From: Sipunculus nudus
Taxonomy: Eukaryota > Annelida > Sipuncula > Golfingiida > Sipunculidae
Direction of reading: 5' to 3'
Assembly: GCA_026874595.1 (NCBI GenBank)
Contig: CM049319.1
Span: 52,774,917-52,838,916, forward strand
Length of the DNA: 64,000 nucleotides
The stretch's first letter is position 1, and each line of letters opens with the position of its first letter. This document shows, one piece after another, positions 1 through 64,000 of the stretch. The position numbers and the translations under genes were made by a program. The notes under the pieces were generated by a model, which was given only the letters and a program-made list of their open reading frames with translations, searched no databases and was not told the DNA's origin.

Positions 1-2389
1 CACTAAAAATAATCTCTTTTGTGAATAAAGGGCTAAAGTGGTAAGCACACAGTATATTAAGGGCCTTAAATATACAGTACCAGCCCTTTAAGGTGACTGA
101 ATAATTGTTTCTGAAGCTCTGAGAATTGCTCCTTCATGCACTGCTTACTGATGAATTTCTTTTGAATTCTAACCAAATTTTGTATGACATTTTAAATAAT
201 TTTGTGTAATTTCATCAATGATCCATTAACTGATAAACTATTGGAATATATAAAACTGTCCATACAGCTATTCACATAGTTAATTATCTTATATAACTGA
301 AGCATATTCAAAAACCCCAAAAGCTTTTACAAAAGTAATGCTGAAATATTGCACATAATCCCAAATACCATATTTGGTCGTACCCTTTATCTCCCGACAA
401 GAGCGTGGTCAGGTGAACTATACACGATGTACAGGCGAATACAGAGGAAGGCATAAGGCCTGATGATCGTGTTGGGCTTGATATTATACACATGAAAACA
501 TGTACACAAACGACTGATACCCAACTGACCAATATGTAGGCTCCAACACCCTTAACTTGTCCGAAGGTCTACTATGTCAATACAAGACATGCTAAACTGC
601 TGCAAGTTTCAAAATATCCTACACAAAACAAGGAGTTATGCGCCCCAAATTCATATGTACAGTGGGGAACGCAAACGTATAATGATACAACACATGGAAA
701 GAGAGATCGAGAACTCCCCACTATTGCATAATTTACCTGTTACATAATCATGATCTCTGAACTTATGTCTATATGATCAATGGGCTGGTTAGAACCTATG
801 GAACAGCGAGTTGGCTCCTACTCATCTAAACAAGACAACATAGACAGATAAGATTAGTAGAAAGCATTATTGTACAATATATATAACACCGACCGGTATA
901 TTATAACTTCCCTCTGTCGGTCTCTCTTTCCTTACAACACCAAATGACTAGTTCTACACAGCACATAGTCAAGTTCTATAAAAGTTCTCTAAAAATAAAA
1001 GATTGCATATATGATGGTCTAGGTCATTATTATGAACTGTTACTCCCTTTTAGTCCCCACGTATTGACCCACATATAATCTGTACACAGAACTATTAGGA
1101 TTTACCACATTACTGCACTGAGTACAAGCCAACATATGCACAACATGGTTCAGTGCTTCTTGGGAATCTGTACAAAAAGGGGGTAGGCAGGAGTTAGACA
1201 CGTACTGGATGGTTTCGCCAAACTTGACAATAAATGTACACAGTTTACAAACTACTGTTGTGTAGATGGCAGAATGAAAAAGAAAGAGAAAAAAAATAAC
1301 CTAAAGAAAGAAACATATTGCACAGAGGCCGAGCTGGCTACTTTTCTTTGAGTACACACACCTTAATATACCATGTCGGTACTCGTAAGAAAAGCCGAGG
1401 TCTACCATTCACAAGGAGCCAACAACGTGGGAACGGGCCGGCTGGAGGCTTGGCAGGCTATCCCCCTGATCGATGAAGACTTGCGAATAAGAGTAACTGC
1501 AATTGCTTTTTGAGTGCCGCAACTATTGATCTCCCCGTTCAGCCCCACTAGGGTAAGATGATAAAAACACAGAATCAGGCCACAGCAAACTAGCTCCCTT
1601 TCTTGCCAATGGAAAAAGTTTAAGTACCCGCTGCTGTTTGTTAAGGAACAAATCAGCAAGCGAGCACCGACAAAGCTAGCCTTGTAAGTAAATGTAATCA
1701 GAACGCAGTTATCAGTGGTCTTTTAGTAGCATTGTGAAATCCTAGCTGCCTCTGTAATTATGTGCCCACTCCACAATGAACACCAAATTTATCCAAAGTA
1801 AAAATTTCTATAGGCCTGATTCTTACTTCCGTGTGCCCGGCTGCAAGCTCTACAGCATCACACCTCTCCCTCCCCATACAGGGGATATATATACTTTGTT
1901 CACTTGAATGGTGCAGTAAAAAATGTATACAATAGGAACCACACTGTATGACTAAAGCAACAGGAGACTTTACAGCAAAATCAATAAGTCCTTCCTTGTT
2001 AATATTGGGGAAGAACAGCAAAAAAACTGATACAGCTATCTTAGTCAGGCTCTAGCCATCAAACCATGTAGTAAGTTCCCCCTGCCATAACTAAGTCTGA
2101 TAGCTGCGTTTGTCACTCTAGTTGACTCTTTAACTATAAACCAAGCAATGAAGCCGTAGGCCTGCTTGTACCCCCTCATCCACATCTTGCCTGTTATCTC
2201 AGGACCTTGTTATTATGATGTCAGTCAGGACATCTGTTTGACTTGATAGTCAGGTTTGGTTGATGTTATCTTCGTAGTCACACAATAGCTAGCCGCTTTA
2301 CCATTCATATAGATCTAGCTCTCTCCCTTCATTCTGGTTTAGCAAATGTTCTTTTAGTCAATTCCTGGCTATTATTAATTTAGTCATGC

Positions 2390-2590
2390 CTCCCCTATTA
2401 TTCCTGAAGTCAGGCCTCCCCCTTTATCCCTGTAGTCGGGTCCTATAGCTGTATCCCTGTACTCAGGTCTTATAGCTGTTATCCCTGTAGTCAGTTCCTA
2501 GTTGTTATACCTGTAGTCAGGTCCTAGCTGTTACCCCTGTTGTCAGGTCCTATAGCTGTTATTCCTGTAGTCAGGTCCTTGCTATGGCTA
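2390..2590. repeat. Degenerate minisatellite, unit about 28 bp
   Basis: About seven diverged copies of a unit built on CCTGTAGTCAGGTCCTATAG, spaced 26-30 bp apart. Copies differ by substitutions and small indels, so the array is old. Confidence 0.8.
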
Positions 2591-2919
2591 AGATAAAGCT
2601 GCTATCTTTAGTCACTTTAAAGCTAGTCAACAAAATACTTAACAAGAAAATAAAGTTTTCCTTTAACAGTTTTCGGTTGCTTAGAAAGATTTAAATCATA
2701 TGGAATTTGTTCTTTGGACCACAAGAGCAAAATAATAAATAAACAAAGCAGGTAATACTGACCTGTGTACAGTAAACTTGAGACATAAAGAACTGATGCT
2801 TGTATAGAAACATCGTTTGTCAATTTGTTCTGTCATGCAATATAACAAAAGGATAGAACTAACTAATCACTAACTAAACATTCATCAGTGCTATTTTTTA
2901 GTATATTAATCAAATGAGC

Positions 2920-3045
2920 AAAAATGATGTAAATACCAAGAATGATAACATTAATGATAATAGTATCAATAATAATGATAATTAATAATAATAATAATGA
3001 TATCAATAATGATAATAATAATAACAGTAATACCCAATGTGTACA
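2920..3045. repeat. AT-rich microsatellite (AATAATGAT-type)
   Basis: Imperfect AAT, GAT and AATAATGAT runs. The minus-strand frame through it is an Ile/Leu-only artefact. Confidence 0.85.
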
Positions 3046-3197
3046 GTTAATAAATGGATATGACACTTTTCAGACTTAAAATCATGTAAAGAGATGGGCT
3101 AGGGCCCATAAAGCTATAGCCATACAGATGTAAAAATCACCGTTAATCAACGACTAGTATATATGGTATCCACCAGACGGTAAAACACCACGGAATG

Positions 3198-3203
3198 TTT
3201 ATT
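3198..3203 (-). terminator. Possible poly(A) signal AATAAA for onecut
   Basis: Reading down the minus strand from the stop codon, this is the first canonical AATAAA I found, about 1.8 kb into the 3' region. It is followed within 10-35 nt by a GT-rich stretch (GTGGTGTTTT). The word is common in AT-rich DNA, so the assignment is weak. Confidence 0.3.
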
Positions 3204-4688
3204 TCATTGGAGATGTTGATATTAACTGACTTGCTCTGATCGACTTGGTCTTGACTAGACATGTCTTCAAATATAAGAATTCAAATGTGTAAATAAAATT
3301 ACAATAAAGTACCCCTTACTATCAGCTATATATCTATAGGTGTATAAATATATACCTCTTTGTGAGATCTGTATATAAATATTGTACATAATTAACATTA
3401 TATTGCAACCGTAGACTAACAAGCTGGCTCCTAAGTAACTCAGCTTCCTAAGGATATTAAATTAATTTTTTTTCTGCAGCTAAATAATGACTGTTAACTG
3501 CATGCAAATTAGGTCAAAGGTCATAGACCAGTTTCTGGAATGTTACTGAATACATGTTAATTCTCCCAATATATTATTAATCCCTACAAAAATACAAGTG
3601 TTGTTATTATATCCAAAGGCTACAGTGCAAACCCAATTTAAATATTTGACATCTGACCCACAATGCAATATTCAAAATGTCTTCTGAGACCCGCCGTCCA
3701 GGTAAATGGAATGTTGCCGTGGTGACATATAATTAGATGAAAGTAAATAAAATATCTGGGAATCATTTTCAATTTTACATTGTACTGACAGTACTGAGTC
3801 TGGTAAATCCAGCTGCACAATTAATAACCTTTATAAAGTCTGAGTGCGCCAGAACATAGTTATGCAAAAACATGCAATTCAAAACATTGGAATGTGTGTT
3901 ACAGCCTGCACAGAACAATAAATATGATATTTCAAATTAACTGGTGATAAATGACATTGCGTAGAGGATCGTTACTTTGTAAATGCTGAAATTATGATAA
4001 ATTCTTAACCTAGGTGGCACAACACCATAGGGCCCCCCGGGACAATGTGATGACAAAATTGTAAAATTTCTGAAGTGATTACAGGCAATTTCTTACATAA
4101 AATGCCTTACTGTCTGACACTGCCAATAATATATCATTATTCCAATTCTGATTAATTTGAATTTTCCCCATGGTAAAATGCAAGTGGCATATCATCCATT
4201 GTGAAATTATTAACAGGGTACACTGTTAATCCCTGCATTGAGGTTTTCACAATCTAAGCTTCTCTCCATGAGCAAAACTGTCAAATCTGTAAGTACTGCA
4301 GCATTTGATTCTGTCCCATGATGCATTGCAGTAGAACATAATCATCCCTAACATCCCATAATATTTGCATAAATTTCACAAATAATAAATTAAATAACTT
4401 AAGCAGACTTAAAGTCCAGTACACCACCAAAATGCAAATATATATATAAATATATATATATAGATGGTAATCACAAGTTAGAAGGCAAATTACATAAAAA
4501 ATCATGTCTGAAACAACTTGACAGCGGTCAAACAAAGTAAACATGGAACGTGTTCAAACACTCTGTGTACCTGAAAAGTGTCACATGACTTCTTGGTATC
4601 ATGTGACACACCACTTGGCTCACCAGACACAGCAAAATTTGTGTACCTTTGGTAATGATATGCAAATATTCACCTAAGTCCTCCAATG

Positions 4689-4702
4689 ATGCCCTCTGTT
4701 GG
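4689..4702 (-). promoter_or_regulatory. CTCF-like motif
   Basis: The minus strand reads CCAACAGAGGGCAT, 12 of 14 to the CTCF core CCASYAGRKGGCRS. It lies about 340 bp past the onecut stop codon. Motif match only. Confidence 0.35.
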
Positions 4703-5038
4703 TCCATCCAAAACCTGGGTCGCAGTCATCAGTAGTACATTATTAATATTCACAATGTCATGTTCCAATTGTGCAAAGGGGAGCAACTGAGTAGTACACA
4801 CTAAGATAACGTTCACAGAACACAATGAAATAGCTGCTAAATTCCTACCACAAGGTCTGTCATGAGGCGTCTACCCCTACACTGCACCAGCGCGGACAGA
4901 CGCCCACCGTCACAGCTGACAGAGTTTCGATTGCACAGGCTCCCAGAGATGACAAAGTTTTAACCATTGGAATGTCACGTGTTTTAACTCGCCGTCCGAT
5001 CCAGGGAGCATCAGAAAGGCAAGTTCGTCACTCCATTG

Positions 5039-5316
5039 TCAGTTCTGCTGCCCGTTCTCGATGGCGTTGTTGTTTTCTGTGTCATCACGATATTTATCAA
5101 GTGATCGTCGCCTTGCGTTCATGAAGAAGTTTGCGACTGTTGAGACCTTCAGCCCGAGCTGCTCCGCAATCGTGGCCTGCATCTCCTTGCTTGGACGTTT
5201 GGTTTCCTTGAATATTGCCAGTAAGGTGCGACGCTGTATGTCAGTGAACACCAGCCGCGGCTTCTTTGGTGTGGGGTTCTCTGGTTTCACCTGTTCGGTG
5301 TCTTTCCTCTTGCAAG
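5039..5316 (-). CDS. onecut: ONECUT (HNF6-class) transcription factor, terminal exon with homeodomain
   Basis: Last coding exon of a ONECUT protein, a nuclear DNA-binding factor that in other animals combines one CUT domain with this divergent homeodomain and acts in neural and endodermal differentiation. The exon starts after a minus-strand acceptor ending tttacag and gives 91 residues plus TGA. The homeodomain is residues 16-75. L16, F20, N51 and R53 are all present, and the ONECUT hallmark pair F48/M50 is seen in FFMNARRR. The basic stretch CKRK opens the exon, as expected for the linker after the CUT domain. Homeodomain position 60 is Tyr, where vertebrate ONECUT proteins have Trp. The tail after the homeodomain is short and rich in Asn, Gln and Glu. 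The first two bases complete a split Ala codon, so the exon enters in phase 1. The open frame continues upstream to a Met at 5413, but that part is intron. Family identity is near certain. Confidence 0.97.
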
Positions 5317-5319
5317 CTG

Positions 5320-6030
5320 TAAAGACAATATATTTGAAAAATAAAATATAGCCATCAAGACAAGACCAAATGGTGCTTTGGTAAAATATGAAAGAGACAT
5401 TTTCTGTATTCAAATTAATTCAAATTCATGCACAGTGTTACTTTCTAGTTATTCCAATTCACACATAGTTTTACTACCTAGTAATTCAGGTTCACACATG
5501 GTATTTACTTAATACCTAGTAATTCTATCCTATCAAAAATTTAAAGTTTTGTGGAGGTCCAATGCTGTGTTAGAATAGCATACAGAAATTACTATATCAA
5601 CACTGATACCAAACTTTCTCCCACTGAAAGCAAATTTTTATATTACTGCATAAGGTGAATTTTATCTTTACCAACAATTGTATAAGTGTAAAAATTCACA
5701 AGAGAAATGTCAAATGATAACTATCGACAAAAATAAGCTTGGTACCTGATCAAACATTTTATTTCACCATGCAGGACAGAAAAAATATACATTAAAACAT
5801 GCTTTAAAATGCAGCAGGTTTAGGTAGTCCTTGAGGATGCCTAATGCAGGCTGTCACACCAAAGCAAACATGACCAAAATATTCCTGAAAATCTGCTAAG
5901 CAAATTCAGACAAAGACATTCATATTGGTTCTCAAACAAAGTTAAATAGTTTTGTCCAATATGTTATTTCTATTGAACTGAGCCGTTGAATATTTAAACA
6001 TGTAAGTTGATTTAGTTCAATAAGAGAGTC
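5320..6030. other. AT-rich intron, nothing recognised
   Basis: Low-GC filler next to the homeodomain-exon acceptor. It contains a short repeated phrase around 5410-5525 (ttcacacat...ctagtaatt). No coding or structural feature was recognised. Confidence 0.5.
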
Positions 6031-6116
6031 AGTCTTAATAGCTTTAATGGTTAAATATTTGGTTACGATGTAGGATCTCGGAGTGGGAGGACCTTGGTTC
6101 AAATCCCACCAGCACC
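6031..6116 (+). repeat. Decayed tRNA-derived SINE head
   Basis: A pol III B box, GGTTCAAATCC (6096-6106), is preceded at the usual distance by an A-box-like word TAGCTTTAATGG. Between them is a D-arm-like TTTGGTTACGATGTAGGATC. The 5' and 3' acceptor strands do not pair, so this is not a functional tRNA. It resembles the tRNA-like head of an old SINE. Confidence 0.5.
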
Positions 6117-6269
6117 TCAAAGGCTGTACAGTAAAACCTTGGAAGAACCTAAGTCATTTACTGCAATGTCTTCATGACTGATATGTACTTCTAGATTATT
6201 TCAAACTCAAATGTATTCTACTTGAATTCCAGGAGGCATAAAAAAAGTATTCTGATTTTAATGTATACA

Positions 6270-6428
6270 CAGTGGAACCACAATTATGACCACCTTGAGG
6301 ACTGACCAAAGTGGTCTTTATTTCGGGGTGGTCTTATTTGTGAAAATTTGTGAAAGTTAATTGGATCATATATTTGGGACCAAGAAAAGTGGTCATTATT
6401 GTGGGGTGGTCGCAAAGAGTTTGATTGT
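6270..6428. mobile_element. Short pogo/Tigger-like MITE (about 160 bp)
   Basis: It opens with CAGTGGAACCACAATTATGA and contains two copies of the GGGGTGGTC sub-terminal word, as in the larger element at 6987-8207. The right end (gcaaagagtttgattgta) is a decayed copy of that element's right terminus. Confidence 0.65.
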
Positions 6429-6986
6429 ATATATATGGTGCTGTTTGTCCAAGCAGTTGCATCCAAAAGCTTACATAATATATATACATACATAAAAATA
6501 CAAACATAAAAACACACTCATTAAAAAAAGAACAAATCTTCAGATGTGTTAACACTTTTGTACTGTTTATGTCCCTGGTAAAACACAAGTGTACCCTCTA
6601 ACTGACCGAGGGGGTCTAAACACAGATAATTCTAATCAACTTCAGACATTGTGTAGTGTCCTGGTTAAGAAACCAGCTCTCCCTGCTGAATCCAAGTAAC
6701 AAGTTCTTGGCAACAATTCAAATGTACTTGTTGGAGTGCAGAGGAGCTTTCAGTACAGAAATCATGGATAATAAAATATTCCAAATAACGGACATTTCTA
6801 AATAAAGAACAACAACAGTGCTCTGTGAGAAGAGACTAATATTATGGTTTTCATACTGTCTAAAACTGTGTCATGAAGTTTTGTGATCTCAAAGTTCATG
6901 ACAATCCCGCATATTAGAGTTGGAAATATTTGATATTTCACTATAAAAGTAAAAAGAATGGTGGTTTATCAAACTGTCACATAGTA

Positions 6987-8207
6987 CAGTGGAACCCCAC
7001 AATTACGACCACCCTGGGGACTTGGCAAAGTGGTCGTAATTTGGGGGTGGTCGCATTTGTGAAACTCTTACCTTGGTCGCATATATCACGGCGATGTTTA
7101 ATGTGTATCAGTTTGTATATATTGCATATCTTTAATGTGACTTATAACAAAATATTTTACTAAGCGGAGAACCCTTATTAGGAATGTTTTATTTTGTGTA
7201 GCTGAAAAGAAAAAAAAATGTTTTATATATTTATTCATAATAAAAATATATATACATTGACACATACGTAGTGACTGATGATTAACACATAATTACACTA
7301 GAGACAATACGAAAATAACCTACTTGAACAAATTGAACATAATACGTGGCTATCATATATTTAGCCCTCCGCCTGAGGATATATTGCGTGCACTTGAGTT
7401 TTGCCGATGCTTAACTGCTAAGCCAGTTGGCGCTGACTGCATCCTGGTGTTACTGCCTTGATTAACACCACTTTCTCCTTCAAGGAGCGCTCTTTCCGAG
7501 GCATGGTCGCACAACAGCAAGCAATTTAAACGCAAACTGAACCAGCAGAGAAATAAACTGACAGATATTTATCTAATAAGGCAAGATAAACGGATTTGCC
7601 CCTATGCAAGCTTTGTATTTATACATTTGACTGACTGCTCAATAGGACTTAGGATTAACTAGATCATTAATTTGACCAATGAGGATCGAACATTATGTGA
7701 TGAGTAAAAATATTAAGCTCTCACCCCCACACTTTTGGTAGCTGTAATACAGGTGATCACTGAGGGGCAATTAGCATCGCTAGCCAAAGACCCCAGGGCA
7801 GTTAGCCAGGCAGACCGGCTCATTAAGTAATCAGCCGATAGTTACCCTCTTTGATCTACAACTTACGCCTCAACGAGTCTCAGCGCGGACACAGAGTCAG
7901 GAAGGGTTACACTAGGGTTGGGAACCCTTGTTACCCTCTTTGATCTTTCGTTTAGGCGCCTGTGACAAGGCGCAGCCATTGACTCGTGACAAAAGTTGTT
8001 TCAGTACTTCTCGGCAGTGGTCGCATTAGCGGGGTCGCATGAGCGCTGGGGCCAGGATATCTGGTCGTAATTCTGAATTTAGGGGTGGTCGTAATTTTGA
8101 GTCATTTTTAAACATAAATAAACTAAAAAAAATTCGGGACCAAGCAAAGTGGTCGTAATTGTGGGGTGGTCGCAATTGTGGGGTGGTCGCAAGGCGGGGT
8201 TCCACTG
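6987..8207 (-). mobile_element. Tigger/pogo-class DNA transposon relic, 1.2 kb
   Basis: The left end is CAGTGGAACCCCACAATTAC; the right end, read inward on the minus strand, starts CAGTGGAACCCCGCCTTGCG. Both sides are flanked by TA, the target duplication of the IS630-Tc1-mariner superfamily. Sub-terminal repeats GTGGTCG occur several times at each end. A broken piece of the transposase N-terminus lies inside on the minus strand (7364-7504), confirming the family. The rest of the transposase is missing, so this is an internally deleted, dead copy. Confidence 0.88.
7364..7504 (-). pseudogene. Remnant of pogo/Tigger transposase N-terminal HTH (CENP-B-like) domain
   Basis: From an ATG at 7504 the minus strand reads MPRKERSLKEKVVLIKAV and then, a few residues on, CSQRQLA, an in-frame TAG, QLSIGKTQV. 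This is the N-terminal helix-turn-helix pattern of Tigger/jerky/CENP-B-type transposases: a basic start, a K-E-K helix, the SQRQLA turn and a GKTQV recognition helix. It runs 47 codons with one internal stop and then ends at TAA. The DDE catalytic region is absent. Confidence 0.85.
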
Positions 8208-8209
8208 TA

Positions 8210-9320
8210 ATTGCCTTGAGATTAACATCCATATCCCCTCCAAATTGCATATGATCCACTAAGGATCCATAATTACTTACACCTTATCCCTAGGCTCACT
8301 CATTAACTGGACAAACAAATCAACAGACAAACAGGGGAGAATACACAAGCTCTAAAAACACAAAATAAACCAAGATGTACTCAGACGAGTACAAATCAAC
8401 ATGAAACCTAAAAAAATTTTGTGCTGGCTTCTGCAATAGCTGTCAAAATCCTCAAAAGTCACTGTATTTTACCATATTTATATACAGTCAGGTTTGGAGC
8501 TCAGCAAGTGTTAAAACAGCTGAACCTCAAGCCCGCTGCTTTGCCCATTTTGTAGACACCTACAGTCATTAAGAGGAACCCAAACAATTGAGCTTAACCT
8601 ATCCCAGAGGGATGTACCTCTACTACGCGGTGTTTAACAATAACACCAGCCGTGGCCAGGATCAATGCACTGACACCATTTTATTGGCAAAATGATCAAG
8701 ACAAGGAAACTGGTTGAGCTTATGAGACCTCGCTGATTGCCTGGTAAAACACCCACAACAAGTCACGGCCAATAGTCAAATGCTAATGCCATCTATATTT
8801 CAATTACGGCGGCCCGAGCTGTACTGTCTTATTGCTGGTAATACGCCACGGTAACTATAGAGGGAGCTGCTGTAGTGGACGGTATATGAAGGGAGAAAGA
8901 AATTGTATAGAACAGGAATAAAGGCAGTGCACCTCGGCCACTCTGGAATTGTTCTGGGGAGGCCGCCGGGAGCCATGAATTACTCACTGAACCAGAACAA
9001 TAAATGCTGGGGTTCAGTAGCGGCCTGGACTGCACTACAATAGCTAGTGTTCTGACATGCATCGTCATGGCGACCAACCATCCCTGGCCAAGGACTGAGG
9101 GCTGAGAGCTTACAACGAAAAAGCTCCCTTTTCTACATTGATCAGACATCTGTTCTTAAATTGGCATTAAATACTTGACATCAATAGGCATAAATAATTT
9201 GTGTGTATACACAAGGACAGTGCTGCAGCAGCTATTATCTTATCCCGTCAAGAGCAAGCCCGCAACAACAGGAGCGCTTATTTAACTGCATTGTTACGGA
9301 GTCGTACAACAGATGGCTAA
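8210..9320. other. Base-balanced intronic island, candidate regulatory element
   Basis: After a short AT-rich lead the GC content rises between about 8520 and 9300. The interval 8770-8815 (CAAATGCTAATGCC followed by CAATTACGG) has the homeodomain-site-rich texture typical of conserved non-coding elements. The 106-codon minus frame at 8829-9149 has no recognisable domain. Conservation is not testable here. Confidence 0.4.
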
Positions 9321-9940
9321 GTTCTCATCCGCTTAAGGCTTAATGCTGTGACCTTCCATTTCAGTGTAGTCACCCGAGCGAACCAAAATAGCATACACTT
9401 TCTCTGGTGAGCCAGGTGATTCAAAATAATGGTAATTTAAAACTCATACCATCAAATGCTTTAAAGTGTTTTGAAATGTAGAGTGATTATAAATTGATGA
9501 AACAAACAAGCAAGAGGAACTGAAAAAACAATCCAATCAGAGCCTATTGCCAGAGCTGATTACCAGTTTAAACTGTGAGGGTACAGTAAATCAAGTACTT
9601 TGGGTAAGGAACCCTGATTTATTACTTGAACGGGGAGTGTCAGTTCAATGTAATTATTATTTTTTTTTTCTACATCAAACTAAGATAGGGTACTAACAAA
9701 TAAAACAATTAAAAGATGCTGCGTTTTATCAGAACCCGGAAAATTAAGCTACATAAAGTAAAGCTTTATTTGACTTAAATATTTCAAAGACAAGGCTTAA
9801 ATTAAATGCCCTTAATTCAAATATATGTATCCAGACCAGTGCTCTATCATACAGATATCCACTGACTAAAGCCAATTGTTATGTTCACATGGATGAAGTT
9901 CCCTAATCCATAAACTGCACCTAATTTCTAGCTGGGTCAT
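9321..9940. other. AT-rich intron with small mixed patches
   Basis: Mostly AT-rich. A short T-run is at 9658-9670. No gene, RNA or repeat family was recognised. Confidence 0.4.
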
Positions 9941-10560
9941 TTCACCAATTACAAAAGGCATCCGCAAGACCGCTATCCAGAGAGTGGTCAACGGGATAGG
10001 GCCGCAGGTCTAGGGGAGCTTTCTCTCAAACTCTTTGTCTGGATCCAGGCCTACAGGTTACATAGGCCCATACAAGTCGGGGCCATTTTGGCGGGCAGCT
10101 AATCTGTCAAATTTCCTGAGAGTTTCACAAGAGCAGTGCCACTCCAATCGTCAGTCATGATGGCATAATTTCATTCGACCAGGCTGAATGTAATAAGAGG
10201 GCTTCAAGCTACTTCCGAGCAATTGCAGGCCCCACCCGTCCCCCCAAAAGGAAGCTGGTTTGGGGACTCGCTGTTATAAATAGAGTTGGATTAAGGCCCA
10301 GAGGAGGCAAACACAAGTTTAATGCTGCCTAATAGTAGCGTGAAAAGCTGTCCCACAAAGCTAGCAGCCTCTGTTTGGTGAAAGCCATTACCAACAGGAA
10401 ATTTATGTGTAATTCCCTAGAATGCATAAATAATTGTCTGCCCGCCTTAAAAAAAGTCGCCCAGCAGCCAAACACCACTTATTTCACTACTTGTTGGTTG
10501 GAGATGGGGAGTGTAACCTTTAACCTTGCCTTAGAACCACTTTTGAATTCTTGCCATTAA
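9941..10560. other. Base-balanced intronic island, candidate regulatory element
   Basis: The stretch has near-even base composition in sharp contrast to its AT-rich flanks. It includes CCAAAATGGCC on the minus strand near 10083 (YY1-like AAAATGGC) and TAATTTCATTCG near 10166. The 61-codon plus frame at 10375-10560 shows no domain. Probably regulatory, by texture only. Confidence 0.4.
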
Positions 10561-10983
10561 AATCCACTCAAAATAGTCAACTGTATATAAATTATACTGA
10601 GATGAGAAAAGCCCCATAATCAGTGACTATAAAATCACAAGTATATATCAATAATTTATTTATTTGATTGCAATAATGCATAGAATTATTTTCCCAAGAC
10701 ATGTTTTTGTACAACTAGTTTTCTCTCCAGACCTTCCTCGAAATTAATGTATATTGCAAAATGAATAAATGAATTTTTATCTGATTAATTTATTTAAACT
10801 TACAACAAGTCCTAGATAAAGACAGTGTAAATACTTGTCTGAGCTGCAGGATTCAATGTAAATCAACACAAGTTAATTGTTACAAGGTGAGTGGTTAAAT
10901 TAGGTCATCAACTGAGACAGATTACATAATCAATAGAAACCCCTGCTGGTGGCTCCAGACAAAATGCACATAGCATACATATG
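10561..10983. other. AT-rich intron
   Basis: AT-rich sequence with no feature recognised, leading into the tandem array. Confidence 0.4.
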
Positions 10984-11400
10984 ATATACATAACTAGTCC
11001 ACTCATACCATACATATACATGGCTAGTCCACATATGCAATACATATACATAGCTAGTCCACATATACTATACATATACATGGGTAGTCCACATATACTA
11101 TACATATACATGGCTAGTCCACATATGCAATACATATACATACCATACATATACATAGGTAGTCCATACATACCCTACATATACATGGCTAGTCCACATA
11201 TGCAATACATATACATGGCTAGTCCACATATGCAATACATATACATGGCTAGTCCACATATACCATACATATACATACCATACATATACATGGCTAGTCC
11301 ACATATACCATACATATACATGGCTAGTCCACATATACCATACATATACATAGGTACTCCATACATACCCTACATATACATGGATAGTCCACACAAACCC
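10984..11400. repeat. Minisatellite, 30-bp unit
   Basis: About 13 copies built on CATACATATACATGGCTAG then TCCACATATAC. Some copies have extra CCATACATATACATA inserts. Because the unit is a multiple of three and stop-poor, long frames open on both strands; they are artefacts. Confidence 0.95.
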
Positions 11401-11650
11401 TACATTTACATGACTACTCCACATATACCATACAATACATGGGTAGTCCATACAAACCCTACATTTACATGACTACTCCACATATACCATACAATACATG
11501 GGTAGTCCATACAAACCCTACATTTACATGACTACTCCACATATACCATACAATACATGGGTAGTCCACACAAACCCTACATTTACATGACTACTCCACA
11601 TATACCATACAATACATGGGTAGTCCATACAAACCCTACATTTACATGAC
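11401..11650. repeat. Minisatellite, 59-bp unit derived from the adjoining 30-bp array
   Basis: Copies begin at 11401, 11460, 11519, 11578 and 11637 (TACATTTACATGACTACTCC...), nearly identical over four full units. Each unit is a fused pair of diverged 30-bp monomers with one base lost. It looks like a younger expansion than the 30-bp block. Confidence 0.95.
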
Positions 11651-13400
11651 AACTCAAGCAAATGTGTAATTACCCATGTCTAAAATGTATTTCCCTATAA
11701 ACCAGACCATATTATTTTTCAGTTACCACTGCTTAACCTTTTAGTACATTATAAAACCTAATAGCTGGATGTGTTAATGTTATGATCTGGGAAAATATGT
11801 GGATAATACATTTTGATTGATAAATTACTACTAATTCTACTAATATTACCACTACTGAATATATATCTTTATATACCTAAATGTTGTTCACACAAACAAA
11901 ACCCTTCAAAATATTCACAAAACAAATGGGAAATACCAATTGGATATATTTATTTATCTATAAAAAAAAATAACCATTATTGTATCCATTTACATCTACA
12001 AGCATGGCTTCACTTTGCGGCTCCACTCCTAAGCTCATATGGCTTCACATAGTTACTCTAGTTAAATTACTGTAAAAAAATAAGATGGTTGCTGTCACTC
12101 GAATGTAAGTACGAGGTTATTAGGTGTCGTAAATAACAGGTACTTACAGCAATTGTGATCATGATTAAAGGGCTATACTGAAGGCAATTTACAAAATCAA
12201 CAGTGTGTTTGTTTTCAATTTGCTCACCACAGTTCAAATGCAATAAATGTTTTTTTTTCAAACCACCTATGCATATATAAATCTTTCTGTTGAAGTAATA
12301 ATTTTCTTAACTTTATCTTCAGTCTAAAATTGTCAATAAACTACATATTGGGGCAATAACCTTATATGGAATGAGATAATAAAATTACAACATTCAAGTT
12401 TATATTTCATAGCCTACTGGATTCTCCTTGTAATATGGATGTTTAGTTGATGTTACCAACCATGGATAGCCAAGTCAGTGACATAATTTCTTATATCTAA
12501 GAATGCTGCCCAAAACCAAATCAGCATCTATTATGGGTTTGTTTTTACTTAAAATCACTGGCACTGAATGTTGTCTAAAAATTACTGTTTCCTCGCACAT
12601 TAAATTAATTATATTACTCAATCATTTGGAAGGCGTTCTTGCTGTTTCCTTGTTGTTAATTAGATAATTTCCTAATTTTCCACGGCAATTACATTATGTC
12701 ATTCCAATGACACAGGTAATGGTGAGAACAAAGGGGGACACAAGGGTTATAACTGTCACAATGTGTATAAACAGAATTTACATTTAACCTATTAAAACTA
12801 ACATTTTACCTGATGATTTATTTCTTTAATACTTACTTTCTGTGCTTATGTTAATTTAATGACATACATATGCTAATATTCTGAATGAATTAAAGAATAT
12901 GCAATTCTGAAGAACAATATAAATTCTTGTTATGATGATTAAGTGAAATTCTCCAGTTTGAGCATTTTTTTTTTTAAATTTTTAGTGTATGAGGTTACAC
13001 TGTAATTGGTTACATCCTCCGGGAATGTACAGATCTTTTCCAGATATTTCTATATAATCTGATACTAAGATTAATCACTTATATTCATCTTCCTTTGATG
13101 CTTGTTCATTTTAATAACATCCTGGATTTACTTTGTTGTACTTAACCCAGTGCCAAGTGTATTGATGTTAACAATTACAGTAAAAGCTAGAAGACTTTAA
13201 GGATATAGAACTGTTGTCATTACAAGTGCACCACATATATTGGTTATGCAGCGAACATGATGACATATAAGTATTTTTTATAGGGTCCCAAAAGGATCAT
13301 ATAACATAAAGTGATATAATGAGTCCAAATAAATAGGAAACATGAAGCTCAATTATGTCACATGCATGACACTGAGAAAGAGACAAAACAGCGGACCAAG
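11651..13400. other. AT-rich intron with a homeodomain-site cluster near 12600-12730
   Basis: Mostly AT-rich filler. The segment around 12600-12730 holds TTGTTAATTAGATAATTTCC and GGCAATTACATTATGTCATT, a dense set of TAAT core words in a less AT-biased context; it is a weak regulatory candidate. No coding signal. Confidence 0.35.
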
Positions 13401-14100
13401 AAACGTTTTGACCACTGGTTCTACAGGACAAGGGTCTGGACATGGCTTGTGGGTTGATTAGCCCGGACTGGCCACAGATCACCCAGAATTTGAGCAATCA
13501 ACGACACAGTCTGGTTGCCAAGCAACGTAAGCTACACAAACGAGGGAGTGGTGGGGTCGGGGTCTTTGTTTGTACTCGGGGACCCGGAGGGATTCAGCGG
13601 GCAAGAGAGACTCATCCTGGTACTTCAGTGGGCTGCGACCCCGCAGTGCCAGCCCCTGTCGTTCTGCGAGCTCCTCTCTGATGTCCAGTCAGCCATCATA
13701 ATCACTTAATATCCGTTCCTTGCCTGGCCCTCCCCTTTAATCCCGGCACTGCCAGTAATCCTACTGAGCGTCCCAGCATCGCTGACGTCTCCCTTGTTTT
13801 GAAATTTAGCCTTTATCTTCTCGCAGTCGCTGGGAGCCTTTGCTGAGGCTGCAAACCTATGATCGTAAAGACTATCAGCAAGTGGCCCGTGTTACTAATT
13901 GTGATCTGATCACTTTTATAATGGGTACACTGCACTTGTATCTGCACAGATCCAGCGCTCATGCTAGACTCATTGACTCCTACAGATTACAGGATGCCCT
14001 GAAGGATCGCCAGGGAGGGGGGCTTACACGACTTTGTACTCACTCACCTTTACTGGTTCTTCAGATGCCACATGTCGGCTAAAAACTATTTTTTCCCCGC
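13401..14100. other. GC-rich intronic island, candidate regulatory element
   Basis: About 700 bp of clearly raised GC content, with CpG present (for example 13545-13680). Overlapping 64-80 codon plus frames have no recognisable motif and there is no clear splice structure. It may be a regulatory island or an unrecognised old insertion. Confidence 0.4.
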
Positions 14101-14880
14101 CTAGAATAATACCTGACAACATCACCATCTGGCTATGATACATAAATTAGCGAGCCTTGCTGTACAGAAACTGAGAGTGATCACGTTTATACATGATGAA
14201 ACATACTTTACAAGCACACCGAGCTATAAACCGCATCTTCCACTGATGGTATGTCCCTCCAAATATGATAAAATATATAGAATAAATAAATAAATTTCTC
14301 AGTTTCATGTCTGAACGCTTCTATCCCCATCCCAGGAGGTTAAGCAACACATACAATTATTAATTAAGAAATGCTAACATCCTATGACAATGAGTTTATA
14401 TGCATTACAGTAATACCACATTAAATTAACTTTTTTCATGAGATCTTATTTTCCTTATGAGTTCACAATGGGATGAAAACATGTTTTAATTAATGATTGA
14501 TTGATATATTTTATTCCTCCGAAGAAACTGAAGAATAGCATGATTAACAGGAAAACAAAACTGATTTTTTAATATTTTTTAAAAGATAAAACTAAATGTT
14601 TTCCTGTTAAATATTCATGAAAATAAAAATACAGAGCTCATGATGCCTTAAAACAGAGTCAGAACGGTATTTTGTGACATTTATATTTAGGGTGATTATG
14701 GTAAAAAACTGACTGTGGATACTTCAGTCTAGGAGATTCACTGTATTACATTTTTTGCTAAATCAATTTTACTAGGAATCATCATTCATCCAATAAAGAA
14801 AGAATCTTGGATTAAACGCTAATGATCATAATGAGCCCTAAGTAAAATCCATCTGAAAGCTGTTATTTTGTATTATAATA
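14101..14880. other. AT-rich intron
   Basis: AT-rich, with an (AAATA)n patch near 14280-14297. No feature recognised. Confidence 0.4.
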
Positions 14881-15330
14881 CTGTTCTGATCTGAACAGGA
14901 AGGCATGGAACCAAGAACAGCTCTTTCAGGCAAGCAATCACGCAAAAATGGCACAGCGGCCAAACACAAACAATTCGCTGGCATTTGATTAAGCCTGCTA
15001 GGATATATTTTCTCACAGTTCTAAACCATATTGCAAAGCGTTAACCATTTACGGCGTCCTCCCAGAGGGTGACGAGAAGCCCCCTGACAGCCGAGCAGAG
15101 CCGCAGAGCTTTTTGACGAAATAACAGGTGTGACATCATGAAAGGCCAGTAAATAATGCTGGGTTTGCTCTATTTGACCATTAAAGTTACATGACTGCCT
15201 TAAAAAGGGCTCACTACCAGTGGCTACAACACAGTAAATGCCTCCCGTCACAACTAATCTCCTATAACAGCCAATGACGAGAACACCAACCCCCTGCTGA
15301 CTCGAACACTGAGCCCCCAGTGTTCGGGTA
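14881..15330. other. Base-balanced intronic island, candidate regulatory element
   Basis: An even-composition block bounded by AT-rich DNA. The minus-strand 76-codon frame at 15021-15251 has no domain. Candidate enhancer by texture only. Confidence 0.35.
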
Positions 15331-15950
15331 TGTTTTCTTTATTCCTACCAACAGCAAAGACTCCAAGCTTGTTTTTTTTTTACTGATGTTAAATTTCACA
15401 GACAGGGACGGTGTTATTATCATATGTTACAGGTTAACTGTAACTTCACAGTCTGTGACACTTAATAACAGCAGTAGCTTTACTTCAGTCACATTTAAAA
15501 ACTGGATCTATCGATTTCCAAAATCTGTCATTTTTTGGTGTATTTATAGTAATTTTAATTAATTCAGATTTTTGTACTCAAGCTATTTAGAAATTATCCT
15601 TTTATGTGCATATTGTGCATTTTTTGGGCACACATTTTTATTTAAAATCCTTAATACTCCTTTATTCATACTTTTAAGTATTCATATTATTTTGTTTGAA
15701 AAATTGAAGTAAATACAATTTTTTCAATCAATCAGCTTACTTTATAGTTCAAATCCCTCTGAAAGATTTTCAAAAGCACTAATATTTAAAAAGGTTAATA
15801 AATAAATTGACAAAAACCCTGTAAATTATACAAAAAATTTATATCAATGTTAATGAGTTCCTTCAACACAAATATGTAAGGAATAAATCTGTTTAGATTT
15901 AGTGAATATTCCACTCTTCAAACAAATTTCAATAAACAGATGAAAAGACT
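15331..15950. other. AT-rich intron
   Basis: T-rich filler. No feature recognised. Confidence 0.4.
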
Positions 15951-16800
15951 TAATAGATTCAGTCAGAAATCGCAGGAGTTTCAGCTGTCAGCAAAGTGAA
16001 TAAACTGTCCAGCACAAAAAAATCAAACAATATCAAGTGCTGTCCTGCTGTACGTAAAAGTGATGTCGCGGGCAGACAGTCTTACTGACTCTGGCCAATG
16101 AGGGGTTCAGAGCAGGCGACGAGCAGTAGTCAATTTCCACATGAAATGTACGTGAATATCATCCAATTTGTCAGCTTGAAAACAAGGTCTAATAAGATCT
16201 GCCAAATGGAAGAGGGGCTGGTCGGGTCAGCAGTGACACCGTTGCTGCCAGTATGCGGAATCTGTTGTCTCACCACGCTCTATTTGACACGACTACGCCT
16301 GACTGAGTGTGGCGACTTCCCACCCATCTCCTGATCCAACCACTTCAGGCCATCCCGGCAAAATTACATTATGTCCCATGCCGTAAGTCAACTTAGCAAT
16401 TTCATAATGTCAATTTGTCTGGTTAACCTCCTTGACAGCATGGGTGTTAATGTTATTGGACCTGTGCGCCACTTATTGTACTGCGATCCAAAGGGGAATC
16501 TCTCGAGGCATTGGAAGGCTGATTAACAAAACCCAGGTAAACCCAAGCATCTTTCCGACAGACCAACGTCAGATTCAAACAGCCAATAACCTTTCTCTGA
16601 GCTCCAATACAAATGAAACTTTACTGTCACATTCTAGTGGCAAATATCACTTCAAAACCGCTTCAGAATATTACACGAGTGCCTCAACAATCCAGTCTAT
16701 TTATGGGACAAAGCTAGTTTGTCCAAATAAATCAAGCCTCCTGTTGTAGCTGACTAGGAACACCAGAATAAGGATTTGTTTTACGACAAAAAAGTCTGCC
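15951..16800. other. Base-balanced intronic island, candidate regulatory element
   Basis: About 850 bp of mixed composition with several sub-blocks (16030-16360 and 16400-16760). The 105-codon plus frame at 16432-16749 lacks any recognisable domain and is Ser/Thr/Asn-rich as expected by chance. Confidence 0.4.
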
Positions 16801-17128
16801 ACTTCAACCATTCCTACTTGTTTTGAGGATAATACAACAGTCACTTGAACATTTAAATATCATCAAAGGTCAAAGGGGTCCCAAAGCCCATCCAGGAAAA
16901 TGTATATAACAATAACTCTTCTTATTTATACATTATCTATACCATTCATTGGTTTTTTAACAGGGATTTATTACTTTATCTGATCATTCAATATATTTTT
17001 TGTAAATACATTTTTAACCCTGTTTTAAATGAGCATTATTTAATTTCTTATGCTTATTTTTATAAATACATAAATGTAAAACCTTTGGCAATTTGTTTTT
17101 GTTGTTTAAGCAAAACAGAAGTAAAAAT

Positions 17129-17130
<2 letters not shown>

Positions 17131-17182
<52 letters not shown>
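17131..17182. repeat. (AT)n microsatellite
   Basis: About 25 uninterrupted AT dinucleotides. Confidence 0.97.
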
Positions 17183-17188
<6 letters not shown>

Positions 17189-17239
17189 TTAAATAAACAT
17201 CTTAAATATTATAGAACTCTGGGTTCAGGAGAAAATTTT

Positions 17240-17780
17240 TGCACTTTTTTCCTAGGAGGTTCAGCAAGATCTCGGCCAAGCATCATGCCTTGACAACTGG
17301 CTGTGTCTTTGACCTAATTCCAACACAGGCATCAACCCAACGTTATTGGAATATCCACAACAGCTTGACAGAACTTGCAGCCCTTCAAACAGCCAGTTGC
17401 CATCTCGCTGCCAGACCACACTGCTCCTGTACACTATGCTCACACTAAATTCATCGACAGATGTTGCTTCACAAACTTGAAACTTGTTTTCACCACAATT
17501 TCTACTCAGGTTTTATATAAAGGCAGCTGCTTTGAAAGCGCCCGCGGAATAAAATATCAAGGTTTCAGCATCGCAGTTCATGTCACAGCTGCAGTTTCTT
17601 CACAAAAAATTGTATTGCTTAATCTGAACAATTTCTGGCTGCTGCAAAGGATTTCAAATAGAAATAAGAAGAGATGTAATAACATCTGTAAACAGGCCGA
17701 GTACGGTCTCCTAATTCAACAAACAGAGCCTGCCAAGGCTGTTCTAAGCAATTTAAAATATTATATTTATTCATGATTTT
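17240..17780. other. Base-balanced intronic island; 133-codon open frame judged non-coding
   Basis: The composition shifts sharply from AT-rich to balanced at about 17240 and back at about 17780. The 133-codon plus frame (17375-17776) is one of the longest non-repeat frames in the window, but it has no family signature or plausible exon borders. Probably a regulatory island. Confidence 0.35.
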
Positions 17781-18560
17781 TAAATTAAATTTAAAATTAA
17801 TAAGCAAAGAAACCAGCTTTCATGATTATGTTCTGATATCAGGCCTGTTTGCTCTTGTTGTTTTTCTTAAACTGTAGATCAGCAAATTATTATGAATACA
17901 TGCATTCAGAAAAAGAATGAAAAAAATATTCAGGTATAAACTGTATAAATAATTCAGTAACTATAAGTGGCAAGATTGATAAGGAAACATTTACCTGCTA
18001 TTTAAAAATAACCAGGAAAATTATTTTTTTATCTCTGATATCTGAATTTTGGCATACACACTTGAATCATTGTTTTCTAAAACATCAAATTATCTGAAAA
18101 GTAAAATGTGCAGACAAATTTTTCAGGAGAAAGGGGTGTCAAGAAATCTGAAAATAATCAGGAAAACTGAAAATAATATTCAAATAGAGTTTATCAAAAT
18201 GATTTGACAGAAAAATTGTGGCTCTTGAGAAAAGGCTTAACAATAAAGCTGGATCAATTTTTTCTTCTTGTAATTATTCTATATATCATTGTCCCCAAAT
18301 TCTGTATTTTGTTATATTTGCAAGATGAAAAAAAAAAAAAATAAATATAAACTTTTAATAAATAAGAAGCTTTTTCATTTCAAAGAAACAAATATCAAAC
18401 ATAATGATACAACTTAAAGAACAACTTGAAGAACAGCTTAAACATAAAGAAACAACTTAAAAATGTTAGTGAAAAATTTGTCTAATTTATGTATCATCTT
18501 TTTCTTAACTAAATAATTTGAATGAAAAAATTGTTTATTTTACAGATCATAGATTTCTAT
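17781..18560. other. AT-rich intron
   Basis: Very AT-rich with A-runs (18331-18341). No feature recognised. Confidence 0.4.
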
Positions 18561-20110
18561 ACTGGATACAAAATGGCAAACATTAAAGATGACTGATATA
18601 GTTTGTAGCTGATAGAGCATGTTGAGGAACTGGCAAATATTGCCGAGTCTGGTAGGAGATTCTGTAATTAATGCCCAAAGCAATTAATCCAAATATCAGC
18701 AAAGACCGAGTTTCTTTGCAGTATTTGTTTACTCGGCGTGTGCATTTATTGCAAAGGGACAACATGAGGTCAAGTTGGGGCATGCTGGGAGCTTGCTTTT
18801 TAAAGCCACAGTATCTCTGTGAAGCTTGTGTGGACTTGTTCCGACAGCACTTATACATAAGGATCCCTGCGACAATCATGCGTGAGGAAAAGGGGAATAA
18901 AGTGAAATCACAGGACTGAAGGGCTGCCGAGCAATTTAGGGAATTTGGCGGAATTTGTTGAGAATGGACCAATCCTTCTGATAAATTTGATGGCTAGGGT
19001 GCGGAGAACGGCAACAAATTGTCGGAGAGCTTTAGTCTAAAAATGAATGCTTCTTTTAATAAAAGAAATGGCTCTCCGGGGAATAACAGCATTAAGGCAG
19101 TGTGCAGCGTGTTTAGCAATCTACTGTGATTCGTTTTTACAGAGCAGCCTAAAGAAGGGAAACCTAATTTGCTCCAATCAGACCATTTCACAGAAAGGGG
19201 TTGAATTTGCTGGAGCCTGAAGAAGCTGGGCCAGCACTTGGCGCTGATCTTAACATGAATATGGCTGGTGCTGGGCGTCCCTCAGCCCTGCTCCAAAGAC
19301 ATAATCCAGCGCAATTTTCTCTTTGGTTCTTACTGGCACCCGGACAAAAGCATGCCGGCTTTGATGTGCGCTGAATCATACAGCATTCATTCAGACCAAT
19401 CGCGAATGAAGCCCGCTCCCTCCAAGCATTGCCAGTTCTGTTAGCAGTCACTGTCCTTGTTCTGGGAGTGCGAGCACAAAAGATGGCGGCACTTCTGACA
19501 TTGTTCGGGAGGACCACACAGGCTCTGAGTTTGTTTTCACCCATTTCCCCCACCCTTCCAACTCCCACCATCCTTGGCCAGTAAAATGGTGGCCATATTT
19601 GTTCACGTTAATATTTTCCCTGAGGGGATAAGCAGAGGCTTTCTGGCGTGGCTTCCGGCCCATCTGCATGGCTTAATAGCTCTGGCCCAACATGTCACAC
19701 ACACAAGGCCAGTAGCTGGTTTTCTTTCACCTGCCCACAATTCTCCGCGATTCATCGTGTACACAAAACCCTTTTAGAACACCCCTTTCACTTCACAAAA
19801 CAAACCAGTAGTAAAGAAACCTTGGTCCCCTGGGCCCGATGATTAAGTGGGGAGGCATATGAAGTCACGGCTTCGCCAAACAACAGAGGGGGCCTGCACT
19901 GACTGTCCCACTGCCTGACAAGACAATCGCCTTTTGTTTCAGCACCGCCAGAACAAACCAGCGAAATATTTACTGTAGACACGCCGGTAGCTGATGCCAG
20001 AACAGGAAATGTCTACAACTGTTACGTGGGAACACCCACCCGACCGCAGTATTAACCCCTGCACTGCTGATATCTTCTCAGTGAAACACAACCCCGCCCC
20101 CTAAACTGAT
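18561..20110. other. Largest base-balanced block of the intron, candidate enhancer cluster
   Basis: About 1.5 kb of continuous even-to-GC-rich sequence in an AT-rich intron. It contains a perfect YY1-type word AAGATGGCGGC (19480-19490) and AAAATGGTGGCCAT (19583-19596), plus GCATTCATTCAGACCAATCG near 19382. Several overlapping frames of 60-129 codons run on both strands with no shared domain, as expected from low stop density in balanced sequence rather than coding. Confidence 0.45.
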
Positions 20111-20830
20111 GTGATACAGAGATTCCTTTACAATGAGTGTATCAATCACCAAATTAAATGTGCTGATCAAGCTGTTAAAATGATTAATAAAATCTATACT
20201 AATGAGGTAAATCACACCTGAGAGGTAATGAGGCTTAGTCTTCTATGATGAGGATGTTGATATAAGAATATAAAAAGATTATAGGTGCAATATTCTGATT
20301 AAGCCATATTTGGAACTGGTACCCTACTTTAAAGTAAAACATTAAAGGTGTTATGATATGTATTCTAAACCTGTTCATGTATTGATAGACTAACATTCTG
20401 GGTATAATATAAACTTATTTATAACATAAATTTCTGCATTACTGTAATAAATCAAATGAAATAACAACAATAACAGTTTAAAAAATTTTTAAATGCTACA
20501 AAATTCTACATAAGACAAAATGGGATTAAAGATCAGATGCATCACATCGTTCAGTCAAGTGATCTGCCATAAATATAACTGTCCTGCATCACGCCGTGTC
20601 TATGATCAGAGTTAGCTGATCATGATCAACCTGCAAAAAGTGTCCCTCTCTCACTCGTTTGAAAAACATTAACTCAACATCCCACTAGGTTTAAGGGCTG
20701 ACAGAACATCTGTAAGCGAAAACACAAACATGGTACTTAAGCTGAGTTGACATAAGCACTGGTACCTCAAAACCTGCAACAGCAGGACTAACACTACAGT
20801 GATCTGATGTTTGCTTCATTAAAAATATAC
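20111..20830. other. AT-rich intron with small mixed block 20520-20720
   Basis: Mostly filler. The block near 20540-20660 (GTGATCTGCC...TGATCATGATC) is more balanced and could be a small element. No gene recognised. Confidence 0.35.
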
Positions 20831-20832
20831 AT

Positions 20833-21190
20833 GTACTGTGAAGCCTCAGATTTAAGGACACAGGAGGATTTGATAAAGAGGCTCAGTTTTTATTTATGAA
20901 ATTTGTGCAGTAAAGTCTCTGTATAAAAGACACAGGAGAGACTTAGGGGCCGGGGTTGTCTGGTATAAAATAGTACTATTACAAAATGAGGCTAAGTCTT
21001 CATTTATGATATTTGTACAGTAGAGCCTCTGTATTAGCCTCGGGGGTGGGGTTGGGGGGGGGGGGGGGTAATATCTATTAATAATACAGTGCTCATATAA
21101 AGAGGCTCAGTCTTCAATTAAGATATCTGTACATTACAACCCCTGTATTATAGACACTGGAGCAATATAGGGTTTTGTGGGTAATAACAC
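20833..21190. repeat. Degenerate tandem copies of a pogo-like MITE end, spacing about 110 bp
   Basis: Three diverged copies, starting near 20876, 20985 and 21099, read GAGGCTCAGTCTTCATTTATG followed by TACAGTARAGYCTCTGTATTA-like sequence. A fourth partial copy precedes them. The inner words resemble the CAGTGAAACCTCTGTATTA-type ends of TA-specific DNA transposons. Confidence 0.6.
21042..21068 (+). repeat. G-run with quadruplex potential
   Basis: GGGGGTGGGGTT followed by about 15 G in a row. Four or more G-tracts are separated by 1-2 bases. The run length is prone to sequencing error. Confidence 0.7.
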
Positions 21191-21463
21191 CCAATTACAT
21201 ATCAGGGTTTATTGGAGTGTACAATCCTGTGACTACACTAAGTGTTCATAATAGAGAGATGTCCATAACAGAGATGTGCCTGTAAAGAAAGGTTTTCCTG
21301 AATCAGGTATCAGTAAATTAGATGATGCACCATGATGCTGTGTATGATAATCCTTCATATTCAAATGATGTATTTCTTAGTTAAGTTTACCTTGACTGTA
21401 TTTTAGAGTGAAATCAGGATGTTAATCAGAAAAATTTCTTATCATCAGCATATGCCTTGCTGT

Positions 21464-21495
21464 CAGTGGAACCCTAATTTTACATCATAAGATCA
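21464..21495 (+). mobile_element. Solo pogo-like terminal repeat remnant
   Basis: CAGTGGAACCCTAATTTTAC matches the outer part of the 6987-8207 element ends, with no partner end found nearby. Confidence 0.35.
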
Positions 21496-21779
21496 GAACA
21501 TTAGCAGTACAAGGCAAAAAAGAACCCAACTGGGTCTAGCCTTTTATAACGATCGAACCAAACTAAATACACCATCCATCTACAAAGTTTCTTGAATATA
21601 TCTCAGTTATTTATTTTTTATAACAAACAAACCAACTGATAAACACCAACAGGGTTGAAAACATAACTTCCTTGAAATTGGTAAAAAGACTGTTAATGCA
21701 AATGACCTTGTGATCACAGAAAATTTGTCGGCACAAATAAGATGAATATAATAATAAGCTGTTTATCAGTGTGTGACGG

Positions 21780-22030
21780 TGCAGTCCTTACAGTCACTGG
21801 TTCAGGCTGGAGTGTTTAGCCGTCTTTGGTGACTTAACAGCAAGAAGATGAGGCAAGGCTGATAGTTCATAAATATGTAGGATAACATCTGACAGCGCCG
21901 GCAGCCATGCTGAGCAGCCCCAGACTCTGCATGGAGAATGACAGCCCTCAAGCAAGTGAATAAGTAAAAAGACTGTACCACTGATGAACTGACAGGGAAA
22001 AACGGGAAAATAGGGGATCAAGATGGTTAG
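21780..22030. other. Small base-balanced island
   Basis: Balanced block between AT-rich flanks. The 75-codon minus frame has no domain. Weak regulatory candidate. Confidence 0.3.
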
Positions 22031-22915
22031 CGATGCTAAAAAGTTCTTAACTCATTAAAAAATGAAAATCTAAATCATTTTAATAAGACAATTCTATTTG
22101 AAATAGCAATGATCAATATAAATATATCTATTTATATATTTATTTATCCTTATTTTTGTTCATTCAAAATTTTGTTCAATTATTCCAACTTTTTTATTAA
22201 CTTTAAATTATCATATGCAACTATTAGCTTTCTGACTAGCTGTCTAGCCACATTAAAAACAAATAGTGTCACTGCAAAAATATTTTTAAAAAAGTATTTA
22301 GCTGAATGAGGATGCAGACAACAGTGAGTCCTATCCAAGTCCTTCTCAATCTCAGGCTGACTGCAATATATAAGAAAACTTTATGTAGATAGACCTCAGG
22401 CTCTCTTACACACACTCTAATTATTTATTATCTATTGTCAAACTGAGAACCAAACTAACAGGCAATAACCAACTCAAACTGAAGAACCTTAAGACGTTCG
22501 CAGGCTTTTGAGCCCTGAGGTTGATATTATGAGTACTATATCACCTTAACCAAAGGATATATAGTTTCTGGTGACATGGGCGTCATGTTCACCCAGTGGT
22601 CTTTCATTTCTTCCTGTATTTACATAAAACAGACTCTTTATACTGCTAGTGACATACCTGTAGGCAGTTGCTATTTATACAACAAGATATGAATAGCTGG
22701 ATTATTTGAGCAGCTTGCACTGTTCCATTTCAGCTTTTTTTTTTAAAACTTACAGACACCATTGTGGTTCAATATACTGTATTCAATAGATGAAATCTGT
22801 ACTCCTCTATTTAAATAACACCTGCACACACACAATATCAACACGCACATGCATGTTGTGTGATCAGTTCAGTGGCTGCTTTAATACCACAGAAAAAAAT
22901 ATCCCAACAAGCTTA
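22031..22915. other. AT-rich intron
   Basis: Filler with a short CA-rich patch (22820-22860). No feature recognised. Confidence 0.4.
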
Positions 22916-23420
22916 ATGTAGCGTTACTTATAAGTAGGTATCAATGAACTCAGTTCCCCAGGTACCTTCAAGTCGACCGTAAACACCTCAATGATCAGAT
23001 CACCTAAACGGGAGCCTTGTAAATAGCGCCCCCTGGTGGCACTATATATCACAACAGCAGGGGGGCTGAGAACATTTCTTTCACCTTGTGCCCTAAATCT
23101 GTCCGGCCTATTCAGCTGCATTTCCGCCGACAGTTTAGAGGTTATAGGAAATCACTATGACCCCCCCTCCCTTTCTACTGCAACAATAGCAGGACCAATC
23201 ATTAGTTTATTGATGTAAACTTGTGAGACGGTAAACCACACATGACGGGGGGTCGGTGTAATTTCTGTTTGTTAACTACTGCTGAACGATCCGTGAGCAA
23301 CATGTTGGGCAAATTATTTAACTGTTTGACATTGATCAGACTCCGTACAAATGGCGCAAGGATAGGGAGAGTCATCAGTAATGTGACCTTTAAACTGTCG
23401 GACTGCAAGATATTTATCAA
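22916..23420. other. Base-balanced island containing a perfect CTCF word
   Basis: About 500 bp of balanced sequence. Overlapping frames of 60-94 codons on both strands have no domain. It surrounds the CTCF consensus at 23026-23039 and is a plausible boundary or enhancer element. Confidence 0.45.
23026..23039 (-). promoter_or_regulatory. CTCF consensus motif (perfect core)
   Basis: The minus strand reads CCACCAGGGGGCGC, 14 of 14 to the CTCF core CCASYAGRKGGCRS, extended by TG before C and TA after. CTCF is known from molluscs and most other bilaterians. Binding is not shown. Confidence 0.65.
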
Positions 23421-25040
23421 TGAAAACTTTCCCCTGCTTCTAAATAAAATGTATATTTCAATCTATTGTCTGCTGATTTATAAAAAAAACATACAAGTTT
23501 ACACATTTTCAAAAACAGTCCAATAATATAATGCTTAAAATATATCAAATTTACACAGATATTATTGTTGTAAAGTTTCCATAAATCCCAGGCTGATTCT
23601 AAGGCGCTGTTTATAATTTTTGTGTTTTTATAAAATGTTATTCAGTTCTATGGCTTATATTTTTATGTCTACTTTGTCCCATCCTGCATCCTGCTTTAAT
23701 AAACTTTCACCTCATTTACACAAATATTTTCACGTAGCCTATCATAGATTTTATAATATTATCAAATTTCATTAAAATAAAATCAAATCTTTGTTTAAAT
23801 AAATATGATGATGATTCATGAGTTTGATTTAGAATAATAAAATGGTATGATGATTAATGATGATGAATTATGGATGAATGACTAACTGGACACTTTTCAT
23901 TAAATGGAGGCTGTACTTTAGCATTTTATGGAATAGGATTTAATGTTTAAATTTTACATATTAACATTATATATATAAATATATATAATACAAAAAAATT
24001 ATTCCTAATGTAAAGACATCTATTAAACTTTTAGTCTCAGATATGCCTTGGATTTTTGTTTGCCTTGAAATCTGCTAAGAAATGGAGACAGAAAACAAAA
24101 CACTAACTAGCTGTTTTGGACAGCAAGTTGGCTCTGGTGACATGTGCCCACAATGTAAAATGAAGTCCTGCACCTGTTGACCCCTGGAGGTAACCATGGC
24201 GACCTCACCACCTCTCTCCAGGCAGAGACACATATATACATCTCCCATGCCAATACTTGAGCTTCCTTAGGGCTCAGAATAACACAGAGGTGAAAATATT
24301 ATGTGGCAATGTGCAACACAGCTATAATACCCAGAACCACCTGCAGGCTCATTTATAAAAGAAACATGAATTTATATAATTATTAAAAAATTCCTTAATT
24401 CCCTCCCTTTTTTTGCATTAAAACTAATGAGGCATGAAACTAATATGCTTATGTTTAGTTATCAGGAAAATCTTGTGACAATAGTGCAAGCAAAATTAAA
24501 AAAAATAAATTATATCTAATTTGATATAATATAAGACCTCAAAATATGCTGATTAAGAGCTTATGAGATAATATAAACTTTAATATATTTTTTACTCAAT
24601 AGATCAAAAAACATTTCACTGGCTTGTTCAAAGAAGGAAGCAAACTGATGTACATTTTTCTTTGAAAATGCCTACATTACTAATAAAATTATTGGATGTG
24701 CACATTTAAAATATCAAAATAATTGCTCATCACACTAGCTGGCCTTAATGCAAAGAACTTATCAGTCAAACAGTAAAATACATACTACAAGACTCATACA
24801 AAAAGAAAATACATTACAATTATAAACCACTATAAGATTATTTAAATTTGAGCAACAAAGGTGTAAAAAGAGCTTAAATTAAGACACAAATGATTAATTA
24901 GGTTTAATTTATTTTGAAAATAAAGAATGTAACACTCCAGGCTGGTGTTGATAAAATTTGCTTGAGCTGAATATCTAGACCCAGCAACCATTATTATATG
25001 GTAAATAAATAGAAACAGATCTTTATACAATCATGAACAA
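23421..25040. other. AT-rich intron with mixed patch 24050-24350
   Basis: Long filler, including a TGATGATTAATGATGATG patch near 23850. The patch 24050-24350 is more balanced. No gene recognised. Confidence 0.35.
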
Positions 25041-25660
25041 GGTGTGAAAGAACACACAAAAAAACCCACGCGTGTCCTACAAGGTAAATATTCCCGTAAC
25101 ATGACTGAGCAAGCACTGCAGGGACTTAGGCTGATGACAAATTTACTGTCATCAAACCTGTGTTCCTTTAAATCTTTCATTTAGCGGTGTCCACGTCCAT
25201 CTTCCACTGAACAAACAGACAGAATCAAACACACGGACACAAAGCTTAAGTTCTATAACAGGGTTGGCTTTGCCCGGAAACCCTGAAACCTAGCGCATGA
25301 GGCTCTTAATAGAACTGGCCGTTGTGTTACAAGCGGTTCAGTAGGCCTCCCTGTTTAACATACCAATATTTGCTTTGACACATCGCCTCTTGAGTTTCAG
25401 CTACTTTGTTTGTGTTGCCATGGAAACCACAGAACAAACAAACCCAAGCCTAGAAATGAAAACAAACCTGGGCTTGCCTGAGCAAATAGCAGCCTGGAAC
25501 AGTTTTATGTGAACGCCTGTCACTTTCACAATGGAATAACATGTTCGGGGCCTGATATGCTACAGAATGGCCATATTTGGCATGTTGCCTTATGAGGGGT
25601 AGAAAGCCAAAATAAACACCATCCAAATTAGTCCAAGTAGCTTTACAAGACAATTACAAA
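25041..25660. other. Base-balanced intronic island, candidate regulatory element
   Basis: About 600 bp of balanced composition with CpG present. The 67-codon minus frame has no domain. Candidate element by texture. Confidence 0.35.
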
Positions 25661-26250
25661 ATTTCTGGTTAAATCTAATAATTATGGACATACAGAATCT
25701 TTAACTATTGGAAAGAAAATGAAATTTAATTATTTAATCTTATTTATTTAACATTTAACAGTGTTAAATGTGTAAATGTTACATGAAATAAAATAATTAC
25801 AAATATTTATAAACATACATGTGTATATGTATGTGCATTAATTAATCAATGAAGGCAAAGATTAAGCAAAAAATTAGTTATCAAACAAACATGAGTGACT
25901 CCTTGAGCAAAAGTTTGTATGTTCTACACAGTAGCTAATGTTGGCTATGCAGATTAATATTAATATGGTAAGGTAGATCCCTATTATTTCAATATATTAA
26001 GTTAAGACTGACCAATAATGTTCTGTAAAACACTAAACAGACTAAAATATAATATAGATTATGAATGTTAATACTTGGAAAATGGCTTGCTATGTGATAA
26101 ACTTACTGAAAGAACAGCCAGTTGAATGAAAAGTACTGAAGTATCCATGATATGTAAAACTGTACTAGCGGAACTGTATAACTGTAGTGGACATGTACAA
26201 TTATCTAAACCTGGCAAGTTCAACAACTCATCACCTTAGTATGTACCAGT
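25661..26250. other. AT-rich intron
   Basis: Filler. No feature recognised. Confidence 0.4.
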
Positions 26251-26820
26251 GACTGAGACTGCACTAAATTGCAACCTTGGACTGAAATTTTCCACATTAT
26301 GCCCTGGTGCCAAATTTCAAAGGCGGTACATTTTAACTCCCAAGGGTCACGTAATGGACTGTTGTCCACAACAGCTCAACTAATGTTGTCCAAATCTGGC
26401 CTGACTCTCACAGTTCTTACCCTGGCCGAGCAGGGCTCTGTCCTTCTCAAATTGCCGGCCGCTAACAAGACGTTTGAAGAGCAGCACAGAACACCCAATG
26501 TACTAATTGGAGAAGCATGTCCGTGTCTCCCGTGTGCTCTAATCCTCACATTTTGTGATATGGAAGAGGATTTGCCTATGTAGGGAGAGTAATTGCTCAT
26601 CTCTGCACAGACCTCTACCGCCGGCCAAACATGGCTAGATAATCTGCCCATGCCTGGAGACTATCTTTCAGCCAGGCCACCCTTATGTCATATTAATTGC
26701 TGTTGAAGTATTTGTAAATCCCACAATCCTTCATCTTAGGCTCGAGACAAACCTTCCTGGGTATCAGCCTTTCCTGGGTTGTTAACGAGTCCCTCCAGTA
26801 CAGAACAGATATAATCAACG
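26251..26820. other. Base-balanced intronic island, candidate regulatory element
   Basis: Balanced block with overlapping frames of 104 codons (plus) and 91 codons (minus), both without domain or splice structure. CCAATGTACTAATTGGAGA near 26494 is an imperfect palindrome. Confidence 0.38.
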
Positions 26821-27840
26821 TATCAAGAATAACTAACATGACTACAAATTTAAAAGAAAAGCAGCACTAAAATTCTGGTCAGAGTTACTGTCGCCCTTAG
26901 AAATTAAGTTATATGTCATTATTTCTAACATCACTTTACCTTCAAAAGAAACCCTATCAAAGTCATTATGTCTTAATTATTAGCATTATAGGAAATTCGA
27001 AAGAAACCAACTATAATGAGAATCCTTATTAAATACAACCCTGGAAATTCAAATGATTAGTAAGTATTTCATTACTACTTTTATCACTAGGAATTCAAAA
27101 GAAAATGAGTCAGAATAAGTAATTCATTATTATTTACACCACTTAGAAATCATAGTTGCCATCAACAAGAATTCATGCCTTATAGCTGCTTTTTTTTACT
27201 CATTTTGAACCCTCAAATTAAATTACAGATTCTCAGTAAAATGACAACCCTTCAACATCTTTTCTTGGGAATTTCTGCTAGACACCACTGTATACTTCTG
27301 CCAGTTCACAAATAAACAGGCACATGGAAACAGGAAATTTTCACACACACACACATGTCATTATGATACCAAGTGACTTCCATCCAGGCATTATTAAAAG
27401 ATAAGGACAATAATTTCTTTTTAATAAGAATCACAGTACTAACATTATATATAAAATCATTAAAATTCCTGTGTAATAATGAATGAGCCAGGAATAATTG
27501 TTTTGACTGGATTAAACTTTCATCATACATTTGTAAATAGCAAGAGTTAAAATCCAGACTTTTAAGCTATAAAGTGACAGACATAACTTAAACCCAGGGC
27601 TTGAATAAATCTTAGCTATATGCTGATAAAACAGCACCCAGATAACCTGAGCTTGTGTCAAAATTCATTCAGTAGGCAAACAATATATGAAGGGAAGATG
27701 TGGAAAATGCATGATAAACATGTGATAAACCATAAATCATAAATATTGAAAGTCTGCAATCCGACACCCAGCAGAATTCTGAGAACATGAATGATTAAAG
27801 CTGTACCTAATTATTTATTCATTAATAATTTTCAGGACTA
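26821..27840. other. AT-rich intron
   Basis: Filler with a (CA)n tract at 27343-27356. No feature recognised. Confidence 0.4.
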
Positions 27841-29110
27841 CTTTTTTCCTGCGAGGACCACTTATTTTTGGGTTTAACTTGTCATGTTGCAAGCGCTACC
27901 TTTAGGTTGAGTGAAGCTCTGCAAAAACCACAAGGCTCTAATATTCTACAGGTGCATTTCATGCTACCCTCCCAATTCATTAGACCAGGTGTACATACAG
28001 GTAAACCTAGGCCTGTTAACAGCCACTCCCATGGGGGCCAGCCCACCACAGACTGACCTAGCCCTGAGCGAAATCCTGCTCCAGTAGGCTTGTTACCTGG
28101 CAGGGTCAATCTAAATATTTTAATACATTCAAAACAATGGGCTTTGTGACAGGAAGCCATGTCATGCATCACTCTTATGCCTGGGGTTCAAGTAGTCCTA
28201 TTATATCTAACCCCACATGTTACACTCAACTAAACCAATGAAAAATTGCCATGGCCAAACATGGGTTTCAACCACAGCTGTTTGAGTGTGTGTGTATAAT
28301 AGACTGTGGGGCTTAGTGCTGAGCGGTGGATGGTGTATTTATATGTGTAGACAGCTGTTTAACTTCAAGAAGATATAACGAAATGGCCACGTGGTATTTT
28401 GAAAATATTGCGTTCATATACCACAGGTCATATCAGACTCCTAAAACTGGAGAGCTATGGAGTTTCCAATGGAAAATTTTATAAAAATAACTCTGTGAAA
28501 ATTTATATTTTATCTGAATTTACGGAATACTCACTAATTAACTGTGTAACAAATTGAGCTGAGAAAATACACTTGTTATTATTACAAATTTTTTATTATA
28601 ATATACTCTTGAGATTTAAAAGTGCGATAATTCTTTATTGCTTATTAAACAATTATCTAATTCGTAATAGTACAAACAAACAGCAAACAGTCTTGATTAT
28701 TGCTGCTAATTCATGTTTTACCTTTCATGATTATTCAAACCTATATAGGTCATAAGTCTTTAAATTTATTGGGAGCCATTATAAACCATCTTCCTAATAT
28801 AATGACTCCGTTTATAGCTTAATTGCTATAAAACGTCTTTAACGAGAACAGCAAATACAAAACAGAAAATGATTAGGATGGTAACCTTGCGATAATGAGA
28901 TATTACGTGCCACTAAGTCGCTAAGCTATCTCCCATCTTCTGTTCCCTAATTTTAACATCAGATCTGATTAATCAATTTTTAGTCCTTTATGCCAGCCAA
29001 TCCGGGGGTAATTTTACATCAGGTATCATATGGAGTTAACAATGATTAAGCGCTAAAGATTTGTACTTAAACAGCCCGAGATAATTAACAAATCAATAAA
29101 TTTGTACTCA
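27841..29110. other. Mixed intron with base-balanced parts 27850-28440 and 28780-29110
   Basis: The first part carries overlapping 62- and 96-codon frames on opposite strands with no domain. The second has TAAT-core-rich, less biased sequence. Weak regulatory candidates. Confidence 0.33.
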
Positions 29111-29830
29111 CCAGAAAAGCAACACTGCCTTTTGTGATAAACTCAACACTGGATACCCACTTCTGACCTGAATTTTTTTATTATTTTTTATTCTAATAAC
29201 TTTATGCTTTAATAAAATACATGTGCAGTTACTGTTTTTGGCTCAGCATCGTGGTGATTGAGTCAAACCAGTCTAGATTTTATGTGGTATATAAAAATGA
29301 TTTACAGTATACAACACTTATTAAAACAGGAACAAGTTAGAAGATTTCTATATAAGAGTATTCATGGCACTAGTTTTGCTTCATTAGTCAAGATCTGGCA
29401 GACCATTCACTTTTATATGGCAAGGAATTTCCATTTACTGCTCAGATTTATTACAGATTTTGGACAAATTATGAAACTTTACTGTCACAACAGACAATAT
29501 CTAGCTCCACATTACAAACTTTTCAATGGTTAACACGGTCAGGGTTTGCTTAAGCTTATGGAAAGAATTTTAAAAGTACCTATTACTTATTTTTAAGTTT
29601 GAAAAAAATACTCTTTCTTATTTCTGAAACAGTTTTTTTTCACGGTTCTACAGTTATCCTCAATCTCATTTGGTAATTTCAGAAAAAAATATTTCCTTAT
29701 TTTAAATTTTTGAAAAATCTGTTTTTTTTTTAAATAAAAAGAGATAAAGAAATTAGAGATAATGCTATATTCATTTCATCAGTGTAACTACACAATTAAA
29801 CAGCTGAAGAATTCAATAAACTCTTGAAAA
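29111..29830. other. AT-rich intron
   Basis: Filler. A 91-codon plus frame at 29258-29533 has no family signature and an AT-driven composition. No feature recognised. Confidence 0.35.
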
Positions 29831-30370
29831 TGGGATTTTTGTCTTTATCATTACATGCATGGGCTGATTTATTTGTTTAACATGGCTGAAGTTGGTCTAA
29901 ATTACAAATTAAGAAGGTTGTTTATACAGGTGTTGTCTGCATCCTGCCTCCTATCCATTTCTGTTTCTTGTGGATTATCTTTGTTCAAGAAATATTTTTC
30001 TACGCAGCGAAAAAAACAGCTGAGCTTTGAAATGGCGAAACCCAAAATGAGCATGTTCTCGGAGACCCTATCAAACCAACAAGATAATACCCACAATGCT
30101 TTTACATCTGTTTAACAGACGGTCGTAATCACCGAGGTTTTTTCTTGTGGGATTAAACCCTGATAAAGTGTTAACATGTTTGTTTCAACAGACTGGAGGC
30201 CTTGGGTGATGTGGATATAACTGTTTTAAACCTCTCATTACGGTTTGCACTAACAGGCACAATACGTGCCGCATTTGAATTTGAGATTATGGTTTCACGG
30301 TCACCTGGAACAGCAAAAGTGAAACAGCTGTGGTGCAATATGGATGATGAACAACCCATAAGATGCTGAA
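29831..30370. other. Base-balanced intronic island
   Basis: Moderately balanced block. Overlapping plus and minus frames (86 and 64 codons) without domains. Weak regulatory candidate. Confidence 0.33.
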
Positions 30371-30880
30371 CTAATATTATAAATTATTATTTACCTTCAA
30401 ATTTACTACATCCTGAAAGTAAAGGGAATAAAGATTAAGTCCTACTACAATAACATGCGTTCCTAGAAAAATAAACTTTTTGTTATTACATCCCATTTTT
30501 AGCAGTTGGCTGGATGGCCAGCATAGATGATTAGAGTATGCATAATATATTCTTGTGAAATAAAGAAAATTTCTTTGGGGCCTGTTTTCAAAATTTTCTT
30601 TCAAGAAATGTATTTTCCACCCCATAACTTAAGGTTAATATATTAATTTGTCAACACACACTTATGCTAATTGGCAACTTTACAAACATTATGTTAAGGT
30701 TACAACTAATACTAATAATTAATTAACCAATATTATCTTATAAAATAGAATCTCTTCGACTTTCAACATTTAATCAGTTTACCAATCAGGAATAAGAGAA
30801 AATTTTGAGACTTATTAATATATATATATATATTTTTCTTTCATATAATTCACTGAAATATACAAAACAGCTCAAAACCA
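30371..30880. other. AT-rich intron
   Basis: Filler with a short (AT)n at 30818-30833. No feature recognised. Confidence 0.4.
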
Positions 30881-31900
30881 CAGGAGAAAGTTTAAATATG
30901 GCTTGAGCGCTCATCTGTTCAGCAATGCTAAGCTCCCATTTTCTTTAAAGTGCCTGGGTTATTATGGGATGGCATGTGTATCCCTCGACACTATACAGTA
31001 ACACAAATCATCCCCCCGTGCCGTTAAGACCTACAGCTGTATTAGGGTTTTATTTGTGATGGTTGTTTTTAACTTCCTGCAATATCATACGTGAGGAGTA
31101 AAAAGTGAAATTTCATGCTTCGTTTGAAAATCATATTAAACAACGGTTATGCACTACAGATTTGCCCAAGCTCCGCAAGCCTCAGTTGTTACATGTTAAG
31201 CTGCGGAAATCCTCGTGAGAGAGGGACAAGTGTTAAAATGCATGCTCGCTTGGTGACAAGCCCTGGGCATGACGAACCCGTCAGTTTCGCTACCTGATGT
31301 GTCACTTTACTCATGACAGTGAAACAACAGGGACAATACTGGCATTTGTGCCAAACAATGGCCACATTTAAACAGCGGATGTGAGTAATGGCTCTCAAAA
31401 ACACAACAACTGCGAAGGTCCAGGAGCCGTGAAATCTGAGCATTTTCAAACGGAACTTCTTTCTGTATCAAACGCACAGTCCAAACCACACACCACCAGG
31501 TCCTAGTCTTATATGGATCAGATGTTGCTTAAAATTCTTCCATGATGTCTTCTTGGAGAAAAAATTAAAAAGCTCCACACTGGCTAAGCTAGTTTTTTTT
31601 TCAAAGTGCAACTCAGCCACATAGGACACACAGTGTAAAAGCCATCCTTTGTGGTCTGAGTGTGGTTTCTTTGTTTATCTGTTTGTTCCACCTCATCTTG
31701 CGCAAACAGCAGGATCTACCTCACAAATGCACATTTGCAACCCGTGTTCAACGATATGTCAATACACTAACTTCAGTAAACACAATGGAGTCGGCCATTC
31801 TCACTGCTAGGACAAACACACTGTGTAAAGCAAGGCATGAAATAAACTACGTAATGCTCATGGCTTTCATCACAAAAGGACAGACTTAAGCTGTGTGTTT
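30881..31900. other. Base-balanced intronic island, about 1 kb
   Basis: Sustained balanced composition. Frames of 60-86 codons on both strands lack domains. Candidate regulatory block. Confidence 0.38.
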
Positions 31901-31979
31901 CTGTATTTCTCATGTGAAGTATGAGTAATGCCACAAAAACAAAACTGATCAGGAATTATACAAGATGAATCCAAATATA

Positions 31980-32790
31980 CTTATCTGATCCAAAATATGT
32001 TCAAGTCTGCTAAAAGGGTACAGAAGCCTGATCCAGAGATAAAAGCCTGATTCATAATAAATTTAAGCCATCTTTAAAAGTACCAAAGCCTGATCAAGAT
32101 ATGTTCAGATCCAGATCTGATCCATAATATGTTCAGGCCCGCTTTGAATGTACTGAAGCCTGATCCAGAGATATGAATGTCTGATCAAAAATAATGTTCA
32201 GGCTGGCCTTAAATGTACAAAAAGCCTGATCCAGAGATATGAATGTCTGATCAATTATAATGTTCAGGCCTGCCTGAACTATATAGAAGCCTGATCCAGC
32301 GATAAAAAGGTCTGATCCATTATAATTTTCAAGCCTGCTGCCAAGGTAGACAGCCTGATCCAGACATACATATGTCTGATAAATATGTTCAGGCCTGCCA
32401 TAACTATACAGAAGCCTGATCCAGCGATAAAAAGGTCTGATCCATCATAATTTTCAAGGCTGCTGCTAAGGTTGAAAGCCGGATCCAGAGACACTTAAGT
32501 CTGATCCATAATGCATTCATAAATGCTTCTCAGATTGAGAGCCTAATCGAGAATTACTAAATTATGGTCTCGAATATGTTAATGCCTGCTCCAAAGATGC
32601 TGCTGCTTGATCAGGAGACCTGAAGTTGGATACATAATGCATTAACGTCTGATCCAAAGGCAGAGAGCCTGATCCACAATGTAAATGCCTGATAAAAAGA
32701 TAAAGACACCTTATTCTGAGACACAAAAGTCTGAGTCTGACAACTCTTACATGTCTGATCCAAAGATACGAGATCTGGAGAGCAGACAGC
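31980..32790. repeat. Degenerate minisatellite, unit about 62 bp
   Basis: About a dozen diverged copies of a unit containing AGCCTGATCCAGAGATATGA and a second TCTGATCCATAATATGTTCA half. Two copies at about 32281 and 32404 are much more alike (spacing 123 bp), suggesting a later dimer duplication. Confidence 0.88.
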
Positions 32791-33747
32791 TCTATATATT
32801 TAATTAAATCAGTATGGGAACAAGAAAGCATACATTATTTATAACTTAATTAGTAATAATTGCTGTGTCACTTTTCTAAAGGCCATGCAAAATTACTTAA
32901 ATACATGAACTATGAGAAGATGTCAGTGTTTACAGATTTGCAAGAAACTAAACAAATATTTTTTTTGTTAATTCAGTGTCTTTTTACATATGCTAAGGGG
33001 ACATTTTGAAGTCCATGATACCTGTGTTTAATGCAGTAATCAGCAATGATTCAATGGAAATAGCAATGAAGGTATTAAACCTAATATTTCTTTTACACAC
33101 TAGCCAATTTTCAAATGACTTTGTTTTACTGTTTCAATAAAACTTCTTAAACAAACAAGTTACAGTGAACTATTTTTAAGTATTGCATACATATGTAACT
33201 TCACAGCAATACAATAACAAGAAATTACACTACAATCAATTAAAATGTTAATAAATTCCATATTATAATACAAGTCAATGAGTACCTGATCTTCAACTAA
33301 GCGTAAACATGCAATTCCATGTAAAGATGATGCAAATAGCAGCGTAAAAGGTTAGGTAGGGAAATCTAATTAAAAGCATTTTATACAGAAGGCTATAAAA
33401 CCGAACTGAAATTAGCTAGAGCCCTGCAAAGTTGCCCTGCTTTTGGCATGTTTTATCTTCTATAACATACACATATACACAAAACCCATACGCCCCATAT
33501 TTGCAGTACCCTTTGTGATTGGTACTACACAAACTTCTCATTACAAAACACACATTACATTACACAGGTCATCCCGGAGACCTTCAGGGGTTAAACTAAT
33601 TAACTGCAAATGATGTTTACTTACAGTAATTAATTCTTTGATCAATTCTTATCAAAGACAGTCACATATAGTTAATAATGGAGTTAAAAATGGAGTTTGT
33701 ACGATAATCAAAATAGTGTTATTTGTGTAACATACATATGGGAATAC
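32791..33747. other. AT-rich intron with a mixed patch 33290-33600
   Basis: Filler. The patch contains GATGCAAATAGC (octamer ATGCAAAT, about 33329) and TTACAGTAATTAATTC. Weak regulatory candidate. No gene recognised. Confidence 0.35.
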
Positions 33748-33751
33748 TTAA

Positions 33752-34121
33752 AGGTGCCCATTCACCTGTCTTTAAAAGGGTAAATTTGCTTGTGAAAATT
33801 TCTTATAATGCCTTCATGAAGGATGTATGAACTTGTTTATAATCAACATGTTGGTAAACACAGCAATGTTGACTAACAGGAAAAACATGTTACCTAAGGT
33901 GGTACGTTGCATATATGTGGAGTTAGAAAGGTCACTTGCTGCCAGATGCCCTTGTTGATTTTGTTTGATTATTCTGTCAGGCCCCTACATATTATAAACA
34001 CCTTCATATAAACAAACCAAGCAGCCTGTGTGTGCTGATATCCACATTTTCTGGCCTATTTTTGTAGAGCTCCAAGGGATTACCTTTAGTTTATAAAAGT
34101 CAGACAGGTGATTGGGCCCCT
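33752..34121. mobile_element. TTAA-flanked MITE, 370 bp
   Basis: Left inner end AGGTGCCCATTCACCTGTC; right end read inward AAGGGGCCCAATCACCTGTC. TTAA lies at both junctions (33748-33751 and 34122-34125). A TTAA target points to a piggyBac-like source, though the superfamily is inferred only from the flank. No coding sequence inside. Confidence 0.72.
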
Positions 34122-34125
34122 TTAA

Positions 34126-34760
34126 GCTTATTTCATTATGTTAACATCTAACATCATATTATATCCTTTAACACAACATTATAATTAAACATGCTATTAT
34201 ATCATTTATAATATTTGTTTAATGGTGGGAGGGGACAACTAGATCATTATATAATATCATAAAAATAAGGTTGATAGTGATTTAAACATTATATCTAATA
34301 AAGAAATGATTGATTAGGGACAGGACAAATGACGAATAATCTGTCATTACAAAATAGCCAATTCACCATGCATGTAAAAATGATGTTAGTTCAAAGCTGA
34401 AGTAAAAAGGTATATATTACAATAAAGCCTATCCCAAACTTCTAATACGGCAGTCAGAAATGCTGGTCAATTTATAAACAATGTATTTTAATATCAGACT
34501 CATTCATTATGATAGTAGTAAAGAAAATACTGGGGAAAAATACAATTCAATATACATGCTTACCTGTAAATGTCTGCATAAACACAAACTACACACACAT
34601 GCGTTTTAACTTACAGGTACACAAGTAATACATGCATTAATTATAATATACGGATGGTCTCTGCATGTGTTCTAACCTATATAACCCCCCTTACAATCAA
34701 TATTCAGTATTATATATTAATGTACTTCATATCACTATATATTAATATACATTAATATAT
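34126..34760. other. AT-rich intron
   Basis: Very AT-rich, with TATATTAA-type repeats at 34705-34765. No feature recognised. Confidence 0.4.
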
Positions 34761-35050
34761 TAACGACGCATCCCTCACATCCATCTAGCATGAGCATGCT
34801 TAATCAACCAATCAGAAGCCAGTAATCAGTTGCGTGGCATCAAGCAGATTACTTCGGACAATTCTGTGGCAGCCAATTGCATTGCTAATGTATGGTTAGT
34901 AGTTAATCACTGCATTCATTAACTGATTAGTTGTTTTTTCTTCGCTGCTGTTAGCGTGAATGGTTAAATGCAGGCAGCATGCATTTATGACAAAGAATCA
35001 TGCAAAGTAAAAGGCTGTCGCATAGACAGTCGACATGCAAGTGTGGATCT
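34761..35050. other. Base-balanced block directly downstream of the microexon
   Basis: In transcript direction this block follows the microexon donor. It is rich in recognisable factor words: AACCAATCAGAA (CCAAT), TTAATCACTGCATTC, TTTATGAC (Cdx/Hox-like), ACAAAG (Sox core) and ATGCAAAG (octamer-like). It could be an enhancer, or intronic splicing-control sequence of the kind that flanks regulated microexons. Confidence 0.42.
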
Positions 35051-35059
35051 CCTACTCAC

Positions 35060-35095
35060 CCGTCTTAGTTTTGGGCTCGGGAAGTTCTTCGTTGC
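35060..35095 (-). CDS. onecut: Candidate 36-nt onecut cassette microexon in the CUT-homeodomain linker
   Basis: On the minus strand a pyrimidine-leaning tract ends in cacctag, followed by 36 nt and then the strong donor G|gtgagt. Read in phase 1 it gives (G)NEELPEPKTKT and leaves a final G. That G joins the CT at the start of the homeodomain exon to form the Ala codon. Both ends are phase 1 and the length is 12 codons, so including or skipping it keeps the frame. Included, the linker reads NEELPEPKTKT-A-CKRK; skipped, the CUT exon would join directly to A-CKRK. Vertebrate HNF6 is known to have an isoform with extra linker residues at this place, which makes a cassette exon plausible. The evidence is splice signals, phase and position only. 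Whether it is constitutive or alternative cannot be seen. Confidence 0.72.
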
Positions 35096-35350
35096 CTAGG
35101 TGATTAAGCAAGACAATGGAATCAACGTAAAGTTTAACAAAGTAAGCAACAGTCCAACAAAATATATAGAATATCTGTGAAGATAGCTACACTATGTCAG
35201 AAGAAGGATTTTCGACAGCTTAAAGTTCTTTGTCTACTGCATAAAAAATGTCAAATATGCATAAATAAAAAATAAACAAAGTATGGTAAGGTATGGTGCA
35301 GCATAAAACATAGGAGAAAACAGAGAGATGTGTTGTTGGATCATACAGCA

Positions 35351-35364
35351 GCTCCCCCTACTGG
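35351..35364 (-). promoter_or_regulatory. CTCF-like motif upstream of the microexon
   Basis: The minus strand reads CCAGTAGGGGGAGC, 13 of 14 to the CTCF core. It is about 255 bp upstream of the microexon acceptor in transcript direction. Confidence 0.45.
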
Positions 35365-35770
35365 CCAAAATATGTGACATCTTATCTTTAAACCTTTTGC
35401 TGCTAATGAAAGTTCAACCCAAATATCCCACAGGCACAGTAATCAAGTGTCTCCTCAGTAAACAAGACATGTGAAAAATATCTGTATTTAGCAAAAGTGA
35501 TCAACCTCAATCATAATGTACAAGTGAACTGAAATCAATTTTCTTCATGTTAACTGATATTTGTAAACAAGATGAGAGATGTAACAGGGGTAATTGTACA
35601 GATAAATCACTGAATCACCCAATAATCAATGATATAAAGTGTACAAGAGCCCGGAGGTCAAAACTAGAATAAGCTATTTGCTTCATAATCAATTGACATT
35701 CACTGCATCAAGCCAATTCTGTCAATAGCTGAAAAGTGAAAAATTAATCCACTCACATTGCAATGTCACC
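35365..35770. other. AT-rich intron
   Basis: No feature recognised between the CTCF-like word and the minisatellite. Confidence 0.4.
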
Positions 35771-36788
35771 AGCAGATATACATATTTGTATGTGTCTATC
35801 TGCAGATATACATATTTGTATGTGTCTATCAGCAGATATACATATTTGTATGTGTCTATCAGCAGATATACATATTTGTATGTGTCTATCAGCAGATATA
35901 CATATTTGTATGTGTCTATCAGCAGATATACATATTTGTATGTGTTTATCAGCAGATATACATATTTGTTTGTGTTTATCAGCAGATAAACATATTTGTA
36001 TGTGTCTATCAGCAGATATACATATTTGTATGTGTCTATCAGCAGATATACATATTTGTATGTGTCTATCAGCAGATATACATATTTGTATGTGTCTATC
36101 AGCAGATATACATATTTGTATGTGTCTATCAGCAGATATACATATTTGTATGTGTCTATCAGCAGATATACATATTTGTATGTGTCTATCAGCAGATATA
36201 CATATTTGTATGTGTCTATCAGCAGATAAACATATTTGTATGTGTCTATCAGCAGATATACATATTTGTATGTGTCTATCAGCAGATATACATATTTGTA
36301 TGTGTCTATCAGCAGATATACATATTTGTATGTGTCTATCAGCAGATATACATATTTGTATGTGTCTATCAGCAGATATACATATTTGTATGTGTCTATC
36401 AGCAGATATACATATTTGTATGTGTCTATCAGCAGATATACATATTTGTATGTGTCTATCAGCAGATATACATATTTGTATGTGTTTATCAGCAGATATA
36501 CATATTTGTTTGTGTTTATCAGCAGATAAACATATTTGTATGTGTCTATCAGCAGATATACATATTTGTATGTGTCTATCAGCAGATATACATATTTGTA
36601 TGTGTCTATCAGCAGATATACATATTTGTATGTGTCTATCAGCAGATATACATATTTGTATGTGTCTATCAGCAGATATACATATTTGTATGTGTCTATC
36701 AGCAGATATACATATTTGTATGTGTCTATCAGCAGATATACATATTTGTATGTGTCTATCAGCAGATAAACATATTTGTATGTGTGTC
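35771..36788. repeat. Minisatellite, 30-bp unit, 34 copies, with 540-bp higher-order repeat
   Basis: Units begin exactly every 30 bp with AGCAGATATACATATTTGTA. Variant units (AGATAAAC) occur at 35981, 36221, 36521 and 36761. The TTTGTTTGTGTTT variant occurs in the units at 35951 and 36491. The paired variants are each 540 bp apart, so an 18-unit block was duplicated. All three plus frames stay open because 30 is a multiple of three; the 357- and 361-codon frames are artefacts. Confidence 0.98.
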
Positions 36789-37069
36789 TATAAAGTACAA
36801 GTTAGTAACCTTCATCATTATTGTTGTGTGAGAATTTGCAACAAATGAAATGGAAGGAGCATGTTTCTACTTTTATTTAAGTAGAAGATCACTTCTTAAC
36901 ATACATATTAAAATATGTATTATTATACCTGTGATGCAACAGATAAGCCAAGACAAGTCACATGACAGATCACTGATCAATTTTAAAATCTTAGACAATT
37001 TGTAAAATGGTAGGACCACTACAAGGCATATACAATAAAAATATATTTCCCCTGATTAATTCTCATATA
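36789..37069. other. AT-rich intron
   Basis: No feature recognised. Confidence 0.4.
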
Positions 37070-37215
37070 CAGTGAAACCTGTGTAATAAGATCACCTACA
37101 GAACTGGCCGAAAGTGTCCTTAATTCATAAGTGGTCTTTTATAAGCAAAGAGAATGTTGAGGTTCCTTCAAGGGTGGTCCTATTAAAGAGGTTACCTTTC
37201 AGGCAGGTTCTACTG
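37070..37215. mobile_element. pogo-like MITE, 146 bp
   Basis: Left end CAGTGAAACCTGTGTAATAA; right end read inward CAGTAGAACCTGCCTGAAAG. TA on both flanks. The inside keeps the GTGGTC words seen in the 6987-8207 element. Confidence 0.75.
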
Positions 37216-38354
37216 TATTTGCAAGTGTCATTCAATTGTTAGATCGCATAAATTTGACTTCTTAGCTATACAAGGTATTTACTGACTATCAGATCATATA
37301 TACTTCTCCAAAGATGATATTAACAGCTAATCTCTGTGAACAAACTCTTAGCCTTGAGCCACTTATTAGACTATATTTGACAATGATATGGCAATTTACA
37401 GTTTCCATAAATATTCCAACGCAGGAGTCATTTTTTATTTTCAAACATAGAAGATGCAGTATCTTTTGTTGATTTACTACCTGGAGTGATCTGTGTCCAT
37501 GCTTGAGGGGGGATCCTCCCCACGTGTATTTTATCAGATCTATGGGGATCATACAGTAAATACTTCACATTATAAAGATGTGCAAAGGGTCAACAGGTTG
37601 TCAGTCATCAAGTAACGCCCCCCAAACCTCTCAATCACTTGTTTTGTCACTCACGTTGTTCATCGTAGAATAACACATCGTAAATCATAACCATCAGGTA
37701 CAATTAGTAAATGAGCTTTTAAACCTGTCTGTATACCAATGATATTTATAATACTATGTATCGCCTTCATGTGCAGGCCAACAGACATCTCTGTTAAGGT
37801 AGCATTCGATTCCATGTGTGCGTTTGCAGAAAGTATGTGTTAAGTATGTGTATGCAGCAAGGAATCACATCCATATGAATATTATGGAAATGAAAAGAAG
37901 GGGGATTAGGTAATTATTGGGTAATTATACAGAAGGCCAGCGGGAAAAACTGCAAATACTAGAACCTTATTAGCAAACTGGGCCAGCTAAATTTAGCCTG
38001 CTTCATAAATTAATAGCGGTATACCTGTAATTTCCGACATACAACCTGTGACATCTATGTTTTAGTTGTTTTCAAAATGGCTGGCCCCATGAGCTGCTTC
38101 GAAAAACTGGGAGAAATAAACCTATCTTGATTCAATAAGGAATTTGACATGAATGTACTGAGAGGACAGTGCCCAGGGGAGAGTCTGTCGGTGGAGAGGG
38201 CAAATGTAGCAGCAAAGTTTAGAATGACGCTTTTTTATAACCATGCCCAATTGATTTATCAAATTTTAGTAGTACTATTGTTAATAAACTTTTGCATCTG
38301 AGCACCATTTTGTATTCATTAGATGAAACATAAAAGTTTGTGAGTAATATATAT
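37216..38354. other. Intron with base-balanced part 37470-38220
   Basis: The balanced part holds a GGGGGGATCCTCCCC palindrome-like word near 37506 and TTTTCAAAATGGCTGG near 38069. No coding signal. Weak regulatory candidate. Confidence 0.35.
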
Positions 38355-39118
38355 GTCGAGGCCCAGATTGGCATCTGGCCCAATTTAAAACTGGGCCAGC
38401 CAAGATCAAAATTTTGATTTGGACAGGCCCAGATCAAAATTCTAATCTGGGCCAGACCAGTTTTAAACTGATTAAAATCCTGTGGTGAAGAATTCAGGAT
38501 TTAAATCTGGTCTGGCCTGATTTTAAACTGGGCTGGCCTAGTTTAGAATTTTGATCTAGGCTAGTCAGGTTAACAATCCAGTGGTGGACTGATTTTAAAC
38601 TGGACCAGCCCAGATCAGAATCCTAATCTACTCCTAGGCTTGCTTCAATTACACTATTTTTACATAGCTTGCCCTTAATCAATACAAAGAATTTATAAAA
38701 CAATAATAATTAATATTTTATGAATTATTTCATATTCTATGAAAATTTCATTGGTTGGACTCCTGTCATATTTATTTCGTAATTTTACCTCTTATGTGAA
38801 ATGTCTAAAATATAATTATAAAATGATCATGTTAAACATTGGACTTTTACTGATAAAAAAACAACAAACTAAAAAAAAATTTAATCAATAATTATTAATA
38901 TATATGTTACACAGTGTTAAGCTTGTGATCCAAGACCTGTAAATTCAAAATTTTATTTGTTATTTAAAGTTATTTATCATTTATCATAAGTTGGGTTTTT
39001 GGTCTGTGATCTCTGGTCTGGCCCAGATTAGAATTTTGATCTTGGCCGGTCCAAATCAAAATTTTGATCTGGGCTGGCCCAGTTTTAAATTGGGCCAGAT
39101 TCTAATCTGTGCCTCGAC
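38355..39118. mobile_element. Fold-back (long inverted repeat) element, 764 bp
   Basis: The first roughly 110 bp (GTCGAGGCCCAGATTGGCAT...) and the last roughly 110 bp are near-perfect reverse complements, each made of repeated AATTTTGATCTGGGC and CTGGGCCAG words. The inside carries more diverged copies of the same words. Flanks are ATATAT on both sides. Matching frames on opposite strands (38219-38437 minus, 38991-39185 plus) are mirror images of the arms, not genes. Confidence 0.85.
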
Positions 39119-40080
39119 ATATATATACTGCATGATTTTTTTGTCTTTATCCTCATACAATATATATAATAGGTTGCAAACATAAATACTGCTATTTTCA
39201 TTGCAAATATTTCAAATGTTATTAAAGCTACTACTTAATAAAAAAAACAGTGGTATTTAAACTAACTCAATTGTTCAACATTTTAACACTAGATGGTACT
39301 GAGAAGCAAAAGGGGTAATGTTGAAAATCTAAATGACAATCATCATGCTCAGAGGTACCTGATAAGGTCAGCTTACTAATTCATCAAGTGTATTTGTCTT
39401 CCTAAAGCAGATAGAATAGACCTTTTTTATATACAAACTTGAGGTCTGGTAGAAAACAACTGTCAATAGCCATTTACAGATATAGCAGGGGGAACTTCAC
39501 ATATGTTTGATTGGCTAAATTTATGAAGTACCTGCCTAAAATATACTTATCTGCAGTCTTGAAAACTCAGCAGGAGAATTCATTGGGAGATTTTCATTTT
39601 CTTAAGAGAGCAAGGTGCTTAAATTTCATGATGAACTGACACAGCATATAAAAATGTACATTTGTGTGTGTGTGTGTGTGGGGGGGGGGGGGGACATTTT
39701 AACAACATTATTTCTCAGGCGTAGCTACTATAGTGACTCGTGCCCCCTGGGATATCAGCCGTCGGAAATTAATCCATGCTGATCACTTCCCAGTGTGACA
39801 TCATCACACACGCAACTTGGTGTCAAGTCCAAACTTGCAAGCCCTGAAAACCAGGCACCCCTCACCTGAAGTCTGAGTATTATCACAGCCACTGACTCCT
39901 TGACAGTTATTACAGAACCACCACTTGATCTCTTGGCCCTTTCTTTATCACATCGTCTTATCGTGGGTTCGCCCCCCTCGCTACGCCCCCCTGGCCCTAA
40001 CCACAGTGTCAACTAAGAACATCATTCATTTATGAAACATGATGTCACTGCCATATTACTTAAAAGTAAACATACCGACA
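39119..40080. other. Intron with (TG)n(G)n tract and mixed block 39700-40020
   Basis: A (TG)8 run leading into about 15 G is at 39663-39694. The block 39730-40010 is GC-richer, with TGCCCCCTGGGAT, a partial CTCF-like core on the minus strand. No gene recognised. Confidence 0.4.
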
Positions 40081-40119
40081 AATAAACACCTAGTCCAGTA
40101 TATATCCTAATCTATATTA

Positions 40120-40800
40120 ACTATTCATATACAGTGATTGCTTAATCTATGCTGAGCATTAAGGATAAAAAATACTCTATGTATAACTGAAACTATATTG
40201 ATCATCTTCACTACTACGTATTTCTGAAACTATATCGATCATCTACGATACTTATATGTATTACTGGAACTATATTGATCATTAAGGATCTACAATACTT
40301 CTCTCTTTAACTGAAACTATACTGAACATCTACACTACTTCTATGAATTACTGAAACTATATTGATCACCTAAACTACTTCTTTGTATGACTGAAACTAT
40401 ATTGATCATCTACACTACTTCTATGTATAACTGACAGCTATATTGATCATCTTCACTACTATGTATTACTGAAACTATATTGATCATCTACACTATTTCT
40501 ATGTATTACTGAAACTATTTTGATCATCTATACTACTTATACATATTACTGAAACTATATTGATCATTATGGGTCTACAATACTTCTATGTATTACTGAA
40601 ATTATATTGAACAGTAAGGGTCTAAAATACTACTATGTTTAACTGAAAATGTATTTAACATTAAGAATCTACAATACTTCTATGTTCAACTGAAACATTA
40701 TTGAAAATTAAGGATATACAGTACTTCTATGTTTAACTGAAACTTTATTGAACATTAAGGATCTACAATACTTTAATTGTTAACTTTATCTACATTGAGT
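40120..40800. repeat. Degenerate minisatellite, unit about 40 bp
   Basis: About 15 diverged copies of CTGAAACTATATTGATCATC followed by TACACTACTTCTATGTATTA. Decay increases to the right, where copies become ATTAAGGATCTACAATACTT. Confidence 0.9.
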
Positions 40801-40866
40801 ATTGAGCAATTCTTTTTCAAATCTATATTGGATTTTAATCTACAATGCTTCCATGTACAACTTAAC

Positions 40867-41356
40867 CTAGGTTGACCATTAAGGATCTAAAAACATTTTT
40901 TTTATAACTGATTCCATATAGAGCATTAAGGATATAAAATACTATTAGTTATAACTTAATCTAAACTGATCATTAAGGACTTCCATGTATAACTTAATCT
41001 TAACTTACTGTTGAGGATCTATAATATTTCTACTAATAATTTATTCTATGCTTAATGTTTTAAGTCCTGCAGAACTGAGGTTTTCCAAATGGGTTTGCTT
41101 GTGATAATAATCTAGGTTGACCATTAAGGATCTAAAAACATTTTTTTATAACTGATTCCACATAGACCATTAAGGATCTAAAATACTATTAGTTATAACT
41201 TAATCTAAACTGATCATTAAGGACTTCCATGTATAACTTAATCTTAACTTACTGTTGAGGATCTATAATATTTCTACTAATAATTTTTTCTATGCTTAAT
41301 GTTTAAAGTCCTGCAGAACTGAGGTTTTCCAAATGGGTTTGCTTGTGATAATAATC
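40867..41356. repeat. Recent direct duplication, 2 x 245 bp
   Basis: Copy one 40867-41111 and copy two 41112-41356 abut and are nearly identical, differing at a handful of positions. They start with CTAGGTTGACCATTAAGGAT and end with GCTTGTGATAATAATC. The duplicated segment itself derives from the decayed edge of the 40-bp array. Confidence 0.93.
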
Positions 41357-43200
41357 AACCCTCTGACAGAGAAATATATTTTAAAGTATTTACAAAGCAG
41401 AAGGTTAAAACATGACAGCTATTAGAGTTAAATTGCTTTTAATGCTTAACTATACGATTCCTGCACTTAATTAGTAAATATCTAATTAAAATGAACTTCA
41501 TTAAACACTGCTTTTCCTTCCTGTAATGAAAATGTGATATCCACTCAAACAACTATATAAAGCAAGAACAAAAGTTACTATGTAATATATCCCGAGTCCA
41601 CAGAAGTATTAGGTATCTGTTGGTATGATTACTTTATGTAAGACGACTGAATCTGATTCCGTTTCATAGATATCACTTTAGATATCGTTTAACTCCTGTG
41701 ACCTCATCCTCAGGAAATCCACCGAGGGTGTGAAATCATACCACGGAGAATTAATATACAAGGAAAATCAATATGAAGTCGGTTAGAAAACCACTCTGTT
41801 CGGAGACCAAATAAATCTCATACAATAAACAGTCACTGTTCAACCCAAATGCGATGCCTAGTTGACTGGTAATTGCTATAAGGATACAAGATTACCATTC
41901 TGCACCTAGCAACTGCTGTGTATGTTATATAGAAAATACATGACAAGAGCATGCTATAGGATTGATTAGTTTATTCTTATTATGATCTGGTTGAATTTGC
42001 TGATGGGTTTATCAATGAAATATTTAGTTTATAAGACAAAGGCATATAAAAATATGTTTTAACTACGTCTATTTCCTGATTGATATCACATTTTACCATA
42101 GATGTAGCCATTCAATGTCAAATCAAGCATTTTGGGCACAGGAGGGGTTTGCCGTTTAAACCAAGGGACTTGATTGTCAGGTACAGATAATTAAGATGTC
42201 AGGCTACTTAGAAAGTTAGACTTGTCAAAGATGTGGGGTTTTTTTTCTTTTATCATCTATTGTTAATATTTCCTCCAAGTTTTCTCCCTTTCCCTCCAAT
42301 TTTTTTCCCTGTCATGTCCTACGTATCTCAAAAACAGCACCCATATGTAATCCTATTACAGAGGCTGCAGGATCTGTCCTGGAGAACCCTTGATATATGT
42401 ATGGGAAAAACGACAGCCAAAAACATGGAGACTTTGGGAGTCAACTGCAGCTAAACGATTCCAACCAACTCAAAATACAGGGCCATATCAAATAAAGCTG
42501 GGTTCCACAAAAACTTTTCTTGTGAAACTAACTCCAAGTTTGATAACTGGCTCAACTTACTCGAAGCGGCAGTGAATCACCTGTATTAATAGCTATAAGT
42601 GTTAAGTTCCAGCTGCAAGGACTATAAAAAGCATTTAGTTGGAAGAGAGAAAATACCGATTTTGACTTATTTCTTCTTGGGAATTTATTTTGGGTATGAA
42701 ACTGAACTAGAGTATACAAGCAGGACTTACCTGTACGAATTACATCTCACTGTTATTTGAGTTCAATATTGTTTAAGCATGAAGTGGAACCGTCGTCAGC
42801 TTACCCTGATAACGTAAAACCTGCTTTCTTGATAACAATATCGTATTTCAAAGGATCCGCCTCTCCATCTAGACATATTTTTTTTTAACTCCAAGCTAAT
42901 TTTCTAGGGCAAAAAACCTGTATGACCCAAATCAGGGAAAAAAAATCTGTGACATTCAATGTGAATCTGTTCTACTTCAGACGACTTTACCCAGAATGCT
43001 AAAAACAGGATTACAATAATTCTACCAAAAACAGGGCAGATGGTATGCAAAGAGTATAACAAAAACATTTTCACAACTACTTCCCTGTATACAATCAGTG
43101 CATTTCAGTCAAAATCTGTTTAGTTAGAGTAAAAGAGACAAACAGAAAAAGGATTCAGTGTGCATCGAAACTGCTGTCACCAGAGGTGGGGAGGGGAGGG
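41357..43200. other. Intron with mixed blocks 41560-41960 and 42310-42560
   Basis: Balanced patches in AT-rich sequence. Frames of 61-73 codons on the plus strand near 42233-42575 have no domain. No gene recognised. Confidence 0.33.
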
Positions 43201-44554
43201 TTTAAACATGTTAATGTGGTTTGTTCAATGACCTGACAAACTTTGCAATTATTTTGGATCTCAATTTATCATTTGACTGCTACTCGTCTTTGTCCTTTAA
43301 AGTACCAGTAATCCGTATATAATACAGAATGTAAGCGAAGGAACTTGGAGGCTGCATAATCCATGCAAGACATCCCTTTCTTTCCCTGCCTGAAGGGCAA
43401 ATTAGTCAAATCTATACTGAGGAGAATCCCAAAAGAGGTACAATAGAAAAAATAGCCAAATATATAAATATATGACACCATGAACGATAAACAAAGAAAA
43501 GACCAACTGTTACATCTGGAACGTAGTGGGGCTAAGTTCTTGTGCATATTCTTGCATGATTAATGAATTCTTGACAGTGCCATTCAGTTACCTATTATCA
43601 CAGCATCCTGGACTTGGCAACTGTGCAAAACCAAAGAGGAATTTGTTCGAGTTAATTTTTTTCCTTTTGAACCTTTCAGTTTATTTGAATTTTCTTTTCA
43701 TTGGAACACGGTAGCTAATCTAGTTGTTTCAGCTTGTATGACATTCTTGATTTCTTTGCAATCGGGGCTGCGACATTCATTAGTGGAAACAGTAAAGAAG
43801 TCGACGGGGAATCATACCAGATAGTGGAAAAAATCAGGGACTGTTCTAGGGGACAGCAGCTGTCATACTGGAGTTCATTTGAGCGAGAAGAACTCAGATG
43901 GCACTTAAAAACAAACCACTATCAGAAACCAGTTGTTTCTAATGCATAATACAGCACCCTAGACCAATTAACAGCCAAGCTGCTGTACAGTGCTGCTGCA
44001 GGTCTGGAGCAGTATCAGAGTCTACACACATCACCTGTCCATAGAAACAACATCGTTTGAACCCTCACATTCATTTTATTACCCTTTACCCCCTTAGGTT
44101 GCTGCCACTCTTAGATTTTATGGCAAAGTGCAAAAAGACAGTATCATCATCTATAAAATTATATTATAAAAATTAAAAATTCCAAGGAAAATCTGAAACT
44201 TTTTATAACATGATTTACTGTATATGATGCCATTTAACAAGTATGAAATCAGAAAAAAAACAGCAACATGTGAGAAATTTCACCTGAAGCAAACTAAGTA
44301 TTGCATATTTAAGTAATTTTGGTTCTATAAGGTATGATAAGGGCCAAACTTCAGTCAATAAAATGCATTTTGAAACACTGACTATGCATGTCCCTCAGTG
44401 AATCTTGCACAGTTCTGAAACCTAGAGAGTGTAATATCTGGATGATGAGGGTGGTGGAAAATAAAATCCTCATCTAGTAGAAAATTACAACATATGATAT
44501 ATAACACATAGGATGACAAGAGCTGTGGCTGTCAATGAGTTAGAGAGCTCCCTC

Positions 44555-44560
<6 letters not shown>
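43201..44560. other. Intron, mixed composition
   Basis: Frames of 62-92 codons without domains. No repeat family recognised. Block 43730-44050 is the most balanced. Weak regulatory candidate. Confidence 0.3.

Positions 44561-44590
<30 letters not shown>
44561..44590. repeat. (TC)n microsatellite
   Basis: About 14 TC dinucleotides. Confidence 0.95.
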
Positions 44591-44592
<2 letters not shown>

Positions 44593-44819
44593 CTTGTGTG
44601 ATGTATGCAAGAGTAAAGAACATGACAGGGACGGATTTTGACAGACACATCAAATAATAATGAAAGAACTAATGCTGAAGAATAAAAGTAATATCTGACA
44701 GTGATGTCTTTACTGCAATCCTGATACAGTTATCACCTAATACAGTTATCACCACATAATCATGAACATTATAAATACTTGTACATTATAATATATTTTG
44801 TGCCCTTTACAAATCCGCC

Positions 44820-45130
44820 AATATGATTTCTTGACATACTGGGCTTCTGTGGCTGCCCATTGTGGCTGGGGTTCATGTGATAAATACCCAGCTCCTCACA
44901 GCAGCACAGCCCAGGGCTCCCGCACAACAGCCCCGGACAGCAGGCCTCTTAGTCACGCAAGCTGCCGCCAGTCCTGACGCCTAATCCCTCACATCTCTAA
45001 TGATGAAGAGAAATCTCCCTCATTCCCTCAAGACTGTGGCCATGTTATGGGGAACAGAACCACACCAGCCTTCTGTACTCAACACACAATGTCAAACTAC
45101 CAGCACACAGACCGTCAACCCACCCGCACT
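44820..45130. other. Base-balanced intronic island
   Basis: About 300 bp of GC-rich sequence (44880-45000 is the peak) between AT-rich sequence and the 31-bp array. No coding signal. Candidate regulatory element. Confidence 0.35.
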
Positions 45131-45316
45131 GCTGAGTCAAATCAGATGTAATACACACTGGTAAACACCTAGTCAAAACGAACTTGCATACAGGATGATC
45201 CAGAGCAAACTGACTGCCACATCAAGAAAATACTACAGAGCAACAACCATGTTCAAAATAAGCCAGCAAATCTGAAACATTATCCAGACAAACCAACAAG
45301 CTAAAAGGTAATGAAC

Positions 45317-45430
45317 AAACCTACAAACCAATGGCCTCATCCAGATCAAACCAACAAACAAATGGCTTCATCCAGAACAAACCTACTAACCAATGGCCTT
45401 ATCAAGAACAAACCTACAAACCATTGGCTA
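45317..45430. repeat. Left outlier copies of the 31-bp minisatellite
   Basis: About four copies of ACAAACCTACAAACCAATGG-CCTCATCCAG, the same unit as the main array, separated from it by about 680 bp of unrelated sequence. Confidence 0.9.
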
Positions 45431-46110
45431 CGCTCTTTACACAGCGCTTTAACTAGGCCTATATGGTAAGCGCTGTTTGTTATGACCTTGTATCCTGAAT
45501 TCTTACACCAGAGGGGGAGCACTGTATTTTTGTCCAATCAGATGAGACCTTGTGCTGGAAGACATGGCCAAGTGAGGAATACACAGATCCAATCATGTTC
45601 ATTTCGTTTTGAGTGACAGCTCATCGCACGTCTGAACAAGCCACAGTCTCGGAAAGAATTGCCGCAGACATGGTTTGCTTAGGGCCTTGGACACATAGGA
45701 TGCCCAGCCGGTGAGTTGTAAATCAAACGAAACGTAACAACAAAGGCTGCGTGCACACCTTGCTGGCTGGTTTCAGTTCTGCAGACAACAGATACATGGT
45801 TACGCTAACACAGTCATACTGTCAGAATCGAATCAGTCTATGATGCGAGAATGCAGAGGGAACAATTAAAATTCAATCGTTAACTATCTTCAAACGGCCC
45901 TTGAAGCGCAGCTATGGGCGGAGCCAGGATGCCTGTCGAGTGTTTGTTTATTGGCATCTGGTTGGCTGCTTGTCACATCATACGCACATGTTTTTCAGCG
46001 GACAACAAACTGCCATCTGGTGTCTGAATATATCATAAACATTCAAAGCTGGCAGCGTTAAAATCAGTTGCTTCTTTAGAAGCGTAAGATTTCCGCTGCC
46101 TCGGAAGCGT
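45431..46110. mobile_element. Probable insertion inside the 31-bp array
   Basis: Unrelated, GC-richer DNA between two parts of one array. The borders are mirror-like: CCATTGGCTACGCT on the left, and CCATTGGTTACGCT read inward on the right. ACCATTGG and ACCAATGG at the junctions could also be an 8-bp target duplication, as for hAT elements. A perfect 9-bp hairpin, ACAGCGCTT and AAGCGCTGT, sits just inside the left border. No transposase. The alternative is that this is original sequence between two independent arrays. Confidence 0.5.
45505..45518 (+). promoter_or_regulatory. CTCF-like motif (weak)
   Basis: ACACCAGAGGGGGA is 11 of 14 to the CTCF core, inside the putative insertion. Confidence 0.25.
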
Positions 46111-47640
46111 AACCAATGGGCTCATCCAGAACAAACCTCCAAACCATAAGCCTCATTCAGAACAAACCTACCAACCAATGGCCTCATCCAGATCAAACCT
46201 ACAAATCATAAGCCTCATCCAGAACAAACCTACCAACCAATGGCCTCATCCAGAACAAACCTACAAACCATAAGCCTCATCCAGAACAAACCTACAAACC
46301 ATAAAGCCTCATCCAGAACAAACCTACAAACCAATGGCTTCATCCAGAACAAACCTACCAACCAATGGCCTCATCCAGAACAAACCTACAAACCATAAGC
46401 CTCATAAGGAACAAACCTACAAACCAATGGCCTCATCCAGAACAAACCTACAAACCATAAGCCTCATCCAGGACAAACCTACAAACCAATGGCCTCATCC
46501 AAAAAAAAACCTACAAATCATAAGCCTCATCCAGAATAAACCTACAAACCATAAGCCTCATCCAGAACAAACCTACAAACCAATGGCCTCATCCAGAACA
46601 AACCTACCAACCAATGGCCTCATCAAGAACAAACCTACAAACCATAAGCCTCATCCAGAACAAACCTACAAACCATAAGCCTCATCCAGAACAAACTTAC
46701 AAACCATAAGCCTCATCCAGAACAAACCTACAAACCATAAGCCTCATCCAGAACAAACCTAAAAACCATAAGCCTCATCCAGAACAAACCTACAAATCAT
46801 ACCCTCATAAGGAACAAACCTACAAACCATAAGCCTCATCCAGAACAAACCTACAAACCAATGGCCTCATCCAGAACAAACTTACCAACCAATGGCCACA
46901 TCCAGAACAAACCTACAAACCAAAAGCCTCATCCAGAACAAACCTACAAACCATAAGCCTCATCCAGAACAAACCTACAAACCATAAGCCTCATCCAGAA
47001 CAAACTTACAAACCATAAGCCTCATCTAGAACAAACCTACAAACCATAAGCCTCATCCAGAACAAACCTACAAACCATAAGCCTCATCCAGAACAAACCT
47101 ACAAATCATAAGCCTCATCCAGAACAAACCTACAAACCATAAGCCTCATCCAGAACAAACTTACAAACCATAAGCCTCATCCAGAACAAACCTACAAACC
47201 ATAAGCCTCATCCAGAACAAACCTACAAACCATAAGCCTCATAAGGAACAAACCTACAAACCATAAGCCTCATCCAGAACAAACCTACCAACCAATGGCC
47301 ACATCCAGAACAAACCTACAAACCATAAGCCTCATCCAGAACAAACCTACAAACCATAAGCCTCATCCAGAACAAACTTACAAACCATAAGCCTCATCCA
47401 GAACAAACCTACAAACCATAAGCCTCATCCAGAACAAACCTACAAACCATAAGCCTCATCCAGAACAAACCTACAAACCATAAAGCCTCATCCAGAACAA
47501 ACCTACAAACCATAAAGCCTCATCCAGAACCAACCTACCAAGCACAGGCCTCATCCAGAACAAACCTACCTAGCAAAAGCCTCATCCAGAACAAACCAAC
47601 AAACCACAAGCCTCGTCCAGAACAAACCAAAAGCCTCATG
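46110..47640. repeat. Minisatellite, 31-bp unit, about 50 copies
   Basis: The unit is CATAAGCCTCATCCAGAACA then AACCTACAAAC. Two main variants differ at the start, CCAATGGCCTC and CCATAAGCCTC. The first is common on the left and almost absent on the right. The 114-codon plus frame at 46334-46678 is a repeat artefact. Confidence 0.97.
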
Positions 47641-48090
47641 CAGAAAAGAAATACCCACCAATTGCCTCATCCAAGACAAACCAAAATTTTCATCCAGAAC
47701 AAACTGAAAATCTCATCTAAAACTTAAAATCACAAGCGCCATCAATAATAGGCCCCCCAATAAAGCAAGCTTTATCCAGACCAACAGCCTAATAGGTTCA
47801 TCCATAACAAACCAGGTTCATCCATGGATACAAAACTCAAACCCCATCAGCTTCATCAAGACCAAACCAAGGAACCAACAATCCTATCCTGACCGAACCA
47901 GCAAAACCAAAAGCCTATTCCAGTACAACATACCAAATCAAGCAAAGTGGTAAACAATAAGCCTCCAAAATAGCTAGCTTGCAAATCACAAGCCTCACTC
48001 AGAGACTACATACTAACTGTCACACTAATCCAACCTTCAGACCCACTGCCTCATCTGAACAAGCCACAGCCTCACCCACAAAACCTTGCA
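47641..48090. repeat. Decayed right edge of the 31-bp array
   Basis: Scattered GCCTCAT, CATCCAGA and AACAAACC words at irregular spacing, fading out by about 48090. Confidence 0.7.
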
Positions 48091-49310
48091 AACCGATTTT
48101 GTCTATATAGTGCCATGTCATGTTTTTCTAATAATGACTGGGATGAGAAACTGTTGTGGACCCAACAGATGTAGGTGATTAGTGTGCTAAGACTGGTTCT
48201 CAAAAACAAGAAGATAAAATGCAGACTTTCAGATCCAGTCAATCAGGTATAGATCCATCCTGTATTTCAAGCCCCTGGCAGCTGTTAATTCCAAAGATCA
48301 ACAAGCAGTTCCACCAGGTGGAGCCAGTGTGCTGTAGTTGATGATAATTAATGTTATGTTCTAAAAAGCGAATGTTATCACCAGCAACAATCAGGCAGCT
48401 GAGGCTGAACAGTAAGGTCCAGCAAACACTGCATTTGGTGCCTGCATGCTGCATACACATACTCCTGCTAAACCAAGCATTAAACTATTAAGTGTCATCC
48501 TTATGCACCAAAGCACAGAACATCCTAGGAATCCTTTCTGTACCTAAAGATTAAAGCAGCAGGAACAATGGTACGCCAGCTGTGACAGCCACCCCTCAGG
48601 TCTGCAGTCCTATTACTCTGGGTAAGATCTGTCAAGACCTGGATGCATTCCCAGAGGTCACCAGGTACACATGAACACAATATTTATGAGTCTCAAAAAC
48701 AAGTTGAATAAGTCACTATCTTAACCCCAGTCACAGAGTGTACTGAGTGCTTGAAATAACTGCTGTACTGCACTAACTATTCTCCTGCTCTAATTATTTA
48801 TCCTGCAAGTGGACTTGAATTTATATGAAAATATAAAATCATTACGATTTCCTCCAAAACAATACTGAATTTAAATGATCACTGCTGCAAAGTCAGCACC
48901 TGACCATAACTTAAGACTGAACTTCTGATTTTAAGTACAACAGTTAGGAGCATATATTAAACAAATGCTAAAATTGTGAAGTACAAAATCAATAAAAAAA
49001 ATCTCTTTTAAATCATATTTGGAGACAAAAACATTTATTAATCAGGATTCAACATCTGCTAAGTTTATATTACAATAATTGTAAAAGGAGTGCATAGTGA
49101 AATTATTTTAAAAATTACTTTATATATCAATTCTAAAACAAACTTTGGTTCCCCAATCTCAATTCTACATTGTAAGCATGAATTGAAAATTAAAGATACT
49201 CAAGTGCATGCTTAAAACATCTGACCATGAGGGAACCCTTAAAAACAGGATTTTCTCCCAAATATAACATAAAATTTCTCTTTCTTATCAAACATGTAAA
49301 TTACTGGAGT
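48091..49310. other. Intron with base-balanced part 48130-48720
   Basis: The balanced part contains CCAGGTGGAGCCAGTG and GTACGCCAGCTGTGACAGCC-type words. The 73-codon minus frame lacks a domain. The rest is AT-rich filler. Confidence 0.33.
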
Positions 49311-49319
49311 TAGTTTTGG

Positions 49320-49515
49320 CGTTTCCTTGTGTCTCCATGAAGTGTAAGTAATGTCACAATTAAGTGAAAGACATATGGTGCTTTAGAAATTCTATATTTC
49401 TGGATGGAATGTGTGTGAAACTGACATGAAAGAACTTGTGTATTTCTCCTTGAAATGTACATGAAACTGACATTATAGAACTAGAGGAATTTTTCCTCGA
49501 AATGTACACACAACC
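49320..49515. repeat. Degenerate tandem repeat, unit about 57 bp
   Basis: Three diverged copies share TTTCTCCTTGAAATGTACAT then GAAACTGACATTATAGAACT-like sequence. Confidence 0.65.
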
Positions 49516-52500
49516 AATGTTTATAGCCACTGTGTATACACCATTCATAATGATAAGCATAGAATCTCACAGTTGCATGTCACAAAATGAGCAATTGTTG
49601 TAACAGCATATAGCAGTGTTAGTGACCCATTATATACAGAACATACAGATATGACTGACAAAAGAGTGCATCTACTTTAGTGTGTGTACCAAAACTAGAG
49701 TACATTCAAAGCATAAAATTGGCTCCAAAACAGTAATTTCCACAACACATTGTAAGCCTAAACTCTCAGGTAAAAACACATTTTAGGATGTAAATTTATA
49801 TACAAATACATTTTAATTTAAAATCAAGTAAAACCAAGTAACAGAGCACTAAAATTGGCGATATATCACTTTAGAGACAATCTGTGTCCATCTAGCCAAA
49901 CACCAAAATTCCTGGAAATCAATGAGTTGGCAATTTCCATGCAAACTGGTATATGTAAAATGAGGAGTTACTTTCACAACTGCTCATTTCATCATTGTGT
50001 GTTTTAATGATGATTTTTAAGATTTACCCCCAGATGGATTTTTAGCCAATTTTTACATATATATCAACAGGTTCTATAAAGGCTGTCATTGGTAAGAAAA
50101 TATGGCCTGGGGTCCTTTAGATTGGTACAGTTTGGAACAAAGCAATACTAGCTCTTCTAAAATACATATCTAGATTTTCTTTTTCTTTTAAGAGGTAACA
50201 AGCCATTTATAAACATTTATCCAATAACATTTGTCAAATTATTCAGTTGTTAATTTTTTTTTGGGGGGGGGGGGGATGGGGGGGGGAGCCAGTAGATTAC
50301 TTATGACACAATTCATACAGAATTTCCAGGCAGGACACAACATGGGTTCATTTAAAGGCCAGGGGTAAAGGGTTCAAAGCTACTCAAGAAACAATACAGA
50401 GTTTTACAAGTAATGCTTTAAACAATTCATAAATAATCAAGTTTTCTTGCTGCTTTTCAAACCGAAACTGTTTAAGCAAAAGAAACAGCACAAATGTGTG
50501 TAAAGGTATGAAGCAGACCATACACAGGGTCTCTCTATTTAAACACTGCCAAATACGCCTTATATGAATTAACTAATATATTCATACTGAGGATGGGCAG
50601 GGTTATCTGAAAACATATTTGGTTCTAAGTATTTTCTTATTTTCACAAATATAAAGCCTCATACACAAATTTCACAATGTGTTCGACAGTAGATAAGTGA
50701 TGTTCATTTGCACTCTGTTACAGGACATGCAATTTCTACAAAAATCACAGATGTATAGAGGTGACCACGCTGTACAACTTTCTGTACAACAAGTATTCTG
50801 TGTGCAGGTGCAGAGGCATTTAACTGTATCTCACACAGCATCAGTGATCACATTTAACACCTTTATTGTACCAGTCGATAACTATCTTATGTTCCATGAG
50901 TGATCAGTACACTTGTTTACTCATAAAACTACTACCAACTGAAGTTAATTTTATCAACTTGAAGAAAAGGAGGGCCATTATAAAAGTATTACAAACAAAG
51001 TATGGTCTCACATATTTATTACCTTACAAACCAGAAATACCATAAGCCACCTCAAAAATACACATTGCCAAAGGTGCCACAGTGCAAAAATGGAACTAAT
51101 ATATTATATTGACCTCTCCAAATTCTTTCCAATGATATGCATTTTTTAATCACATTTTTCCTATATGGAGAAAACAAGAATACTGGGAGAACATTTTTTC
51201 AATGTGCACTGATACAGTTTTTTCTTATGAGGACACAAAAGCTTTACAAATCTTGTAATAGTTTCATATGGTAAACTTCAGCCAGGTGATTCAAACAATT
51301 TTATTATAACTGTACCTTTATTACCGAATACTGTATATACCAAATATGGTGTTCTTGATACACACTATTTTGCTATTTTTATAATCATGAGTACAACATC
51401 AAGACTACTACCTATGTGAGTTTCACTGACATCCCTGGGCATTATAACACTGAAATTAAACACTGACAGCAGGAACAAAAAGTATAATCAGGAATTGTAA
51501 CATTTTTAATTACTGCAAGGAATGGGCACAGGCCCAGTGTGCAAACAGAAAAATAGTCTGATCATACTGGCTGCAGATATGGAACAACCTGGGGTATATC
51601 AGACAACTTTTTTCTCAATTCCACAAGATTTGATTTTTTTTTAACTGACTCTAACAAATGCTTGATTTAAAAATATCAATATATATAAATTTAAATTTAA
51701 AATCTACTACAAAAATATAGTTTCATTAGACACAATTAAGTTACTGGGGAGTACTCAAGTGTTACACTGGTATCAAAAAGGCAAATTTCTGATCCAATGC
51801 AAATCATTCATTTGCTTGGTTCAAGCTTTGATATACCCTGTGTTATATCTGCACCTGTAATGATCAGAGCTTTATGGCTTGGAAGGTGAAGGTTAGTCAA
51901 AGGGGGTAGGGCGGGGTGAAAATAAATGTGCTTGGCAAACCTGAGAAGTTGTTGGCTCCCCCTGACCAGGCTTTGTCATGTTGATAAGTGCCCACTGAAA
52001 CAAGAGGAAAAAGTTCTACTGCAGAAGATGATAAACACGACACACACGCACACACTGACCAACGCCACACGCAGCGATGTGACAAACTACAAGCCAGGCA
52101 CAGAGTCAAGGCATAAGTTCCTTTACAGAGGTACCACTTGCAAAGTAACAACTACTGTTCTATCAGTCAGTCCATGATATTTAACTGACAGTTCAAATAA
52201 TGATAAGCTCTTACTTGACAAACCTGAATATATTCATGTATTGATAATACTGTTAATGTATAAATCATTAATTAAACAGATTAAATTTCTATAAGTCCAT
52301 GACAAAACGTATATATAGTGTAGTGAGACAATAAATTTTTCCATTATATTTGTAGTATCAATTTAATACATTTCAAAATCCATGTATGTCAAAGTCATTT
52401 CATTAACTTAATTCTCTAATTATCTGTCAAGAAATTTTGATTCTGATGCATAAATGAATATATAGATAAATATGTATACACATTCTTAAACTGTATTAAC

Positions 52501-52700
52501 ATTTTACTTGATTAAAAATGAAATATAAATATATAATTATAATCTGCATTTGTACCTGAAAAGAACTACACAACAAGAAATGGTTATAGCACACAATTAC
52601 AATGTTTAACAGTATCAGACATGAGGGGAAGAAAATCTAATCATAATCCCTGGGAGAAAACTGTCACCTAAAATAAAAGAAAACAGATTACAGCTGCTAA
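49516..52700. other. AT-rich intron with G-run at 50263-50287 and mixed patch 51860-52180
   Basis: Long filler. The run of about 13 G, AT, about 9 G has quadruplex potential. The patch 51890-52160 is balanced, with overlapping 84- and 83-codon frames on opposite strands and no domain. No gene recognised. Confidence 0.35.
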
Positions 52701-52800
52701 CAGATCCAGCAAACTCTCTACCTTTAGCAGCAGAACCTGTCAGAAAGACCACCTGCCAATTCAGATCACTTGAGTGAACTGAAAGCATTCCCATTGGTTA

Positions 52801-52885
52801 CACTGACCTGCCTAACAAGACAACCTATAAATTATGGCCACTTCTGGCCTGTCCCACAGGTAGTCTTTAAAAACAGGTTTCACTG
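52801..52885. mobile_element. pogo-like MITE, 85 bp
   Basis: Right end read inward CAGTGAAACCTGTTTTTAAA; left end CACTGACCTGCCTAACAAGA. TA on both flanks. The inner GGCCAGAAGTGGCC is close to a segment of the 37070-37215 element. Confidence 0.65.
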
Positions 52886-53370
52886 TATATGGATTGACAG
52901 AATGATCAACATTTTGTCTGTGATCAACTGTCCAAATTCACAAATACTCCATATACAAAATGTCTATAGGCAAAATGTCACAGGAGAATGTCCAAAGATG
53001 GACAAAATGTCCAAAGACAATTGGTTAATTCTAAAACTTATTGATTTCACATCAGTTTCATTTGTTAGTTTTATTTGATCTTTATATATAATCAAGCAAA
53101 GCAGTGGTGAAAGTTACCACTAAACCCTGTGGTAAACCCTCTTTAGGAACATGTAACTTCATATTAGATACCAAATGCATTAACTATTCCACTGACGTTC
53201 CTGTTCAGAAATGGCTCCACATTAACAGTTAAACGCTTTCCCAGGGCAAGTGAAAGTTCTAGAAAATGGTGACAGGACTACCGAAAATTGTGGTCTATTT
53301 GCCCAAATTGGCAAATGGGTCAAACATAAAATGAAACTTATTTTTTTGCATCTGAATAGAAAAGAACTGT

Positions 53371-53466
53371 CAGTTATCCATTTTCTTTCTTGGGTGAATG
53401 AAACTATCTTGATAATTCCAGTTATCCATTTTCTTTCTTGGGTGAATGAAACTATCTTGATAATTC
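53371..53466. repeat. Direct duplication, 2 x 48 bp
   Basis: Two identical abutting copies starting CAGTTATCCATTTTCTTTCT at 53371 and 53419. Confidence 0.95.
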
Positions 53467-54400
53467 CTTATATGTAAAATTCAGTGTACAATATCTGCAC
53501 CAAAACAAGGATAAATATATTGTCAAACAAATATTGAACATGTTTATCATATATATGCAAGAAAACAAATATCGCAGATTTAGTTGGGCAAGTACTTTCA
53601 AAAGTTAATGTCAAGCCCTGTACAGTAGTACAATCTAATTAGCTATCCTTTCATTGATGGCTAGGTAGATAGGGGTAATGATATGGATAAGGATTAATTC
53701 AATATATACTTCCTATATATATGAAGTTAGCTATTATTTTTGGTGCATTTTCAAAATCATGAGAGATTACATGAGGTATGTTGGTATTAGGGGTGTATCA
53801 ATGCATTGAATAATCAATGCATTCAATTGTTAACCCTAAATTAAACTGTAACTGATTCATAACCTCCTTATTGTTTCTGTTATTTTATGCATGCACCCCA
53901 AAAAACCTGTCACAATTCACAGGCACAGTTAGTGCAGAAGATCATACTGTACTGAAGCTGTATATCAGTGGTCATTTTCAATCCTATATATATAAATACC
54001 TATACTTAGGATAGGCTTCAACATTAATACTTGCCTAGTTGCCCAAGGGTAATATTCTAGTCAATTAATAAATGAAGCTGTGCCTTAAAATGTAAGTTTA
54101 TGACTACAGTAAAATAAAATTTTCAAGGACTGCTTCTTCACTTGTGAGGCTTATTAAATTTTTAATTAGCAAGTCCTGAGGGCAAGTTCTACTTTTCTGG
54201 TAATTCAAGCCCTGTGTATGATGTCAAATGTATCTGAGGTCACTTTCAAGTATAACAATATATCATATATAACAATATAACAATATTTATGTGCAGCATA
54301 GGAGGGCTAGTGGACACTGGTGAACATTAAGTAAGCTTATCATTGGAGAACCAGCCAAGTTTACTCCAGTACTGCAACTGCTGTCCAGAGGCTGAAAGGT
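53467..54400. other. AT-rich intron
   Basis: Filler with TATAACAATA repeats at 54249-54290. No feature recognised. Confidence 0.4.
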
Positions 54401-55700
54401 AAGGTCTGGTCCAGCATGATAAAATATTCAATTCACCTGACTTTTAAAGGCCTCAGCCCCTGCATGAATACACATCCTTTGCTTTGGGTCATCCAGTCAT
54501 TGTTCACCCACTGTCCCCAGGAGCACCACGGTCCCACGGGACATATTGTAAGCATCCTCGTCTATCTGTTATAAATCCTGTGACTCAAAGCCTTATAAGC
54601 CTACCCCATCTGCATTACATCGGTCACACAATTATGTATAATAAGGCCAATCAAACTGGTATTTCTATTCTGTGAATGAATACGAACAATGCCAACCCAT
54701 TTACTAACAACCTACAGACGCTTCCAATTACTAACGAGGTTACTGATTGATTGCGGAGGGGGAGGGACAACACACGAACACAAATGGCTCACTACGAGGA
54801 CACAAAAAAAGAGAAGCCAGCACACTAGAAGCATGTACCAGGAATAAAACGAGCAGAGACTGAAATCTGAACAGCCAAGGAGAGACTCATTTAAAACTTA
54901 CAAAAATATACTCCTACAGAAGTATACAGAAAATCTGTATTACAAACTAAGTTAAGGTGGTATTTTTCACTAAAAACCCTTCCATTTAAATCAATCAAAA
55001 AGTTGTAGTTATTCATATTAAACCCAATTTACCATATTAAATCTGGCAGTGCTCTTTCCAACTGTAATTGTACTGATGAAATTTTCTTTAATTTACAAAA
55101 TTATATTGTAAAACATACATCATAGAGTTCTGAAATCAATGCATTTTTAAAAATTCATTTTTTTTTAAATTGAATTTATACATTTATCATTAGAAAAAAC
55201 ACTGGATAAGGTTTATCATAATATTTTACTGGGGTCTCATTTATATTAAAAACAGCATATTGACTGGGAATATTATGGGAATTTTTCAGGGATGCTACCA
55301 GGGGTCGACCCCGTCTCTGGTTCACAACAGCAGACTCGAGACTGAACACTCGGATGCCCAGGATGCCAAAGTGTACGAGCATGGTGAATACTGGGTGTGG
55401 TTGGGGAGTGCAGTCACACCTTCCATCTTACCTGATTATCATCATCTCTCATCCCCTGCGCTCTTTCTGTTATCACCATAACCATGACAACCACCAGGTG
55501 TGCACCAAAGTCACAATGGATCGTTAATCAAATGACAGATCCGACCCAGGCAATCCTAGGGTCATCCATTTTGTGACATCTTCTGTTACCAGGCTGAACA
55601 GCTCATGCTATCAACTAACTGTTACAAAGACGCATCGCCCCGCAGGGGTGGACTTCACTCTACTCTTCTGAGTAATACTAGTACTTATGGCTACTGGGAG
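54401..55700. other. Intron with base-balanced parts 54400-54880 and 55240-55700
   Basis: Both parts have CpG and balanced composition with frames of 63-73 codons lacking domains. They are separated by AT-rich DNA. Weak regulatory candidates. Confidence 0.33.
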
Positions 55701-58230
55701 AATCACAGAAAAGTAAATACTGAATATCAACCAAAATGTGGTCCTTCAACCACTCATGAAATATCAATGTGTACCAAAAGAGAATCTGAATTACATATTT
55801 TAATGCCAAATTAAATTCCGGAATGGGAACACACCAAGTCAAAATCAGATGACTAATGATGAAAAACACTGCAAGACTCAAGATTTATCTTCAATATTAG
55901 TTTGCCTTTAAATAACCAGACTTTCACAGAAAATTCACTGTTATTCACAATAATATGGTCTCAAGCCCTACATCACTTGTCCAATATGATTGTTGGTCCA
56001 CCAGCACCAACTGATACATGTACAAACACACAGATATATCAAACCAACCCTAACACAAAGATTATCATAATATACTAGTCTTATAAATAACCTGTCAAGT
56101 ATCGTTATGCTTAATCCCTATAAATAAAATCATAAAAGGAATCTGCAATTTACAATATATACTCTTATACATATAAATACCTAACAAGCAATCCTGTATG
56201 TACAGTGACTCAAGCAATTGCTAACATCAAACCTATCAAATTAAACAATCTTGTAAGGGTTAATCTGGCTTTGAGGCATTAATGCAAGGATGGCCCAGGG
56301 TTCATGAGGTGTCCATTTAAGTTATTTCAGAACAGAACTACACCAACATCCACAGAAAAATCCAAAAGGCAGGGACTGGCATCATGATTATAGCTCTCTT
56401 GAAGTTCTTTTTAAAAACTGAGGAAGTTACCTACAAATGACTGATGTGACAAGTGCTGGCAAGAGATGGTTCATAGGTAGCTCGCACCAATGAAAACTCC
56501 TCCAATAATTCACATGTACTACACTCCAACGAGAATACCCACAGAGACGAATTATCACCTGTAGACACGTCCAGCAAGACGTTCAAAGAGTGCGAGTCCC
56601 GCACGAACTATCTCCAATAAGACCCCTACACCACCATACTCTGTACTCCAGAGGCGTCTGAGATACCAGAATGGCCCATAAGCCAATATATTACAAAGGT
56701 GAGAGCGCGTTTGTCGATGGTTATTGATAGACTACTCCTGGCGTTACATCATACCCAGACAAACTCGATATATAACATCCCCACTGACCAAGATTCCAAG
56801 CCATCACAAATTAGGCTACTATAGATTTCCAATTGCACGGCGGGGGAGGCTTGCTAAGTGACACTTATTAAGTCCCTATCTGTCATGTAGGTGGTGGTCG
56901 TAACATGGGGGGGGGGGTCATTGACAATACCTGTGAATGCACTTTACCGTAACTGGCTATACAGGCAATATTAAACACAGTAAATTGATTTATCAGCCAT
57001 TGTCGCTAATCACTCCATGAAGCATTTGGACAAATTTAGCTTCACTGTCAATGATCAGTGATTTTATTTCATTAAAGATGCAGTCATAATTAAGATACAT
57101 TGATGTCAATATAACAGGCAGAGCTATTAAATGACTCAATGCTGGGACAAATTTCCAGGTACAAAAATTACCTTTTCATAGCAAAGACTTTCCCTATAGA
57201 GTGACTTAGATATAAGCTCTGTTTATCTAACTTTTTAAATATTTTATTTGGAATTTATCTTTTATGCTATATCATCATCCATGTAGGAAATACTTATTAT
57301 TAGCTTCACTTATTTACATTCTGCTTTATTTCTTTCTGTGTACGAGTACAAATTTTAAATTTGTATAATTGTAAGGTAAATTTGAGGTAAAAAATATTAA
57401 AATGAAATGCTCAATTGTTACATATACCAGCCACATATAAAAAATATATATTTAAATTTTAATGGTACCAAAAAATCTGAAATTAGTAGACAACCATTTA
57501 CATATATTAAAACATAATCACCTGAGACTGATCTATTTTAACTTCAGGAGCCACATTTATGACATAAATGTGAAAATTAACAAACTTTTAACTGGACAAT
57601 TTTCAGCTGTTCCTATGAAGACATCAATTTCAACAGCTCCATGAACTAGCTGAGATCATTGCCAATTTCTACAGAATCGTTATATTTAACCTCTGATTGC
57701 CCCATAAAGAACGCAACAGAGGCATCAACATGAGGTAGATTTTAGAAGTATCCTTCACAAACTCCCGGGGGTCGAACTTACACAAGCCTATCAAATTTAA
57801 CCAGCCCCTGTGGTCAAAGAAAAAATTGCACTGCCTTCTTGGGATATTGCTAAGATGATGCTCGATGTCCGACAGTGACCATTAAACGAAGGCTGGGACT
57901 ATCAATGTTATCTATCAGCACCTGGTATCTGCACAGGCACAAATGTTTGTGGCCGCTCGTAAGCGGTGCCCCTTCCGGTGAACTGGTCACAAGGGTCGTC
58001 TCTGAAACTTTCCACTGGAAAAATGGACACTAAAATCATGCTTCACTTGCCGTCATGATACGACTATTTCAACTTTGGGTATAAAGACACAACCCTAAAT
58101 TTATCCAGGTTTTATCCGATAGTATATGAACTAATATGTCATTCAATGGTATTATTTAAAATTTATGTATTTTTCACGTTAATTTCCTAGTCACCTGTAT
58201 CTTGCTCCACAGGGATATAAATTTATTGTA
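55701..58230. other. Intron with base-balanced parts 56250-56960 and 57640-58080
   Basis: The first balanced part ends near a G-run (56908-56918) and has several CpG-containing words (56540-56760). The second has CCCGGGGGTCGAAC near 57763. No coding signal; the remainder is AT-rich. Confidence 0.33.
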
Positions 58231-58237
58231 ATTACAG

Positions 58238-58315
58238 AGGAATGATACAGCTCAGTGGTACAGCTATATGACTCTAGTTGAAGAGTTCAGATTTCCAATC
58301 CCTCCACAGTAAAAT
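58238..58315 (+). repeat. Decayed tRNA-derived SINE head
   Basis: ACAGCTCAGTGGTACAGC matches a tRNA D-arm/A-box. At the right spacing GATTTCCAATCCC is a mutated B box. The anticodon region is not clean and the ends do not pair, so it is SINE-like rather than a tRNA gene. Confidence 0.5.
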
Positions 58316-60606
58316 TTCAAGATCACTGCACTGGTTTCTAGCTTTATATGTAATAGTAAAGGCACTGGAGGAAGTCCAGAGGCTACAGATGATAGAATCA
58401 TATTTCAGTTCAGCTTCTAGTGGGATGAACCAAGGACTTGCATGGTGGCTCAGCATATGAATAACCAGGCCACAAGTTATACATTCTCAAGTGCCTCAGA
58501 TCTGCAACATGTTTTCCCAACAAGTCAAAGCCCTGTATACAGAAAACGTGAAATTCATAATTTTACAATAACATTAAATACTTAATCTTAACATATGGAT
58601 ATCTTCAGCAGGGTTATTTTTATGTGGTTCATTTTTTTTATTGGCTGAGGTTTCAGTGGTAATTTGACTCATAGAAATGACTTTAATTATACTGCCAATG
58701 GTCATGACACACGTAGACAAGGGTTACTTTAACTGTAGTGTAGATCTGTCCCTGAGCAACATGGCATCACACATTAACAATTTATGCCACCCAGATGGCA
58801 GGCCATTTTTCAGGAGCGCTAACAGGACCGGCCGTGCAACCATGAGTGCTATATAACTCTTACATACCTGGCTAACCTGCACCTGTGCTTTCCCAGAACA
58901 AAGGAAAACACACTGGACACAGGAACAAAGGGGTGGCTAACAATACAAACCTGCACAGGTGAAGCCAAACTCGTGTACCTGAACAAGCCCTGATATGGGG
59001 TTACTATAGCAGAATCCTCTACCTCATTTGGGGTTCCGTGAAATGAGCCATGAACAATAAATGAACTGAAGGAAGTAAAGGCTCTATTTGCTGCACTGTC
59101 CATGTTACTAAATAGATATTTAAAATTAAAAATTAAAACATTGGATAATATTATTCTGATTTTTAAAGACTGATGCACAAAGTCTTTACTGCTAGTTACA
59201 TCTGGAATTAACTGAATTGTGTATGTGACACCTGTGAGCACCGAAATAATACTTGCACATACATCAGAAGATAAGATTTATTTCATATTCAGTACTGACA
59301 AAAATTTTGTATACAGACCTAATTTTGTACAACATCATTACAATCACGTGTCTTATATTAGGCAAATGACTAGATAACACATCAATGCATGTGCCCAGTA
59401 CTTACTTGGCTAAACTCAAGGCAGATCTGTGTGTATGCTTACATTTTTTAAGCACTGATAGAATAACCCATTCTCAAAACCTATACCCTAGATACGAATT
59501 GAGTTCTGATAGCTTACACCTTTACATGTGGGCTGTACATATATATAGTGTGACAGAGATGTAATTTAGTCAAAATATTTACACTCACAAACATACACTA
59601 CTTAGAGAATGTGGTAGTAATTTGATCAATGAAATGTCTATTAGGAGTATGAAGGGCTAATAGAGAAAATACAGATACCAGTGAGCGCACATGTGATACA
59701 CCACAGTTTGTAGTAGGACTACTGATACAACACTAATGAATTTCAATATGGAGGGACATTTTTAGAGAATAAAAAAAAAAATAGGACTTAATCTAAAGCA
59801 GACATGACTGAATTCCCCTTGGGAAAGACTTCACGTATTAATCATTTACATATATAGCAGGAACAGAACTTAAAATTTATTAAATACTCATTTTAATATC
59901 TGGTGAATATCAGGTATGTGTATTCAAATAAATTTCCTTGAAATTCCAAGAATATATTTTTAGAGTATTAGTGGTATACCTGTGGTTATACCGAATGACA
60001 CATAACTTGTGCACCTAATTCCCCCCCCCCCCCTCAAATGCTGACACCATGGTGACAGGGCTGCAACAATTCACGCTCATGCAAGCGTGTTCAACTCACA
60101 GTGCAGGCATGGGCCAACAATGTTACAGGTAGACAGGAAATCGTAGAAATGACAGGTACGCCCAGGTAAACGCAGCACACAAAGACCTGCGTGCTGGTGC
60201 TGCTTTCATCCTCCAGAGCCGGGCCAGCATAAATAATACTTCAAGCCGGACTGGTGAATACTACCAAACCTCGGGCAATTAATACCAAGCCAGACCCACT
60301 GAACGGGATTAACGTTGGATTCATAAGCAACTCTATAATGCTTGTCAGTTTTCTACTGCCACAACTAATTATAACCTAAACCTCCCCACCGTCAAAGTCA
60401 CCTGGTATTTAGGCTCCACTGTGCAGTGGTATAGACAGACTGTACCTGGGCTAACAGTCACCAGTAATCAGCTACAAAATGTCCACGCCCTGCTGGTCAG
60501 ATTGTCTTCCCACACACACCCAGGGCTGGACCAACTTGTACTGGTTAAGTGCACAGCAGGGGGTTGAAATCAGTTAGTTAAATTTCATGCACCAGCATGG
60601 CCTGTA
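58316..60606. other. Intron with base-balanced parts 58660-59080 and 60040-60560
   Basis: The 130-codon minus frame at 58849-59241 crosses from balanced into AT-rich DNA without any domain. A C-run is at 60020-60033. The 60040-60560 block, with multiple CAGGTA/CAGGTG words, is a weak regulatory candidate. Confidence 0.33.
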
Positions 60607-62662
60607 CCGTAAAATCTCCACTTAAAACCGCACTTCCGATTAAAACCGCACCCAGACTTCGCCGTAATTCCAGGCGAGACACCGCGAGGGGCTCAAATAC
60701 TGAAAACCTCCCTTTAAAACCGCACCAATTTTCGCTACGGAATGATTTGACAAAAGACACAATCAAGCTATCATCTAGAAATGAACACGCGAAGGTTCAG
60801 CTCGGCCATTCCTGTCCACTTTAAAATTCCTTGGGCATTTTATTCAAACACATCATAAGACTTTTTTTGCAGGGACACTCAAGCATAAGGTTTGGGAAGA
60901 CGCAAGGGCCGGTGAACCTCTGCCTGTTTATACAGATTTTATATTCCGTGCCGTATTCTTGTTTGCTACTGATTTGTCATTATATTTTGGAAAAAAATAT
61001 TCTGCTGATCCATTTCAAGTCACTGTATATTTTAATTCTAGAAGTAATATTTTGAAATCTTAATTTTTAAGGAAAATTCCATTTTCTGGAATTACTCGGA
61101 AGATTCAAATCATTTTCATACCGGTTACTTCGGTATTATCATCGTCACATCGTACGTTGACATCGCTCCATGTTACAATTTGCTGGTTCGTTTGAAAACA
61201 TCCCTGGTCACCTTAACTGAATAACAAATTAACTGAAGTTTCCTTGTCGAGATACGCACGTATAGGAAACATGACGCTTGAAAACGAGTGATTTTAAGGT
61301 AAAATTAAAGTGGTCAGTCGGGGTAAGCAAGTTTTTTTCCTGAAGAAAGTTTCCGTGTGGGGAGCCATTTTGTCAAAGCAGTGTTCGCGCAAGGCACGCT
61401 GGGACGAAATAGGTGGCTGTTCTGTTTACCACCCACCGCGTACAGCCGTTCAAAATATTCTTAGCAGAATACCGGGGCGTTTCAGCACATGGCGGCACTC
61501 AAACTTGATTTTAAAACGATCGTCTGCCATTGTGTGACTCTTTACGATGTCAGCTTTTTATTTATTTTACGTTTTAAACAAATAATCATTCCTAAATAAT
61601 GCCGCAAATGGGTTTATAGTAGGCTTTTATTTCAATTTTGCTTGACCATGCCCAACGAAGTGGGCCGCTGTTAGCCCTAGCACCCGTCCTCTCTTACTAC
61701 GCTACGCTGTGCGAGAGCCCTTGAAGATGATTTGAGGAAACTGGAGACATTCCACATGACAATTAAATTCTTATATTTCGTCTGAAAATGTCAAATTCGT
61801 TAAGAAATAAAGATATTCTTATCAAATACGCATATAACATTCCACTTAGACAGTGTTTGTCCACTTTAAATGTTGATTAGAAGAATATGTATTATCCTAA
61901 TAAACGGTGATACACGGGGAACGATGTCTGCTCTGGGTTTTCCCTCCAGCCACGGCTGGCCGGCAGCCGCCTGTGTAACCAGTGGTAATGGGCCTTGTTG
62001 GCTCAGCGAGCAAAGGTCACGCATTTAATTGTTTCAGATTCTGAGACAGTTTCAAGCGCAAGGATTGCAAAGTTTTAAAAGTGAGTCTTGTTCACATACT
62101 AAAACAATATTTAGCTGAATTTCGTGGTCATTCGAATAAAGTACTATATCTCCCTTAGATTACTTAAAGTTTCCTTTTCATAAACGCACTATTTGATTTT
62201 CCACGATTTTTTTCCGACAAGGGTTTGAAGTTCTCCAGTTTACTCTGAAGCTTTTTATGCGGCGGTATCCAGAGTCCTTGATACCCCCGCATTTAATGCA
62301 GTTAGGCCGCTGTGTGTTACAGCAGGGTTGTTGTAAACGTATTATTTGGTAACAATTACCAAGATTTTATAACAAGTTATATATCACACGAAAACTAGTC
62401 AGCAATATTTTAATTTATAAATAACAAATAATCATAAATAATACATTAACACACGGCTCCCATGCATGCGAGACTGCTGCTAAGAACGGCCTTCGAAAGT
62501 TGCAATATTATCGCCCACTCGCCGGCTCAAAAACGATGACTGTCAGGAAGATATTCAGGAAACCCTTCTAGTATAAACCGCACAGTGCTTTCAGGAAATC
62601 AACCTGATTTCAAGATTTTGAATTTCTTGATTAAACCGCGGTTTTAAGTGGAGATTTTACGG
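60607..62662. mobile_element. Non-autonomous DNA transposon, 2056 bp, perfect 25-bp terminal inverted repeats
   Basis: The first 25 bases (CCGTAAAATCTCCACTTAAA...) are the exact reverse complement of the last 25. TA lies at both flanks. Extra TTAAAACCGCAC words repeat just inside the left end and TTAAACCGCGG just inside the right. The TA target and sub-terminal repeats fit the Tc1-mariner/pogo group. No transposase was recognised; the frames of 60-75 codons inside show no domain. The perfect ends and retained CpG suggest fairly recent insertion. Confidence 0.88.
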
Positions 62663-63550
62663 TAGTAATAATATTCCAGAGGTCCCATATGGTAAAACCA
62701 CAAGGTAATGTCAATGTCTATTTTTATACATGATCTGTGGTCAGTATTTGTAAAGCTGTTGACCTGTGATAGACTTAATTTTCACACTGTCTGATGTAAA
62801 GAAGCTTATATAAAATATTCTAAATAAAAATATAAACTTAAAACCAACAGGGTTACTTGGCCTGTTACTCCAAAACTAAAAACTGAACCATGATAACATT
62901 AATCACAATCTTTCTGAATCAACATAATACATGCAACAATTAGAGCAAGCGAGAGGGACATATATTTAGGTGAAAGATAAATGGACAAACTGACAAACTA
63001 AGAGGCATTCAGTAAGGGAGAAACATGAAAAAATACAGAACACAGACCACTCTTTCTCTCTGTATGGAAAATCAAAAATCCCAACTTATCTCATAGGCAT
63101 TTTTCTCAAAATCAACCTTTTTTCCTTTTAGGACTAGAAAAAAAAAGAAAAATTTTCCAGTTTCCCTTATTTCCAGGATTCCTAGAAACCCAAGAAATTT
63201 CATCAAGAGAATATGAGAATGATAAATAGGGGTCAAAGAAAAGGGACAGACTGACAGAAATACATATATATAAACCTTGAAACAATGATGTGGCTTCAAG
63301 GATCAGTGTTGGTGAATTTTTTGTTAACAGTTTCCCTACTGTACTAGCAGAGACAACGCTGAATTTTTCCCTCCTGAGATAAGATTTTCTAGTTCTATTA
63401 CCAGTCTGACAGGCTACCATTGTGGGTAAACTCCCACAAACCGATGAACCCACTTGTGTAAAGAAAACAACACCATCTATTTTTTTTTTTTTTGTTCATT
63501 CTTTTTTCCTTATGCAACCAGCCCTAGCATAATTTCAAGGTTTGCATTAA
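62663..63550. other. AT-rich intron
   Basis: Filler with T-runs (63479-63493). The 113-codon minus frame is AT-driven with no domain. Confidence 0.4.
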
Positions 63551-64000
63551 AGTACATCCTTACATTATAATTCTAACTTCCTCAAAGCAAATAAAAAGTG
63601 AGGAAAAATATATGTCCAAATCCCTTATGACAGGAAGCTTTGTAACCTATGGCCCACACATGGACTCTTCCACTTTGCTGCCAATTATAGCATGATGGAG
63701 GAGTCCATTTCACCTCTAGAGGGAGCCGGGTCACGCTAGGTCATCTTGGTTGCTGGAGGGAGGCTTATTTATGAAAGACAGGGGAGGGAGTCTTAGGACG
63801 TTTTGTGAAACATGCTCCCTCGTCCAGATGGAATTGAGCAGAGCACTGAAAAACGCCTGTGGGTGCTTTAATTTCTCTGGCTGCAGTCTTCTCAACAGTA
63901 CCGCATAATAATGACAGCGCTGATTAACGCCGACATCCAGCCTTACAGACCAAGCACAGTTTCCTAAACAGCACAGTTAAATGGCAAGCATAAACTTAAA
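63551..64000. other. Base-balanced island at the window edge
   Basis: Balanced composition from about 63640 to the end, with a CTCF-like word at 63713-63726. No CUT-domain codons can be read here on the minus strand. Candidate regulatory element. Confidence 0.35.
63713..63726 (+). promoter_or_regulatory. CTCF-like motif
   Basis: CCTCTAGAGGGAGC is 12 of 14 to the CTCF core on the plus strand. Confidence 0.3.

Follow-up and report, generated by a model that had tools for sequence, protein, structure and literature searches.

The stretch of DNA analyzed in this work (64,000 nt, referred to below as the window) corresponds to C14:52774917-52838916 within the 1.43-Gb genome of Sipunculus nudus, and it contains the homeodomain exon of a onecut gene on the minus strand. 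The coding part of this exon (window positions 5039..5316, minus strand) comprises the remainder of the linker, the homeodomain and the stop codon (Pfam PF00046, E-value 1.4e-11), and a genome search returned only a single match for it, namely itself. The Pfam CUT search of the genome, with 6 candidates scored, reported 4 matches. One of them, C14:52862917-52863144 (minus strand), is the onecut CUT exon, located on the same contig 24 kb past the end of the window; the other three are grouped on C7, presumably as in a Cux gene. One onecut gene was found in the genome. The 3' end of its CUT exon reads ..CGA TTA GCT G|gtaagg (..RMSALRLA G) and is in phase 1, at C14:52862907 (minus strand). The homeodomain exon starts at 5316 (minus strand) with tctttacag|CTTGCAAGAGG, the first codons being tctttacag|CT TGC AAG AGG. 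Since the CUT exon ends with a phase-1 G and the homeodomain exon starts with CT, their direct joining completes an Ala codon. The intron between the two exons is 82,674 nt long.

Within this intron, at window positions 35060..35095 of the minus strand, we identified a 36-nt candidate cassette microexon, which is open and in phase 1 at both ends, with canonical AG/GT borders. It falls within the 51-nt limit for a cassette microexon (<=51 nt), has symmetric phase and contains no stop codon. Read on the minus strand from 35095 to 35060, its borders are ...cttaatcacctag|GCAACG...AGACGG|gtgagtagg, with the acceptor reading ..ttaatcacctag and the donor gtgagtagg. The 3' splice-site region tgtcttgcttaatcacctag (35096..35115, minus strand) carries a UGC at position -15, while 35096..35174 (minus strand) comprises the acceptor AG and the preceding AG exclusion zone of 77 nt. 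The 5' splice site gtgagt (35054..35059, minus strand) is among the strongest in the intron, where 8 of 5370 GTs score as high, itself included. The search of the 1.43-Gb assembly with the microexon region gave a single match, again only itself. The microexon would divide the intron into 52,895 and 29,743 nt, so that the CUT exon precedes it by 52.9 kb and the downstream intron runs from 35059 to 5317. All of this bears out the preliminary description of this DNA, which had proposed a 36-nt minus-strand segment with these borders, in phase 1 at both ends, whose last G completes the split Ala codon of a homeodomain exon about 29.7 kb away (here 5316, minus strand, behind the 29,743-nt intron). 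A nested acceptor AG at 35087-35088 inside the microexon could give rise to a 27-nt form (ELPEPKTKTA), but with a poor acceptor (-5.5 bits). Recursive splicing at the microexon was considered and rejected, as the exon start is not GT.

The predicted protein consequence is confined to the linker between the CUT domain and the homeodomain. The form that skips the microexon, ..ALRLAACKRKDTEQ.., has the linker LRLA-ACKRKD and aligns without gaps through the linker with HNF6 (2d5v, E-value 2.9e-86) and ONECUT2 (8t0f). The inclusion form, ..ALRLA-GNEELPEPKTKT-ACKRKDTEQ.., exhibits one clean insertion of 12 residues between ..LRLA and ACKRK. The insertion into this linker had been predicted before and stands, with a correction to its length: the added peptide is the 12-residue GNEELPEPKTKT and not the 11-mer NEELPEPKTKT, which was one residue short because the glycine from the split codon had been omitted. 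Its characterization as acidic, then basic, agrees with the sequence, and the inserted piece adjoins the basic CKRK. According to the accessible part of a study of ONECUT2 (PMC11490551), the crystal structure shows disorder in the linker of that protein (residues 409-428), and the intact protein binds DNA at 7 nM, compared to 1380 nM for the unlinked CUT plus HOX domains. A crude polymer estimate (Gaussian chain with a persistence length of 4 A assumed) suggests that lengthening the linker from 20 to 32 residues would alter the local concentration by a factor of 0.6 to 3.8 when the span is between 15 and 45 A, with the sign of the change depending on the span. As the estimated change is only of this size, tuning of affinity or of spacing preference would be expected rather than an on/off effect. 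The charges brought in by the inserted piece might also act.

To put the splice sites in perspective, we scored every open candidate of compatible phase and 3-51 nt in length on both strands of the intron, with generic weight matrices from outside this genome, by which the real homeodomain acceptor scores only 0.85 bits. By these matrices the microexon has an acceptor of 3.4 and a donor of 7.6 bits (the CUT donor: 6.0 bits). It is second by summed score among the 3469 sense candidates, two of which, itself included, reach its sum, and it is the only one of them to reach both of its own splice scores; none of the 2692 candidates on the antisense strand of the intron reaches the sum. The control sequence (15 real 10-kb stretches elsewhere, both strands, 300 kb of strand, which may contain true exons) yielded 3 such candidates among 10,696, which amounts to 0.83 per 82.7 kb, and dinucleotide shuffles of the intron yielded a mean of 0.22 equal-scoring candidates per intron, with two or more in 3 of 100 shuffles. 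With ~0.83 equally good candidates expected and 2 found, the splice sites and the frame alone do not go beyond chance. The G+C content of the microexon (53% vs 32% and 43% in the 100 nt on either side) is weak evidence, as 8.8% of the 36-mers in the intron are equally rich.

The same intron contains a second candidate microexon, at 30395-30412 (18 nt, peptide GCSKFEA), with a splice score slightly higher than that of the 36-nt element. No TGCATG is found downstream of it, and it is probably a chance occurrence. A scan extended to 210 nt, which could have revealed a larger exon resembling that of HNF6beta in this intron, gave only three sense candidates with a score of at least 9 bits (18, 36 and 36 nt).

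The region downstream of the microexon contains three copies of TGCATG, the RBFOX motif, at 35034..35039, 34999..35004 and 34978..34983 (minus strand; 20, 55 and 76 nt downstream of the microexon, respectively). All three are on the transcribed strand, the first one 20 nt past the donor, and no TGCATG occurs on the opposite strand from 34978 to 35039. Three UGCAUG sites are thus located within the ~100 nt downstream where the motif is expected for RBFOX-enhanced exons. The hexamer is not generally enriched in the window (49 observed vs 54 expected, both strands). The intron contains 40 copies in the sense and 31 in the antisense orientation, and the only place on its sense strand with three of them within 100 nt is downstream of the microexon; there is no such place on the antisense strand. 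The frequency of positions followed by three TGCATG within 100 nt is 1.7e-4 in the control stretches, where it derives from one cluster in one of the 15 regions, with two overlapping sites. Among 100 dinucleotide-shuffled introns, a cluster of three sites arose in five, never next to an equal-scoring candidate, and in none of the 100 was an equal-scoring candidate followed by as much as a single TGCATG. If all candidates of up to 210 nt with a score of 0 or more are considered, at least two TGCATG within 100 nt downstream are found, out of 240 on the sense strand, only for the microexon and its own nested 27-nt form, and for 0 of 152 on the antisense strand. The 3 equal-scoring candidates from the control sequence carry 0, 0 and 1 TGCATG downstream. 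The joint expectation for the microexon together with the cluster is ~1.4e-4 (0.83 x 1.7e-4), which places the combination beyond chance; as the cluster was noticed after the fact, a guessed tenfold correction to cover other motifs and other sides leaves ~1e-3. Among motifs in the intronic sequence 3' of human alternative micro-exons, TGCATG alone is described as highly over-represented, up to twofold (accessible part of PMC4317164).

On the upstream side, an AG exclusion zone as long as the 77 nt preceding the microexon acceptor is found for 0.9% of the 4908 intron AGs, and its combination with a UGC at -30 to -6 for 25 of the 4908; the respective values for the 16,581 AGs of the controls are 1.5% and 0.4%. 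The long zone and the UGC at -15 near the 3' splice site are features of the eMIC type.

Several tandem arrays were observed in the window. A very regular 30-bp minisatellite at 35770-36785 (33.9 copies, 98% matches, long open frames on both strands) lies upstream of the microexon at a distance of ~0.7 kb. A 31-bp array is found at 46121-47628 (48.5 copies, 90% matches) and a degenerate one with ~30/59-bp units and open frames on both strands at 10984-11655.

The candidate shares features with two regulated classes of known microexons. Human micro-exons controlled by RBFOX tend towards weaker splice sites and flanking introns of greater length, as far as the accessible text of PMC4317164 describes them. 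The candidate resembles the RBFOX-regulated micro-exons of human brain, as characterized there, in its size (<=51 nt), divisibility by three, long introns and TGCATG just downstream; however, the splice sites of the human exons are weaker on average, whereas its 5' splice site is strong. For eMIC exons, the features reported are a long AG exclusion zone, a UGC close to the 3' splice site, a pyrimidine tract with UCUC and a strong CUAAY branch point; in the fly, such exons have short introns and weak 5' sites (PMC8797185, accessible part). With these neural microexons of the SRRM3/4 type the candidate shares the long AG exclusion zone and the UGC close to the 3' splice site. It differs from the fly representatives by its long introns and strong 5' site, and from the eMIC exons in general by lacking UCUC and CUAAY, which they favour: inspection by eye revealed neither within 100 nt upstream.

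With respect to its position in the gene, the candidate is comparable to an exon of mammalian HNF6. In the rat, the HNF6 gene is divided into three exons separated by more than 10 kb, and its middle exon encodes 26 residues that are specific to the beta form and located between the cut domain and the homeo domain (PMC11800625, accessible part). The available portion of PMC8391549 reports that linker length varies by alternative splicing, with the isoforms loosely named OC-1 and OC-2. The likeness to the HNF6 linker isoforms, suggested in the preliminary description, is apt in view of the location of the rat middle exon (same part of PMC11800625). Like HNF6beta exon 2 (mammalian ONECUT1), the microexon would be a cassette between the CUT-containing and homeodomain exons that lengthens the same linker, in frame in the case of the microexon, and as far as the available description goes both have long flanking introns; they differ in size (26 residues vs 12 here). 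The microexon would most likely work like the HNF6beta linker exon of mammals. The isoforms of HNF6 are reportedly different in DNA binding, to judge from the title of a 1998 article by Lannoy. Among the matches listed in open papers, we found no invertebrate onecut linker isoform or onecut microexon, which is weak evidence of absence; for the combination of onecut, alternative splicing and microexon, the matches listed in the open literature show onecut and microexon together in a reference list only. Onecut is likewise confined to the reference lists of PMC5703972 and PMC11568689, and the relevant text of PMC6561314 deals with isoforms of Pou2f2.

A candidate trans-acting factor is encoded in the genome. 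An RBFOX RRM sequence used as a query identified an RBFOX-type RRM exon at C2:71336888-71337052 (60% identity over query residues 20-75, E-value 2.3e-11). The five best matches of its peptide in the PDB are all members of the Fox-1 family (E-value ~4e-14; next best 5.7e-10). A neighbouring exon piece, QFGPIIDVEIIFNERGSK, at C2:71338641, 1.6 kb upstream of the RRM exon and bordered by acag and gtaggt, is a weak match alone (E-value 0.013); we take the two as parts of one putative RBFOX gene. A second RRM match of like score is on C119, which looks bacterial. Searches with the Pfam families Fox-1_C and SRRM_C (PF15230) reported no match in the genome, nor in 14 control genomes.

Altogether, ten contigs of the assembly are seemingly bacterial (C60, C61, C62, C66, C72, C74, C75, C89, C119 and C123). 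Cytochrome oxidase subunit I is represented by nine full-length uninterrupted frames of near-equal score on eight contigs (two of them on C89) and a tenth on C123. The search for mitochondrial COX1 did not find it: the ten full-length frames look bacterial, and there is one short piece with a stop. The frame on C60, the one compared, has a best identity of 59% among 80 of at least 589 GTDB relatives, from which very near records may be missing. These contigs could possibly derive from a divergent, perhaps multi-strain symbiont.

Taking the cis features together, we consider it probable that 35060-35095 (minus strand) is a regulated, frame-preserving cassette microexon of onecut. The original exon call is well supported at the level of sequence by the frame, the position, the single genome match and the cis architecture, which is of the RBFOX type and partly of the eMIC type and had not been brought up in the preliminary description. 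Points that speak against this reading are the chance-level splice scores, the recognition of the TGCATG cluster only after the fact, the strong 5' splice site and, in comparison with the eMIC exons of the fly, the long introns. The alternative that a pseudo-exon in a very long intron acquired its borders and frame by luck and is never spliced appears unlikely. It gains from the ~0.83 candidates of such score expected in 82.7 kb of real control sequence and from the slightly higher score of the 18-nt candidate at 30412, but neither that candidate (0 TGCATG) nor those of the controls (0, 0 and 1) have the cluster, the joint expectation is only ~1.4e-4, and only 25 of 4908 intron AGs combine an AG-free zone of such length with UGC at -30 to -6. 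A special case of such a coincidence, counted within its probability and by itself very improbable, is that the TGCATG cluster functions as a DNA-level enhancer or belongs to some other array, next to which the exon-like borders are fortuitous. Long introns of developmental genes are generally known to hold enhancers; however, the orientation of all three sites on the transcribed strand, starting 20 nt past the donor, with none on the other strand (34978-35039), is not what this explanation would lead one to expect.

We assign a similarly low probability to the possibility that the exon is real, yet always or nearly always included, representing a lineage-specific extension of the linker and no switch. 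The strength of the 5' splice site, which ranks in the top 8 of the 5370 intron GTs, would suit such an exon, and the phases of the junctions are compatible with inclusion and skipping alike. On the other hand, skipping restores the exact linker length of HNF6 and ONECUT2, and the enrichment of downstream TGCATG has been reported for alternative, not constitutive, micro-exons (PMC4317164, accessible part).

A regulated cassette microexon at this position suggests the following mechanism. An RBFOX protein would bind the UGCAUG sites and promote inclusion of the microexon in RBFOX-expressing cells. Such cells are neurons or muscle. A factor of the eMIC type possibly acts through the UGC close to the 3' splice site. 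In other cells the microexon would be skipped, resulting in the canonical linker. Inclusion would lengthen the disordered tether between the CUT domain and the homeodomain from ~20 to ~32 residues, and the longer tether could shift the readiness of both domains to engage one DNA site. The predicted consequence is a shift in affinity and site choice, rather than switching onecut on or off.

If the exon is real, an invertebrate alters the DNA-binding geometry of onecut by splicing, at the same position as mammalian HNF6. We speculate, with more doubt than confidence, that an RBFOX-controlled, perhaps eMIC-assisted, switch of the onecut tether length may be used across bilaterians, the HNF6beta exon and the microexon being either homologous or independently re-invented within the same intron. 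The three UGCAUG sites constitute a ready, mutable cis code, which makes the distinction between an ancestral and a convergent linker switch, as well as a retargeting of the factor by the switch, directly testable. Onecut proteins are involved in specifying neurons across the animal kingdom (accessible part of PMC10515288), and a tether-length switch, if true across bilaterians, would connect the splicing factors of neurons with the selection of DNA sites by a neuronal transcription factor.
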